This document shows positions 1-58,877 of a DNA stretch of 58,877 nt, one piece after another. The stretch lies in NCBI GenBank assembly GCA_020072965.1, contig JAIQFY010000051.1:1-58877 (forward strand). Direction: 5' to 3'. The notes beneath the pieces were generated by a model. It searched no databases and was not told where the DNA came from. It saw only the letters and a program-made list of their open reading frames with translations. Positions within the stretch are counted from its first letter, which is position 1. Each line of letters opens with the position of its first letter. The translations under genes were made by a program, and so were the position numbers. The stretch is from Terriglobia bacterium (lineage in GTDB: Bacteria > Acidobacteriota > Terriglobia > JAIQFV01).

Positions 1-31
1 AAAAAAAGAAGCAAAAAAAGAAAGAAGTCGG

Positions 32-87
32 GGCCTGATGGAAAAGTGGAAATCCGAAAAAGCCGGATTCCCACTTTCCCACAGGCC
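32..87. repeat. Long imperfect hairpin beside an A-rich tract
   Basis: The arms at 32-37 and 82-87 (GGCCTG/CAGGCC) and at 40-56 and 64-80 (15 of 17 paired) enclose a 7-nt loop. The A-rich run at 1-27 would be a U-rich tail on a minus-strand transcript, so this could be a minus-strand terminator. It could equally be an interspersed palindromic element. No gene end lies close by; the nearest minus-strand gene ends at 887. Confidence 0.55.
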
Positions 88-95
88 TCATCATC

Positions 96-886
96 CACTT
101 TCTCAAGGAAAGGACCTTTCAACTTAAAAGCGGACATTTTAATTTGCTAAGAACAGAATCGAGAAATATTTCACATCCTGACTTCTAACGCAAGCTGCAA
201 GAATCTGGCGCGATTGAGAGAGTCAATGTAACCTTGGTCAAAGCGCTCTTGAGGGGACTCGACCCTTATCGAATCTAGTCAACCCAGGTGAGGAGGCCTC
301 CCAATCCACTTCTGGAAACGCTTCAGATAAGCGTGGCTGCGTCGTTATGTCGAGGCAATACAAAAAAACCTCCCGAATTCAAAAAAACTCGCAGCGTTGA
401 AAGAGGGGGATTGCACAATGATCGACGGGGCACCGGGGGGAAGATCATAGGGTCTTGCGTTACCAGTGGACTGGAGCGACAAATGTAGCACAAATTCTTT
501 CCTCATGGGTATCAGCGCCCTCACCTCCTCGTGCTGATGAGTGAACGACGTTGCCTTGATGGCCTACCATTCATATCAGGAAATACTCGGGCAGAGGTGC
601 TCTTGGATTGTATGGAAGGTTGAAAATGGAGGTGAGCCAAAAAGCTATATCATGAGGAAAAAGGTCATTATCGCGATCAGGGTTGCATCCCCCCTGCGAA
701 GCGCCTCAGTTTAACCTGCTTTTATCTCTTGTACCCCCCAACTTTCCTCTCCGTTTCCTCATCTTTGCGGCCTCTCGGATAAAATCCTTTCTAATCTGGA
801 CCATGATTTTTGAACTGTCCTCCAATGAACCTAATTGAAGTGCAAAATTCAACGAGTCAGACTCGCAATCAAAATAACTGAGGCTT
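96..886. other. No gene recognised
   Basis: This stretch holds only short open frames without a ribosome binding site or recognisable protein. The 66-codon plus-strand frame at 288-488 is not convincing. Confidence 0.5.
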
Positions 887-1513
887 TTAGGTCTGCCCAG
901 GTCCCTCTGGACCTTGACGCATTGGTTCTCTGTTCGAATCGACTCCAATGGTCTTGGAAACTTCGTTGGAATAGCCACTTTCATTGCCATCAAAATCATA
1001 GGCCGTCACAGCAAAGTAGTACCTCACTCCATAATCCAGTCCGATCACGGTATATTGGGTCTGGTTGCCCACATCAATGGGGGGCCGGTATACACGTGAC
1101 GCCGTCCCGAAATATACCTTATAGCCAGCCACCACATCGATGTTGGGGTCCCAGGTGAGAATTGCATCGCCAGATTCGCGCTCGGGGCGTTGTGCGGTGA
1201 AAGTGAAATCTGCAGCGGCCTCCAGGAGGATGTGAGAAGTGAAGCTGTTGTGATCCGTATGATCGAGGCGGGTGAGGTTGTCATCGACCCTGGTGATGCC
1301 AGGTTGCTGGAGGTAAGAGACCGGATTGTGACACTGTTTCATAAGGCCGTTGTTGAATACGACAACCTCAGCCCCGAACGGAATGAAGATTCCCCCGCTT
1401 CCCGGGCTCACATCCATGAGGTGGATTCGGGGCTCTCCGTCAGCTTGGGCATGAATGAGGGGCGGGCAAACAAGAGAAAAGATTGCAGCCAGCACAGAGA
1501 AAAGACGGAGCAT
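887..1513 (-). CDS. Secreted fibronectin type III-like protein
   Basis: This 208-residue protein starts with a clear signal peptide (residues 1-22, hydrophobic core ending in HAQA). Residues 25-95 look like a plastocyanin/cupredoxin-like or surface segment (PFGAEVVVFNNG). Residues 108-190 form a fibronectin type III-like module with the typical LTWDPN...VAGYKVYFG...YYFAVTAYD...ESGYSNE pattern. The start is supported by an AAAGGAG site a few bases upstream. FN3 modules of this kind occur on exported adhesive or enzyme-associated proteins. No catalytic domain is visible, so the role is unknown. It is a single gene with no close co-directional neighbour. Confidence 0.8.
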   Translation of the reverse strand: MLRLFSVLAAIFSLVCPPLIHAQADGEPRIHLMDVSPGSGGIFIPFGAEVVVFNNGLMKQCHNPVSYLQQPGITRVDDNLTRLDHTDHNSFTSHILLEAAADFTFTAQRPERESGDAILTWDPNIDVVAGYKVYFGTASRVYRPPIDVGNQTQYTVIGLDYGVRYYFAVTAYDFDGNESGYSNEVSKTIGVDSNREPMRQGPEGPGQT

Positions 1514-1833
1514 ACGGTCTCCTTTAGGGTTTATAAAAGAAAAACCCGGGCAGGAGAGAACAACCAGCCAGCAAGAGAGAAGTCAGACTTGCGCGTCCTC
1601 AATCAACTCTTGTCTGGCGCACACTTCTTCTCTCAATAACTATATGTTAAGCCTCCAGCATGCGCGATGCAAGCGGAGATTTGAGGAGCCGGTATCAAGG
1701 CGCCTTTCCCAGCAACAGGGCAATTTCCATTCCCTCTGTCCAGGGAGTGGTAGCCCGTGGCTTGAAGCCTTTTGCAAATTCCCTTTACAAACTTCCAGGA
1801 GCGACTTCGTTTCTGCGGGGCCGCCTCAGTGCC
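1514..1833. other. No gene recognised
   Basis: This gap separates two minus-strand genes. No conserved frame, terminator hairpin or repeat was seen. Confidence 0.4.
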
Positions 1834-2175
1834 TCACATTTCAATTTGCACAGTCTTGTCTTCGAGGAAGATGTTGTTTTGCAGTCTTCCGCCTTGCGCG
1901 TCCTCGGCACCCTCAGGGCCGATCAACTCCCGGAAGTAGGCCTCGACCGCCTGACGAAAGGTGGGACGATTGATGGGCCCGGAGTACCCCTTGGGATCCC
2001 CCACTTCCACAGGGCCTCCCCCTACCATCTGATGGATTTCCACACTCAGGTCGGAATACATCTGACCATTTATTTCAAGATCGAAAAAAACTGCGGACAC
2101 CATATGCTCGTCGTCACTTCCATAATCCACGGAATCCTGAATGCACTTGTGAAACATCACCTTTGCTGTCCCCAT
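1834..2175 (-). CDS. Hypothetical protein, 113 aa
   Basis: The function was not recognised. It is a small acidic soluble protein without signal peptide or membrane segment. A GGGAG site seven bases before the ATG supports the start. The N-terminal half alternates hydrophobic and polar residues (AVFFDLEINGQMYSDLSVEI), suggesting beta strands. A conserved-looking GYSGPINRPTF segment leads into a helix (AVEAYFRELIG). It lies alone between the FN3 protein and a cluster of palindromes. Confidence 0.6.
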   Translation of the reverse strand: MGTAKVMFHKCIQDSVDYGSDDEHMVSAVFFDLEINGQMYSDLSVEIHQMVGGGPVEVGDPKGYSGPINRPTFRQAVEAYFRELIGPEGAEDAQGGRLQNNIFLEDKTVQIEM

Positions 2176-2337
2176 GGGTTTTCTCCCGGTGTAGACCTCG
2201 GCTGGTCACCGGAAGTGTAGAACTTGCTGATATTCAATTCAAGGTGATAGTGGGGGATGAGGATGAAGGTCAAAATTCCTGGGGCTGAGAGGAATTTTGC
2301 AATTCGCAGTAATGGCAGGGTTCACCCATTATCTTTC

Positions 2338-2790
2338 GCCCGCCAAGGCGGGCTTTTTCTTCTATTTCGTCGCTGTACCCCGGGCTGGCGCCCGGGGCTA
2401 AAGGTCTTACACCCCGCAAGCGGGGCTGAGATCGGGCTGATTTCTTTGTCTACTCCGGGGATCAGGCTGAAGTGGAATTTTACCTTTAGTTCTATTGAGA
2501 AGGATAAATTATAGTGACGCCTACCAGCCTCTCACGAAGTGGGTCGGTTTGGTAGCCGGGATCCGCCCGCTTTTTGGCGGATCCCGGGCTCTTCCGACAG
2601 GCAAGGAAAACCCCGGGATCCCTAAAAACGGGATCCCCGCTACCAAACCTCGATTGCACCAATCTTCATCGAACGACGATTGTCACTATATTTTGAAATC
2701 CTCTGTAGAGGACGCCAAGGACGTTCCTGCAGTAGCTGAAAAAATAACCCGGGGATCCACCAGAACTAATGGCGGATCCCCGGGGCTACC
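2338..2790. repeat. Cluster of GC-rich intergenic palindromes
   Basis: At least five palindromes lie here. GCCCGCC/GGCGGGC at 2338-2353 is followed by T5 and is terminator-like on the plus strand. CCCCGGGC/GCCCGGGG is at 2378-2397 and CCCCGC/GCGGGG at 2412-2425. A nested element spans 2551-2644, with inner arms 2554-2567 and 2576-2590 and outer arms GGTAGC/GCTACC. CCCGGGGATCC pairs with its complement around 2748-2790. GGATCC cores recur in the last two. They look like REP/MITE-type interspersed elements rather than terminators of the flanking genes. Confidence 0.7.
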
Positions 2791-2847
2791 CCAACTTGGT
2801 TCGGGCTACAGGCGCGCATCGGCGTCCTTAGCCCTTCATTTCAATTT

Positions 2848-3546
2848 CTACTGCAGGTACTGTCGGATGACCCATTGGGTGGAGGGGTTGAGAAATTCCA
2901 AGCCATGCCAGTAAAGCCCGTCACTCTCCTCTTCGTCGCTCCACACCACCCGCGCCGAAGTCGTAAGGCAATCAGCGCCCTCCGGCGTCAAATCCGACCG
3001 GCGAATCTCGATCCGCTGACGCGGATCGATCCGTATGGGCAACGACACCAGCGCTCCCAGGCGGCTGACATCCTCCAGGTCCGTAGCAATTTCAGCCTCC
3101 TGATTCTCAACGCTGTCGACACGGATGACCACCGGGATTTTTGTTTTTGACCGCGGGCTGCGCCGCCGCTCCACCAAGGGCGATCTCAGCGCTCGTTCGA
3201 TGACCCTGGCCACCCGCTCCAACGAAAGAGGCTTTTCAATATAATCCGCCACCCCCATTTCTTGAAACATCTTCCGGAATTCAGGATCCGGATTCTCGCA
3301 CACCATGACAATGGGGATCGACCGCGTTTGGTCGATCATCTTGAAGACCTTTGAGAGCACATGTTCACCCATCCTCGGCATCTTGGCATCCACCAGGATA
3401 CACGTGGGCCGGTGTAAGACAGCCTTGTTGATGGCTTCCACTCCCGTCTGCGCCGTCAGGATCTCATATTCCGTGGCAAAGGCTCTGGCGAGCCAATCAT
3501 TGACCTGGGCCCCGCCCCCCACGACCAACAACCTTTTTCTTGTCAT
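2848..3546 (-). CDS. Receiver-PilZ protein (response regulator-like)
   Basis: This 232-residue protein has an N-terminal CheY-like receiver (1-120) and a C-terminal PilZ domain (about 128-230). PilZ domains of this kind bind cyclic di-GMP; the c-di-GMP-type motif is visible as RRRSPR near residue 128 and DVSRLGA near 160. The receiver keeps the phospho-acceptor position (Asp53 in LVDAKMP) and the lysine (YIEKP). The acidic pair that normally coordinates Mg at positions 8-10 is replaced by glycines (VVGGGAQ), so phosphorylation is doubtful. An AAAGGA site precedes the ATG. It follows a paralogue by 64 bp and probably shares its transcript. Confidence 0.88.
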   Translation of the reverse strand: MTRKRLLVVGGGAQVNDWLARAFATEYEILTAQTGVEAINKAVLHRPTCILVDAKMPRMGEHVLSKVFKMIDQTRSIPIVMVCENPDPEFRKMFQEMGVADYIEKPLSLERVARVIERALRSPLVERRRSPRSKTKIPVVIRVDSVENQEAEIATDLEDVSRLGALVSLPIRIDPRQRIEIRRSDLTPEGADCLTTSARVVWSDEEESDGLYWHGLEFLNPSTQWVIRQYLQ

Positions 3547-3610
3547 GCTCGTTCCTTTGAATGAAGTGATCTTCCTGGATGGTCAGGCTTGAATTCCATA
3601 TTGAAATCCC

Positions 3611-4303
3611 TCATTGCTTGTGGGCCCAGGCTGCCGCGGACGGTCCCACGAATTCAAAGCCATGACAGTTGGGCCCGATGACTTCGTCGTCATCATTCCA
3701 CACGACCCGTGCCTGCGCGCAGGGAATCATCCGGCCCGGTCGGGCCGGATCGAACTGGAAGAACTCAACCTGCGCGCCAATCGGGATTCGAACGGGCAAC
3801 CTCATCAAAGCCCCGGTGCGGCTGACATCGACCGTCTCCGCGCGCACTTCATACTGGTGATCGAGGGAGTCCTTGCTGCGGATTACGATAGGAATCTTCA
3901 TGCTTACGCGTGGGGCCCTTCGACGCTCCGACGCCGCCGCTTCCAGGGCCGAGTGGATCGACTTGGAAATTTTCTCGGCTGAAAACGGCGGCTCGATGTA
4001 ATCCAGGGCGCCCATTTCCTTGGCCATTCCCCACACCGTCTCGCGAGGCTTTGCTCCCATCAACACAATGGGGATCCGCTTGGTTTGAGAGATGGATTTC
4101 AAGATCTCGCAGAGCATGAAGCTGCTCATCTGCGGCATGGCCACGTCCAACAAAAGACAATTGGGATGGTCAAGGACCGCTCGCCGAATCGCCTCATTCC
4201 CTGACCGAGCCATCAACACATCGAAGTGATCGGAGAATGTCTTATGAATAAAATCCCCCATCTGGGATTCTCCATCTACGACCAATAGTCTTTTTTTGTC
4301 CAT
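3611..4303 (-). CDS. Receiver-PilZ protein, paralogue
   Basis: This 230-residue protein has the same receiver-plus-PilZ layout as the gene just downstream. The start is placed at 4303, where MDKKRLLVVDG begins behind a GGGAGG site, rather than at the longer frame beginning at 4372. The PilZ motif RRRAPR and DVSRTGA are present. The receiver has Asp53 (LLDVAMP) and one acidic residue (VVDGES), but the conserved KP dipeptide is changed to PP (YIEPPF). The two proteins look like a tandem duplication acting in c-di-GMP-linked control of motility, surface or exopolysaccharide. The target is unknown. Confidence 0.87.
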   Translation of the reverse strand: MDKKRLLVVDGESQMGDFIHKTFSDHFDVLMARSGNEAIRRAVLDHPNCLLLDVAMPQMSSFMLCEILKSISQTKRIPIVLMGAKPRETVWGMAKEMGALDYIEPPFSAEKISKSIHSALEAAASERRRAPRVSMKIPIVIRSKDSLDHQYEVRAETVDVSRTGALMRLPVRIPIGAQVEFFQFDPARPGRMIPCAQARVVWNDDDEVIGPNCHGFEFVGPSAAAWAHKQ

Positions 4304-4906
4304 GCCCGCCTCCCGGGATTCCCTGCAACCGTCGATAAAAACGCTGTGTTTGCCTTCTTTACTCCGGAACATTAAATCTGGACTCTACAATTCAGTGATT
4401 ACCAGCAGAGGAAGTACAGACGCACCCTCCCGCGACCATTTACGAATCAAGCCTAAGTCCAAATTGTTTCAATAGTTTCTCAACCCATGGACTAACTTTG
4501 CCGCCGTGTTTCTGGAAGAGGGGTGAGGAGACCAAGTTCGAATTTGACAGTGACGAAGGGGAGGAGGGATGCACCCACGGCGGACGTGGAAAGGAAATCC
4601 CTCCAACCCTTCGCTTCGTGTACAATGTGAAATCTACTGCGATGTCGGGCCCCAGGACCTGCCAGGGGGAAAGCCCTCTTTTTCACCGGAAGGAGCGGCT
4701 CTAACTCGAATTCCGAAGTTGAGGATCATTGGGGGGAGATGAAGTTTGATAAGTGCCTTAGGGGAGAACGGGGGCGAAGGGCTCGGGGTGGAAGCATTCA
4801 AAGTTTTTGCTGCTGTTCCAGGACGGGAGGCTTCGCTAATTGAATTCCCGGGGTAAGAGGGTTTTGGACCTGCCGCGAAGCGGGATTGCTGATGCTAACT
4901 CACGGG
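4304..4906. other. No gene recognised
   Basis: Short frames on both strands here have no ribosome site or recognisable protein. The promoter of the receiver-PilZ pair should lie in the first bases, but no good sigma-70 match was seen. Confidence 0.4.
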
Positions 4907-5123
4907 AAGGTCCCTGATCTCAAATTTGAAATTTCAAATTAAAAGGGCCAGATGCCTTGCTCGTAAATCATCAACCGATTGCACAGAGTCAGTCGCCTGT
5001 CCCCTCGAGTCCAGGCCCTCCTATGGCGGAACAGTTTCCTTCTTCGTCAAATCCATCACAATTGATTGGCGTAGGAGAACCTAACGCCTGTTGACCCCCT
5101 TAAAATCTGAATCCAGATTTAAC
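4907..5123. repeat. Dispersed repeat, copy A (about 217 bp)
   Basis: This stretch aligns almost end to end with 11332-11549. Shared blocks are AGGTCCCTGATCT, GAAATTTCAAATTAA, CTTGCTCGTAAATCATC, CTATGGCGGAA, AAATCCATCACAATTGATT and GAACCTAACGCC. It has no open frame and is followed by a plus-strand small gene at 5291. Confidence 0.8.
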
Positions 5124-5290
5124 TCCTGCATCCGCAGCCATGCCCTAGTTGCAGGCCTAGTTGTCCTTTTAGTCAAATGTTGTTGTCTTCAAGTTTTTGT
5201 GACGAATCTGCGACATCCTCGGGATGGAGAATCAGTGATTCGAGGAGAGAAAAATACTGAATTCGACGAAGGGGAAGGGGAACAAAGCAT

Positions 5291-5509
5291 ATGGATCAGA
5301 AACATTTCATCCGGGTGAACCGAGCCTCCGACTCGCTTCTCATCAATCTGGCGAACGTGGTCAAAGTGGAATTTCGCCCGAAGATCGAAGCGAGGGACGC
5401 GAATCTCGTCCTGCGACTGGCCGATGGGCAGACCCAGGCGATGAACGCTGCCCAGGCAGAAACAGTATTCCGTTTTCTGGAGCAATTCGTTGGAGTGACC
5501 CTGGAATAA
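5291..5509 (+). CDS. Small hypothetical protein, 72 aa
   Basis: The gene is not assigned to a named family. It encodes a compact 72-residue protein, begins after a purine-rich GGGGAAGGGGAA stretch and converges on the HIT gene with a 31-bp gap. The sequence pattern HFIRVNRASDSLLINLANVVKVEF followed by LVLRLADGQTQAMNAAQAETVFRFLE resembles small LytTR-like or DUF-type beta-rich modules, but no DNA-binding assignment can be made. The clean start and amino-acid composition favour a real gene. Confidence 0.6.
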   Translation: MDQKHFIRVNRASDSLLINLANVVKVEFRPKIEARDANLVLRLADGQTQAMNAAQAETVFRFLEQFVGVTLE

Positions 5510-5540
5510 GGGTGATGGCTGGCGATTCGATGCAGGAAAG

Positions 5541-6056
5541 TCAGGCTTGCCTGGAAAAGAGTAGGAACAATTTGTCGTAAGTGGTTTCGAGTTCTTCCGG
5601 GAGCAAGCGTGTCTCTCCAATGACAGACACGAAGTTCGCATCTCCCACCCAGCGGGGAACTACATGCAAATGCAGATGTCCTTCCACCCCCGCTCCGGCA
5701 CTCTTTCCAAGATTGAGACCGATATTGAATCCGTCCGGGTGGTAGGTGTCCCGGAGCGCCGTCTCCGCTCGTTTGGCCAATTCCATGATTTCGGCCAGCA
5801 AGGGCACCGGGCAAGAGGCCAGATCCGCAACATGGGCGAACGGGGCGATCATCAAATGGCCGTTGGTATAAGGAAAGCGGTTGAGAATGACGAACACCTG
5901 GTTGCCTCGATACAGCACCAGTCGTTCCCGATCCTCGGCCTGTTGCTCCTCCCTGGTCGCCTGACCGGTCGATGCCGCGAGGCAGAAAATGCATTCGGCG
6001 CCCGCTTTAATTGCACGAATGAATTGGTACCGCCAGGGAGTGTAGAGATGATCCAT
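5541..6056 (-). CDS. HIT (histidine triad) family nucleotide hydrolase/transferase
   Basis: This 171-residue protein carries the histidine triad at His127, His129 and His131 (GHLHLHVVP). Such proteins hydrolyse or transfer nucleotidyl groups of dinucleotide polyphosphates such as Ap4A. Residues 22-25 form a CIFC pair, which can bind zinc in this branch, and the NRFPYTNGHLMI segment is typical of the nucleotide-binding core. It is the last gene of the minus-strand ispH-rpsA-sppA-HU-HIT block, 26 bp after HU. The exact substrate cannot be told from sequence. Confidence 0.93.
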   Translation of the reverse strand: MDHLYTPWRYQFIRAIKAGAECIFCLAASTGQATREEQQAEDRERLVLYRGNQVFVILNRFPYTNGHLMIAPFAHVADLASCPVPLLAEIMELAKRAETALRDTYHPDGFNIGLNLGKSAGAGVEGHLHLHVVPRWVGDANFVSVIGETRLLPEELETTYDKLFLLFSRQA

Positions 6057-6082
6057 TCGGGTGGGGTCACCTTGGGGCCTGA

Positions 6083-6409
6083 TTAAAGCGCCACATCGCC
6101 AGCAGGCGTGGTGGCCCCGGTTGTCACGGATGTCTCCTGATTCACCAGATCTTTTAAATCCTTGCTGGGTTTGAAAAACGGGATGGTCTTGGGCGGCACT
6201 TCCACCTTCTCACCGGTCTTCGGATTGCGTCCCGTGCGGCCTCGCCGCTGGCGGGTCCGGAAGCTTCCAAAGCCTCGAATCTCGACTTTGTCTTTGCTGC
6301 GCAGCGCTCCCATAATAGAGTCAAAAATAGTCTCGACAATGACTTCTGATTCTTTCCTTTTCACCTCGGTGATACGGGAAACTTCCTCCACCAAATCCGC
6401 TTTCGTCAT
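6083..6409 (-). CDS. HU/IHF-family DNA-binding protein
   Basis: This is a 108-residue nucleoid protein that bends DNA as a dimer. The start is placed at 6409 (MTKADLVEEV), behind AGGGAGGAAC, not at the upstream in-frame ATG at 6472. The signature GFGSF plus RTGRNPKTGEKVEVP forms the DNA-contacting beta arm. The position of the proline in the arm and the MTKADLVE start fit the IHF-beta/HU group. A Thr/Ala-rich tail of about 15 residues follows the usual HU end. Confidence 0.95.
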   Translation of the reverse strand: MTKADLVEEVSRITEVKRKESEVIVETIFDSIMGALRSKDKVEIRGFGSFRTRQRRGRTGRNPKTGEKVEVPPKTIPFFKPSKDLKDLVNQETSVTTGATTPAGDVAL

Positions 6410-6504
6410 TGTTCCTCCCTGGCGGTTTCCTATTGGAGATGATTCCGAGTTCATTTTGAATAGACCTCCCAAACGCTGTCATGCCAGCGCGTTAACGTGA
6501 ACGA

Positions 6505-6524
6505 CCCCGGCCCCACGACCGGGG
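6505..6524. repeat. Palindrome between sppA and HU
   Basis: CCCCGG at 6505-6510 and CCGGGG at 6519-6524 enclose an 8-nt loop in the 176-bp gap between sppA and HU. No T tract follows on either strand. It could attenuate transcription into HU or be another intergenic palindrome. Confidence 0.4.
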
Positions 6525-6585
6525 GCTAAATGGTTGTCTTCCACGGTGTGGACCCGAAAGTCCGGTTGCCCCGGGCACTCACTAG

Positions 6586-7503
6586 TTAGGTGCCGGGTCG
6601 CCACAGGTACTGCAGAGGCGCCTCTTTGGAAAGATGCTGAAGTGGCGCAGGGATCAGCGAAGAGGCGTCCCCGAACAAAACATCAAACAGCGACTGTTTG
6701 GGTTTCGTCGCCCGGATAATCTTCGGCTCGCCTTTGATCTTGGCCAGCTGGGCGGCGGCATCGATGGCATCCTGCAAATCGCCCACCTCATCAATCAGCT
6801 TATTCTCCTTCGCCTCACGCCCCGTGAAGACGCGGCCATCCGCAAGTCCCTTGACGGCCGCCGGGCTCATCTTCCTGCCCTGGGCCACCGCGTCGACGAA
6901 TTGCCCATACGTGTCGTCAATGAGATGCTGAAGATAGGCCCGTTCTGCCGGGGTCAGGTCACGGGCGGGATCCCCGGTATCTTTAAACTCTCCGCTCTTG
7001 ACCACCACATCTTTCATTTTGATCCATTTCAAAAGGTCCTCGTAGCTATACCACTGCGCAATGACGCCAATCGATCCGGTCAGGGCGCCCGCGTTCGCCA
7101 CCACTTTGTCCGTGGCGCAGGCTGCATAGTAGGCCCCCGAGGCCCCAACCGATGCGATCGAAGCCACCACGATTTTCTTTTTCTTGGCGCGGACGCGATT
7201 GATCGCCTGATATATCTCTTGCGACGCCGCGGCGCCGCCCCCGGGGCTGTTGATGCGCAGAACGATGGCCCTGACGCCGGAGTCCTTCCCGTACCGCTCC
7301 AATTGATCGACCACGGGCTGGGAGTCGTAAATCGGGCCGTTGAGTTCGACGATCGCTACCTTGTTTTCAGCAAAGGAAAAATCGGAGCTCTCGTCGGCCT
7401 TCATGGAATACAGCAGGAGGACAAACAGCAGCCCCCCGAACACCAGCAGCGCTCCACAGCCGATGAGAATCCATAGAACAACATTGGAATGTTGATCACT
7501 CAT
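6586..7503 (-). CDS. sppA: Signal peptide peptidase SppA, short form
   Basis: This 305-residue membrane-anchored serine protease of family S49 degrades signal peptides left after secretion. Residues 9-32 form the single membrane anchor. The catalytic Ser122 sits in SVGASGAYYAA and the general-base Lys174 in VVKSGEFKD. RINSPGG at 84-90 is also typical. The length fits the single-repeat type of Gram-positive and many other bacteria, about half the E. coli enzyme. It starts 3 bp after the rpsA stop, so the two are surely cotranscribed. Confidence 0.95.
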   Translation of the reverse strand: MSDQHSNVVLWILIGCGALLVFGGLLFVLLLYSMKADESSDFSFAENKVAIVELNGPIYDSQPVVDQLERYGKDSGVRAIVLRINSPGGGAAASQEIYQAINRVRAKKKKIVVASIASVGASGAYYAACATDKVVANAGALTGSIGVIAQWYSYEDLLKWIKMKDVVVKSGEFKDTGDPARDLTPAERAYLQHLIDDTYGQFVDAVAQGRKMSPAAVKGLADGRVFTGREAKENKLIDEVGDLQDAIDAAAQLAKIKGEPKIIRATKPKQSLFDVLFGDASSLIPAPLQHLSKEAPLQYLWRPGT

Positions 7504-7506
7504 GAT

Positions 7507-9303
7507 CTAGTCACCACTTGAGTCCTTTTCGGATTTCTTGTCCGTCTGAAGCTGTCCCACCAATTCCTGCATGCGGGTCCTGGAAGCCTCGTCGGTCTGT
7601 GCCTGATAAGTTTCCAAGGCCTTGCGGTCTATATCGTCAATGGCCCCACGCTGACTCAATCCGATCTTGCGCTCTTCAAGGCTCAGTTTGATGATCTTGA
7701 ACTCATACTCCTTGCCGGCCGCCACAGAGGTTCCCGATTTTTCCTGGATTTTTTCCTTCTCCTCAAACTCTGAAAAGTGACAAAGCCCTTCTAGACCCCC
7801 ACCCAGATCCACAAAGGCCCCGAAGGAGGAAACCCGCGTGATCTTTCCTTTGACCAGATCGCCGACTTGATGTTTTTCCACGAACTCCTGGAAGGGTTCG
7901 TTCTGCAACTGCTTCAGGCCCAGGGATAACCGGCGGTTCTCGGCATCGATATTCAGAATGACGGCTTGCACCAGATCGCCCTTTTTCAACACTTCGGACG
8001 GATGCTTGATCCGGCGTGTCCAGGAGAGATCAGACACATGCACCAGCCCATCGATCCCTTCTTCAATTTCAATGAAGGCGCCGAAGTCGGTCAGATTGCG
8101 CACCCGCCCTTCCACCTGTGTGCCGACGGCATAGCGGGAGGCCAGCGTCATCCAGGGGTCCGGTTCGGTTTGCTTCAAGCCCAACGACAGTTTGCGCTCC
8201 GAAATGTTGAGATCAAGCACCGCGACTTCCACCTCATCTCCCACGTTCAAGATCTTGGAGGGGTGTTTGACCCGCTTGGACCAACTCATTTCGGAGACAT
8301 GGATCAATCCTTCCACTCCCTCGGCCACCTCCACGAATGCCCCGTAATCGGTGAGGTTTACCACCTTCCCCTTGACGCGCGCCCCGACCGGGTGATTCTG
8401 GGCAAACTCCACCCAGGGATCCGGGAACAGCTGCTTCAGGCCGAGTGAAACCCGCGCCTTTTCGCGATCGAACTTCAGGACCTTGACAGTGATTTCCTGG
8501 CCGACGTGGAAGGTCTCCTGAGGAGACGGGGGACGCCCCCAGGAAATATCTGAGATATGGAGCAATCCGTCCACCCCCCCCAGATCCACAAACACTCCGT
8601 AGTCAGTGATGTTCTTGATGATGCCATTGACCACCGCCCCGTCCTGGAGATTTTCCAGGACGGCGGTGCGGCGCTTCAGGTTCTCTTCCTCCAGCACCAC
8701 CTTGCGCGACAACACAATATTGCCGCGCTTCTTGTTCATCTTGATGACGCGGCAGGAAATTTCCTGTCCTCGAAAGGAGTCCAGATTCTTGACCGGCTTG
8801 AGGTCGATCTGGGAGCCGGGTAAAAAGGCCTTGACGCCAATATCGACTGACAATCCACCCTTCACCCGTTCAAGAACGAAGCCCTTCATAATAGACTGCT
8901 CGGAATAGGCCTTTTCGATGTCGTCCCACACCCGCATGCGTTTGGCTCGCTCGTGCGACAGCCGAATGGCCCCTTCCATATCTTCCGCATGTTCCAGAAG
9001 AACGTCGATCACATCACCCGGTTTAACAGTCACCTGACCGAGGGGATCAATGAATTCTCCCAGGGGGATCACGCCTTCCGACTTGAACCCGACGTCAACT
9101 ATGACATCTGTACGCGTGACCTTGAGCACGGTGCCCTTCAGGACATCGCCTTCCTCCGCCACCTTCCATCCACTGTAAGATTCAAGTAACTGTTCGTAAC
9201 TTGCGCCCGACCCGTTATTCTCTGAGCCCATGTTTTTCTCGCCTATAGAGTTCTGCTTTGGCTGCGCCCCTCCTTTCGGCTTGTCGTCCTGCCCGCTGTC
9301 CAT
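7507..9303 (-). CDS. rpsA: 30S ribosomal protein S1
   Basis: This protein of 598 residues has six S1 RNA-binding repeats, at about 42-112, 127-196, 213-282, 300-369, 387-456 and 474-545. The last four carry the strong GxFV-GLxHxS pattern (YGAFVEV...GLIHVSEMSW). S1 brings mRNA to the 30S subunit. The start at 9303 is chosen because a GGGAGGAAC site lies just upstream; the open frame extends to 9501 but that part has no ribosome site and unlikely composition. Coupling to ispH upstream and sppA downstream is known from several phyla. Confidence 0.95.
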   Translation of the reverse strand: MDSGQDDKPKGGAQPKQNSIGEKNMGSENNGSGASYEQLLESYSGWKVAEEGDVLKGTVLKVTRTDVIVDVGFKSEGVIPLGEFIDPLGQVTVKPGDVIDVLLEHAEDMEGAIRLSHERAKRMRVWDDIEKAYSEQSIMKGFVLERVKGGLSVDIGVKAFLPGSQIDLKPVKNLDSFRGQEISCRVIKMNKKRGNIVLSRKVVLEEENLKRRTAVLENLQDGAVVNGIIKNITDYGVFVDLGGVDGLLHISDISWGRPPSPQETFHVGQEITVKVLKFDREKARVSLGLKQLFPDPWVEFAQNHPVGARVKGKVVNLTDYGAFVEVAEGVEGLIHVSEMSWSKRVKHPSKILNVGDEVEVAVLDLNISERKLSLGLKQTEPDPWMTLASRYAVGTQVEGRVRNLTDFGAFIEIEEGIDGLVHVSDLSWTRRIKHPSEVLKKGDLVQAVILNIDAENRRLSLGLKQLQNEPFQEFVEKHQVGDLVKGKITRVSSFGAFVDLGGGLEGLCHFSEFEEKEKIQEKSGTSVAAGKEYEFKIIKLSLEERKIGLSQRGAIDDIDRKALETYQAQTDEASRTRMQELVGQLQTDKKSEKDSSGD

Positions 9304-9584
9304 TGCCTCAGTTCCTCCCACCGAAACCCCTCGACGGGTTCCTATTCTCCAACTCCCTTCGCGGATGGTTTTGTCAAAAACCCGCCGCGATGAGGGTTGA
9401 AAATCTTCGAGTGTCCCTGCTTGGGCAGGAAGACTTTCTGATAAGGCGGACGCCATCGAGGTCCAAAACCCCCAACGAAGGGAGTAAACATCCTCCGGCA
9501 ACTCGACCGGACGCGTCCCCTTTAACTTCGCTGCCCAATCTTGCGGGGCCCCTCGTCGGCGAAGGCAATGCGGGTACCCGAAAA
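9304..9584 (-). promoter_or_regulatory. Long leader or intergenic region before rpsA
   Basis: The 281 bp between the ispH stop and the rpsA start hold no convincing gene. S1 genes in other bacteria are autoregulated through their leader RNA, so regulatory structure here is plausible. No specific structure was identified by eye. Confidence 0.3.
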
Positions 9585-10448
9585 CTAGGTGACTGCGGAG
9601 TGTGTGGGGAGATTTTTCAAACGTTCCACCACGTCGGCGATAATCCAGTCCGGTGTCGAGGCACCAGTGGTGATGCCAACACTCTGAACATCCTGAAAAT
9701 CGATATCTTCAATTTCCCTTACTTCTTCAATATGGTAGGTGCGCGGCTGAATTGACTTGCAAATTTCAACCAGTTTGTTGGTATTCGCGCTGTTCCGGCC
9801 TCCCACAATAATCATAATATCCGCCTGGCGCGCCAGACCGGCGGCAGAGCGCTGCCGGACGAAAGTATCATCACAAATGGTGTTGAAGATCCGAATCTCG
9901 TTGGCTTTGTCCGAGAGCTTGGAGAGAATGGTATTAAACTTCCCCACATTGAACGTGGTCTGCGCGATCACCCCCAACTTCGGATGAAACTTCAGCTCGT
10001 CGGCCTCTTCCACCGTCTTGATGACAGTGTAGTTGTCGTTCACAAAGCCAATCACACCCTTGATCTCGGGATGGTTCTGATCGCCCACGATCAGGACATG
10101 GTAGCCTTCCTTGCCGAGTTGCGAAGCGTAACTTTGAGACTTGGTCACATAGGGACAAGTCGCATCGATGACCTTATCCACATGCTGTCTCAACTCTTCC
10201 ATGCGCTGGGGGGCAAGCCCGTGGGTTCGCACAATGACCGTCCCGCTCTCAATGTCATCCACTTCGTCGGCAACGGCGACCCCTTTGGTTTTCAGGCGGT
10301 CAATGACCTGAGGATTGTGAATCAGGGGACCAAAAGTATACACCTTGGCCCCTTCGCCGCAACCTTGCGCCACCACGCGCTCTGTCATCTTCATGGCGCG
10401 CTTGACGCCAAAACAGAATCCGGCCTCTTCAGCAATCAAAATTTTCAC
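9585..10448 (-). CDS. ispH: 4-hydroxy-3-methylbut-2-enyl diphosphate reductase
   Basis: This is the last enzyme of the MEP isoprenoid pathway. It reduces HMBPP to isopentenyl and dimethylallyl diphosphate with a [4Fe-4S] cluster. The 287 residues include the three cluster cysteines, Cys12 (GFCFGVKRA), Cys98 (DATCPYV) and Cys192 (NTICDDT). The substrate-binding histidines His44, His76 and His126 and the NHPEIKG motif with its catalytic Glu are also present. Length is standard. It is the first gene of the minus-strand block. Confidence 0.97.
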   Translation of the reverse strand: MKILIAEEAGFCFGVKRAMKMTERVVAQGCGEGAKVYTFGPLIHNPQVIDRLKTKGVAVADEVDDIESGTVIVRTHGLAPQRMEELRQHVDKVIDATCPYVTKSQSYASQLGKEGYHVLIVGDQNHPEIKGVIGFVNDNYTVIKTVEEADELKFHPKLGVIAQTTFNVGKFNTILSKLSDKANEIRIFNTICDDTFVRQRSAAGLARQADIMIIVGGRNSANTNKLVEICKSIQPRTYHIEEVREIEDIDFQDVQSVGITTGASTPDWIIADVVERLKNLPTHSAVT

Positions 10449-11331
10449 TGGGATGGAGAGTTCTCCTTCACAACATACAGCAGCAAACTATACTTAAGGG
10501 AGTGAGCGGAAGTCAACATCTATTTGATTTGATGAGAGTTCAATAAGATTCCCGTCACCCTTTCACTGCCTTCTCAATCCGATGGGAAGGCCGCTCCACC
10601 CGTCGAAATCCAGATCTTTTGGACTGAACAAGAACCTGGCCCAAATAGCCCGGGAGTAGGGTGAGAGGGTTCCTATCGTTGGTTCAAAGCCTCAAGAAAA
10701 TCAATACGAGCCCGGGATCTTAAAAGCTCCCTGTTCCTTTCTACTTATTCTCAATTGCTGGTTCCAAGGAGGCCGGAAAACGGCGGGAGCTGACTGAAGC
10801 CGAACCACAAAGTTGAAAACACGGGGATATTCCCCAAAGGAATGCAAGAAAACCAGATCAACTCTTCTCGGGCTGCTACCGCAATTGAATCGCCGGGTCG
10901 GCCCCGATTGATCGGGGCGGTCTACAACGCAGAATCATGGGGTTAAGTTGTAGGCCCGGGGCCTTCACCGGGCGCTCTCGAGTTTGAGCGACAGCCCGTT
11001 CTTTTGCGCCCCTGAACCTGGATCCAAACCATGCCTCTGCGGGTTGTAGAAAGGCTCCCCTGGGGAATCTGAGGAGGGCGACAAGACAACGCCACGGGCT
11101 GATCACGACGGGGTCGAACCCTTCCCAGACCGGCTGGCAAAATTAGAAATCTTGAACTTGAGACTGGGGTCCGGTTGGCAATGGGACTCAAGAACCGCCC
11201 CAAGGAGGGAACCAGATATGGCGGCACCAAGGCCGAGGTCCCTTGGCCGCCCCTTCATTCACCGGACAAAGAGAGTGCAGGATGGGCAGTTCTTCCCTGG
11301 TCGAACCTTCCCCTTCAAAGATTCGATGCCA
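10449..11331. other. Intergenic, no gene; one palindrome
   Basis: No supported coding frame was seen. CCCCGAT at 10902-10908 and ATCGGGG at 10911-10917 form a perfect short palindrome. The ispH promoter should lie near 10450-10550 on the minus strand. Confidence 0.4.
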
Positions 11332-11549
11332 AAGGTCCCTGATCTATAGTATGAAATTTCAAATTAAGAAGGCCAGACGTCTTGCTCGTAAATCATCGAC
11401 CCATTGAACAGGGTCAGTCACCTGTCCCTTCCAGTCCGGGCCATGCTATGGCGGAATAGTCTCCTTCTTCTTCAAATCCATCACAATTGATTTGCATTGA
11501 AGAACCTAACGCCCGGCTGACACCTTTAAGATCAGAATTCAGGCTTAAC
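11332..11549. repeat. Dispersed repeat, copy B (about 218 bp)
   Basis: This is the second clear copy of the element at 4907-5123, in the same orientation. By eye more than three quarters of positions match over the full length. It lies 150 bp beyond the 3' end of the sigma-factor gene. It contains no open frame of note. Confidence 0.8.
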
Positions 11550-11699
11550 CGGGCTTCCACTTTGGAACGTGACTGAAGCCCTGGAAGGACCTATGGATGT
11601 TCTATGAGAGCCGATTCTGAATTGCGTAATCCCGGCGGGATCCTAAGCGGAAAAGGAATTTTGGGATGGAATTCGAAGGGACGCCGATAAATTGAAAAT

Positions 11700-12554
11700 C
11701 TATAAAGTTTCGCGCATTTCCGGAACGGAGTTCTTGAGCCGCCTGCGGAGCAAGAACATCGCCTTCTGCCGCAACTGCGAAACGCGTGATTCATTGACGT
11801 CCAGGACGGCTCCAATTTCCTTCATGGAAAGCTCTTCATAATAATAGAGGCTGATCACCAGGCGTTCTTTCCTGGGCAAGGTGTTGATGAGGCCACCGAG
11901 CAAACGGCGCCATTCGGAACGCTCGCAGATTAAATGGGGGTCAGAGTTCTCAGATGCGGGAAGGAACTCGATGAGGTCTTTCGCTTCTCCGCCGTCCTTA
12001 TCATTCGTAACAACCGGTTGAAAAGTGCCGAATGTCAGCCCCTTTACCTCATCCAACATCCGTTGATATCCGTCCAGTTTCAAACCCATGGCATGGGCAA
12101 TCTCCCGATCCTCCGCCACGCGACCCAATTTCTTTGAGAGTTCTCCTGTGGTGCGTTCGAGAAGCCGTTCCTTCTGTCGGAGTGAGCGAGGCGCCCAGTC
12201 TAATCGTCGAAGGCTGTCTAAGATCGCTCCCCGTATCCTGAGTTCGGCATAGGTTTTGAACTGGACATTGTGCGCAACATCGTATTTTGAAGCAGCATCG
12301 AGAAGACCGAGGACTCCGGTATTGATTAAATCGTTCGAATCGATCCATTTGGGCAATCGCATGGCAATGCGGTGGGCGATAAACCGAATCAGAGGAAGGT
12401 GAGTAAGAACAAGCTGTTCCCTTTGCCTGCGCGACCTGAGAGGTTGCGGCATCTTGGGCTTGAATGAACTAACCTGATTTTGATGGAACGTCACATTTTT
12501 GACACCATGGTGTTCATTTTTTGACGTCCGCAATTCTCTTCGATTGGCTACCAT
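11700..12554 (-). CDS. FliA/WhiG-type RNA polymerase sigma factor
   Basis: This 284-residue sigma-70 family protein has region 2 (about 50-115, LPLIRFIAHR then LINTGVLGLLDAASKYD), region 3 (about 130-190) and region 4 (about 225-270, LPRKERLVISLYY followed by a helix-turn-helix). The FKTYAELRIRGAILDSLR segment is typical of the FliA (sigma-28) subgroup. An AGAGG site lies eight bases before the ATG. Flagellar or chemotaxis genes are absent nearby, so its regulon cannot be read from context. A histidine kinase gene lies upstream on the same strand, 434 bp away. Confidence 0.92.
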   Translation of the reverse strand: MVANRRELRTSKNEHHGVKNVTFHQNQVSSFKPKMPQPLRSRRQREQLVLTHLPLIRFIAHRIAMRLPKWIDSNDLINTGVLGLLDAASKYDVAHNVQFKTYAELRIRGAILDSLRRLDWAPRSLRQKERLLERTTGELSKKLGRVAEDREIAHAMGLKLDGYQRMLDEVKGLTFGTFQPVVTNDKDGGEAKDLIEFLPASENSDPHLICERSEWRRLLGGLINTLPRKERLVISLYYYEELSMKEIGAVLDVNESRVSQLRQKAMFLLRRRLKNSVPEMRETL

Positions 12555-12578
12555 TTTATTAACCTCTTTTGAATCAGT

Positions 12579-12598
12579 TGTTTACTAAACATTGTCAA
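12579..12598 (-). promoter_or_regulatory. Candidate -35 box with embedded palindrome upstream of the sigma gene
   Basis: On the minus strand a perfect TTGACA (12593-12598) is followed at once by the palindrome TGTTTAGTAAACA (12579-12591). No good -10 match is found at the expected distance. The arrangement suggests an operator in a promoter spacer, but this is weak. Confidence 0.3.
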
Positions 12599-12988
12599 TC
12601 TTCCTCCTGCTACCCGCCTAGATCGACAGGGTGAAGAAGAGCAGAGTTGCTTCCAAAGAATGCTCTATTGACCAACCCATGTGACCCAATCACCCCAAGT
12701 ACATTTTCGGGGGTGGAAGAACTTCAAATCTCAATTCGAAATGGACATTTCACGCAAGGACGCCCGCCCCATGCCAGGGGTCATGGCAGCCCATAAAGAT
12801 CTCTTCAGCGATTTATTCGGGAGGCGGGACGCGATACCAGACCACGTAATGAATCGGGGAGGGACTCTGGCGGGCAGTCCTTATGGCGCATTTTGGGACG
12901 ATGCGTCGATCATCTGAACGGAAGTGTCGTTGTAGGGCTAAGGAGTCTTAGTAACTGGATTCTCGAAGGGAATCATTCAAGGGGAACT
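12599..12988. other. No gene recognised
   Basis: Nothing supported is seen. The 78-codon plus-strand frame at 12681-12917 has neither ribosome site nor protein-like conservation features. Confidence 0.4.
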
Positions 12989-14716
12989 TCATGCAGTACC
13001 TTCAGCGGCAAGAACGGTTCCATCCAAAGCGCTTCTCACCATTCTTGAAATGTCTGCGAGACGATATGGCTTCTGGAGAAAACCGCACTGATAGCGTTGC
13101 AGAAGATCCTCCACATTTTCCGAGGGAGAATGACCGCTGGTGAGAAGGACCTTCAAGTGGGGTTTGACTTCGCGCAGCCGGGTCAGGGTTTCGTGCCCAT
13201 TGAGCCGGGGCATCTGGATATCCAGCAGAACGAGATCATACTCCTCCTTCTGGGTAATGCGATTGAGTGCTTCATCTCCATCCGGAACAGCGACCACTTC
13301 ATAGCCAAGTTCGGACAGAAGTTCCACGGTGGCTTCTCGCACCAGGGCCTCATCGTCCACAACCAGGATTCGTTCCGGCCGGTGGGCGGGGGTGGCTTCC
13401 GGGGTTGCCTCCAACATGGGTTCTTTCAGAGTCCGGGGGAAATGGATCTTGAAGGTGGTCCCGACGTTGAGTTGACTTTCAACATCGATGTGGCCGTGGT
13501 GTTCCTTTACCATGCCAAAGACCAGACTCAGGGCAAGTCCCATCTCCTGATTCATCCCTCCTCCGTCAAAAAAAGGATCGAAAATCCGATGGAGGTTATG
13601 GGGTGCGATGCCTCGCCCAAGGTCGCTGACGGCCAGTTGCACATATTCGCCCGGTTTGAGCCCGCGATATCGATTGATTGACGATGCTTCATGGGAGATG
13701 TTTTGAGTCATCACGCGAAACACTCCCACTCCCTTCATCGCCTGCTGCGCGTTCCTGCCGAGGTGAAACAGGATCTCTTCCAGTTGATTGTGGTCCGCCT
13801 CAATATTCCAGAGGCCCTGGGCAAGGTCGGTTTCCATTCGAATTCCGGATCCAAGGGATTGTCGTAACGAGTCCAGAGAATCACCGATGACCTGGTTGAG
13901 ATTGACGACGGTCAAATGAGCTGGAGTCTTGCGCGAAAAAGACATCAGTTGCCGGGCCAGTGTGACGCCGCACTGGGCCGACCGATCGATCGAGTCGAGC
14001 AGATGCAGTCCCTTTTCCTTCTCGCTTGAACCCGAGGGATTCTGAGTCAGGGAAAGTCGAAGCATTTCCGCATTGGGAAGAATTCCACAGAGGATGTTGT
14101 TGAGATCGTGGGCCAGCCCGGTGGCAAAACTGCTGATCGTCTCCAGCTTCTCAATCTGGATCAGATGCACTTCCATTTCGCGCTGGCCGCTGACGTCCCG
14201 GAAGGCCCCCACAAATCCGGTGATCTCATCCTCCTCGTCTCTCACTACCGCGACGGTGCTGCTTAAAAGCCGTTGCTCCCCGTTCCGGCGACGTATCGTC
14301 AATTCAAAGTCTGAGACCGGCCCGTTTTCTGCGGCGTCCTGCATCAATCGTTTGAGCTGAGCGGGCTGACTGAAGAGCGCCTGGATGTGACCGCCGGACT
14401 TTAGCTCAGTGAGGTCCTCGCAGCCCCACAGCAGAATCACGGACCGGTTGGCAAAGAGGATTTCACCCTGGTTCGACCACTTCAACAAACCTATCGGGAC
14501 CGATTCGACGACATTTCTCAGCGCAGCCCCGAGCGAGTGGGCCTTTTTCAATTCGTCGGTGAAATTTGCCGTCATCTGGCGCACGGCAGCGACCAGGGGC
14601 TGCAGCTCAGGATCCTTTAGACCATCGAAGGACACGCTCAAGCACCCTTCCGCAATCTCCTGGATGACCGTGGTCAGTGCCTCCAACTCCGTTTTTCTTG
14701 AAAAACCGAGCTTCAT
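12989..14716 (-). CDS. PAS-domain hybrid sensor histidine kinase
   Basis: This 575-residue soluble hybrid kinase contains a PAS domain at about 63-178 (LRNVVESVPIGLLKW, ending in GFVGAFRDVSGQRE). The dimerisation/phospho-acceptor helix carries His203 (GLAHDLNNIL). The HATPase domain spans about 305-428, with the N box around Asn322 and SDLGRGI at 364-370. The C-terminal receiver spans about 448-565, with phospho-acceptor Asp499 (LLDIQMP) and KPY near 550. No membrane segment is present, so it senses an internal signal. The HDLNN type kinase with an attached receiver is common in Acidobacteriota and deltaproteobacteria. The downstream target is unknown. Confidence 0.93.
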   Translation of the reverse strand: MKLGFSRKTELEALTTVIQEIAEGCLSVSFDGLKDPELQPLVAAVRQMTANFTDELKKAHSLGAALRNVVESVPIGLLKWSNQGEILFANRSVILLWGCEDLTELKSGGHIQALFSQPAQLKRLMQDAAENGPVSDFELTIRRRNGEQRLLSSTVAVVRDEEDEITGFVGAFRDVSGQREMEVHLIQIEKLETISSFATGLAHDLNNILCGILPNAEMLRLSLTQNPSGSSEKEKGLHLLDSIDRSAQCGVTLARQLMSFSRKTPAHLTVVNLNQVIGDSLDSLRQSLGSGIRMETDLAQGLWNIEADHNQLEEILFHLGRNAQQAMKGVGVFRVMTQNISHEASSINRYRGLKPGEYVQLAVSDLGRGIAPHNLHRIFDPFFDGGGMNQEMGLALSLVFGMVKEHHGHIDVESQLNVGTTFKIHFPRTLKEPMLEATPEATPAHRPERILVVDDEALVREATVELLSELGYEVVAVPDGDEALNRITQKEEYDLVLLDIQMPRLNGHETLTRLREVKPHLKVLLTSGHSPSENVEDLLQRYQCGFLQKPYRLADISRMVRSALDGTVLAAEGTA

Positions 14717-15160
14717 TCTGTCTCTCTTCTAATCCAATTCCTACAGGGCTCAGCGACGCCCTGAATATCCCGAGTTATGCGGTCGACCGGTAGCCCCGAT
14801 CTGCTTGCTTGGATCCGCCGCGCGATCGCCCCACCCGGCCGTTTTCCGGAGGTGTCCATCGCCTCGTTCCCATACTTGTTAAGAAAAGGTGTGTCCAAGC
14901 CCATAAAGCAAAACACTTCTTTGATGAAGATGCTCACTGGTCAAATGCCGTCCCGTTTTCACGGCAGCAAATTCGAGCCGCTTGATTTAACATATCGGCT
15001 AATCGTGGCGAAAACTTCACGAGATTAGTAAGAGGGGAAAGGAACAGGATGGGTGCGGCTTCTAACTGTCTTGAGGGACATGAGCATGGCGCGAAGGTTT
15101 CGTCATTATTCGATGGACCCACCACGCAATTCAAGCGGGTAATGATTCACGCCCCCCCCG
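14717..15160. other. No gene recognised
   Basis: Only short frames without ribosome sites are seen; no repeat or strong hairpin was noted. Confidence 0.4.
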
Positions 15161-15727
15161 CTAAAGTGTTCCGCGAACGTCGGGGCGTGACCGTTCAAAA
15201 CGCGCTGCGTGGGCTGTTTCCAAGCCGGGGAAAACGTATTCGTTCCGGGCTACCTTGGCGCGGAGAACCCTCCGCATCACTTCGTGGCAGACCCACATTG
15301 TGCCCCGTTTGGCCCCGTACATCATGCCGCCAACAAAGGCCACCGACAAAACCAACCATATGGCAATGTATAAGGAATCGAGGATGAGGTGAGTGAGCTG
15401 CGCTCCCGGGATCAAGTTTGCTCCCGAGGTTGCGGCAGAACGCCCCGCGGGTGCGTCTTTTCCATCGGCGGGCACCGCTGCGCGCGAAGAATCGCTCAGA
15501 CTGCTTTCTGCCCCATCTTCCGATCGAAAGATGACATGCTGTGCCAGGTAGAGATCAAGCGCCACGGAACTCGCCAGCGCCAGAAAAACCAGCGTCACCA
15601 GCGCCACATTGACCCAGCGTTGGCTTTCGGTCACCACATGGAGTGCCCGTTCCGGTTCTGTTTTGCAGAGGGAACAACGCTCGAACTCGTTGTGGTTCAG
15701 AGTGCCGCACAGCAGACAATGGGTCAT
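15161..15727 (-). CDS. Zinc-ribbon membrane protein, unknown function
   Basis: This 188-residue protein opens with two CxxC pairs (CLLCG at 4-8 and CSLCK at 18-22), a typical zinc ribbon. Two membrane segments follow, at about 39-62 (VNVALVTLVFLALASSVALDLYLA) and about 118-140 (LYIAIWLVLSVAFVGGMMYG). A polar Ser/Ala-rich loop (70-105) joins them. AGGAGG before the ATG supports the start. The cytoplasmic ribbon tied to the membrane recalls small acidobacterial and myxobacterial zinc-ribbon membrane proteins. No function is assigned. Confidence 0.78.
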   Translation of the reverse strand: MTHCLLCGTLNHNEFERCSLCKTEPERALHVVTESQRWVNVALVTLVFLALASSVALDLYLAQHVIFRSEDGAESSLSDSSRAAVPADGKDAPAGRSAATSGANLIPGAQLTHLILDSLYIAIWLVLSVAFVGGMMYGAKRGTMWVCHEVMRRVLRAKVARNEYVFPGLETAHAARFERSRPDVRGTL

Positions 15728-16217
15728 GGGGGAGCCTCCTGGAACTTACGGTGGACACGGAACCTGTGTGCAGGAAAAGTGCTGAACAACTCTTTCCGAA
15801 GAGGAACGTTATGAATGGCGAGGCAGCAACCCCATCAACCCACATTAAGTGTATCTCACAAGAGAACATAATGAAAACCCTTATTTCGATGACTGTTCCC
15901 CCGAACCCTGTCGCCTGCGCCAATCACAGGCCCGCGGTTCGTTCCATGAGTTTCTGCTGCATCTTTCCCGCTCCGCCCCCCTGCCTTCCTTGACATCCCT
16001 CAGGCCCAATGGTAGGTTTGCGAACGGTTCCAAGCGATGGTTCCGCACCGCCGGGTCCGTGGTCCAAGAGGGCTCCCACCCGAGCATCGTCACGGAAAAG
16101 ATCGATGATCAAGAAACAAGCAAGCGCATATTTCATTATTTGGAAAGTCCTGTTGTTGACCCGTCCTGATTGGTTCCCATCCTAATAGAACTCATCAAAA
16201 AGAATGGAGGTCGGATA
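15728..16217. other. Intergenic between divergent genes
   Basis: This region separates the zinc-ribbon gene and galU, which diverge. Promoters for both should lie here, but no clear sigma-70 pair was found by eye. No coding frame is supported. Confidence 0.35.
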
Positions 16218-17120
16218 TTGTCTGACGCCACCAAGCATGACCATTCGCGCATTCGGAAGGCAGTGTTTCCTGCGGCCGGACTAGGCACGCGCTTTCTTCC
16301 GGCGACCAAGGCTCAGCCCAAAGAGATGCTGCCGCTCGTTGACAAGCCCATCATCCAGTATGTCATCGAAGAGGCCGTGGCTTCCGGCATGCAGAACATC
16401 ATCATCGTCACCGGCCGCGGAAAGAACGCCATTGAGGATCATTTTGACGTGTCCTATGAGTTGGAGAGGATTTTGGAGGCGCGTGGAAAGAAAGAACTGC
16501 TCGACCAGGTCCGCTCCATTTCCGAACTCATTCATGTGTCATACGTTCGGCAGAAAGAGGCGCTGGGCCTGGGGCATGCGATTCTCATGACCCGCGAACT
16601 GGTGGGCGATGAGCCCTTCGCCGTGTTTCTCGGCGATGACATCATTGAATCCAAGACGGCTTGCATGAAACAGATGATGGAGGTCTATGACCGCCTCCAC
16701 TGTGCGGTTGTCGCCCTCGAAGAAGTCCCCCGGGAGCAAATCTCACGCTATGGCGTGATCGAGGGCACGGAGGTTGACCGTGGAGTGAATCGCCGGGTTT
16801 TCAAGATTATGAACATGGTGGAGAAGCCCTCCCTCGAGTCCGCGCCGTCCAACCTCGCCATCATCGGCCGCTACATCCTGCCCCCGGAAATTTTTGATTG
16901 TCTGGAAAGGACACGGGCCGGCGCTGGAGGCGAAATCCAGCTGACCGACGGGCTGAAAGAGTTGCTGAACCAACAACCCATCTATGGATATCAGTTTGAG
17001 GGCAAGCGATACGATGCCGGCGACAAACTGGGGTTTCTCAAAGCGACAGTGGAGCTGGCCCTGAAACGGGACGACTTGGGGGGCCCCTTCCGCGAGTACT
17101 TACGTTCGCTCAAGCTATAA
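16218..17120 (+). CDS. galU: UTP--glucose-1-phosphate uridylyltransferase
   Basis: The enzyme makes UDP-glucose from UTP and glucose-1-phosphate for exopolysaccharide and lipopolysaccharide synthesis. The nucleotide-binding signature FPAAGLGTRFLPATKAQPKE is near the N terminus, followed by LVDKPIIQYVIEEA and FLGDD. The KRYDAGDKLGFLKA segment near the C terminus is diagnostic of GalU. A TTG start at 16218 is chosen because a perfect GGAGG lies seven bases upstream (16206-16210); it gives 300 residues, the normal length. A 12-bp palindrome CCCTGCGCAGGG (17127-17138) follows the stop. Confidence 0.95.
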   Translation: MSDATKHDHSRIRKAVFPAAGLGTRFLPATKAQPKEMLPLVDKPIIQYVIEEAVASGMQNIIIVTGRGKNAIEDHFDVSYELERILEARGKKELLDQVRSISELIHVSYVRQKEALGLGHAILMTRELVGDEPFAVFLGDDIIESKTACMKQMMEVYDRLHCAVVALEEVPREQISRYGVIEGTEVDRGVNRRVFKIMNMVEKPSLESAPSNLAIIGRYILPPEIFDCLERTRAGAGGEIQLTDGLKELLNQQPIYGYQFEGKRYDAGDKLGFLKATVELALKRDDLGGPFREYLRSLKL

Positions 17121-17225
17121 AACCTTCCCTGCGCAGGGCTCGTCCGAAGTTGACTGGCCACCGGCATTATATCCATAGAATCAATCCTCCAGAGGGGGCG
17201 CTGTCCGGTCTGTGCACAAGGGGAG

Positions 17226-17254
17226 TGGCATAGCCGCCATAATTGTGCTAGACT
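17226..17254 (+). promoter_or_regulatory. Possible sigma-70 promoter for the TonB-like gene
   Basis: TGGCAT (17226-17231) and TAGACT (17249-17254) are separated by 17 bp. Transcription from about 17261 would give a leader of some 20 nt to the TTG start. The -35 match is weak. Confidence 0.3.
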
Positions 17255-17284
17255 TTCTGTTGGAAAATCCGATCAGGAGATTTG

Positions 17285-18610
17285 TTGCTCTCGCGGAGGC
17301 AACGCGGGAAGGTCTACCGTCATCCAAGATATAAAAATCTAGGGAAGGCTCGGGAACAAATGGCCAATCTAAAACAGCAGAAAGCTGTAGTCGAGTACCT
17401 GGGTTCGCGACTGGAAGCCTTGCGCAATCTCCCGGACAGTCCTGAGAAATCGCAGCATCTCAAAGATCTTGAAACCGAATACAAAAACGCGCGCCAGGAA
17501 CTGAGCCAACTGGAAAGCCTGGCGGGCCCGCAAGTCGAGTTACATGAAGCCCCTGAGCTGAAGCTCACCATTATCGAACCCCCCGCACGATGGCAGTCCT
17601 TTAGGGAAAGCCTCAGCATCCTGATGAAGCCCAGTCCTCCGCCTCCGAAGTGGGTGGAAGGGGAAGAGGCGATTGCGATTGACAAAGTTTTTATGGACGA
17701 GGAGCCGTGGTACAAGACGCTTCCCAACGCCATCAAGGGGTACTTTTCCAACGAGAAGCCGCATTACAACATTACGGCCCAGCCGGTGGAAGTCCCCGAC
17801 ATCTGGGCCGACTATAAACTGAGCAAGGCCTCGCCCGTTTACTCCGTCCTGTTGCATGTGCTCTTTGTCGTGCTTTTGATTTACGTAGGAAAGAAAATTG
17901 TGACTGCGGTCATTCCAACCAAGCAGGTCGCGGAAATTATTCTCGACTCGCCTTATGACAAGATGGTTCCTCCGGACGCAAAGAAAGCTGGCGGAGGAGG
18001 CGGCGGCGGACTGCGCGATCCATTACCTGCAAACAAGGGAAAACTGCCGAAGCTGGCCACGGAGCAACTGGTTCCACCCACCCCGAAGCCGCCCGTCGAG
18101 GATCCCAAACTCCCAGCCGAGCCTTCAGTTATGGTGCTGGCGCAATTGCCCAAATTGAATCTGCCCAACTATGGAGATCCCCTGGGGCAGAATGGACCGC
18201 TTTCTGCCGGCCCCGGTTCGGGAGGTGGGATTGGTTCGGGCACTGGGCATGGGGTTGGTTCCGGAAATGGCCCGGGAGCCGGGCCTGGCGAAGGGGGCGG
18301 TTCCGGTGGAGGTCCTTTTTCACCCGGTCGGGGCGGTGTTTCAATGCCGCAATGCGTGGAAAACTGCGCGATGAAACCCCCGTACAGCGAAGAAGGCTAC
18401 AAGCTCAAGATTCAGGGGACGGTCCTGGTGCAATTTGTGGTGCGCTCAAACGGCACCACGGATAGTTTCAAGGTTCTTCGAGGCCTCGGCTACGGACTTG
18501 ATGAGGCTGCCGTTGAAACCGTCAGGAAATGGAGATTCCGTCCCGCCTTGAAAGACGCTCGAGCGGTGGATTGTTACGCCCAGGTCGAGGTGAACTTCCG
18601 GCTGTTCTGA
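17285..18610 (+). CDS. TonB-family energy transducer-like protein
   Basis: This protein of about 441 residues ends in a TonB C-terminal domain (about 355-441; GTVLVQFVVRSNGTTDSFKV, then DEAAVETVRKWRFRPAL). Unlike classical TonB, the membrane helix is in the middle (about 182-203). It is preceded by a long cytoplasmic part with a predicted coiled coil (25-75) and followed by a Pro-rich and a Gly-rich linker (about 235-345). Such proteins carry energy from the inner membrane to outer-membrane receptors, or act as TonB-like envelope linkers. TTG at 17285 has AGGAGA five bases before it; ATG at 17360 is an alternative start. A strong terminator follows. Confidence 0.85.
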   Translation: MLSRRQRGKVYRHPRYKNLGKAREQMANLKQQKAVVEYLGSRLEALRNLPDSPEKSQHLKDLETEYKNARQELSQLESLAGPQVELHEAPELKLTIIEPPARWQSFRESLSILMKPSPPPPKWVEGEEAIAIDKVFMDEEPWYKTLPNAIKGYFSNEKPHYNITAQPVEVPDIWADYKLSKASPVYSVLLHVLFVVLLIYVGKKIVTAVIPTKQVAEIILDSPYDKMVPPDAKKAGGGGGGGLRDPLPANKGKLPKLATEQLVPPTPKPPVEDPKLPAEPSVMVLAQLPKLNLPNYGDPLGQNGPLSAGPGSGGGIGSGTGHGVGSGNGPGAGPGEGGGSGGGPFSPGRGGVSMPQCVENCAMKPPYSEEGYKLKIQGTVLVQFVVRSNGTTDSFKVLRGLGYGLDEAAVETVRKWRFRPALKDARAVDCYAQVEVNFRLF

Positions 18611-18643
18611 CAGAATCCCATTAAGATTGCCGCAATAAAAAAA

Positions 18644-18667
18644 CCCCGACGAGTCGGGGTTTTTTTT
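18644..18667 (+). terminator. Rho-independent terminator
   Basis: CCCCGA (18644-18649), loop CGAG and TCGGGG (18654-18659) are followed by eight T. It lies 33 bp after the TonB-like gene stop. The A run before the stem would let it act on the other strand as well. Confidence 0.93.
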
Positions 18668-18939
18668 GATCTTCCCCCATCAAGACGAATCATCCCGAAT
18701 CCCGAATTTGAATGCCATGATCAATGTCGGAGGAAGATTCGATTCCGATTAGTAGATGCCTTTCTGACATCGCTCTTGTCTCCTTGGACCCGAAGGGCTG
18801 TTGCGCCGTGGCGCATAGTCCCACCTTCCGAAGATCCACCGTGGCGGGAGCCCGCGCGTTCTCAGCGTGTCGAGGATGAGGTCGGAATGAGAATAAGCAT
18901 CAGATCCCAGGCCCACAGGGCCTAAACCAGCAGCTTCCT

Positions 18940-19105
18940 TCCCCGAAGAGCATGAACTGACCGAACGGAGTCACACCTTTCTCCCTCTTTATCCGGTCCC
19001 TTCTACGGCGGCACAATTTCATTCTTCCTGCATTCCATCCCAACCTGTTTGATTCGAGGAGTCTACCGCTTCGTTGACGCCCTTAACTTTCGAACTCAGG
19101 TTCAT
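18940..19105. repeat. Dispersed repeat, diverged copy C
   Basis: This diverged relative of 4907-5123 and 11332-11549 shares the order of blocks: a GAGTCA element, a TCCGGTCCCTTCTACGGCGG block, TTCATTCTTCCTGCATTCCATCC, a GATTCGAGGAG-TCTACCGC block and TTGACGCCCTTAA. Identity is clearly lower than between A and B, and the left third is hard to align. Confidence 0.5.
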
Positions 19106-19176
19106 TGATGTCTCCCGAATAAGTCTGAGCCCATTCTCCGAAGAGAATCCATCCCACAACCCGGGGTTGGAGAAAT

Positions 19177-20010
19177 CTAGTGCGGCTTTTCGAAGAAGCT
19201 GTCGGGCACCCCGGGGTTGACTTTAAAATCGCTGAAGGTGATGGTGGATGCGGCCCCCGGTTGATTGGAGCGAACCCGCGTTGGAAATTGGATCCCCCCG
19301 AAGGCCCGGTAGTCCTCGTAACGCATGTCGAACTTGTTTACTCCCCGACCCTGTTTGGTCTCCACTTCTTCCTCATATTCGAATCGCCGGACCAGAAAAG
19401 TCTGGGAGTCCAGTGAGATCTCCCCTCGAGCAAAATTTTTCCCCAGAAAACCGCTCGTCCCGATGACCAAATAGCGCACGCCCTCAATGCTCCGTTCCCC
19501 CTCCGCCCAAAATTTTGTCAGGCGATCAAAGATGTCATAGGGCTGTGATTGAAGTTGCGTCGAAATTTTGAGAGGTTCTGTATCGGAGGCCGTTAATTCA
19601 ATGAGCGTCTGCTCACTCTTCAGCCATGCGCTCGGGCCATTGACAATGGTCATGGCAAAAAAGTCTGAGCCCGACACCTCGCTTCGAAACCTATCAGTGC
19701 CTTTGTAATACACCTTGAATTTGACCGGGTGGCCCTGGGGTCCCGCCGACTCACTCGCAAAACTTAAGTCCGTGATCCCTGCAAGACGTTCCTCTCCGCC
19801 ATACGCCGAGACAGAACGTGCAATCCACTTTTTCGCCTCCTCGAAGCGTGCAGGATCATTTTCGCCGGACTTCTCCTTCGACCTTTCGCCGGGTCGCGGC
19901 GCCGCTTGTCCGGCTGCGACCAGAGTCAGGCCGGAAAAAACGAGACCGGGGCATAGCAATAGGCCCAGCAGCACCTTTGCTCCCGGTGTCATCAATCGAC
20001 TCGAATGCAT
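19177..20010 (-). CDS. Exported LolA-like outer-membrane lipoprotein-related protein
   Basis: This 277-residue protein has a signal peptide (residues 1-36, ending VAAGQA), a charged linker and then a LolA/LppX-like beta-rich domain (about 55-275). It starts with the helix ARSVSAYGGEERLAGI, seen in many acidobacterial periplasmic proteins. The half-barrel fold of this group binds lipid or hydrophobic moieties, but the cargo is unknown. It lies 105 bp after a related, frame-disrupted gene on the same strand. Confidence 0.72.
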   Translation of the reverse strand: MHSSRLMTPGAKVLLGLLLCPGLVFSGLTLVAAGQAAPRPGERSKEKSGENDPARFEEAKKWIARSVSAYGGEERLAGITDLSFASESAGPQGHPVKFKVYYKGTDRFRSEVSGSDFFAMTIVNGPSAWLKSEQTLIELTASDTEPLKISTQLQSQPYDIFDRLTKFWAEGERSIEGVRYLVIGTSGFLGKNFARGEISLDSQTFLVRRFEYEEEVETKQGRGVNKFDMRYEDYRAFGGIQFPTRVRSNQPGAASTITFSDFKVNPGVPDSFFEKPH

Positions 20011-20115
20011 GCATTCCTCCGCGGACTCAATTCACTCGCCTCACCCATCATGCAACGGAAGGCCCCTCGGAATTCGCGCCGTGTCAGGAAGCCGTGAATG
20101 GAATGCTCATGGGAA

Positions 20116-20855
20116 TTACCGGATCGGATCGAAATAAGGCCCGGTTACTTTTCCATTCACCTGAATTTCAGTAAAGATATCTTCACGCTTGCGCAGGCCC
20201 GCCTGGTATTGGACCATCCGGTGTGGCCAGCGAAGGGACCCCACTTTACGAAAATTAAAAAAGACGTCCGTCGTCTCGACAGGATTCCCTTCCACATCAA
20301 TGTCCGCATATACAGCACGAAGCGGCAAGTGGGTCCCCGCATCAAAATAGAATCGCGTGGAATTGGCGGAACCATCCTCAAACTCAACCACATCAGCCTT
20401 GATGCCGTCGATCTCCTCGCGGGCCACGATGCGCATCCTGGCGCCCGGGGCATTGACATGAAACAAAGCCAGAAGCCCGCGGGTCAATACGACCTTCATA
20501 GAATCCGCGATCCGCAGGTTGATGTTGGCGGGATAGGGGTTCAAATTTTCCATGCCCCAGCCGACTTTTCCGTTAAACGCCTGAATCACTTTCAAGGGTT
20601 GCAGATTGACATCAACCCGATATTTGTCAGGTCGCATATAGACATACTGGGCTGAACCCTGGAGCTCGCTATCTCCGGCCACGACTCGAGTCATTCCAAG
20701 CATTCACTTTCCTGATCATTCTCACCGAGAGCGATGGCCTGGCCTCCAAGAAATGGAGATGCGAGTCCGGCGATGATACCGAAGGTCAAGGCACATCGAG
20801 TCAAGAGGGTTATCCTTGGGCCGTTGCCAATGAAGAGCTCTCGCATTCCCTTCAT
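20116..20855 (-). pseudogene. LolA-like exported protein split by a frame change
   Basis: Two pieces overlap. A 54-codon frame (20855 down to 20691) encodes a signal peptide (RCALTFGIIAGLASPFLGGQA) and stops soon after. A second frame (20703 down to 20116, 195 codons) encodes the mature LolA-like domain from TRVVAGDSELQGSAQYVY onward but has no export signal. The helix with the YGGEERL-like motif present in the paralogue at 19177-20010 is missing at the junction. This indicates a frameshift with a small deletion, or a sequencing error. If it were intact the product would be about 250 residues. Confidence 0.65.
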
Positions 20856-21069
20856 GAGAATCCCACTCCGGAGTGATTCATGTTTGATCGATGCTGATGC
20901 ATTATAAGGTCATGGTCAGTATTCCCAAGTGATTTTTTCGCTTGGGCCCCAAGGCGTCGTTGGAGTGTCAAACAAACCCCCGTTTTCACCCGATTTGAAA
21001 TTGACAAGCACGGCTCCTTACTCGACAATGTCCTTCACCTTCCAACGGTTTGCACGCACAGGAGAAGTC

Positions 21070-22221
21070 ATGTTTAAGACGCGGATCATGACGCCGGGGC
21101 CGACACAGTTGCTTCCCGAAGCGCAGGCCGCGATGGCGGGCCCGATCCCCCATCATCGCACCGAGGCCTTTCGTAAGATATTTTCCGAAACGCGAACTCT
21201 TCTCCAGTACTTCTTTGATACTCAACAGGACGTGTTGATCCTTGCCTCTTCGGGCACGGGGGCGATGGAAGGCGCCATGGCCAACCTGCTCTCACCCGGC
21301 GATCGAGCCCTGATCATTTCGGCGGGAAAATTCGGGGAGCGCTGGACTTCCATCGCCCAGGCTTATTCGATCAACGCCGACGTCATCTCCGTCCCTTACG
21401 GCGAGACCTTCGATTTACGAACGGTGGAGGAGCGTCTGGAGGCAAACCCTCAAATCAAGGCCGTCTTCGTGCAGGCCACCGAAAGCTCCACCGGCGTTCG
21501 GCACGACATTGAACGCCTGGGAGCGATCGTCTCTGGGCGGCCGCAGACCTGTCTGGTGGTTGATGCCATCACGGGGCTGGGTGTGATGGAGGTGGCGACC
21601 GACCAGTGGCACCTGGACCTTGTCATTGGAGGCAGCCAGAAAGCGACGATGCTGCCCCCCGGCCTCGCATTCGTCAGCGTGAGCAAGAAAGCCTGGGCCA
21701 TGATACGGGAATCAAAATCGCCGCGTTATTACTTCGATTTCCAGAAGGAGCTAAAAAGCCAGACCAAGGGCGAGTCCGCTTTCACGCCGGCCATCTCGCT
21801 GGTGATCGGCCTCCACACTGCCCTGGAGCAAATCCGCGCTTATGGCCGCGACCGGTTGATTGCCAATGCCGCCCTGCTGGCCTCGGCGTCGCGCGTGGCG
21901 TTACAGGCCCTCGGTTTGAAATTGTTCGCCCGCTCATCGCCCAGTGACGCCTTAACGACCGTGTGTGCACCCCCGGGGATCGATTCAGGCGAGATCGTGA
22001 AGGCGTTCAAAGATCAATTTGGAATCGTGCTCGCCAACGGGCAGGGAGAAATGCAAGGTAAGATCTTTCGCATTGCCCATCTTGGCTATTACGACTTCTA
22101 CGATGCCATCGCCACGATCGCCTGCCTGGAAATCATCTTGAAGCAAATGGGCGTCGCGATTGAACTGGGAGCCGGGGTTCAAGCCGCACAGCGGGCGTTC
22201 CTCAACCACCCGCGGCCTTGA
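21070..22221 (+). CDS. Class V aminotransferase (serine/alanine-glyoxylate type)
   Basis: This is a PLP-dependent aminotransferase of 383 residues. The PLP lysine is Lys191 (GGSQKATMLPPG), the cofactor Asp is in VVDAITGLG (about 165), and MTPGPTQLLPEA opens the protein. The start at 21070 is chosen for its GGAGAAG site, removing 47 unlikely residues of the open frame. It lies 48 bp before serA in the same direction. That pairing suggests it acts as the phosphoserine or serine aminotransferase of serine synthesis, as known for this family in organisms without SerC. Serine-glyoxylate or alanine-glyoxylate exchange remains possible. Confidence 0.9.
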   Translation: MFKTRIMTPGPTQLLPEAQAAMAGPIPHHRTEAFRKIFSETRTLLQYFFDTQQDVLILASSGTGAMEGAMANLLSPGDRALIISAGKFGERWTSIAQAYSINADVISVPYGETFDLRTVEERLEANPQIKAVFVQATESSTGVRHDIERLGAIVSGRPQTCLVVDAITGLGVMEVATDQWHLDLVIGGSQKATMLPPGLAFVSVSKKAWAMIRESKSPRYYFDFQKELKSQTKGESAFTPAISLVIGLHTALEQIRAYGRDRLIANAALLASASRVALQALGLKLFARSSPSDALTTVCAPPGIDSGEIVKAFKDQFGIVLANGQGEMQGKIFRIAHLGYYDFYDAIATIACLEIILKQMGVAIELGAGVQAAQRAFLNHPRP

Positions 22222-22269
22222 GTTCTCCGGGCAAAGACCCCCGAAGCCGAAGACCGTATTCGAATTCCT

Positions 22270-23958
22270 ATGAAAATCCTCATCAGTGACAAAATCTCCA
22301 AGCGTGGAATTGAACTGCTCCAGCGCGAACCGGATTTCCAGGTGGATGTTAAGACCGACCTCTCGCGCGAGGCGCTGATGACCGTCATCCGCGATTACGA
22401 TGCACTTATCGTCCGCAGCGCCACCAAAGTGACGAACGAGGTCATCGAAAGGGCGAAAAACCTCAAAGTGATCGGCCGCGCCGGCACGGGCGTCGACAAC
22501 GTAGACGTCGAGGCGGCGACGCGTCATGGCGTCGCGGTCATGAATACCCCCGCCGGCAATTCCACCAGCGTGGCCGAACACGCCTTTGCCCTCATGCTCG
22601 CCCTGGCGCGCTCGATCCCCAACGCCAATGCCTCTCTGAAACAGGGTCAGTGGGACAAGAAATCGTTTCTGGGTTCCGAGCTCAAAGACAAATTTCTGGG
22701 CATCATCGGACTGGGAAAAATCGGGATCGAAGTCGCCCGACGCGCCCAGGCCTTCAAAATGCGCGTCATGGCTTACGATCCTTACGTGTCGGAACGCATT
22801 GCCAAGGACCTGACAGTGGCCCTGGTCCCGCTGGAGATCCTGTTGCGGGAATCCGATTTCATCACTTTGCATTTGGCGCTGAGTTCCGCCACTCGCGGCT
22901 TCATTGATTCCGCGAAGTTGAAACTCATGAAGCCGACCGCCCGACTCATTAACTGCGCCCGGGGTGAGGTGATCGATGAAGCCGCGCTCTGCGAAGCGCT
23001 AGCGGCCAAAAGGATTGCCGGTGCCGCCCTCGATGTCTTTGCCGAAGAGCCCCCTGAAAACCGGAGGCTGCTGGAGTTTCCTAACCTCATCTGTACCCCG
23101 CACATCGGTGCATCCACAGTGGAAGCGCAAGAAAATGTGGGCATCGAAATCGCCAGACAAGTGCGCACTTTCTTGAAGTCGGGCGTAGCCCAGAATGCCG
23201 TCAACCTTCCATCCTTAACCCTGGAGGAATTTCACAAGCTGGAGCCTTTTCTCCGACTGGGCGAACGCATGGGGACTTTTCTTGCTTCGATTGTAGAAGG
23301 CCGGGTGAACGAGATTGGAATCCGCTACTACGGTGAACTGGCGCAAATAAACACGAGTTTCATTTCAAATACCATCGTCAAAGCCCTGCTCTTACCCGTT
23401 TCCGACCGGGTAAACGCCATCAATGCCCGGGCAGTCGCGGAAGAGCGCGGGATCACCGTCGTGGAATCCAACAGCAGCCGGCAAAGACATTTCTCGAACC
23501 TCATTTCGCTGAAGCTGCATTTGACCGATGGCTCCACTCCCCCGCCGCAAGAAACGAAACGCACGAGAATCCCGGCTTCGGAGGGCGGAGCAAGCAGCCT
23601 GGCCGCCCAACCACAGACCCGGGAGGAGTGGGTTGAAGGGACCGTCTTGCTCGGCCCGGCCGGCCTGTTGAACGAATCAGCCTGCCGGCTCGTCTCAGTT
23701 GACGGGATCGACTTGGAGGCCCCTCTGCGCGGTACTCTGTTGTTCTTCCGGAACGAGGACACTCCGGGCGTTGTGGGGCACATCGGGACAACCCTGGGCC
23801 GCACTCACATTAATATCGCCGGGTTTGCGCTGGGGCGCGACGAGAACACTCATACCGCCATTGGGGTAGTCAACATTGATGATGACGTGTCGCGCGAAGT
23901 GCTGGAGGAAATTTGCCGCTTTCCGGCCATCCGATTTGCCCGTGTGGTGAAGGTGTAG
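22270..23958 (+). CDS. serA: D-3-phosphoglycerate dehydrogenase
   Basis: This enzyme oxidises 3-phosphoglycerate with NAD+, the first step of serine synthesis. Features are the NAD-binding GLGKIG (147-152), the catalytic Arg231 (NCARGEV), Glu260 and His278 (PHIGAST), and a C-terminal ACT domain (about 490-562, EDTPGVVGHIG) for feedback control. At 562 residues it is longer than the usual 525. The extra part is a Pro/Ser/Ala-rich insertion (about 425-458) in the intervening domain that separates substrate and ACT domains. It is in an operon with the class V aminotransferase. Confidence 0.96.
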   Translation: MKILISDKISKRGIELLQREPDFQVDVKTDLSREALMTVIRDYDALIVRSATKVTNEVIERAKNLKVIGRAGTGVDNVDVEAATRHGVAVMNTPAGNSTSVAEHAFALMLALARSIPNANASLKQGQWDKKSFLGSELKDKFLGIIGLGKIGIEVARRAQAFKMRVMAYDPYVSERIAKDLTVALVPLEILLRESDFITLHLALSSATRGFIDSAKLKLMKPTARLINCARGEVIDEAALCEALAAKRIAGAALDVFAEEPPENRRLLEFPNLICTPHIGASTVEAQENVGIEIARQVRTFLKSGVAQNAVNLPSLTLEEFHKLEPFLRLGERMGTFLASIVEGRVNEIGIRYYGELAQINTSFISNTIVKALLLPVSDRVNAINARAVAEERGITVVESNSSRQRHFSNLISLKLHLTDGSTPPPQETKRTRIPASEGGASSLAAQPQTREEWVEGTVLLGPAGLLNESACRLVSVDGIDLEAPLRGTLLFFRNEDTPGVVGHIGTTLGRTHINIAGFALGRDENTHTAIGVVNIDDDVSREVLEEICRFPAIRFARVVKV

Positions 23959-24252
23959 CGGCGGGATCCCCTTTGAAGAAAAGGGTCCATGTTCCATACC
24001 TTGCGGCTCTGAAGCCTGAATGAATTTAGTGTGAGCGCAAGCGAGCCGGCCCTGACCGGTTTGCTCTTATTGGCGCCATTTTCAGAGACCTCCAAATTTA
24101 AGGTTGCAAATCGGAACGGATTCCCCCATCATTACTAATCGTTTTCTGCCGTATTTCTTCATCCCAACTCATCTTCCGCCGTAAAGGACAGCGGGTTCTT
24201 GCCGGCGGATACAAACTCAGTTAAGAATCTTGTTCAACCGGGAGAATTCATC

Positions 24253-25569
24253 GTGATTAAAAAAGGAGTAAAGATCGCGCCCGCCAAAGGTAAATTGGGT
24301 GTTCTGATCCCCGGCCTGGGAGCAGTGGCCACCACCTTCATCGCAGGGGTAGAGGCCGTTCGCAAAGGGCTGGCTCGTCCCATCGGCTCGCTGACGCAGA
24401 TGGGCACCATTCGTCTTGGAAAACGCACCGAGAACCGTGTTCCCGCGATCAGGGAATTCGTTCCCCTGGCAGATCTCAACGACCTTGTGTTTGGCGGCTG
24501 GGACATCTTTCCGGATGACGGGTACCAAATCGCCTGCAAAGCGGGTGTTCTGGAACGGGATCTGCTCGATTCGGTTCGAGATGAATTGGAGCAGCTTCGC
24601 CCCATGAAGGCGGTCTTCAGCCGCAAGTATGTGAAGAAGTTGGATGGCCCCAACGTGAAGCGAGGCAGGAACAAGTGGGAATTGGCCCAACAGCTCAAGG
24701 AGGATATCCGCCGATTTCAGAAGGAAACCGGGGTAGACCGCACCGTGATGGTGTGGTGCGGCTCCACGGAGGTGTTCCTGAAGCCGAGCGACGTTCATTC
24801 CTCGCTGGCAAAGTTTGAAAGGGGGTTAAAGGCCAACGACCCTAAAATTCCTTCCTCCATGGTCTATGCCTACGCTGCTCTTTCTCTTGGCATCCCCTTT
24901 GCCAATGGCGCACCCAACCTGACCATCGACATCGAAGCCATGCGCCAACTGGCGCGGAAGAACAACGTCCCGGTGTGCGGGAAGGATTTCAAGACCGGAC
25001 AAACCCTCATGAAGACGATTCTGGCGCCCGGCTTCAAGGCGCGCATGCTGGGTCTCGATGGATGGTTTTCCACCAACATCCTGGGAAACCGTGACGGTGA
25101 GGTACTGGATGACCCGGAGTCTTTCAAGACCAAGGAGGAATCCAAGCTGGGGGTGCTCGAACACATCCTCCAGCCGGAGGTCTATCCCGAACTGTACGGT
25201 AAAATTCATCACAAGGTGCGCATCAATTATTATCCCCCTCGGGGCGACAATAAAGAAGGTTGGGACAACATCGACATTTTCGGGTGGCTTGGCTACCCGA
25301 TGCAGATCAAGGTGGACTTCCTGTGCCGTGATTCCATCCTGGCGGCGCCCATCGTTCTCGATCTGGTCCTTTTCCTCGACCTCGCCCGACGCGCCGGAAT
25401 GCGCGGCATCCAGGAATGGCTGAGCTTCTATTTCAAATCGCCGATGTGCGCACCGCAGCTGTACCCCGAACACGACCTGTTCATTCAACTCATGAAGCTG
25501 AAGAACACCCTTCGCTACATGCGCGGCGAGGAGATGATTACTCACCTGGGTTTGGAATATTACGATTAG
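24253..25569 (+). CDS. Inositol-3-phosphate synthase
   Basis: The enzyme converts glucose-6-phosphate to myo-inositol-3-phosphate using bound NAD, feeding phosphatidylinositol or inositol compound synthesis. The N terminus has a Rossmann motif (GVLIPGLGAVATTF), and the signature GKDFKTGQTLMKT with its catalytic lysines is at about 253-265 of the 438 residues. NYYPPRGDNKEGWDN is also conserved. A GTG start at 24253 is chosen because GGGAG lies eight bases before it; the frame is open further upstream. It is a single gene. The family is scattered among bacteria and common in actinobacteria and acidobacteria. Confidence 0.93.
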   Translation: MIKKGVKIAPAKGKLGVLIPGLGAVATTFIAGVEAVRKGLARPIGSLTQMGTIRLGKRTENRVPAIREFVPLADLNDLVFGGWDIFPDDGYQIACKAGVLERDLLDSVRDELEQLRPMKAVFSRKYVKKLDGPNVKRGRNKWELAQQLKEDIRRFQKETGVDRTVMVWCGSTEVFLKPSDVHSSLAKFERGLKANDPKIPSSMVYAYAALSLGIPFANGAPNLTIDIEAMRQLARKNNVPVCGKDFKTGQTLMKTILAPGFKARMLGLDGWFSTNILGNRDGEVLDDPESFKTKEESKLGVLEHILQPEVYPELYGKIHHKVRINYYPPRGDNKEGWDNIDIFGWLGYPMQIKVDFLCRDSILAAPIVLDLVLFLDLARRAGMRGIQEWLSFYFKSPMCAPQLYPEHDLFIQLMKLKNTLRYMRGEEMITHLGLEYYD

Positions 25570-25676
25570 TGGGGTTCGACGGTTTTATTGTCGGCGCGTC
25601 CCGATCTATCGGAGCGCTCTACCACCTGGATATCCCAGATTAGGCCGTTAAACTTGCCGGTCGCAGGGGAGGTCTT

Positions 25677-26174
25677 ATGAGGCATCACATGCGCTTGATC
25701 ATCGCGGGTCTTCTTCTCAGCAGCGCAATTGTCCTCGGCGCGGAACCGCCGGGTCGGCTGGTCGGGACGTGGCAACTGGTTTCACGGGTTGACCGTGACC
25801 TGGGTGGAAAGATCGTCCCCGACCCAAGTCTTGGGCCTGATCCGATTGGATATCTGATCTACGATGGCTCCGGACATGTCGCAGTGCAACTCATGGGAAG
25901 ACATCGAAGCTCGGATCCCTGCCAGGTAACTGCACCTGCGGAAGCGAACAACCTTGCGCATGTCGGCGGCTATGATGCTTATTTCGGTCGATATGAAGTC
26001 GACCATGCGGCCAGTACGGTAACACATATCTTGGAAGGTGCGTTGTCTCAGGCCGATGTGGGGCGAAGTCTGGTGCGTCGATTTAAGCTCGATGGGGACA
26101 CTCTAGCCATCGAATTCGAGCCGGGGGCGAAGGGTCGAACGCGAACGTTGACCTGGCGGCGAGTGAGTCCTTGA
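25677..26174 (+). CDS. Exported lipocalin-like domain protein
   Basis: This 165-residue protein has a signal peptide (1-21, LIIAGLLLSSAIVLGA) and one lipocalin-like domain. The diagnostic LVGTWQLVS is followed by GYLIYDGSGHVAVQLM, and the YFGRYEVD and LTWRR strands are conserved. GGGGAGG precedes the ATG. Members of this family are small beta barrels often of unknown ligand. It stands alone, 107 bp after the inositol-phosphate synthase. Confidence 0.85.
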   Translation: MRHHMRLIIAGLLLSSAIVLGAEPPGRLVGTWQLVSRVDRDLGGKIVPDPSLGPDPIGYLIYDGSGHVAVQLMGRHRSSDPCQVTAPAEANNLAHVGGYDAYFGRYEVDHAASTVTHILEGALSQADVGRSLVRRFKLDGDTLAIEFEPGAKGRTRTLTWRRVSP

Positions 26175-26358
26175 GATAACAGCGGCCTCAGACCGCCTTC
26201 GGGCGGAATCGTGCTCCGCACTTCTCGCATTGGCGCTAACTGCTGAAGCTGTGCCCGCTACTCCCCGTGGGTCGGTACAACCCGGAAGTCATTCTTAACC
26301 AATTACTTATTTTCACACTCGTCCCCCACCCTTTCCTTGATCTCCGAATTATGCTTAA

Positions 26359-28266
26359 ATGACCTGCATAATGGGCGGTCCGGAAACAGTTTACCAGAAC
26401 CCGGAATATCACCGGGTCAAGAACGGCGGGGCGGTCAACCAGCTCGCCCAACTCCGGGAACTTTGGCAGGTCATTTCGGACCGGGAATTCGACCAGCATT
26501 ACCGCAATAAATACTTTGGTGACCGCCCCATCAGCCGGGGCGAGGGCCTCGATCTGCTTCGCTCCTGGGAACAGGGGATCCTGGCGCGGCGCCAGGCCCA
26601 TGAGGATGCCTCCCTGCGGATTCTGTGGGAGGTCCCCTCAATCCAGTGGCTGATGTGGCGCCATCTGGTGGAATTCTTCTTTCACCCCGGTACCCATTCG
26701 ATTCCCCTGCCGGTCACCGCGGAACCGACCCAGGCGAGAAATGTCATCGTTCGCGATCATTTTCCGGGTGTGGGCGTTGTGCTCGCCCTTGCGATCCAGG
26801 TGGGACTGCTGTTTGTCTCCGTCAACCCGTACACCCAGCACGCGTTTCAAAAACTCGATGACCTGCGCAAGGAACACTCCATCACCTATTACAAGCTCTC
26901 GGAATTTCTTCCGGAGGTATTTTCCCCCGATACGAACCAGGAACTGCCAAAAACGGCGATACGAATTCCAAAGCGGAATCAGACCATAGTTTCCAATCCG
27001 CCGGAGCCTGACAATAATCTCCAAACGATCATTCAGCCCGATGCCCCCAAGCCCCCGGATATGGCGGAAATCAAGCTTCCCAATATCATCTCGGTCAAGC
27101 CGCCAGTGGCTCGCCCCTTTGAACCGCCGATGCCTACTCTCGTGGCCGGATCCACCAATGCCTTGAGCCTCCCCAAGGACCTTCTGGTTCCGATTTCCCC
27201 CGCCCTGCCCCCGGAGGCGGACGTGGGCAGGCGGGCCCTCTCCGACATCAAGATTGCTCAATCGGAGGCGTTGATTCCGGAGCCGAAGCTGATGCTCAAA
27301 CCAAATCCCGAGGTACCTCTGGTCGAGACCCTCCAACCCACGAGTTTCGGAAACACCTTTGCGAGTGTTCCTGTTCCGAAAGGCCCGGATGCGGTCCCCA
27401 CGGTCACTCCCGAAATCGGGCGTTTCACCAGCGTGGATATGCCAAATCTCGTCGTATTGAATGTCAACCCGGCCCCGCCAGAGAAAGACGTGAAGGTGCC
27501 CAACGTTTCCAAGGCAGCCTCTTTCGGAACGGAGGAAGGGAGTGGGAATGGCGGGAATGGAGGCGGAAAGGCGGGGGCCCTGAATATCCCCAACGTCACG
27601 GTGACCGGCGGTGGCCTGACAGAGCCGGGCGCAGCTGTCGTTCAAACACCTGAGCTGCCACCCCAGGTGGCAGCCAACATTCCCCCGAAGGACCGCACCG
27701 CTCCCACGAGGGAAGGATCCAAAGATCAGGGTAACCCTCCGGAACTGGTCCTCCCAAAACCGCGGCGATTCAGTGTCGAGCAAAATCCCCAGGTGCCGAC
27801 GCCGGGTAGCGCGAGTGAATCAAGGAAAGCTCCTCACGGCGAGGCCGAAAAAAGAATCTATACGGCGTACCTTAACCTCGCCAACCTCTCCAGCCGGAGC
27901 GGAAGCTGGGTGATGCGGTTCTCTGAATATGAGGACCCAACACTCAGCGCCTCGCGCGACCCGATCGCCGGCGGCGATCCCAAGGCGGAACTCAGCGCCC
28001 CCCGTTTGCTTCATAGTGAACACCCGAAGTATCCATCCTCGGCCGTCTACGATAAGGTGGAAGGAAATGTTATCGTGAGCGCTGTCATCCGGCGCGATGG
28101 TTCAGTGGATAGCATCAAGGTGATCCGCAGTATTGACGAGCGCCTTGACGAATCCGCAATCGAAGCGCTCAAACACTGGCTCTTCTCCCCCTCCCAAAAG
28201 AACGGCCGGCCGGTTGATGTCCTCGCGGAAATCACGATCCCGTTTTCACTTAAAAGAATCCTGTAG
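26359..28266 (+). CDS. Large TonB-family protein
   Basis: This 635-residue protein has a soluble N-terminal part (1-130) and one membrane helix at about 134-153 (VGVVLALAIQVGLLFVSV). A very long Pro-rich periplasmic region (170-520) and a C-terminal TonB domain (about 540-633; GNVIVSAVIRRDGSVDSIKV, then ESAIEALKHWLFSPS) follow. The layout matches the TonB-like gene at 17285. Proline runs would span the periplasm. No exbB or exbD lies near, so energising partners must be elsewhere. It may serve one of the many receptors of the organism. Confidence 0.86.
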   Translation: MTCIMGGPETVYQNPEYHRVKNGGAVNQLAQLRELWQVISDREFDQHYRNKYFGDRPISRGEGLDLLRSWEQGILARRQAHEDASLRILWEVPSIQWLMWRHLVEFFFHPGTHSIPLPVTAEPTQARNVIVRDHFPGVGVVLALAIQVGLLFVSVNPYTQHAFQKLDDLRKEHSITYYKLSEFLPEVFSPDTNQELPKTAIRIPKRNQTIVSNPPEPDNNLQTIIQPDAPKPPDMAEIKLPNIISVKPPVARPFEPPMPTLVAGSTNALSLPKDLLVPISPALPPEADVGRRALSDIKIAQSEALIPEPKLMLKPNPEVPLVETLQPTSFGNTFASVPVPKGPDAVPTVTPEIGRFTSVDMPNLVVLNVNPAPPEKDVKVPNVSKAASFGTEEGSGNGGNGGGKAGALNIPNVTVTGGGLTEPGAAVVQTPELPPQVAANIPPKDRTAPTREGSKDQGNPPELVLPKPRRFSVEQNPQVPTPGSASESRKAPHGEAEKRIYTAYLNLANLSSRSGSWVMRFSEYEDPTLSASRDPIAGGDPKAELSAPRLLHSEHPKYPSSAVYDKVEGNVIVSAVIRRDGSVDSIKVIRSIDERLDESAIEALKHWLFSPSQKNGRPVDVLAEITIPFSLKRIL

Positions 28267-28707
28267 TTCCCAATCCGGTCAAGCCGGAATCAAAACCAGA
28301 TTTTATTAGGAAACCAGGAAATCGGGGAATCGGCCGTCGATGGAAAGCCAGCCCCGGCGTGATCATCGGATTCTTTTCCGATTGGAGGTTTTTAACTTCC
28401 TATATTCCTGGCCTCCTAATGAAGAGTTCTTTCCCCTTGTCGGCACAAATTCCAGAGATAAGCGCCTAATCAAAAGGCTATTCTTCCTCGCCGAATGGAA
28501 CGGTCTGTGCGCCACCCATTTCCATATCTCTCTTCGGGAAATTGTTTGACAACCCAACGCCGGTCATGGAGAATTGGTTTTTGTGATGGGAAAATGCTCT
28601 TCCCCCTGGCTGCATGTGATTTCCTCTCGTTCCGGGCAATCCTGACCATGTGAGAAATTCCGGACAATAAATCTTTTTCATGATCCCTCATCATGGAGAA
28701 CCCTTAA
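28267..28707. other. Intergenic before sdhA; no sdhC seen
   Basis: The usual place of the membrane anchor gene sdhC holds no frame with membrane helices. The 69-codon frame at 28340-28549 is not supported. Confidence 0.5.
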
Positions 28708-30456
28708 ATGGCAACCCCACGATTCATCGTTGTCGGCGGCGGGCTGGCAGGACTGATGGCCACGATCCGAATCGCTGAGAAAGGATTTAACGTCGATTTG
28801 TTTTCGACGGTCCCGGTCAAGCGATCCCATTCGGTGTGCGCGCAGGGGGGGATCAACGCGGCCAAGAATCTCAAGGGTGAAGGGGACTCCATCGGACAGC
28901 ACTTCGACGACACGATCTACGGAGGGGACTTCCTGGCCAACCAGCCGATCGTGAAACGCATGTGCGAAGCGGCCCCCGGGATCATTGATCTGTTCGACCG
29001 GATGGGAGTGACTTTCAACCGGACGCCGGAAGGGTTGTTGGATTTCCGCCGTTTTGGCGGCACCCGGTTTCACCGGACGGCATTCGCCGGAGCCACCACG
29101 GGACAACAGTTGATTTACGCGCTGGACGAGCAAGTCCGCCGTCACGAGGCTGCCGGCCTGGTCACCAAGTACGAGGGTTGGGAAATGCTCTCCGGGGTGA
29201 TCGACAACCAGGGGATCGGCCGTGGGATTGTCGCCATGAACATGACCACCATGGAGACCAAGTCCTTTGCGGCAGAAGCCGCCATCATGGCGACGGGGGG
29301 CATCGGGCTGATCTTCGGACGCAAATCCACGAACTCCATGAACTGTACCGGCTCGGCAGTCTCAGCCCTGTACCAACAGGGAATGCTCTATGCCAACGGA
29401 GAATTTATCCAGGTACATCCCACCGCGATTCCTGGCGAAGACAAGTTGCGGCTGATGAGCGAATCCGCCCGCGGTGAGGGGGGCCGTCTGTGGGTTCCGC
29501 GCGCGGACAAGCCCGGCGCCCGCTGGTATTTCCTCGAGGAAAAATATCCGAAGTACGGGAATCTCCTGCCTCGTGACATTGCGACGCGCGAGATCTTCCA
29601 GCTTTGCCTGGATGGTTACGGCGTGGACAGGAAGATGCAAGTCTACCTGGACGTCTCACACATCCCTCGGGAAGTGCTAGAACGGAAGCTGGAAGGCATT
29701 CTTGAAATCTACGAAAAATTCATTGGAGAAGATCCCCACAAGGTCCCCATGCGAGTTTTCCCGGCTATGCATTACACCATGGGTGGCATGTGGGTGAACG
29801 GGGATAAGCTGATGTCCAACATCCCGGGGATTTTCGGCGCTGGGGAATGCAACTTTCAGCATCATGGAGCCAACCGCCTGGGGGCCAATTCATTGGTTTC
29901 CTGTGTTTTTGACGGCATGGTGTGCGGAGACGAAGCCCTCAATTATGCCAAGGGTCTTAAGAATGGTTCGGCTTCGGTTTCCTCTGCCGTCTTTGAGGCC
30001 GAGGTGAAACGGCAGAACGGAATCAGTGAAGGCCTATGGAAGGCGGATGGAAAAGAGAGTCCCTATGCGCTGTGGTTGGAGATGGGCAAACTGATGTCTG
30101 AAAACTGCACCGTCATTCGGTACAACGACCGGCTGAAGCAAAATCAAGACGACCTCATCAAGCTCCAGGAGCGATACAAGAACATCCATCTTGATGACCA
30201 GTCCCGGTGGTCAAACCAGGAATTCCTGTTCGCGCGCGCCCTTAAAAACATGCTGCACCTGGCGCGGGTTATCAACCTGGGAGCGTTGCTCCGCAACGAG
30301 TCCCGGGGATCGCACTACAAGCCGGAATTCCCCGAACGCAACGATGCCGAGTGGCTTAAAACGACCCTGGCGCGGTTTGAGAGCGGCGAGCCGAAAATTT
30401 CCTACGAGCCGGTTGATACCTCGCTCATCCCGCCACGGCAAAGGAAATACGATTGA
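28708..30456 (+). CDS. sdhA: Succinate dehydrogenase flavoprotein subunit
   Basis: This is the catalytic subunit of complex II, oxidising succinate to fumarate (or the reverse). The 582 residues have the FAD-binding GGGLAG near the start and His41 in RSHSVCAQGGINA, the expected site of covalent FAD. The active-site parts are QVHPTAI, SARGEGG and HHGANRLGANSL. Length and motifs fit the type B enzymes of Bacillus and Wolinella, which normally work with a single cytochrome b anchor SdhC. sdhB follows after 38 bp. Confidence 0.96.
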   Translation: MATPRFIVVGGGLAGLMATIRIAEKGFNVDLFSTVPVKRSHSVCAQGGINAAKNLKGEGDSIGQHFDDTIYGGDFLANQPIVKRMCEAAPGIIDLFDRMGVTFNRTPEGLLDFRRFGGTRFHRTAFAGATTGQQLIYALDEQVRRHEAAGLVTKYEGWEMLSGVIDNQGIGRGIVAMNMTTMETKSFAAEAAIMATGGIGLIFGRKSTNSMNCTGSAVSALYQQGMLYANGEFIQVHPTAIPGEDKLRLMSESARGEGGRLWVPRADKPGARWYFLEEKYPKYGNLLPRDIATREIFQLCLDGYGVDRKMQVYLDVSHIPREVLERKLEGILEIYEKFIGEDPHKVPMRVFPAMHYTMGGMWVNGDKLMSNIPGIFGAGECNFQHHGANRLGANSLVSCVFDGMVCGDEALNYAKGLKNGSASVSSAVFEAEVKRQNGISEGLWKADGKESPYALWLEMGKLMSENCTVIRYNDRLKQNQDDLIKLQERYKNIHLDDQSRWSNQEFLFARALKNMLHLARVINLGALLRNESRGSHYKPEFPERNDAEWLKTTLARFESGEPKISYEPVDTSLIPPRQRKYD

Positions 30457-30494
30457 TCAGCACTCGGTGAAGATTATGCCTGCGAGGACACTCC

Positions 30495-31262
30495 ATGCCT
30501 GACGCCATTAAACTCAGAATCAAACGCCAAAAAGATCCGGGTTCCAGGTCCTATTGGGAAAGGTTTACGATTCCCTATCGGCCTAACATGAACGTCATCT
30601 CGGTGCTGCTGGAAATTCAGGAAAGACCCGTGACCGCGGAAGGCAACAAAACAACGCCGGTGACGTGGGACTGCAATTGCCTGGAGGAGGTCTGCGGGGC
30701 CTGTTCGATGCTGATCAACGGCCGGGCGCGACAAGCCTGCTCGGCGCTCGTCGACCAGCTTTCCCAGCCGATCACCCTCGAACCCTTTTCAAAGTTTCCC
30801 TGCATCCGCGACCTGCAAGTGGACCGTAGTTCGATGTTTCGGAACCTGATTCGCGCCCAGGCGTGGATTCCCATTGACGGCACCTATCCGCTCGGCGAAG
30901 GCCCGCGGCTCGTGCCCAAGGTGCAGGAAGAGAGCTATCCTTATTCGCGGTGCATGACCTGTGGGTGCTGCCTGGAGGTGTGCCCGCAATTCATGCCGAT
31001 CCGGACCGAGGAAGACAAGAAAAGGAATTTCGTCGGCGCGCAGGTTTACGGACAGGTTCGCCTCTTCAATGCTCATCCCACCGGTCAGGCCCTTGCTCAT
31101 GAGCGCATCGAAACCCTGCTCGAAGAGGGCGGTCTGGCCGAATGCGGGAACGCTCAGAACTGTGTCAAGGCCTGTCCCAAAGAGATCCCGCTGACCGATG
31201 CCATCGCCGAATTGAACCGCGAAGCCGTGAAGCAGGGGATCTTCGGCTGGTTTCATAAATGA
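30495..31262 (+). CDS. sdhB: Succinate dehydrogenase iron-sulfur subunit
   Basis: This subunit carries electrons from the flavin to the quinone site. The 255 residues hold a plant-type [2Fe-2S] set (Cys62, 67, 70 and 82 region), a [4Fe-4S] set (CMTCGCCLEVCP, Cys153-163) and a third cluster set (Cys217, 223 and 227, CGNAQNCVKACP). It follows sdhA directly, but no sdhC or sdhD gene follows. Confidence 0.96.
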   Translation: MPDAIKLRIKRQKDPGSRSYWERFTIPYRPNMNVISVLLEIQERPVTAEGNKTTPVTWDCNCLEEVCGACSMLINGRARQACSALVDQLSQPITLEPFSKFPCIRDLQVDRSSMFRNLIRAQAWIPIDGTYPLGEGPRLVPKVQEESYPYSRCMTCGCCLEVCPQFMPIRTEEDKKRNFVGAQVYGQVRLFNAHPTGQALAHERIETLLEEGGLAECGNAQNCVKACPKEIPLTDAIAELNREAVKQGIFGWFHK

Positions 31263-31433
31263 TCACCCTCCGGAACTTCGAACCGCGACAATTTGTTTGA
31301 CATCACCTTCCCAGCGCGATAGTTTCTGAAGATCCTGTCGCGACTCTTGTTCTTCCTATTGGGAAATTGTGACGGGTACCCGGGACATCAGGCAAACCTG
31401 CCCGTTCCTGACATTGGTTACAACCAGGATCCC

Positions 31434-31655
31434 ATGCTCTATTGGGTTCGATACCTTTGGGTGGCGTCGCGTGGCTACCGGCTGCGGCCCTGGAGATCCC
31501 CCTATCTTCGCTGGCGCATTGAAACATTTTCGGGCATCCATGCCGACGCCATCAATTTCAAAATCTTCTGGAACTTTATGTGGTCGTATCGCAAAGAGCT
31601 GACGGCGTTTCTGCGCTGGTCAGCCGAGATGCAGAAATTTTATGGCATGAAATGA
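31434..31655 (+). CDS. Small hypothetical protein after sdhB, 73 aa
   Basis: This is a 73-residue basic, Trp/Tyr/Arg-rich protein (WVRYLWVASRGYRLRPWRSP at its start; FKIFWNFMWSYRKELTAFL later). No membrane helix of full length is evident, but the aromatic composition suggests a membrane-surface protein. A weak AGGA precedes the ATG; the frame also opens at 31347. Its position after sdhB raises the possibility of an accessory to complex II, which is inference only. Confidence 0.5.
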   Translation: MLYWVRYLWVASRGYRLRPWRSPYLRWRIETFSGIHADAINFKIFWNFMWSYRKELTAFLRWSAEMQKFYGMK

Positions 31656-31664
31656 AATCAAAAG

Positions 31665-31749
31665 ACAATACCGCCAAAGACGCAGAGGGCTTTCAGGTTT
31701 GAACCATTGGTATTCTCTGCGCCCTCTGCGCCCCGGCGGTAAGGATTGT
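31665..31749. repeat. Interspersed inverted-repeat element (85 bp)
   Basis: The left arm 31665-31690 (ACAAT...CCGCC...GACGCAGAGGGC) pairs with the right arm 31721-31749 (GCCCTCTGCG...GGCGGTAAGGATTGT). The CGCAGAG/CTCTGCG core with flanking ACCGCC is the look of a widespread bacterial MITE-like palindrome. It has no coding content. Confidence 0.7.
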
Positions 31750-31825
31750 ATTCGGTTTTTCCAACCAGAACTCGGAAGAATGATCGAATTAAATCCGATC
31801 TCAAACAGGAAGGAATGGATGCCCG

Positions 31826-33082
31826 ATGAATCGTCCCTGTCTTACGTCGCAAATTGGAAAACCTTTAATTATTCTCACCCTCCTCATCTTGACGTCGATT
31901 CTTCTTTCCTTCAGATTGAGCGGCGAACAGAAGCCCGCCTCGGGTCAACCGATCTCTGGTGAAGCCCGGAAGATCCACCTCTCCGCCATCGTCATCGATA
32001 CCCATTCCGACACCTCTTCGGAAACCGTCAACGGTTTCGATATCGCCACGAAAGACTCCAAGCAGATGGAGGACGTCGGCAAGCTTCGAGCCGGTGGAAT
32101 GGGCGCCCAGTTTTTTGCAGCTTATGTAGGGGAGAAGTACGTGAAGACCAGTCAGTCGGCTCATCGTGCCCTGGAGATGATCGACACGATCCGGTTCGAC
32201 ATCGTAGCGCGTCATCCGGAGGCGTTTGCCCTCGCGACGACGGCCGACGATATCGAACGCATCCACAAGCAAGGCAAGATCGCCGCGCTCATCGGTATTG
32301 AAGGGGGTCATGCGATTGAAGACAGTCTTCGGCTGCTGCGTGATTTTTATGCCGTGGGGGTCCGCTACATGACCCTCACTCATGTGAACACAAATAACTG
32401 GGCCGATTCCTCGGGCGATATCGACAAGCCCGATGTCACCCACCATAACGGCCTGACGGATTTCGGGCGAGAGGTCATCCACGAGATGAACCGGTTGGGC
32501 ATGATGGTCGACATCTCTCATGTCAGCGATAAGACTTTTTATGATGTCCTCGGCGCGACCAGGGCCCCGGTGATTGCCTCGCATTCCTCCTGCCGCGCCC
32601 TTACCAATATTCCGCGCAACATGACCGACGACATGATCAAGGCCCTCGCTCGGAACGGCGGCGTAATCCAGATCAACTTCGGCTGTGAATTCCTGTCCCA
32701 GCGGAGCGCCGACGAGGGGGTCAAGCGGTGGCAGGCGATGGACGCGATTCAGGAGAAATATAAGAACGATCCCGAGAAGCTGAAAGAAGAACAAAAACGG
32801 CTCATGGAGGATTACCGGAAGAATGTTCCCCCCGCCACGCTCGACGATGTGGTGGCCCATATTGACCATGTGAAAAAGCTGGTGGGCATTGATTACGTCG
32901 GCCTCGGAAGCGACTTTGACGGCGTGACCTGCACTCCCGTCGGGTTGGAGGATGCTTCCAAGGTTCCCAATCTGACGCAGGCATTGCTCGACAAAGGGTA
33001 CAGCGCCGATGAGATCCGGAAGGTACTGGGGGGCAATACGCTTCGACTAATGCGCGCAGGGGAAAAAGCTGCTGGAAAGTAA
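31826..33082 (+). CDS. Membrane dipeptidase, peptidase family M19
   Basis: This 418-residue exported zinc dipeptidase of the renal dipeptidase family cleaves dipeptides, including D-residue ones. The signal or anchor helix is at 13-31. Metal ligands visible are His60 and Asp62 (DTHSDT), the glutamate of EGGHAIED (about 155), and histidines in ISHVSD and [14 protein letters not shown] near 370 and NTLRLM close to the C terminus are typical. It lies between sdhB and an acyl-CoA synthetase; the latter starts 37 bp later and may be cotranscribed. Confidence 0.93.
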
Positions 33083-33119
33083 AGTGGTTCCTTGTTCTTC
33101 CAGTGGATGCGAGAGTCCC

Positions 33120-34754
33120 ATGGAATCCTTTGACGGGTTTAAGGACATATGCGTGGGACAGTTACTCACCCGCCTCGCCGCGCTATTCCCTCATCACGAG
33201 GCGCTGGTCGGCCCGGATTCGAATCGTCGGTGGACGTTCGCGGAGTTGGAAGAATGGGCCAACCGCCTCGCCCGAGGGCTATTAGGTTTCGACGTTCAGA
33301 AGGGAGACCGGGTGGCCGTCTGGTCGACAAACCTGCCGGAGTGGGTTGCGCTGCAGTTCGCCCTGGCAAAGATCGGGGCCATTCTGGTTACGGTCAACAC
33401 CCAGCTGCGGGCTCATGAATTGGAATACCTGCTCTCGCAATCTGAGTCGTCGATACTGATCACTGCCCGTGGCTTTAAAGATATCGATTACATCCAAACC
33501 ATCGATTCGCTTCTCCCCGTGCTCGCCAGCACGGGTAGGACTGATCCCACGCATCCCAAATTGGCCTCCCTTCAGAAGATCATCTCCATCGAGACGGAGA
33601 AATACCCGGGATTTATCCCTTTCGGAGAGCTTGAGCAGTCGGGGTTGGGGGTTTCCATGGAGGCAGTCCGTGCCCGGGAGGGCTCGCTCCATGTTGATGA
33701 AATCATCAATATGCAATACACCTCCGGAACGACCGGATTCCCGAAGGGAGTCATGTTGTCGCATCGGAATATCTTGAATAACGGCTATTGGCTGGGAACA
33801 GGGCTGGCCTATTCACCTGCGGATCGGTTGTGCCTCTCTGTCCCGCTGTTCCATTGTTTTGGATGTGTCATTGGGGTTCTGGGTGCATTCACGCACGGGG
33901 TCGCGATCGTCATGGTGGAATATTTTGATCCCTTGAAGGTTCTCGAAGCGATCGAGAGGGAGCGATGCACCGCCGTCTATGGGGTTCCCACGATGTTCCT
34001 GGCTATGCTCGGGCACCCTGAATTTGGAAAATTCAATTGCAGCTCCCTGCGCACCGGAATAATGGCGGGCGCTCCCTGCCCCGAACCGCTCATGCGCCGC
34101 GTGATTACTGAAATGCACATCCCGGAAATGACCATCGCCTATGGCATGACCGAGTCGTCGCCCGGGATTACGCAGACCTCACGTCACGATGACCTCGCTC
34201 ATCGTTGCGGCACGGTCGGCAAGGCCCTCCCCGAAGTTGAAGTGAAGGTCATTGACCCCCTGACCCAACAGGACACCGGCCCGAACGAACCGGGTGAACT
34301 CTGTTGTCGCGGGTACATCGTGATGCAAGGCTACTACAACAACCCCAAGGAGACCGCAAAATCCATTGATGAGATTGGGTGGCTCCACACGGGAGACCAG
34401 GCGAGCATGGACCGGGAGGGCTACGTAAGAGTGACGGGAAGATTAAAGGACATCATCATTCGGGGGGGTGAAAACATTGCCCCCAAGGAGATCGAGGAAT
34501 TTCTCCTGACCCATCCTAAAATTCTAGATGTGGCGGTCTATGGCATTCCAAATGAGCAGTGGGGAGAAGAAGTGGCGGCGGCCATCCGGTTGAAGCCGAG
34601 GGTGGAGTGCACGGGTGAAGAGATCCAGTCCTACTGCAAAGAGAGGATCGCCTCTTTCAAGATCCCCACTACCCTACGTTTTGTGGAAAGCTTCCCGACG
34701 ACGGCTTCGGGGAAGGTCCAGAAATTCAAACTGAAGGAAATGTTTGCCCCATAG
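33120..34754 (+). CDS. Acyl-CoA synthetase (AMP-forming), FadD-like
   Basis: The enzyme activates a carboxylic acid to acyl-AMP and then acyl-CoA. The 544 residues have the P-loop [12 protein letters not shown], the YGMTESSPG motif, HTGD, and the [20 protein letters not shown] hinge. The C-terminal catalytic lysine is in [10 protein letters not shown]. The match is best with medium- or long-chain fatty acyl-CoA synthetases. The start is set at 33120 (MESFDGF); a GTG at 33084 is an alternative. It converges on mdh. Confidence 0.92.
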
Positions 34755-34758
34755 AGGG

Positions 34759-34793
34759 GGGACCTCCGAAGGGCACCCTACTTCGGAAGTCCC
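34759..34793. terminator. Hairpin between convergent genes
   Basis: GGGACCTCCGAAG (34759-34771) and CTTCGGAAGTCCC (34781-34793) pair at 12 of 13 positions around a 9-nt loop. It sits between the stops of the acyl-CoA synthetase and mdh. There is no T tract, so it may act in both directions with Rho or processing. Confidence 0.6.
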
Positions 34794-34800
34794 ACTCCTG

Positions 34801-35727
34801 TTAAACTCCGATAATGCCGACCAGCTCTTTCACGGAGGCAGCGCTCTTCTTCAGCGCGGCGTCCTCTTCGGCCGTAAGCTTGACCTGAACAATTTCCTCC
34901 ACGCCCTTCGTGCCCAGCTTCACCGGAACTCCCACAAACAGGCCGTTAATCCCGTATTCTCCTTCCAACAGGGCCGCACAAGGCAGGATTTTTTTCTTGT
35001 CAAAGAAGATCGCTTTAATCATCTCCACGGTGGCGGCGCTCGGCGCATAGTAAGCGCTTCCAGTCTTCAACAGGGAAACGATTTCCGCACCTCCGCCCTG
35101 AGTGCGCTTGACGATCGCATCGATTTTGTCCTTCGGCAGAAGCTCCGTGATCGGAATGCCGGAGACCGTCGAATAGCGGGGCAGCGGAACCATGGAGTCG
35201 CCGTGTCCTCCAAGCACAAAGCAGGAGATATTCTCAACACTCACCTTGAGCTCCAGCGCAATGAACGCCGACATGCGCGCACTGTCCAGAATCCCCGCCA
35301 TTCCCATGACCCGGTTCTTGGGGAACCCGGAGACCTTGTATGCCGTCTGAACCATGGCATCCAGAGGGTTGGAGACGACGATGAGAATCGCATCGGGCGA
35401 GTGTTTGGCCGCCTGTTCGGTGACCCCTTTGACGATCTCGAAGTTGGTCTTCAGCAGGTCGTCGCGGCTCATCCCCGGCTTCCGCGCCAGTCCCGCCGTG
35501 ATGACGACGAGGTCGGAGTTTGCCGTGTCCTTGTAATCATTGGTTCCGGTGATCTGGCAGTCGTAAGCACACACGGGGCCCGATTCCAGCATGTCCAAAC
35601 CCTTGCCCTGCTGAACGCCCTCCAGAATATCTATCAACACCACGTCGGCCAGGTGATTGTCCACAATCCGCTGGGCGGTCGTGGCACCTACATTGCCTGC
35701 TCCTACAACGGTAATTTTCCTTCGCAT
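34801..35727 (-). CDS. mdh: Malate dehydrogenase
   Basis: This TCA-cycle enzyme interconverts malate and oxaloacetate with NAD. The 308 residues follow the LDH-like type: [11 protein letters not shown] at the N terminus, substrate Arg in [23 protein letters not shown] and the catalytic His in GGHGDSMVP. Arg in the GLARKPG loop marks malate over lactate use. GGAGG precedes the ATG. It is the third of three minus-strand TCA genes (acn, icd, mdh). Confidence 0.96.
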
Positions 35728-35984
35728 GAATGCCTCCAGGCTATTTGGATTTCTCCACCCTACAGGAAAGAACGAACACTGAGTTTAGAACAGTCAAATT
35801 CGAATGTGGCAATCCTTGATTGCCCGGGCCGCTTCTTCAAGTCCCGCTTTGAAGGTGGCCGCATACCTCTCCTTCAGAATGCAGACGCGTCCGGTTTCCG
35901 AACTCTGACTTCTGATTTCCTGCTTCTGGCCTCTGACTTCCGACCTCGGCCGAAGTCCGGAATCCAAGGGTATCTCCCATTACC

Positions 35985-37229
35985 TTACATGTTCTCAATC
36001 AATGCGCTGGCAAACTCGCTCGACTTCAGTTTGGTCGCGCCCTGCATCAACCGCTCGAGGTCATAGGTGACCTTCTTCTGCTGGATTGTCTTGGCAAAGG
36101 CCGATTCGATCAAGGTCCCCGCCTCATTCCATCCCAGGTGTTCGAACATCATGACGCCGGAGAGGATGAGGGACCCGGGGTTGATCACATCCTTGTCGGC
36201 ATATTTCGGGGCCGTGCCGTGGGTCGCTTCGAAGACAGCATAACTGTCCCCGATGTTCGCGCCCGGGGCGATGCCCAGCCCACCCACCTGGGCTGCGCAC
36301 GCATCCGAGAGATAATCACCATTCAAGTTGGGGGTGGCTAGCACCTGGTATTCGTCGGCGCGCGTCAACACCTGCTGGAACATCGAGTCGGCGATACGAT
36401 CATTGATGACAATCTTCCCCGCAGGCGCCTTTCCGTCGAAGTTCTTGGTGACATCTTCCTCAGAGATGGTCTGCCCGGGGAACTCCTCCCGTGCGAGTTC
36501 ATAACCCCAGGAACGGAAGGCCCCCTCGGTAAACTTCATGATGTTCCCCTTGTGCACCAGGGTCACCACTTTCTTTCCATGATCGATGGCGTAACGAATG
36601 GCCCGCCGGACCAGATTTTTCGAAGCGGTCGCTGACATTGGCTTGATACCGATGCCGGAATCCGGCCGCACTTTCTTGTTCATCTCGCGCGCCAGAAAAT
36701 CGATGATCTTTTTCGCCTCCGGGGTGCCTTCCTGCCACTCGATCCCGGCATACACGTCTTCGGTATTCTCACGGTAAATAATGATGTTCATCTTCTCCGG
36801 CGCCTTCACCGGCGAGGGAACCCCGGCGTAATACTTTACCGGTCGGACGCAGGCATACAGGTCGAGCACCTGGCGCAAGGTGACATTCAAGCTGCGGATG
36901 CCGCCGCCGATGGGCGTGGTCAGCGGCCCCTTGATCGCTACGTGAAAATGCTTGATCGCCTCCAGGGTGTCATTCGGCAGCCATTCCTTGCACTTGTTGT
37001 AGGCTTTCTCCCCGGCGAAGATCTCGTACCAGGTGATCTTCCGTTTCCCGGCAAACGCTTTGGATACGGCGGCATCAAAAACCCGGATTGAGGCCTTCCA
37101 GATATCACGCCCCGTCCCGTCCCCTTCGATATAGGGGAGGATGGGATCATCCGGAACGACCAGTTTGCCATTGCTCAAGGTGATCGCCCGCCCCGTCGAG
37201 GGCACGGGATTACCGTTAAAAGATAGCAT
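35985..37229 (-). CDS. icd: Isocitrate dehydrogenase (NADP-type)
   Basis: The enzyme oxidatively decarboxylates isocitrate to 2-oxoglutarate. The 414 residues match the E. coli-type enzyme in length and motifs: [12 protein letters not shown], the phosphorylatable-serine loop region ([13 protein letters not shown]), [15 protein letters not shown] and the nucleotide loop [17 protein letters not shown]. The Lys-Tyr pair in that loop favours NADP over NAD. GGAG lies seven bases before the ATG. The gap to mdh (257 bp) holds only simple-sequence DNA. Confidence 0.96.
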
Positions 37230-37337
37230 CGGAATTCTCCGTCGTTAGTTTGAAAATTGGACTTCCTGCTGCTATGACTGGCACTGGGCACGCAGGGCGG
37301 GCACGGTGGGAGCCGCGCCGGCCGAACCGCTCCCTCG

Positions 37338-39278
37338 TTAGTTTCCGGACGAGCCCCCCCTGATGTGGTTCAACAGTCCCCCGGCGAGCAGCAACTCAAT
37401 CTGCCGCCTCGTAAAGGCATGCTTCATCTTCAATTCACTATTCCGGGTCACGTTACGCAGGGTGATGGAATGTCCCGATTCCACTTCCGACCGAACATGC
37501 GGCATCTCGAGCGCATCTCCCTGGTTGATGCTTTCATAATCGACTTCATTTTCAAAGGTCAGCGGGAGGATCCCGAAATTAATGAGGTTGGCCCAATGAA
37601 TGCGCGCAAATGATTTTGCGAGAACGGCCATTACTCCCAGGTACATCGGGGCCAGGGCCGCATGCTCGCGGCTGGAACCCTGGCCGTAATTCGCCCCGCC
37701 GAGAATGAATCCGCCACCGGACTCTTTGGCGCGCTTTGGAAAGGCTGAGTCCACCCGTTCGAACACAAATTCGGAAATCGCCGGGATGTTAGAACGCAGC
37801 GGCAGCACTTTGGCTCCAGCGGGCATGATGTGGTCTGTGGTGATGTTGTCGCCCACCTTCAAAAGCACCTGGCCGCGCAAGCTCTCCGGCATGGTTCGAG
37901 CGGTCGGCAAGGGTCTGATGTTGGGCCCGCGGATGACTTCGATGGTTTCGCCGCTTCTCGGAGGCGGAATCAGCATGTTGTCGTTCACCGGAAACTTCCC
38001 CGGATCAAGCACCGTGGGGACCTTCAACTTCAAGTCACGCGGATCGGTGATCTCCCCCGTCAGGGCGCAGGCCGTGCAGGTTTCCGGAGAGGCCAGGTAG
38101 ACCTTTGCATTGAGCGTCCCGCTGCGCCCTTCGAAATTTCGGTTAAAGGACCGGATGGACACCGCCCCGCTCGATGGCGCCTGACCCATTCCGATGCAGG
38201 GTCCACAGGCCGATTCCAGAACGCGGGCCCCGGCGGCAATCAGGTTGGTCAGGGTTTTCCCGTCACCTGCGATCATTTCAAAGACCTGCTTCGAGCCGGG
38301 CGTCAGCGTGAACGAAACATCCGGATGCACCACCCGGTCCTGCATCATCGAAGCCGCCACCGCGAGGTCATGATAACTGGAGTTGGTGCACGAGCCGACG
38401 CACACCTGCTGCACGGCAATCCCCTTCACCGCCCGCACGGGGACGACCGCGTCCGGCGAATGGGGTTGAGCGATCATAGGCTCAAGCCGGTTCAGATCAA
38501 TCTCCAATACTTCATCATAGCCGGCATCCCGGTCCGCGCTGAGCGACTGCCATTCCTCCTCGCGATGCTGGGCCACAAGGAAGAGCTTCGTCTGCTCGTC
38601 GCTTGGAAAAACCGACGTGGTGGCTCCCAACTCGGCGCCCATATTGGTGATGGTAAACCGATCGCTCACGGAGAGTGAGGCTACGCCCTCGCCAAAATAT
38701 TCGATGATCCTGCCTACGCCTCCCTTGACGGTGAGTTGGCGAAGCAGTTCCAGGATAACATCCTTGCCCGTCACCCAGGGCTCGAGCGAACCTTTCAGGT
38801 GTACCCCGAGAATTCTGGGCATGGAAAGATAAAAGGGAGCCCCCGCCATGGCCACGGCGACGTCCAACCCTCCCGCTCCAATCGCGAGCATGCCAAGGCC
38901 TCCACAAGTGGGGGTGTGCGAGTCAGAACCCAGCAACGTTTGCCCGGGGACCGCAAACCGCTCGCGATGCACCTGGTGGCAGATCCCATTGCCAGGCCTC
39001 GAGAAATAGAGACCGTAATGAGCCGCGACGGACTGCAAGTACCGGTGATCGTCGGCATTCATGAAGTCGGTTTGCAGCATGTTGTGATCCACGTAACTCA
39101 CCGACCGGCGGGTGCGCACCCTCGGAATCCCCATGGCCTCAAATTGCAGGTAGGCCATCGTCCCGGTCGCATCCTGAGTCAGCGTCTGATCAATGCGAAT
39201 GCCGATCTCCTTGCCCGCCGTCATCTCACCTGAGATCAAATGTTCCTTGATGATTTTTTGAGAAAGATTGAGTGGCAT
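37338..39278 (-). CDS. Aconitate hydratase, short Aquifex-like type
   Basis: The enzyme isomerises citrate and isocitrate through a [4Fe-4S] cluster. The 646 residues have cluster cysteines in CVGSCTNSSYHDL and ESACGPCIGMG. The swivel domain follows at about 460-640 (KVGDNITTDHIMPAG; GGANYGQGSSREHAALAP). The single-chain length of about 650 fits the smaller aconitase type described from Aquifex, not the 850-900-residue AcnA or AcnB. The adjacent icd and mdh make an isopropylmalate role unlikely. It starts the acn-icd-mdh group; icd follows after 108 bp. Confidence 0.93.
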   Translation of the reverse strand: MPLNLSQKIIKEHLISGEMTAGKEIGIRIDQTLTQDATGTMAYLQFEAMGIPRVRTRRSVSYVDHNMLQTDFMNADDHRYLQSVAAHYGLYFSRPGNGICHQVHRERFAVPGQTLLGSDSHTPTCGGLGMLAIGAGGLDVAVAMAGAPFYLSMPRILGVHLKGSLEPWVTGKDVILELLRQLTVKGGVGRIIEYFGEGVASLSVSDRFTITNMGAELGATTSVFPSDEQTKLFLVAQHREEEWQSLSADRDAGYDEVLEIDLNRLEPMIAQPHSPDAVVPVRAVKGIAVQQVCVGSCTNSSYHDLAVAASMMQDRVVHPDVSFTLTPGSKQVFEMIAGDGKTLTNLIAAGARVLESACGPCIGMGQAPSSGAVSIRSFNRNFEGRSGTLNAKVYLASPETCTACALTGEITDPRDLKLKVPTVLDPGKFPVNDNMLIPPPRSGETIEVIRGPNIRPLPTARTMPESLRGQVLLKVGDNITTDHIMPAGAKVLPLRSNIPAISEFVFERVDSAFPKRAKESGGGFILGGANYGQGSSREHAALAPMYLGVMAVLAKSFARIHWANLINFGILPLTFENEVDYESINQGDALEMPHVRSEVESGHSITLRNVTRNSELKMKHAFTRRQIELLLAGGLLNHIRGGSSGN

Positions 39279-40067
39279 GAATGCCTCTGAAGCGGTGGTT
39301 TCAGTTCTTTATCGCGCGGCCAAAATCAACCTGCCAGCGCGTTCGCGATTCTAAATAATGCGATTCGCAAAAGCAGGCGTCCTATCGAGGTGCGTTGCTC
39401 GGAGGGTACCGGAGGAAATTACGGTGCCGCTCAACTCTGTCTTCCCCCAGTCAACCGCGAGATGATAGTCCATCGCAAAGAAAGTTGTCAAACGATTCAA
39501 AGGGCAAAATCAGGCCGCTTTTGAGCCTCATACGGCAGCCGGTTGGAGAGCTGGCGACCAAAAATTCAACGGTCTGCGCTTGAAAACTTCGTCAATAGAG
39601 TCCGGGCGTTGGACTAATAGCCGACAATTTCTTTGTCTAAATGAAGCGTGAATAAATGAAATGCTTACCTGAATTCGCCAGGATTGTTAAAGGGGTGGAA
39701 CCACCTCCGGAAGGAGGTGTGGTCCTCGATTGTGAAAATATTGGCAAAGTCATTCATAAGCAACGACTAAGAGAAATCACACCCTATACCGTATCAATAT
39801 TCTCCAGATTGGTGCATCAAAATCAAGGAAAAATTCCCCTTTTTTCGCCTGTTGAAAAAAGAGGTGGAAAATCCAAAATATTTTCAGTCGATTCCCTCTT
39901 AATAAGCCATAGTGTTTCAATTAGATACAGTGAATCAAAATGAACATCAATTTCAATTCAGTTTGGCTATTAGCCTGCATATACATTTGACAGGGTAGGA
40001 GTCTATTCAGGGGTATTAAAGGCTTGGCGTCCATCACTTGACCCTGAAATAAATCGGGAGGGTACCA
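39279..40067. other. Long intergenic region, one palindrome
   Basis: No convincing gene is seen; a 95-codon frame at 39656-39943 has no ribosome site. A hairpin with CACCTCC (39702-39708) and GGAGGTG (39713-39719), flanked by further pairing, lies inside. The promoter of the acn group should lie near 39280-39400 on the minus strand. The sequence after 39750 is A/T-rich. Confidence 0.4.
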
Positions 40068-40340
40068 ATGCTCGAGAACGTCGTAATTGGCCTCACCGTC
40101 GCCTTTTGGATCGCAGGAATCACCTCTCTCGTTCTGGCGAAACTGATGTTGAACAAATTTGCCAGATGGGCGAACAAAGGGGACATCCCTGCACTCCTCG
40201 AGGATCACAAAGGCGAAGTGCTTACTCCACCCGAACATGCTGTTCAGTTTCCCGGGTTTGCTTTGATCCCGACCGAACATCTCACATTTTCCAAAGCAGG
40301 AGTACCCCGAAAGTTTGAAGTTCTCACAAATCGCTCTTGA
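40068..40340 (+). CDS. Small single-helix membrane protein, 90 aa
   Basis: The function is unknown. Residues 5-27 form a membrane helix (VIGLTVAFWIAGITSLVLAKLML). A basic stretch and a soluble tail of about 55 residues with LLEDHKGEVLTPPEHAVQFPGFAL follow. GGGAGGGT before the ATG is a good ribosome site. Its 3' end overlaps the next frame by 26 bp, suggesting coupling. Confidence 0.6.
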   Translation: MLENVVIGLTVAFWIAGITSLVLAKLMLNKFARWANKGDIPALLEDHKGEVLTPPEHAVQFPGFALIPTEHLTFSKAGVPRKFEVLTNRS

Positions 40341-41154
40341 GGCTCGTAACTCGCTTTTTGTTCTCATCCTCAGTTCCGCTCATCTCCTTTTAGCTTCCCC
40401 AAAGGCAAGCCCAACCCCTGACATTATTGTTTTCGCCGCTCACAATCAAGAGCAAGCGATGGCGGTGCGGGACCGGACGCGATACCAGCAGGAGCTGGCG
40501 GTTGAACGTTTTGGTCTGGGCGCTCAGCCCGCTACGGACAACGGGGGCACCAGGAAGAACTCCAAGAAGCTCGGAGAACGGACCACGGTAGTGAGTCTCG
40601 AACCTTCCCCGACGGTCGATGCGCTGGGTCGCCGCGAGGTGTTGGTTCATATTATCTCTGATACCGATAACCAAGGGAATCCAAAGCCACACATTGACCC
40701 AAAAGGGCAGCCGGGATTGTTGGTGGAAATTCTCTGGGATGAGATGTTTTTCCCGCTCCAGGAGGAGAAGCTCCCTTTTCTTACCTTTGAGGCCCTCCCA
40801 TCGGAGGATCCTGCGGTTGTCAGGTACCGGTTTGAACCCAAGGTGCAGGCGAAGTCCTTGATCCTGGCTTCCGGTTCGGTCTCGATCGATGTCGCCACCG
40901 GCGGGGTCAAAGAAATACGTATCCAGGCACTGCACAACCTTCAGTCGATACACAAACAGCTCGCCAAACTCGAAAGTATCACCGCTGAGATTCAATACGA
41001 GCGATTTCGTGGCACATGGAATCTCCCCGCCTTGGCTACTGGCCACGGGGTCTCCCATTTGCCCCATCTTGATGGCTTTTTTCAATTTAAATTCCGCGAA
41101 TGGGGCCACGAGCCTGTCCTGGAGATACCTGAGCCGCAAGCCGTTCAGTTTTGA
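40315..41154 (+). CDS. Hypothetical exported protein
   Basis: The gene is not recognised. The frame opens at a TTG and runs 279 codons; the exact start is uncertain because no ribosome site is clear. Residues 10-30 look like a signal peptide (SLFVLILSSAHLLLASPKAS). The rest is soluble and beta-rich (LVHIISDTDNQGNP; ILWDEMFFPLQEEKLPFLTF; SLILASGSVSIDVATGGVKE). A repeated alternation of charged and hydrophobic residues is visible but no motif is known. It overlaps the small membrane protein gene before it. Confidence 0.6.
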   Translation: MKFSQIALEARNSLFVLILSSAHLLLASPKASPTPDIIVFAAHNQEQAMAVRDRTRYQQELAVERFGLGAQPATDNGGTRKNSKKLGERTTVVSLEPSPTVDALGRREVLVHIISDTDNQGNPKPHIDPKGQPGLLVEILWDEMFFPLQEEKLPFLTFEALPSEDPAVVRYRFEPKVQAKSLILASGSVSIDVATGGVKEIRIQALHNLQSIHKQLAKLESITAEIQYERFRGTWNLPALATGHGVSHLPHLDGFFQFKFREWGHEPVLEIPEPQAVQF

Positions 41155-41418
41155 TCATCAAAAAAGACTCACCCTAAGAAAAGCACGAGTGCACGGAAAG
41201 GGCCAGGCTCCTTTGAGCCGGCTGTGGGGTGCTCCCACCCTGTACGCCTTTGGAACCCATGGGAGAATTTGTGATTCCAGTGCTCTCCGTGGTCATCCTT
41301 GAAAGGGAGTCACAGTAACCGAACGGCATCCGCGGTCGTCCTGTGGCAGGTAAGCTTCAGGTACCCTTCCGGAATGCGCGGCAATTGAATTCATACATCG
41401 TCTTTTCAGGAGATAAAA

Positions 41419-42987
41419 ATGCATCGACGCTCCATTTGTCTGGCGGTGGCAATCGTGTTCGCCCTGCAGTCTTTCATCGGCTTCGCACAGGATGGGGCGA
41501 CTCTTGAAGTCGACAAGAAGATCATCGAGAACGTGAAAGATCACTCCGAGGTCATGCAAAACCTGGAGTATTTGACGGACATGATCGGTCCGCGGTTAAC
41601 AGGGTCCGACCGGTTGAAGCGCGCTGAGGAATGGAGCCGCCAGCGTTTTGCTGACTACGGGTGTGTGAATGCCCACTCGGAAAGTTGGGCTTTTGGTTTG
41701 GGTTGGAGTCGTGGAAACGCTACCGGGCGCATCGTGGAACCCAATGGGATTCCACTAACCATCGCTTCATACGGTTGGGCACCGGGGACTCAGGGAACCG
41801 TTTCGGGCGAGTTGGTTTACGTGAATGCCCCCAAGGTGGAAGACCTCGAGAAATATCGAGGGCAGTTGCGAGGAAAATTTGTTATCACGCGCCCCCCGGC
41901 GGATCTGACCCGGGCTTTCGGACCCCCTCCCGAAGTCATGCAAGGTCGTCCGGGCGCTCCCAACGGTCCTGCTGCCCCACAACAGCCCCCCGCGCCAAAG
42001 CCTCCGGACCAGGCCTCCCCTTCGCCGCAGCCAGCGCCCGCACCCAGACCCAACTACGAACAGATGCGACAACTGCGTGAAAAGACGACACAGTTTTTCA
42101 AAGATGAGGGTGTGCTGGTGTCCGTCTCCGACTCCGGAAAGGATCATGGTTTGCTCAACATGGGCGGCCTGGGCGGAAAAGACCCGAATGCCCCGGTCCT
42201 TCCCTCGGTTTTTGTGACTCACGAAAATTACACGATGCTGTGGCGGCTTCTGGAGCGAAAGCAAAGGGTCGTTCTGGAGATGAACATTTCCAACTCATTT
42301 ACCTCCTCCCCCGTGGAAGCTTTTAATACGGTCGCTGAAATTCGCGGCTCGGAAAAGCCCGATGAAGTGGTGATCCTTGGCGGGCATTTGGACTCCTGGG
42401 ACTTGGGGACCGGGACTACGGATAATGGAGCGGGGACGATGTCTATTCTGGAAGCTTGCCGCGTCTTGAACGCGGTGGGCGCCAAACCCAAACGGACCAT
42501 TCGGTTCATCTTCTTTGAAGGTGAAGAAGAAGGGTTGCTGGGTTCAAAGGCGTACCATGATGCCCACAAGAATGAGATGGCAAAAGTGTCGGCAGTCCTG
42601 GTCATGGATATCGGCACAGGCCGGCTTCGGGGACTCGCCCTCCAGGGACGCGACGATGTTCGATCCACGATGGCCGGGGCTCTGGCTCCTTTGAATGACC
42701 TCGGTTTACAAGAAATCAATCTCCGCAGCCAGGGCGGGACGGACCATCTTTCTTTCCTTCCTTCGGGCGTTCCGGCGTTTGCTTTCATCCAGGATCCGTT
42801 GGAGTACGGAAAGACTCATCATTCGCAGTCTGATACCTTTGACAAGGCCAAGAAGGATGATTTGATCCAGGCCTCCACCGTGCTTGCGGTCGCGGCTTAC
42901 AATATTGCGCAACTCCCTGATCTGCTGCCTCACCGTGTTCCGCCGCCTCCGGCGCCTGCGCCCGCCGCCCCGCCCGGTTTGAAATAG
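41419..42987 (+). CDS. Secreted zinc aminopeptidase, peptidase family M28
   Basis: This 522-residue protein has a signal peptide (1-23, ending GFAQ). A PA-type insert lies between the N-terminal part and the catalytic core, and includes a Pro-rich stretch (about 176-213). The M28 zinc site is seen as GGHLDSWD, TTDNGAGT, FFEGEEEGLLGS and THHSQSDTFD. AGGAG lies before the ATG. Such peptidases free N-terminal amino acids from peptides outside the cytoplasm. A Pro/Ala-rich tail ends the protein. Confidence 0.93.
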   Translation: MHRRSICLAVAIVFALQSFIGFAQDGATLEVDKKIIENVKDHSEVMQNLEYLTDMIGPRLTGSDRLKRAEEWSRQRFADYGCVNAHSESWAFGLGWSRGNATGRIVEPNGIPLTIASYGWAPGTQGTVSGELVYVNAPKVEDLEKYRGQLRGKFVITRPPADLTRAFGPPPEVMQGRPGAPNGPAAPQQPPAPKPPDQASPSPQPAPAPRPNYEQMRQLREKTTQFFKDEGVLVSVSDSGKDHGLLNMGGLGGKDPNAPVLPSVFVTHENYTMLWRLLERKQRVVLEMNISNSFTSSPVEAFNTVAEIRGSEKPDEVVILGGHLDSWDLGTGTTDNGAGTMSILEACRVLNAVGAKPKRTIRFIFFEGEEEGLLGSKAYHDAHKNEMAKVSAVLVMDIGTGRLRGLALQGRDDVRSTMAGALAPLNDLGLQEINLRSQGGTDHLSFLPSGVPAFAFIQDPLEYGKTHHSQSDTFDKAKKDDLIQASTVLAVAAYNIAQLPDLLPHRVPPPPAPAPAAPPGLK

Positions 42988-43078
42988 TCGGAGGATCCTC
43001 CTACGGAACGCCAGATTCTGCTTGATCGTCAATGGGAAAGGATTCAGTTTAGGCCCGGAGAGCTGCCAGAATGTAGCT

Positions 43079-43125
43079 CCACCCTCGCTCCGTCCCGCGC
43101 TTTTTGCGGGACGGAGCGAGGGTGG
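43079..43125. repeat. Perfect 20-bp inverted repeat
   Basis: Arms 43079-43098 and 43106-43125 are exact complements around a 7-nt loop rich in T. It lies 92 bp after the M28 gene. No T tract follows, so it resembles an interspersed palindromic element more than a standard terminator. Confidence 0.85.
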
Positions 43126-43325
43126 GGTCAGCAAGAAGAAGATATGCAAAGCCCCGCTTGCAGGGCGACAGATTCCTCCCCCCAACTCACATGTCAGCCT
43201 TCAATCTCCGAATTCTCCCTGAATGGTCTTCGCTGATCGATGGGATTTTCTGGCTCAGGGAGCTTCAAACAGGAGCGGTACGAACCAGCTCCTGTCCGAC
43301 ATCGTGGCGGGGGAAGATGAAAGGT

Positions 43326-44525
43326 CTATTGAACCTTGAATTTGGTGTAGGGGAAAATCTGGGGTTTTTCCTCAGCCGCAACTTTCTCCGCGACGGCGAC
43401 GCCCTTCCCCAATTGGTCATCGCTCAGGGGGGCGGCCCCGGCGACGAGGGGGGCGGTGTGAATGATCGCACCTTCCTGGGCCTTCAAGAAGACGAGGCGG
43501 TTCCTGTCCTGATCAAAGTCCACCCGGATGAAGTCGCCCAGCGTGATCTGCCGCGTCGCGGTCAAGTTGGCGAGCGGAAAAACGATATGCCGCTCGATGG
43601 TCCGCTTGAGCGGGCGCGCACCGTACTGCGGATCGGTCCCTTCTTTCAGCAGGAACTGTCGCGCCGGTTCAGAACAATGGAAGACAAACTTGTTTTCGGC
43701 CTGGGAATTCAGGATCCGCTGCTGCACCTGGCCCAACTCGATGTCCAGAATCTTTTCGAGATGCTCCGGTCTCAGGGGCCGGAAGACAATCACCTTGTCA
43801 ATGCGGTTCATGAATTCGGGTGAGAACTTGCGCTTGGCCGATTCCACCGCCGTGTGATAGATGGACACGTCGGTCTCGTCGGAGTCATATTTCTGGGTGG
43901 CGCTGGCGAACCCCAGCCCGGTGCCCATCATCATGCGGCTGATCTCGCTGCCCCCAAGGTTTGAAGTCATGACGATGATGCACCTGGAAAAATCCACGCG
44001 CCGGTTGTCCCCCAGCGTGAGCGTGGCTTTGTCGAGGATACCCAGCATGAGTTTCCATAGGGCGTCACTCGCCTTTTCAATTTCGTCAAACAACACCAGC
44101 GTCAGATGCAAGCGATCGCTATGGAACTGGTCCAGGGCTTCCTGCGTCAGCGCCGGCTGGGTTTCACGGTGACCCAGATATCCCGGAGGCGACCCCACCA
44201 GTTTGGCAATCTCATGGCTGTGCTGGAACTCCCCGCAATCCACCTTGACGAAAGCGCGTTCGTCGCCAAACAACACCTCGGCAGCCGCCTCGACAAGCCG
44301 TGTCTTCCCCGAACCCGTGGGACCCAGGAAAAGGAGGTTTCCAATCGGACGGCCCGGGATGGTCAGGCCCGACTGGTAGATTTGAAATAATCCGGACAGG
44401 CGTCGCACCGCCCGCTCCTGCCCGACGATGCGATCGTACAGCTTGTCCTCAAACTCCCGCACCTGCTCACTCTTGAGATCAGGATTGAGTTCGCCAAATT
44501 GACTGGTGTTACTGTTCGCGTCCAT
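43326..44525 (-). CDS. Clp-like single-module AAA+ ATPase
   Basis: This 399-residue protein has one AAA+ module of the ClpA/ClpB second-domain type. Walker A is GPTGSGKT with Lys74, Walker B is LVLFDEIEKA (about 145), sensor 1 is VMTSNLGG, and the arginine finger region is SPEFMNRID. The C-terminal small domain carries DPQYGARPLKR. There is no N domain and no first ATPase module. An Ala-rich tail ends in EKPQIFPYTKFK. It may unfold or remodel proteins. No protease partner is near. Possibly autoregulated (see the palindrome upstream). Confidence 0.88.
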   Translation of the reverse strand: MDANSNTSQFGELNPDLKSEQVREFEDKLYDRIVGQERAVRRLSGLFQIYQSGLTIPGRPIGNLLFLGPTGSGKTRLVEAAAEVLFGDERAFVKVDCGEFQHSHEIAKLVGSPPGYLGHRETQPALTQEALDQFHSDRLHLTLVLFDEIEKASDALWKLMLGILDKATLTLGDNRRVDFSRCIIVMTSNLGGSEISRMMMGTGLGFASATQKYDSDETDVSIYHTAVESAKRKFSPEFMNRIDKVIVFRPLRPEHLEKILDIELGQVQQRILNSQAENKFVFHCSEPARQFLLKEGTDPQYGARPLKRTIERHIVFPLANLTATRQITLGDFIRVDFDQDRNRLVFLKAQEGAIIHTAPLVAGAAPLSDDQLGKGVAVAEKVAAEEKPQIFPYTKFKVQ

Positions 44526-44546
44526 CTTATTCTTGTTGCTCCTTGC

Positions 44547-44591
44547 GCATTACCTGAGGGTAATGCCATATTTGCATTTATCTATCGTCAA
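44547..44591 (-). promoter_or_regulatory. Operator-like palindrome and -35-like box upstream of the AAA+ gene
   Basis: GCATTACC (44547-44554) and GGTAATGC (44559-44566) form a perfect palindrome some 20 bp upstream of the ATG. On the minus strand TTGACG (44586-44591) could be a -35 box. The palindrome would then overlap the -10 region, an arrangement often used by repressors, or form a leader hairpin. Confidence 0.35.
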
Positions 44592-44662
44592 TAGGGGACG
44601 GAGCATTAGATAAAAATTGTATTTTTTTTGGACCGGCCCTCTCCCTGACCCGAAATCATGTC

Positions 44663-44680
44663 CGGAGGATCGATCCTCCG
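44663..44680. repeat. Perfect 18-bp palindrome
   Basis: CGGAGGATCGATCCTCCG is an uninterrupted palindrome in the region between the AAA+ gene and the OmpR-type regulator. A shorter GAGGATCCTC lies near 44910. No function is known. Confidence 0.6.
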
Positions 44681-45012
44681 CCACCCCTGAAATCTCTCCT
44701 CTCATCCTGTTCACCCCCTTTAGATGCCCCATCGCATCAAAGGTTAAGTTCTTAACCACAAAAAATATGTCATCCCCGCCTGGCATCCCTCGAGGCCACC
44801 CTGCGCATCGAAATGGCGTTATTTTCGCTTTCAACTGCTCCACATTTCGCCCCTGTAAACCTACCGGCCGGTCGGTATTCCAGATGACAGAAATCGACCT
44901 CCCGACGCGAGGAGGATCCTCGGGGCCAGGGAGCCTTTTTCTTCAGAAGAGATGACTTGAATCGTCCGGCGACGACCCGGCCGGGCACAATGGAGAGAGG
45001 GTGAACGGATGG

Positions 45013-45708
45013 CTAAACGAGCTTGTAGCCCACGCCGTACACCGAGATGATGTATTGGGGGGCGCTGGGATCCTTCTCGATCTTGTTACGCAGGCGGTTA
45101 ATATGCGTGTCGATGGTACGGTCGTAGCCCTCGAAGGTGTATCCCCAGACCGCATCCAACAACTGGTCCCGCGAGAACACCAGTTCAGGGTTCTGCATGA
45201 AGTGCTTCATCAGGTCGAATTCCTTCGGGGTTAGTGTGAGGGGCTTCTTCTTGACCAGAACCTCCCGGGTATTGAGATCCAGCAGGATGTCGCGATGCTT
45301 GAGTTGGGGTTGTTTTGAGACCAGGACGGCATCCTTTTCGGCCCGGCGCGCCACGGCCTTCATACGCGCCTCCAACTCGCGGAAGCTGAAGGGCTTGGTA
45401 ATATAGTCATCTGCGCCCAATCCGAGGCCGAAGACCTTGTCGCCTTCGTCGGACTTGGAAGTCAACATGATGATGGGAACCCGGGGGTTGATCTTGCGGA
45501 TGGCCTTGCACACCTCGTAGCCGTTCATCTTCGGTAGCATGATGTCGAGGATGATGAAGTCCGGGGTTTCTTTCTTGGCCGCCTCCAGTCCGCTCGTCCC
45601 ATCAAAGGTACTGACAACCTGGTAGCCGGCCTTTTTGAGATAAATGGAAATACCTGTCGTAACGCTGATGTCGTCTTCAACTACAAGAACTTTTGAAATT
45701 TGGCTCAT
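45013..45708 (-). CDS. OmpR/PhoB-family response regulator
   Basis: This 231-residue transcription regulator has a receiver (1-118) with the acidic pair Glu11-Asp12, phospho-acceptor Asp55 (ILDIMLP) and KPFSF near 107. A winged helix DNA-binding domain (about 130-230) follows, with LTPKEFDLMKHFM, VFSRDQLLDAVWGY and RTIDTHINRLRNKIE. All active-site residues are intact. No sensor kinase gene is adjacent, so it is an orphan in this window. Confidence 0.94.
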   Translation of the reverse strand: MSQISKVLVVEDDISVTTGISIYLKKAGYQVVSTFDGTSGLEAAKKETPDFIILDIMLPKMNGYEVCKAIRKINPRVPIIMLTSKSDEGDKVFGLGLGADDYITKPFSFRELEARMKAVARRAEKDAVLVSKQPQLKHRDILLDLNTREVLVKKKPLTLTPKEFDLMKHFMQNPELVFSRDQLLDAVWGYTFEGYDRTIDTHINRLRNKIEKDPSAPQYIISVYGVGYKLV

Positions 45709-46070
45709 CGGTATCCGACTGAGGGCTCATCCCCAGAGATGGTGTGGACAACACTCTACAAAAATTCTCCTTATTTTTCAACACCTAATAAAGCAATCTT
45801 TTCCCCCGGTTTACGAGAAGCAGTTCCAGACCTGGGGTACAAGGCCCACAGACAGCCCACCCGCTGCCCGTCCGACATGGAGGCCGATCCATTTTTCGAG
45901 CTCGCCAGTAGACCTTCGGTATTCTCTGGAAGATGAGATCCGCTCTGTTCCTCGTGGCTTCTGTGCCTCTTCGCGGGAGATTTCAATAGAAATTGCCTGC
46001 GGTGGAAGACGCTCAAGACTTGCCGCACGGTCTCGAGTGCGCTAAAATTCCAACGTCGTCGGATGAGAGT
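45709..46070. other. No gene recognised
   Basis: This region lies between the response-regulator gene and tRNA-Arg. No promoter pair or hairpin stood out. Confidence 0.4.
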
Positions 46071-46147
46071 GCGCCTGTAGCTCAGGTGGATAGAGCATCT
46101 GCCTTCTAAGCAGAGGGTCGCCCGTTCGAGTCGGGCCAGGCGTACCA
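46071..46147 (+). tRNA. tRNA-Arg (anticodon TCT)
   Basis: The acceptor stem is GCGCCTG/CAGGCGT with a G-T closing pair. The D loop is of normal size, the anticodon stem TCTGC/GCAGA carries loop CTTCTAA, and the T arm contains GTTCGAG. CCA is encoded at 46145-46147. Confidence 0.93.
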
Positions 46148-46151
46148 ACTC

Positions 46152-46195
46152 CTGCGGAGTAAATTCCAAATTCCAAAGACCAAATTCCAAATAAA
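46152..46195. repeat. Left inverted copy of an A/T-rich flank sequence
   Basis: CGGAGTAAATTCCAAATTCC and the following CAAATTCCAAATAAA recur in inverted orientation at 57477-57556, just before the second tRNA-Arg. The inverted copy has extra internal CCAAAAT units. Confidence 0.6.
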
Positions 46196-46282
46196 TCTCA
46201 GAGTCCAAAATCCAATAGGACGTCAAGAGCCAAGCTCCGATCCAGGAGTTGTGTTGGTTGGAGACCTCAGAAGTAACTAATC

Positions 46283-46465
46283 AAATCCCCCCGACGGCAG
46301 TCGGGGGATGATTCAGATCCAACCTACAAAGCCACCTCCTACCTCGCACTCAAATCCCCCCGATGGAAGTCGGGGGATCATTCAATTCCTGCCTACTAGC
46401 AAATCTCACACCGACCACTCGAATCCCCCCAACGGCAGTTGGGGGATGGTTCAGATCCAACCCAA
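46283..46465. repeat. Three tandem units (about 69 bp) with conserved hairpin
   Basis: Units begin near 46283, 46352 and 46421. Each holds an AATCCCCCC...GGGGGAT hairpin followed by a TTCA element and a variable spacer. The stem tips read CCGAC/GTCGG, CCGAT/GTCGG and CCAAC/GTTGG, so unit 3 has a compensated base-pair change. Units 1 and 3 share TTCAGATCCAACC. No protein is encoded. Confidence 0.8.
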
Positions 46466-46622
46466 ATGCGCAGATTCCAACTCCCCAGATCAACCCGAAG
46501 GGGCGGCCGGCAGAGCTGAACCCGGAGACCCTCCCTCACAAGCGAAATCACCTTACGCTTAACGTTGTGAGGAGCAACTCCCGGAGATCTGATACCCGTC
46601 GTTTCTACCGGCGTCTGCCGGG

Positions 46623-47123
46623 TCACTTCAGCAACTCAGGATGTCGCGGCCGGGATGCTGAGCCGATCAGGCCGAAGATTCCCCGCTCGACGCGGGCAGT
46701 GGTTTCAGGGGATGCCTCTCGTTCATAGACGGGAAACAGGGTGCGCTCTTCCTTGCGGATGTGCGCCTCGAGTGTGTCAGCAAATTCAGTCAGGGTCGAC
46801 ACGAGCGCCCGGCCTTTGTGGCTCCGCAACTGATTGACCAGGCGCTCAATCCTTCTGTGCTCTGCGAGCACTTCCTCAATCACCTCACGGGCCCCTGCCA
46901 TGTGGCGCATCTCGGGAAACAAGATCCTCTCTTCGGCTTGGAAGTGAACGACCAGTTCGGTATCGAAGAACTCAATGGCATGGCCCGCCTTGGTCTGAAT
47001 CCATTCCCGATCCGTGTGGTGCTCGTGCAATCCCTTGTGAATGCGCAGGCATAGCACCAGCGCATAGTGATGCTCGCGGGAAAGCGGGACCAGACTCTTG
47101 TGACGCCGGGATCTTCTCTTCAT
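46623..47123 (-). CDS. Hemerythrin-like HHE domain protein
   Basis: This 166-residue four-helix protein is expected to bind a di-iron centre for oxygen or nitric oxide sensing, storage or protection. Metal ligand patterns visible are LSREHHYAL (about 15-23), HFQAEERILFP (about 60-70), EHRRIERL (about 88-95) and HIRKEERTLFP (about 120-130). The N terminus is very basic. It is transcribed towards tRNA-Arg and lies 24 bp after the decayed DUF6448-like gene on the same strand. Confidence 0.9.
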   Translation of the reverse strand: MKRRSRRHKSLVPLSREHHYALVLCLRIHKGLHEHHTDREWIQTKAGHAIEFFDTELVVHFQAEERILFPEMRHMAGAREVIEEVLAEHRRIERLVNQLRSHKGRALVSTLTEFADTLEAHIRKEERTLFPVYEREASPETTARVERGIFGLIGSASRPRHPELLK

Positions 47124-47147
47124 GAATCGCCCTGACTTGATAGGACA

Positions 47148-47530
47148 TTATATTCCACCCCCGGCTTTTCCCTTGTATGGAACGTCGCCTTCGCTCTTGG
47201 CATCGGGATGATAAACCTCTTCGACGGAGTGAACGAATTCCACGTACGCCTTCACGAATTTGCGCCCGGCATCGAGATCACTGCTGCGGAATTTTCTCAT
47301 GGTGATGGCGGCGGCGAACCACCGGTGGATTTCGTCGTGGGCGGTGACTGGAAAAAGGCTCAACAGCGGTTCGAGCGAACCTGTGTCAATCGCCTTGTCA
47401 GCCGCAGGGATGGCCGGGCCGAGCTTACGACCGGCGCGTTTCAAGCCTGTCTAAGGCTCGCCTTTCCCGGCGCGATGAAGCCCCACGGCCGTCTCGAAGA
47501 AGCACCTCTCCGCAAGCTCGTGCGCTCCGC
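47148..47530 (-). pseudogene. DUF6448-like gene, 5' truncated with internal amber codon
   Basis: The frame reads HELAERCFFETAVGLHRAG, then GKGEP, a TAG (47451-47453), then TGLKRAGRKLGPAIPAADKA and onward to FVKAYVEFVHSVEEVY. From memory of the DUF6448 family the expected text at the stop is APYTGLKPAG, so TAG stands where Tyr is usual and the frame is unchanged. The family N terminus (HCDTLDGPV) is missing; an in-frame TGA lies at 47553-47555 and the divergent TetR promoter follows. A 98-codon frame from a TTG at 47444 is what remains open. Confidence 0.65.
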
Positions 47531-47632
47531 ATAGAGTTTCATATCTCCCGTCTCTCATAAGCCCTGCCTCACGCCGCCTCCAGCGGAGATTTGTCGCCGC
47601 GGCGACCTAACGGCGCCGGCCTCGAAATCCCC

Positions 47633-47690
47633 TTGACAGTAGAGTTACGATGAGATTAAAGTATCGCTGTATAAAAAAACGAACGTTTTT
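47633..47690 (+). promoter_or_regulatory. Promoter with TetR-type operator candidate
   Basis: A perfect -35 TTGACA (47633-47638) is followed after 18 bp by TAAAGT (47657-47662). Just downstream the perfect inverted repeat AAAAACG-AA-CGTTTTT (47675-47690) covers the likely start of transcription. It ends nine bases before the TetR start codon. This is the expected place for an autoregulatory operator. Confidence 0.6.
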
Positions 47691-47699
47691 GTTTTTAAA

Positions 47700-48515
47700 A
47701 TGCCCAAGCTCAAAGACAAGGTCATCGAGCAGAACCAGGGGAAGATTGAAGCCGCTGCCTTGCGCATATTCACTCGCCAGGGCTACCACGGGACGTCGAT
47801 GCGGGACATCGCAGAGGCCGCCCGGATCTCCATCGGCAACCTTTACAACTACTACGGGGGCAAAGAGGAGATCTTCGTGTCCCTGGTGCGCCGCCACGAA
47901 GCCCGGATGGACGCGCTCCGCGGAAAGGTGCTGGGCCCGATGCAGAACGTCTTCGACCCCTCCGAGTTGCAGCGTCTGGCGAGAGGTATCCGGGAAATCG
48001 TTTATGAGAACCCGGACTACTGGCACCTCATGTACATCGACGTGGTCGAGTTCGGAAGCCAGCACTTCGCGTACACTTTCCGGTCGCTGGCGCAGAAGAT
48101 GAAGCAGCGCCTGGGTCCACGGCTGCGCGAGGCCACGCGCCGGGGCCCTTGGAATGACATCGACCCTGCCCTGGCCTTCACAGCGATCTATCTGCAGCTC
48201 ATCACTTATTTTCTGGTGGAAAAACTCTTCGGAGGAAAGCAACACCTCGGTATGCCCGACGACCGCGCTATCGCTCAGTTGATCCGGATGCAGACCCAGG
48301 GGATCTGGCGCGATGGGGCGGAAGGTCGCGGCAGCCATGACAGAAGGAGGAAACATGCGAATGCAAACACTCGCAACACTGCTGGCGGCCGCCGGCATTC
48401 TCTGCTTCATGACGGCGATGACTCAAGCTCAGACGGCCACCACCGGGCAAATCGTGGGCGTGGTGACGGATTCCAGCGGGGCCGTCGTGGTCGGCGCAAG
48501 AGTCGCCCTGACTAG
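47700..48515 (+). CDS. TetR-family transcriptional regulator
   Basis: The N-terminal helix-turn-helix (about 15-60) has the family text ALRIFTRQGYHGTSMRDIAE followed by ISIGNLYNYYGGKEEIF. The ligand-binding helices run to about residue 210 and contain an acyl-type regulator look (YIDVVEFGSQHFAYTF). The frame stays open to 271 codons; the last 55-60 residues are an Arg/Gly/Ser/Asp-rich read-through of the receptor gene in another frame and are unlikely to be a domain. No ribosome site precedes the ATG, so it may be poorly or leaderlessly translated. It probably controls the genes downstream. Confidence 0.88.
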   Translation: MPKLKDKVIEQNQGKIEAAALRIFTRQGYHGTSMRDIAEAARISIGNLYNYYGGKEEIFVSLVRRHEARMDALRGKVLGPMQNVFDPSELQRLARGIREIVYENPDYWHLMYIDVVEFGSQHFAYTFRSLAQKMKQRLGPRLREATRRGPWNDIDPALAFTAIYLQLITYFLVEKLFGGKQHLGMPDDRAIAQLIRMQTQGIWRDGAEGRGSHDRRRKHANANTRNTAGGRRHSLLHDGDDSSSDGHHRANRGRGDGFQRGRRGRRKSRPD

Positions 48516-51500
48516 CGACACCGGCGTGCGGCGCGAAACCGAAACCGGCGGCGACGGCGGTTACAAGTTTGCTCTACTCGGCCCAGGCTCCTATCGGCTC
48601 GAAGTGACCCTCAGCGGATTCGCACCGGTCAAATTGGAAGGCATCGCCGTCACGATAACCGGAACCTCAGTCGTCGACGTTACCCTCCAAGTGGCCGGTT
48701 TGCCGACCACGGTTTCGGTCACGGCCGAATCGCCGCTCGTGCAGACCGAAAGCGCCACCCGCGGCGAGGTCATCCAGAGCGGGACGCTGCGCCAGCTCCC
48801 GCTCTCCACGCGCAACTTCCAGCAGTTGCTGACCCTGACTGCTGGGACGCAGGGCTCCATCTCTAATTCTTCGGAACTGGGCCGTGGCGACGCGGTATTC
48901 AACGTGAACGGCCAGCGCTCAGTCTCCAACGCGGTGGTCATCAACGGGGTGGACGCCAACTCCATCGGCACCGGAAGCACGCCCAACCTGGCGGTGCCCG
49001 CCACCGACACCCTGCAGGAGTTCATCGTCCAAACCAGCCTGTATGACGCTTCCCAGGGCCGCAACGCCGGCGGCATCGTGGCCGCTGTCACGCGTTCCGG
49101 CAGCGACGCCTTCCACGGCAACCTCTACGAGTTCCTGCGCAACGATGTACTCAACGCCAACAACTTCTTTCTCAACAGTGCCACGGTGGGTAAGCCGGTT
49201 TACCGCCGGAACCAGTTCGGTGGCACGCTCGGGGGCCGGATCGTCAAGGACCGGGCGTGGTTCTTCATGTCCTACCAGGGAACGCGCGAAACCAATGGCA
49301 CGTCGCTGACCAACTCGCTGGCCACTGTGTTCGTTCCCGGCAATCTCAGCAACGATCGCAGTACCGCCGCCATGAACGCTTTGGCCGCGTCCTTCGGGGT
49401 GGCCGTTATCAATCCCAGCGCCCTGTTCCTGCTGCAGGCCAAGCTGCCCAACGGGCAGTTTGCGGTCCCCTCGGCGCCCTCGCCGGGGGCCTCCAATGCG
49501 CCGGTGTCGGTCCCGGTGCCGGGCATTTCTAAGTTCCGTGAGGACCAATTCAACAGCAATCTGGATTTTCAGCTGAACTCAAAAAATCGGCTGTCTCTCA
49601 AGTTCTTCTGGGCGAACAACCCCACCACCCAGGCCCTATTCAACTCGTTCGGGACAGGCAACGCGCTGCCCCTCCCGGGTTTCGGCGCAACGTTGGACTT
49701 CAAGCAACGACTGTTTTCGCTCAGCGACACCCACGCTTTCGGGGTGCATGTGCTGAACGAGGTCCATTTTGGCTACAGCAGCATCACTACCGGGTCCACG
49801 CCGCAAGAGCCGTTTACCTCGGCGCAGCTTGGCATCAGATCTCCCCTGAACAGCCTTTTTCCCGGCATGCCCACCATCTCGGTGAGCAACTTTTTCGATC
49901 TGGGGGCATCGCCCTTTTCCGATAACGACGCCCAGATCGCGACCTACAATCTGGGCGATACTTTGAACTGGACGCTCGGAAAGCACAGCCTGAAGCTGGG
50001 GGGCGAGTACAAGAGACACATTGTTGACGAGCGCTTTGATCTCTACACCCGCGGGAACATGTTCGCCCTCGGCTTCTCGGGGAACCCCTTCAAGGACTTC
50101 CTGGGTGGTTTCTTTGGCCTCAATGGCCTGTCGATCATGGGCTCGGGGGAGAACACCCGCCACCACCGGGCGCAGGACGCGGCCTTGTTCATCAACGACG
50201 ACTGGCGGTTGAGCGACCAACTCACCCTGGCCTTGGGCCTTCGCTGGGACTACTATGGCCCGTTCCACGAGACCCAGGGGCGCTTTGTAGCCATCGATCC
50301 GGCACTGATCACCACCAAGGCCGTCGGGGGCGGCGTCGCGGTGACCAGTGGTTTCGTGCAGGCCGACAACGCCAACTCCGTGCTGCCCGGTTTCACCCCG
50401 GTGACGGCCTCCCTAGTGCCCGCTGACACCAACAATTTCGGACCGCGAATCGGCTTCGCTTGGCAACCGCACCGCCACAACAGCCGGATGGTGGTGCGCG
50501 GGGGAATCGGGCTGTATTACGACCGTCCCAATGCACGCCTCCTGAACAACCAGATCCTGAACTTTCCCTTCTACACGTTGGCGCAAGTGGTCGGCGCACC
50601 CATCTCCAACCCCTTCGTGCAGGTCCCGTTGCCCAATGCCTACCCGCTGCAGTTCAACAATGCCACCATCTTCCCTTCAGGCGGAGCACCGGCTGTCCTG
50701 CCCGCCGCGGTGGCCGCCAGCGCTTGCGCCCCCGCCGGTTTCACCTGCGTATCGGCGAATGGCATCTATCCCAACCTGCACAATTTCCGAACCCCTTACG
50801 TGTTCCAGTACAGCCTCGGCACTCAGTACGAGTTCGCCCGCAATTGGCTGCTTGACCTGAGTTACGTGGGGGCGAGCGGTCGCAAACAGTTGCGGCTGCT
50901 CGACCTCAACCAGCCGGTGGCGGCCGCGGCCTTCTCCCCGGGACCGCTGAGTCCCGGCCTGTCGGCGCTGCCGGTCCAGGCCTTCGGCGTGCACGTGATC
51001 GAAAGCAGTGGGAACTCCAACTACAACTCGCTGCAGGCGACGGTGACCAAGCGTCTCTCTCAAGGCCTTCAGCTCATCGCGGCGTACACCTATTCGCACA
51101 CCCTTGACGACTATTCGGGGGACGCCTCCGGCACCAGCGACAACTCGGTAGTGCCGGGGGACGAAGTGAACCTGAACAACCATGCCTCTTCCGATTTCGA
51201 TCGCCGGCATCGCTTCTCTTTCAGCTACGTCTACGACCTGCCGAAGTTCTACCACGGTGGTTCCAAGGCCGCATCGCTGCTTGCCAACGGCTGGGAGCTC
51301 GCGGGGGTCTTGACCGTGCAGACGGGCACACCGTTCTCGGTCCTCACCAACGCGACCGCATTCGTCCAGGCACGCGCCGACTTCGCACCCGGGTGCACGC
51401 TCACCAATGCAGAGCTGAGCGGAAGTGTCGACAGCCGGCTAAACAAATACTTCAACACTTCCTGCTTCATTGCTGCGACCGGTTTGGGAAACTACGGCAA

Positions 51501-51738
51501 GACCGGGCGCAATATCCTGCGCGGGCCTGACCAGCGGAACCTCGATTTCTCTATCGTGAAGTTTTTCCCCATCCGAGAGGGGCAGAGGCTGGAGTTTCGC
51601 ACCGAATTCTTCAACATCTCCAACACCCCAAGCTTCGCCAACCCGGTCCCCATCCAGGCCTCGGGCAACTTTGGACAGATCGTTCGGACCAGCACCGGCC
51701 CGCGGGTGATCCAGTTCGCTCTGAAGTACGAGTTTTAG
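48355..51738 (+). CDS. TonB-dependent receptor, Oar-like
   Basis: This is a 1127-residue outer-membrane receptor. It has a signal peptide (1-28), then a carboxypeptidase-regulatory-like beta domain (about 30-110; IVGVVTDSSGAVVVGARVAL). A plug (about 115-235; RNFQQLLTLTAGTQG) and a large beta barrel ending in an aromatic residue (IQFALKYEF) follow. AGAAGGAGG precedes the ATG at 48355. Receptors of this Oar/CarboxypepD type abound in Acidobacteriota and import large or unusual substrates. It overlaps the open frame of the TetR gene by 161 bp, and the SDR gene starts 7 bp after it. Confidence 0.95.
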   Translation: MRMQTLATLLAAAGILCFMTAMTQAQTATTGQIVGVVTDSSGAVVVGARVALTSDTGVRRETETGGDGGYKFALLGPGSYRLEVTLSGFAPVKLEGIAVTITGTSVVDVTLQVAGLPTTVSVTAESPLVQTESATRGEVIQSGTLRQLPLSTRNFQQLLTLTAGTQGSISNSSELGRGDAVFNVNGQRSVSNAVVINGVDANSIGTGSTPNLAVPATDTLQEFIVQTSLYDASQGRNAGGIVAAVTRSGSDAFHGNLYEFLRNDVLNANNFFLNSATVGKPVYRRNQFGGTLGGRIVKDRAWFFMSYQGTRETNGTSLTNSLATVFVPGNLSNDRSTAAMNALAASFGVAVINPSALFLLQAKLPNGQFAVPSAPSPGASNAPVSVPVPGISKFREDQFNSNLDFQLNSKNRLSLKFFWANNPTTQALFNSFGTGNALPLPGFGATLDFKQRLFSLSDTHAFGVHVLNEVHFGYSSITTGSTPQEPFTSAQLGIRSPLNSLFPGMPTISVSNFFDLGASPFSDNDAQIATYNLGDTLNWTLGKHSLKLGGEYKRHIVDERFDLYTRGNMFALGFSGNPFKDFLGGFFGLNGLSIMGSGENTRHHRAQDAALFINDDWRLSDQLTLALGLRWDYYGPFHETQGRFVAIDPALITTKAVGGGVAVTSGFVQADNANSVLPGFTPVTASLVPADTNNFGPRIGFAWQPHRHNSRMVVRGGIGLYYDRPNARLLNNQILNFPFYTLAQVVGAPISNPFVQVPLPNAYPLQFNNATIFPSGGAPAVLPAAVAASACAPAGFTCVSANGIYPNLHNFRTPYVFQYSLGTQYEFARNWLLDLSYVGASGRKQLRLLDLNQPVAAAAFSPGPLSPGLSALPVQAFGVHVIESSGNSNYNSLQATVTKRLSQGLQLIAAYTYSHTLDDYSGDASGTSDNSVVPGDEVNLNNHASSDFDRRHRFSFSYVYDLPKFYHGGSKAASLLANGWELAGVLTVQTGTPFSVLTNATAFVQARADFAPGCTLTNAELSGSVDSRLNKYFNTSCFIAATGLGNYGKTGRNILRGPDQRNLDFSIVKFFPIREGQRLEFRTEFFNISNTPSFANPVPIQASGNFGQIVRTSTGPRVIQFALKYEF

Positions 51739-51745
51739 GGGGCCC

Positions 51746-52528
51746 ATGAAAGACACTGGTCTGCGCGGTAAGATCGTCGTCGTTACCGGAGCCGCGGCGG
51801 GGATCGGTCGCGCCACGGCCAGGCGGTTTGCAAGCGAAGGCTGCCGTGTGGCGGCGTGGGATGTCAACGATGCGGGGCAGGAAGAGTTGCTGCGCGAACT
51901 GTCCTCGGTCGGAGGAGAGTCACTCTTCCGCAAAACCAACGTGTGTGACTCCCGCGACGTCGAGGCGGCTGTCCAGGAAACCGTCGCGCGCTGGCATACC
52001 GTGGACGTCCTGATCAACAATGCCGGCATCATCCGCGATGCGCAGTTGGTCAAGTGGAAGGACGGGCAAGTCGCCGGCCTCATGAGCGACGAGGCCTTCG
52101 ACGCCGTCGTTTCTGTGAACCTGAAAGGCGTCTTCGTCTGCGCCCGGGCGGTAGTGCCTCACATGATCCGCCACGGTTCGGGCGTGATCCTGAATGCGTC
52201 TTCCGTCGTGGGGCTGTACGGCAACTTCGGGCAAACCAATTATGCCGCCACCAAGGCCGGCATAATTTCCTTTGCACGTACCTGGTCCCGCGAATTGGGC
52301 AAGTACAACATCCGGGTGAATGCCGTGGCGCCGGGGTTCATCGCCACGGAAATCTTGCGCACCATGCCGGACAAGGTCGTCCAGTCCATGGTGCAGCGCA
52401 CCCCTTTGGGACGAATGGGCAGTCCGGACGACATTGCCGAGGCGTACGTGTGGTTAGCATCGGATGCTGCCGCCTTCATCACGGGGACCGTGCTTTCGGT
52501 GGATGGCGGACTGGTGTTGGGAACTTGA
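51746..52528 (+). CDS. Short-chain dehydrogenase/reductase, FabG-like
   Basis: This 260-residue NAD(P)H-dependent oxidoreductase has TGAAAGIGRATA (cofactor), NNAG (about 92), catalytic Ser in NASSVVG, and Tyr and Lys in YAATKAG. The closest general type is 3-oxoacyl-ACP reductase or 3-hydroxyacyl-CoA dehydrogenase, so a beta-hydroxy/keto-acyl substrate fits the neighbours. It is separated by 7 bp from the receptor gene and 23 bp from the ketoacyl-synthase-like gene, clearly one operon. Confidence 0.93.
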   Translation: MKDTGLRGKIVVVTGAAAGIGRATARRFASEGCRVAAWDVNDAGQEELLRELSSVGGESLFRKTNVCDSRDVEAAVQETVARWHTVDVLINNAGIIRDAQLVKWKDGQVAGLMSDEAFDAVVSVNLKGVFVCARAVVPHMIRHGSGVILNASSVVGLYGNFGQTNYAATKAGIISFARTWSRELGKYNIRVNAVAPGFIATEILRTMPDKVVQSMVQRTPLGRMGSPDDIAEAYVWLASDAAAFITGTVLSVDGGLVLGT

Positions 52529-52551
52529 CGACAGGCACAAGGACTCCGCGG

Positions 52552-53541
52552 ATGCGCTACGCGAACATTATTTCCACCGGTCGATATGTGCCCGAAATCG
52601 AAATCACCAACGACATGTTGCGTGAGCGATTCCAGAACATCCCGGACTTTGTCGACAAGATGGAAGCATCCAGCGGCATTCGCACACGCCGGCACGCGCC
52701 GGAAGACTGGGCCACCAGCGACGTGGCTCTCCCCGCGGCGCGCCAAGCGATCGAGCGCGCCGGGCGGAAGCCCGAAGACGTGGACCTGATCATCCTCGGA
52801 ACCGACTCGCCGGATTACATTACGCCCGCGACGTCGGTGGTCCTGCAACACAAACTCGGCGCCAAAAATGCCGGCACATTCGACATCGGTTGCGCTTGCG
52901 CATCATTTCCCACAGGGCTATCGGCTGCCGCCGGGATCATTGCGGCTAATCCCGGCATCCGGACGGTGCTGGTGGTGGGAGTGTACCTGATGCACAAACT
53001 GGCCGCGGCAGACGATCCCATGATCTTTTTCTACGGCGATGGCGCGGGCGCGGCGGTCTTGGAGCCCGCCTCCGCGCCGGGTTTCATCACGTCCGCATTT
53101 CGCGCGGATGGCTCCTATCACAAATACTGGGGGATCTATTCGGGAGGTACTTTCGAACCGGCCACCGAAGAATCTGTGAAGGAGGGGCGCACGCGCTGCA
53201 ACATCAAGCAACGCTACCCGCCGGAGATCAATGAGGATACTTGGCCTCTCTTGGTGCTGCGTCTGGCGAAGGAGGGTGGGTTTCAGATGCGCGACGTGGA
53301 CCTCTTCATCTTCACGCAGGTCCGCAAGCCAACCATCGCAACCGTGATGAATACATTGGGCGTCCCCATGGAGCGTGCCCATACCATCATGGAAGAATAC
53401 GGTTACACCGGCTCCGCCTGCATCGGGATGGCGCTGGATGACGCCATCGAGAAGCGGAAGGTGCATCCCGGCGACCTCCTCGTGCTGGTGGGGTCGGGAG
53501 TCGGTTACAACCAGGCCGGCGTCGCTTTCCGCATGATCTGA
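52552..53541 (+). CDS. Ketoacyl-synthase-III-like protein with altered triad
   Basis: This 329-residue thiolase-fold protein resembles FabH. The nucleophile is present (Cys116 in DIGCACASFP), as is YGDGAGAAVL (161-170). The usual His of the HQAN motif is replaced (LFIFTQVRKPTI; Thr255 at the His position by alignment). The Asn of the GNTSAAS motif is Tyr285 (YGYTGSAC). Standard decarboxylating condensation should be impaired. An acyl transfer, thioester hydrolysis or non-decarboxylating condensation role is more likely. The family with FTQ and YGYTGSAC is recalled from other bacteria but its reaction is unknown to me. Confidence 0.85.
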   Translation: MRYANIISTGRYVPEIEITNDMLRERFQNIPDFVDKMEASSGIRTRRHAPEDWATSDVALPAARQAIERAGRKPEDVDLIILGTDSPDYITPATSVVLQHKLGAKNAGTFDIGCACASFPTGLSAAAGIIAANPGIRTVLVVGVYLMHKLAAADDPMIFFYGDGAGAAVLEPASAPGFITSAFRADGSYHKYWGIYSGGTFEPATEESVKEGRTRCNIKQRYPPEINEDTWPLLVLRLAKEGGFQMRDVDLFIFTQVRKPTIATVMNTLGVPMERAHTIMEEYGYTGSACIGMALDDAIEKRKVHPGDLLVLVGSGVGYNQAGVAFRMI

Positions 53542-53575
53542 AAGCCGCCACCGAGCCGGGGAGCGGGAAGGCCGT

Positions 53576-54538
53576 TTGCCAATATCAAAAGTCATTGCGT
53601 GGGTAGCAGTCATCGTCATTTTGGCGGTGGTGACGGCGGCCGTGCTGGTGGTGTGGAGGCGTCCCCTGATGGTTTTCGCGTGGATGGAGCGGCGGAGCCT
53701 TACCCGTCAGGGCTTGAGGAAATCGGTCGTCAACGCTCCCTCCGGCAGGATTGCGTTTTGGGAGGGCGGGAGCGGGCCCACCCTGGTCTTTCTCCATGGC
53801 GCGGGCGATCAGGCGGGAACCTGGTCGCGGGTGCTGTCACAACTAATCACTGGGCATCGCGTGCTCCTCCCCGATCTGGTTGGGCACGGCGACAGCGAAC
53901 CCGCCCAAGGGACACTCACCATTGGCATGGAGCTGGCCGGCTTGGAAGCCCTCCTGACGGCGCGCTCGCCGCAGCAGCAGGTCGTACTCATTGGAAATTC
54001 TCTGGGCGCGTGGGTGGCCATGCTTTATGCCTTTCAGCACCCGGAGCGCGTGGCGCTCGTGGTGGCAGTGAATGGCGGACCATTGCGAGGGACGCGGCCC
54101 GACGTCTTGCTCAACCCGGCTAACCGCGAAGAAGCACGACGCCTGATGCAACTGGTGCGTGACCCGGGTAGCCCGCCCATCCCGGGGTTCGTGCTGGATG
54201 ACGTGGTGCGCGAGGCGCAGCAGGGCCCCATCGGCCGGCTTTCGCAGAGCGCCGCCGACATGCAGCAATACCTCCTGGATGACCGCTTGAAGGAGTTCAA
54301 GGTGCCGGTCGATATCCTTTGGGGAGAGGCCGACCAACTCCTGGGCTCCGCCTACGCCAAGAGGCTGGAGGAAGGGTTGCCAGCGGCGCGTCTGACCCTG
54401 CTTTCCCGTTGCGGCCATGTTCCCCAGCGGGAGTGTCCTGTCACCTTCGCTACCAAGCTTGCGCAGTTGCTGAAGGATCCGCCCTCGGCACCCCTCGGCG
54501 CGCCAGCCACCCTGGTGCCTGCAGCCCCGTTGCCTTGA
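53576..54538 (+). CDS. Membrane-anchored alpha/beta hydrolase
   Basis: This 320-residue protein has an N-terminal membrane anchor (7-28, IAWVAVIVILAVVTAAVLVV). An alpha/beta hydrolase domain follows with oxyanion FLHGAGDQAG, nucleophile Ser142 (GNSLGAW), acid in WGEADQL and His in CGHVPQ. The TTG start has GGAAGG before it. It may cleave an ester, lactone or thioester at the inner-membrane face. It ends in a Pro/Ala-rich tail and lies 34 bp after the ketoacyl-synthase-like gene. Confidence 0.88.
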   Translation: MPISKVIAWVAVIVILAVVTAAVLVVWRRPLMVFAWMERRSLTRQGLRKSVVNAPSGRIAFWEGGSGPTLVFLHGAGDQAGTWSRVLSQLITGHRVLLPDLVGHGDSEPAQGTLTIGMELAGLEALLTARSPQQQVVLIGNSLGAWVAMLYAFQHPERVALVVAVNGGPLRGTRPDVLLNPANREEARRLMQLVRDPGSPPIPGFVLDDVVREAQQGPIGRLSQSAADMQQYLLDDRLKEFKVPVDILWGEADQLLGSAYAKRLEEGLPAARLTLLSRCGHVPQRECPVTFATKLAQLLKDPPSAPLGAPATLVPAAPLP

Positions 54539-54549
54539 ACCAGGAGACC

Positions 54550-56103
54550 ATGCTGAATGCGAACATCCTCGGCGAGCGCGCCCGGTTGACACCGGACAAA
54601 ACTGCGCTCGTCTTCGTGCCAACCCGGCAGCGGTTCACTTACCAGCAGCTCGACGAGCGAGCTATCCGCTGTGCCCGCTTGTTGACGGAAACGTGTGGTC
54701 TGCGGAAGGGCGATCGCGCCGGGATCCTGGCCAACAACAGCGTGGAATTCCTGGACGCCTTCTTCGCCGCTGCCAAGTCGGGCATCGTCCTGGTACCGCT
54801 GAACACCCACTACACCGCTCACGAGCTGGAATACATCATGCGCGACAGCGGCCTCCAGGTGTTGCTGTACCAGAGTCAATTCCGGGACACCCTGCGACCG
54901 CTGGAGAAAACCGCGGCTCTCAAACATTGGGTCGCGCTCGACGCCGGCGGCGGCCCTGGGGATCTGTCCTACGGGGAGTCGGTGGCCGCTCTTCACCCGG
55001 CGGGGTGGTCGCCCGTGCGCTGTGATCCGGAAGACCTTTTCTGCTTGCTCTACACCAGCGGCACGACGGGAAGGCCCAAGGGAGTGATGACGCCGCACCG
55101 CATGGCGGCCTGGAACGGTTACAACACCGCGGTTTGTTGGCAGCTTCGCGAGGACGACGTCAGCCCCGTGTTTACCCCCCTATATCACGCCGGGGGTCTG
55201 GGCGCTTTTCTCATGCCCATCTTCACCATCGGGGGAACGATCGTCCTGCACGGCGGTTTCGACACCGGCGAGATCTGGCGGACCATCGAAAAGGAAAAAT
55301 GCACAGTCGTTCTCGGCGTGCCCACCATCTACAAGCTGCTGATGGAGGCGCCAGAGTTTCAGCAGGTGGATTTGCGCCACGTGCGTTGGTTCGCCTGCGG
55401 AGGCGCGCCTCTGCCCCTCCATGTCATCGAGACCTACCAGAAGCGCGGCGTGGTTCTCAAGCAGGGGTACGGGCTCACCGAGGTGGGTGTGAACTGCTTT
55501 TCCATGACCGCTGAGGAATCCGCACGCAAGGCCGGCTCCATCGGTAAGCCGCTTATGTTCACGCAGGCGCGGCTGGTGGACGCCCAGGGCAACGACGTCC
55601 CCGTGGGTGAAGTGGGCGAGTTGCTGTTGCGCGGGCCTCACGTCTGCCAGGGATACTGGAACAATCCCCAGGCCACGGCGGCGGCCCTGGACCCCGGGGG
55701 CTGGTTTCACACCGGCGACTTGGCGCGCTGCGATGAAGAGGGTTTTTTTTACATTGCGGGTCGATCCAAGGACATGTTCATCAGCGGTGGGGTGAACGTG
55801 TACCCCGCTGAGATCGAAGGCGAGCTATTGCTGCATTCCGGAGTGCAGGATGCCGCCGTGGTCGGCGTGCCTCATCCCACCTGGGGCGAAGTCGGCGTCG
55901 CGTTCGTGGTGCGGCGCGCCCCGCACAATGCCACAGCGGAAGAACTGGCCCATTTCCTCGGCGAGCGGCTGGCCCGGTACAAGGTCCCGAAGGAGTTTTT
56001 GTTTGTGGACGCCCTGCCGCGAACGCCCTACGGCAAAGTGGTGAAGGGAGAGCTCCTGCTGCAGTACCGGGGCAGGAAAGCACCGGATTCCCCGGGTGAC
56101 TGA
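54550..56103 (+). CDS. AMP-forming acyl-CoA ligase
   Basis: This 517-residue ligase activates a carboxylic acid to its CoA thioester. Motifs are LLYTSGTTGRPKGV (P-loop), YGLTEVGVN, FHTGDLARCDEEGFFYIAGR, and the catalytic lysine in TPYGKVVKG. The text is closest to medium-chain or aromatic acyl-CoA ligases rather than long-chain FadD. AGGAG lies five bases before ATG 54550; the frame opens earlier inside the hydrolase gene. It is paralogous in function only to the ligase at 33120. Confidence 0.93.
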   Translation: MLNANILGERARLTPDKTALVFVPTRQRFTYQQLDERAIRCARLLTETCGLRKGDRAGILANNSVEFLDAFFAAAKSGIVLVPLNTHYTAHELEYIMRDSGLQVLLYQSQFRDTLRPLEKTAALKHWVALDAGGGPGDLSYGESVAALHPAGWSPVRCDPEDLFCLLYTSGTTGRPKGVMTPHRMAAWNGYNTAVCWQLREDDVSPVFTPLYHAGGLGAFLMPIFTIGGTIVLHGGFDTGEIWRTIEKEKCTVVLGVPTIYKLLMEAPEFQQVDLRHVRWFACGGAPLPLHVIETYQKRGVVLKQGYGLTEVGVNCFSMTAEESARKAGSIGKPLMFTQARLVDAQGNDVPVGEVGELLLRGPHVCQGYWNNPQATAAALDPGGWFHTGDLARCDEEGFFYIAGRSKDMFISGGVNVYPAEIEGELLLHSGVQDAAVVGVPHPTWGEVGVAFVVRRAPHNATAEELAHFLGERLARYKVPKEFLFVDALPRTPYGKVVKGELLLQYRGRKAPDSPGD

Positions 56104-56146
56104 GTTTTTCGCTCGTTGGGAAGGGAGTAAGGATAAGGAGGCCGAC

Positions 56147-56284
56147 ATGAAACCTATCTACATTGCCGCCTACCATCAATCCAACTTTGGAAAGCTTATG
56201 GCCATGTCGGTGCCGGAGATCATCCGAAACGCCATCCCCGGGGTGGGCCGCGAGAGGAGGGACGATGCCCGAGGTGACTGCTGA
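56147..56284 (+). pseudogene. N-terminal stub of an SCP2-type thiolase
   Basis: A 45-codon frame starts MKPIYIAAYHQSNFGKL, the usual opening of lipid-transfer-type thiolases, with VPEIIRNAI next. It then runs out of homology at about residue 31 and stops. The ribosome site AAGGAG is intact. The remaining 350 or so residues of a thiolase are absent; the next gene starts inside the stub. A deletion in the organism or an assembly join could explain it. Confidence 0.6.
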
Positions 56285-57116
56285 CCGCACCGGCTACGTG
56301 CGGGTCCAAGACCGCGATGTCTACTGGGAGTATTTCGGCCGTGGAGACCGGGAAGCGATCTGCCTGCTGAACGGCGTGGCTATGAGCACCCGCTCTTGGT
56401 ATGCCTTCGTCCCCCAATTACAGCCGGAATACGATTTGATCCTGTTCGACTACTGGGGCCAGGGAAACTCGTTCAGCGAGGATGCGCCCTACTCCATCCC
56501 CCGCTTCTGTGAAGCCCTCACGAAAATCGTGGACACCCTGACTATCCAGCGATTGCATCTCATGGGGATCTCTTACGGGGGGTTCGTCGCCCTGGACTAC
56601 GCGCGCCTCTACCAGGACCGGCTACACACGCTGACTATCTCCGGGATTCTCCTCACTCACGAAGAGCTATTCGAGATGTACGAGGAGCTTTCTTTGCTCT
56701 TCTACCGCAGCGGTCAGATGGAGCTGTACGCCTATTACCTGTACGAGAAGATCTTCGGCGAATCGTTTGTGCGGAAGATCGGCCCCCGGCTGCCGGAGAT
56801 GCGACAGAAGCTGATCGAGAGGTACAACGAACGGGCGCATTGTCTGGTCCAGCTCACCCTGGCCCAGGACCGCCTGTTCGCCGAACTTGATGCTAACCTA
56901 CCCGGATACCGGGCCATCCAGACCCCGACGCTGATCATGGCTGGCGCCGAAGATCGAACCATCCCCCCCTGGGTCCAGAAGAAGATCTGCACCATCCTGC
57001 CGAATTCACGCTTTGAGAAGATCGAGGATTCGGGACATGTCGTCTATCTGGAGAAGCCCGAGATTTTCTTCGGCCATCTGAAGAGATTCGCCCAAGCCAA
57101 ATTGCTCAGTTTCTAA
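56265..57116 (+). CDS. Alpha/beta hydrolase
   Basis: This 283-residue soluble hydrolase has nucleophile Ser103 (GISYGGF), acid in AGAEDRTIP and His in DSGHVVYLE. The oxyanion segment reads LLNGVAM in place of the usual LHG. The start at 56265 follows GAGGAGG; the longer frame from 56163 lies in the thiolase stub. It is the last gene of the cluster. The fold does not tell ester from thioester or C-C bond cleavage. Confidence 0.9.
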   Translation: MPEVTADRTGYVRVQDRDVYWEYFGRGDREAICLLNGVAMSTRSWYAFVPQLQPEYDLILFDYWGQGNSFSEDAPYSIPRFCEALTKIVDTLTIQRLHLMGISYGGFVALDYARLYQDRLHTLTISGILLTHEELFEMYEELSLLFYRSGQMELYAYYLYEKIFGESFVRKIGPRLPEMRQKLIERYNERAHCLVQLTLAQDRLFAELDANLPGYRAIQTPTLIMAGAEDRTIPPWVQKKICTILPNSRFEKIEDSGHVVYLEKPEIFFGHLKRFAQAKLLSF

Positions 57117-57476
57117 CCGCCTGCCTCCGCTCAAGCTGGCCCGTACTTCAGTTGGAGTATTAGCGTTTCGACGTCTGGCCTGAGTCTTTGGGTGGTAATG
57201 GTTTGTTCCAGCAGGCGCTGGCGATTGTCGACCGTCGAAGTTGGACCCCTTTTATTTGCTGCCTGCGTCGTGATGATCGGGGGCGTCCCCGGCTTTCCCT
57301 CCGAACGTCGCCATCTATCCAGACTTGGCCATCTGACATCCGTTTGTAGCTCTCTGTAATCTTAAGGCGTGGCCCACGGCGTCGGGGGCGCCAGCCAGCC
57401 TGACATCCGTTTGGAATCCGGGATTTGAGCTCTGCTTCGTATTTAAAATTTGGATTTTGTTTGAATTTTGGAATTT
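57117..57476. other. No gene recognised
   Basis: A 14-bp direct repeat CTGACATCCGTTTG occurs at 57333-57346 and 57400-57413. Otherwise no gene or terminator was seen. Confidence 0.4.
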
Positions 57477-57556
57477 GGGTTTTATTTGGAATTTGTCTTT
57501 TGGAATTTGGGTTTTGTTTGGATTTTGGATTTTGGATTTTGGAATTTACTCCGAAG
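57477..57556. repeat. Right inverted copy of an A/T-rich flank sequence
   Basis: This is the reverse complement of the block at 46152-46195, with both its ends (GGAATTTACTCCGAAG and GGGTTTTATTTGGAATTT) and extra internal GGATTTT units. It lies 38 bp before tRNA-Arg (CCG). Confidence 0.6.
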
Positions 57557-57594
57557 CAGTTCTTGCGTTAGAATCTTGAGCTGGTTTTCAGTGT

Positions 57595-57671
57595 GCGCCT
57601 GTAGCTCAGTTGGATAGAGCGTTTCCCTCCGAAGGAAAAGGCCGCTGGTTCGAGCCCAGTCAGGCGCACCA
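57595..57671 (+). tRNA. tRNA-Arg (anticodon CCG)
   Basis: The acceptor stem GCGCCTG/CAGGCGC is perfect. The anticodon stem TTTCC/GGAAA has loop CTCCGAA, and the T arm is CTGGTTCGAGCCCAG. CCA is encoded at 57669-57671. The first 16 bases equal those of tRNA-Arg(TCT). Confidence 0.95.
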
Positions 57672-57928
57672 TGACTTTGGAAGAGAGGTTGGAAGAGGGT
57701 TCGTACAATCGCGTCCGCCGCCAATCAAGGGATTGCGATTCAGACTTTCGGATTCAGATTTCTGACTCTTGATTTTTGATCTCAATCCGCTCTCAAATCT
57801 GAAATTTCAAATCTCAGATTTCAGCTTCCCATATTCTATTATTCCAACCGTAATTTTTTGCTGCGGGGCCGGTCGATTTTTTGTTTTACAATTTTGTCTT
57901 ATCAGTCTAAATTCATTACCCGCTCGAT

Positions 57929-58004
<76 letters not shown>

Positions 58005-58150
58005 AATTTCCTTACCTCTTTTACTCAGCCGAACTGCCCCCGCTCATTTAGATCGCTTCGCATTCATGGAAAATGGAGATGCGACCCTCTGATATACTCT
58101 CTCCATACAAAGATTCAATTGTCTAATGTCGAAGCCTGACTCCTTTTTAT

Positions 58151-58474
58151 TTAGATTCTCGCCTCGCGCGCACCTGTCTGAGCCCTACGCACCCGGACTT
58201 TCATTTCGATGCGCGACCCCAGACGATTGATGATCGACATGAGGCGATCAATGGTGAACCGCCCCAGGTCCGCATGGCGGATGCGCGAGAAATCGGCCGC
58301 GGCAATCCCCGTGCGATCGTGCGCCGCGCGCACGCTTAAGCCCTCCCGGTCCAGCGCCTTGATGATTTCAGCAGCGAGGATGGCCTTGAATTGCTCCGCG
58401 TCCGCGTTCTTGTGCCCCACATCGCGGAATACATTCCCGCTCCCTCGCGTCACTTCCAGCTTTTCGTCTTTCAT
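58151..58474 (-). CDS. XRE-type antitoxin (HigA-like)
   Basis: This 107-residue protein has a helix-turn-helix at about 45-85 (GLSVRAAHDRTGIAAADFSR). A conserved GRFTIDRLMSIINRLG segment and a basic tail follow. It overlaps the toxin-like gene upstream by four bases (ATGA), a toxin-first order typical of HigBA pairs. It would neutralise the toxin and repress the operon. Confidence 0.88.
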   Translation of the reverse strand: MKDEKLEVTRGSGNVFRDVGHKNADAEQFKAILAAEIIKALDREGLSVRAAHDRTGIAAADFSRIRHADLGRFTIDRLMSIINRLGSRIEMKVRVRRAQTGAREARI

Positions 58475-58722
58475 CGTAACATCTCCTTCAATCTCTTCAA
58501 ACGGTCCTTAATCAGATCAATCTCGCGTTTCGGCGTCTTGACGGCCCGCGTCGATTTCTTTGGGAACGCATGGATGACCCAGATTTCCTCGGCGAGCTGC
58601 ACCGCGTAGACTACGCGGTACGCATCGCCGTGGAACGGCAGTGCCATCCCGAACACGCCCGAGCCCAGACCGTGCATCGGCTTCGCAATGTCGGCCTTTG
58701 CGCCCTCGGCTGCAATCGTCAA
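58471..58722 (-). pseudogene. RelE/HigB-like toxin with damaged 5' end
   Basis: The readable 83 codons (from a TTG at 58722) cover the C-terminal two thirds of a Gp49-like/HigB toxin: GAKADIAKPMHG, FHGDAYRVVYAVQ, IWVIHAFPKKS and KREIDLIKDRLKRLKEML. The N-terminal part expected in the family is absent. The frame continues upstream only about 19 codons to a TGA, with no ATG or ribosome site. Such toxins are mRNA-cleaving interferases, so loss of the N terminus could inactivate it; alternatively a short form is made. Confidence 0.6.
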
Positions 58723-58877
58723 GGCCGTCAGGCAGACCGACCTTCTATGTGGTCGTTTTTGTCAAGCTCCTTGCGAACGGATATTTTACTTGGCTGTGGT
58801 GGCTCTTTGTTCAGTTCGGGAGATTCTTAGAATGCTCCCGGAACGACCTTCTATCCGTGCCGATCGAAGAATGATCC

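Follow-up and report, generated by a model that had tools for sequence, protein, structure and literature searches.

The window analysed here, a stretch of 58,877 nucleotides, encodes an enzyme of the KAS III fold in which the catalytic histidine and asparagine of FabH are replaced by threonine (Thr255) and tyrosine (Tyr285). We use KAS* as a working name for this 329-residue protein, the product of the open reading frame at 52552–53541 (+), and for its family. Within the KAS III fold KAS* forms a new branch, distinct from FabH, PRK06840 proteins, HMG-CoA synthase, CerJ-type acyltransferases and the OleA/OleABCD system; comparison of its sequences identifies the Thr255/Tyr285 substitution as a family trait, not decay or sequencing error. 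Its chemistry of bond making or breaking is probably unlike that of FabH. The reading that we prefer, at somewhat less than even confidence, is a Cys-dependent, non-decarboxylative acyl-CoA enzyme: its C–C chemistry on CoA thioesters would be reversible and, in what looks like a catabolic operon, would proceed in the direction of cleavage (retro-Claisen or retro-aldol).

Fold, active site and family of KAS*

The reading frame is open throughout and its product carries the ACP_syn_III and ACP_syn_III_C domains (PF08541/PF08545), matching solved FabH structures over its full length (best match 4dfe, E 3e-39). An AlphaFold2 model, built from 39 family members, has a mean pLDDT of 89.9 with one weak stretch at residues ~196–200, and fits FabH 4dfe_A with a Foldseek TM-score of 0.88 and no large rearrangement; superposition of the same pair by VIA gives Z 45.3 and an rmsd of 1.8 Å over 319 residues. 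HMG-CoA synthase, OleA and CerJ are absent among the 50 VIA matches listed, which is not evidence against likeness to them. The thiolase/KAS III fold of FabH is predicted to be intact in KAS*, as a preliminary description of this DNA had supposed, and from so close a superposition the residues in the catalytic columns are expected to occupy equivalent places in the structure.

In the alignment with FabH structures, the segment wliPHQAN lies opposite lfiFTQVR, and YGNTSAAS opposite YGYTGSAC. This places Thr255 (codon 53314–53316, +) at the position of the catalytic histidine and Tyr285 (53404–53406, +) at that of the asparagine; the FabH nucleophile aligns with Cys116 (52897–52899, +). The preliminary description had drawn these three correspondences, together with the conserved TQ and YGYTGSAC text, from the window, and the correspondences hold across the 120 distinct relatives that we compared (41–100% identity; Acidobacteriota, Chloroflexota, Pseudomonadota and Myxococcota). 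Cys116, Gln256, Tyr285 and the Gly-Ser-Ala-Cys run at 287–290 are each present in 120/120 members, and position 255 is Thr in 119, with a single Ser. In FabH-type proteins of the same and related genomes the two catalytic columns hold His in 14 of 14 and Asn in 14 of 14. A pseudogene, a sequencing error or a chance mutation in a single genome is excluded, since the substitutions are fixed in 120 relatives.

Two further invariant residues were overlooked in the preliminary description, as was the catabolic operon discussed below. The first is Asp85 (52804–52806, +), found in 120/120 KAS* members where FabH has V, I, S, T or C; in archaeal-type HMG-CoA synthases this column holds the catalytic Glu, a comparison based on three alignable archaeal-type sequences, with two myxobacterial ones left out. 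The second is Cys290 (53419–53421, +), five residues past Tyr285 and likewise present in 120/120. Positions 285 and 290 covary, being Asn and Ser/Thr in FabH, His and Asp in the PRK06840 family, and Tyr and Cys in KAS*. The invariance of Asp85, Cys116, Thr255, Tyr285 and Cys290 suggests an active, constrained site. The possibility that another His and Asn stand in for the missing pair, which the preliminary description had raised against itself, finds no support in the sequences of the 120 members: the His and Asn residues kept in at least 95% of them are Asn20 (shared with FabH), Asn227, His277 and Asn320, all of them outside the catalytic columns, and we reject replacement by neighbouring residues at this level of evidence.

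A strong KAS* homologue occurs in 58 of 396 genomes of the phylum that were searched, in two groups of 66–75% and 41–50% identity. When contigs were scanned with the family alignment, using two conserved peptides of which one is [WY]GYTGSAC, at least 572 relatives were confirmed; the 80 that were kept span the same four phyla. One cultured carrier is Geothrix fermentans DSM 14018, with its copy on scaffold NZ_AUAU01000008. In a maximum-likelihood tree KAS* forms one clade (SH-aLRT 97) with FabH outside, and the PRK06840 family is the clade nearest to it (support 86). The window protein scores below the NCBIfam cut-offs for FabH (TIGR00747, 177 vs 292 bits; NF006829, 192 vs 249 bits), for PRK06840 (NF005308, 154 vs 315 bits) and for HMG-CoA synthase (TIGR00748, 31 vs 353 bits). 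The same genome has a canonical FabH on another contig (C68), 33% identical to KAS* and with both HQAN and GNT. Automatic annotation names such proteins 'ketoacyl-ACP synthase III' (for example in CP069395), a label that is probably wrong for the KAS* family, to which several hundred loci match. The open-access literature searched, which is part of the whole, yielded no paper on this family or its gene cluster.

The KAS* operon and its relatives

In the window KAS* lies in a series of genes on the forward strand that begins with a TetR-family regulator (47700–48515; PF00440), whose frame overlaps the next one and whose true end may be earlier. It is followed by an outer-membrane β-barrel of TonB type with a CarboxypepD_reg domain (48313–51738; PF25183, PF13620), repeatedly found 5′ of KAS* in Acidobacteriota, and by a FabG-like SDR dehydrogenase (51746–52528; PF13561 and FabG-type models), orthologues of which adjoin KAS* in Acidobacteriota and Chloroflexota. 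In SDR enzymes an Asp that terminates the second strand is a sign of NAD use, and such an Asp here (AAWDVND) suggests that preference. Beyond KAS* come an α/β hydrolase with a Ser nucleophile (hydrolase 1, GNSLG; 53576–54538; PF12697), kept between KAS* and the ligase; an AMP-forming acyl-CoA ligase resembling PRK06839/PRK06187 (54550–56103; PF00501 and PF13193), with fatty-acyl- and feruloyl-CoA synthetases as its nearest solved structures; the remnant of an SCP2-type thiolase (56147–56284); and a second α/β hydrolase with a Ser nucleophile (hydrolase 2, GISYG; 56265–57116; PF00561), of which 52–60% identical copies lie beside KAS* elsewhere. About 30 codons of the thiolase are recognisable, MKPIYIAAYHQSNFGKLMAMSVPEIIRNAI matching the start of an intact thiolase in a paralogous cluster; the gene start is fused to the region 5′ of hydrolase 2 and the remainder is gone. 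Genes for tRNA-Arg(ccg) (57595–57671) and tRNA-Lys(ctt) (57929–58004) lie just 3′ of the operon.

The paralogous cluster is a second copy of the operon in the same genome (locus L005 on contig C70; L005 positions 6706–11462), comprising SDR, KAS* (75% identical), ligase and intact thiolase. Its KAS* gene is one base short near codon 30 (L005 position ~7630) relative to the sister genome G001, and is thus frameshifted or misassembled; translation may resume from a GTG at 7649. Should both copies be real, the window copy, with intact KAS* and truncated thiolase, and the C70 copy, with damaged KAS* and intact thiolase, may complement each other.

The order SDR, KAS*, hydrolase, ligase, thiolase, hydrolase recurs across Acidobacteriota. 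Among 58 acidobacterial loci, 42 include an orthologous ligase; with identity required to be 45% or more, an SDR is present in 41 and a thiolase in 16. Elsewhere the ligase and outer-membrane protein are replaced by CoA-transferase, Liv ABC transporter, porin, MaoC/crotonase and OB-fold genes: in Holophagaceae KAS* occurs with thiolase, SDR, porin and Liv-type ABC genes; in Chloroflexota with SDR, CoA-transferase, SCP2-type thiolase, an OB-fold (ChsH2-like) protein, hydrolase and Liv-type ABC genes; and at one Rhodocyclaceae locus with CoA-transferase, crotonase, ligase, tandem MaoC and PRK06840. This exchange of importers and CoA-activating enzymes around a constant KAS* points to a catabolic pathway. 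Proteobacterial KAS* loci also contain a protein of ~210–256 residues (L155, 4153–4830; L138, L142, L144 and L164), for which the L155 copy gives no Pfam match at E 1e-4.

A KAS III-like protein of the PRK06840 family, with Cys, His and Asp, shares eight loci in four phyla with KAS*, often as its immediate neighbour (L104, L125, L065, L140, L158, L160, L163 and L137). These co-locations were taken from the rows of the tree, tblastn counts for PRK06840 being unspecific because the query also matches KAS*. The frequent adjacency hints at a heterodimer or at consecutive steps. On a plasmid of the haloarchaeon Halobaculum magnesiiphilum (L167) the gene for a PRK06840 homologue comes immediately after Liv-type ABC transporter genes, and an acyl-CoA dehydrogenase is encoded two genes beyond it.

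What reaction does KAS* catalyse?

FabH needs both His and Asn for decarboxylation (PMC4807248), as the preliminary description had stated, and because both are gone from KAS* a decarboxylation of the FabH type is unlikely. The further proposal of that description, a distinct reaction and perhaps an acyl transfer, fares unevenly. A distinct reaction is well supported by the fixed substitutions, by a separate clade spanning four phyla and by the normal FabH on contig C68. Acyl transfer gains somewhat from the Cys, His and Asp of PRK06840 and loses from the lack of this His and Asp in KAS* itself, and the proposal took account of neither Asp85 nor the operon. With an invariant Asp85 at the column of the HMG-CoA synthase Glu and a catabolic operon, non-decarboxylative C–C chemistry is at least as likely.

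In the C–C cleavage that we prefer, a carboxylic acid (or an ester of it) would be imported, converted to a CoA thioester, oxidised by the SDR and then cleaved by KAS*. Cys116 would carry the acyl group, the hydroxyls of Thr255 and Tyr285 would take over from His and Asn in holding the enolate oxygen, to which they can donate hydrogen bonds, and Asp85 would move the proton, like the equivalent Glu of HMG-CoA synthase. An Asp side chain is one methylene shorter than that of Glu, which counts against so equating them. In the thiolase superfamily the position of the FabH Asn should correspond to the His of the thiolase GHP motif, and in the intact thiolase of the C70 cluster HDCF and GHP are 50 residues apart. 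The retro-aldolase Ltp2 has its catalytic Tyr344 50 residues past Tyr294 of its YDHF motif (PMC12329534), and this matching spacing gives a tyrosine at position 285 a precedent; in Ltp2 and Sal the Tyr does acid/base work in a thiolase-fold retro-aldolase (PMC12329534). In archaeal HMG-CoA synthase the formation of the C–C bond centres on this Glu and the Cys, both of which are missing from its inactive homologue PhlA (PMC6392133). The operon, which resembles a β-oxidation operon without acyl-CoA dehydrogenase, also speaks for cleavage. Against it stand the separate, intact thiolases of many KAS* loci, which could do the cleaving, the occurrence of KAS* outside any such operon in Myxococcota and several Proteobacteria, and the acyltransferase-like Cys-His-Asp arrangement of the sister family PRK06840. 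It is possible, though we hold this more tentatively still, that KAS* is a widespread KAS III family with its active site (Cys116, Asp85, Thr255, Tyr285, Cys290) rebuilt for catabolic C–C cleavage, in parallel with and independently of Ltp2/Sal, and sometimes paired with PRK06840.

Could Cys116 instead simply accept the acyl group of a CoA thioester and hand it on to water or to an alcohol, amine or thiol, as an acyltransferase or thioesterase in the manner of CerJ/ChlB3, with no carbanion step? We regard this, the main rival to cleavage, as rather unlikely, but it would fit an enzyme that has lost His and Asn yet keeps its Cys, and KAS III-fold acyltransferases with a Cys-His-Asp arrangement are known in ChlB3 and CerJ (PMC9573744). 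The sister family PRK06840 likewise has the Cys, with His at the Asn column in 9/9 and Asp five residues on in 9/9, and shares the eight loci described above; KAS* has its own invariant pair, Tyr285 and Cys290, at exactly these positions. In PqsC, moreover, acylation is independent of the His (PMC4807248). KAS*, however, has neither the His nor the Asp of ChlB3 and CerJ, the role of Asp85 would be left unexplained, and the operon includes no obvious gene for making an acceptor, in a context that looks degradative.

Cleavage also has its reverse, a biosynthetic non-decarboxylative condensation like that of OleA or HMG-CoA synthase, in which a β-keto- or β-hydroxyacyl-CoA would be formed and reduced by the SDR, the ligase and hydrolases finishing a small molecule. 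We judge this improbable. The gene types (KAS, hydrolase, AMP ligase and SDR) recall OleABCD at first sight, but the OleB hydrolase has an Asp nucleophile, whereas both hydrolases here, GNSLG and GISYG, have Ser; the SDR is a short one of FabG type; the ligase has the C-terminal domain of a normal CoA ligase; and importers are attached in several phyla. OleA has its Glu 26 residues before its Cys, compared with 31 for Asp85. The acid at position 85 does favour such a reaction in that the non-decarboxylative condensation by OleA likewise employs a Glu as base (PMC7064751). An OleABCD-like olefin or β-lactone pathway was itself rejected, on the Ser-nucleophile hydrolases, the FabG-type SDR and the missing His.

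It is less probable again that KAS* is a silent or scaffold subunit for a thiolase, like PhlA in PhlACB. The surroundings of KAS* do recall PhlACB and the archaeal thiolase/HMG-CoA synthase complex, in that an SCP2-type thiolase is often adjacent and the Chloroflexota loci add an OB-fold protein; PhlA, however, has lost the Cys and Glu, whereas Cys116 and Asp85 are each kept in 120/120 KAS* members, many loci have no thiolase, and that of the window is only a remnant. Least probable is an ordinary KAS III condensing acyl-CoA with malonyl-ACP and tolerating the substitutions, since, for all its FabH-like fold and remaining sequence, KAS* has neither of the residues that FabH decarboxylation requires (PMC4807248), scores below both FabH cut-offs, as given above, and forms a separate clade in a genome that has its own FabH.

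If KAS* does cleave C–C bonds, the KAS III scaffold would include a catabolic lineage that relies on a new set of catalytic residues, and a degradation pathway shared by soil and sediment bacteria could be traced by the peptide [WY]GYTGSAC.

Comparison with known thiolase-fold systems

KAS* has the thiolase fold (Z 45, rmsd 1.8 Å) and Cys nucleophile of FabH, at 25–33% sequence identity, and differs from it in the change of His to Thr and Asn to Tyr, in the added Asp85, in operon context and in falling below the family cut-offs. The nearest clade, PRK06840 (NCBIfam NF005308, '3-oxoacyl-ACP synthase'), is similarly non-canonical, shares the eight loci and has Glu or Gln at the Asp85 column; it differs in the columns of Tyr285 and Cys290, where it has His and Asp.

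Archaeal-type HMG-CoA synthase, over three alignable sequences, shares with KAS* the Cys nucleophile and an acid at the Asp85 column (Glu there, Asp in KAS*), and the Chloroflexota loci, with their SCP2-type thiolase and OB-fold protein, recall its context. It keeps His and Asn, however, where KAS* has Thr at the His column. CerJ and ChlB3 also combine the KAS III fold and Cys with a rebuilt triad, which in ChlB3 is Cys113-His296-Asp301, with His and Asp five residues apart (PMC9573744); KAS* has Tyr285 and Cys290 at the His and Asp positions. PqsC, of PqsBC, has the same fold and has lost the Asn (Val in PqsC; PMC4807248), but it retains His269 and needs PqsB, whereas in KAS* the His has gone as well.

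OleA has a functional His285, in contrast to Thr255 of KAS*, and its Glu is located elsewhere. OleABCD offers a comparable set of gene types, with OleA a non-decarboxylative KAS III-fold enzyme that uses a Glu base (PMC7064751), but its hydrolases, SDR and ligase are of other types. Finally, the steroid side-chain aldolases Ltp2 and Sal belong to the SCP2-thiolase and not the KAS III lineage, with a Tyr/Tyr or Tyr/Cys pair in another motif and a DUF35 partner; with KAS* they share the thiolase fold and an active site rebuilt around Tyr, which in their case serves the retro-aldol cleavage of CoA thioesters (PMC12329534).
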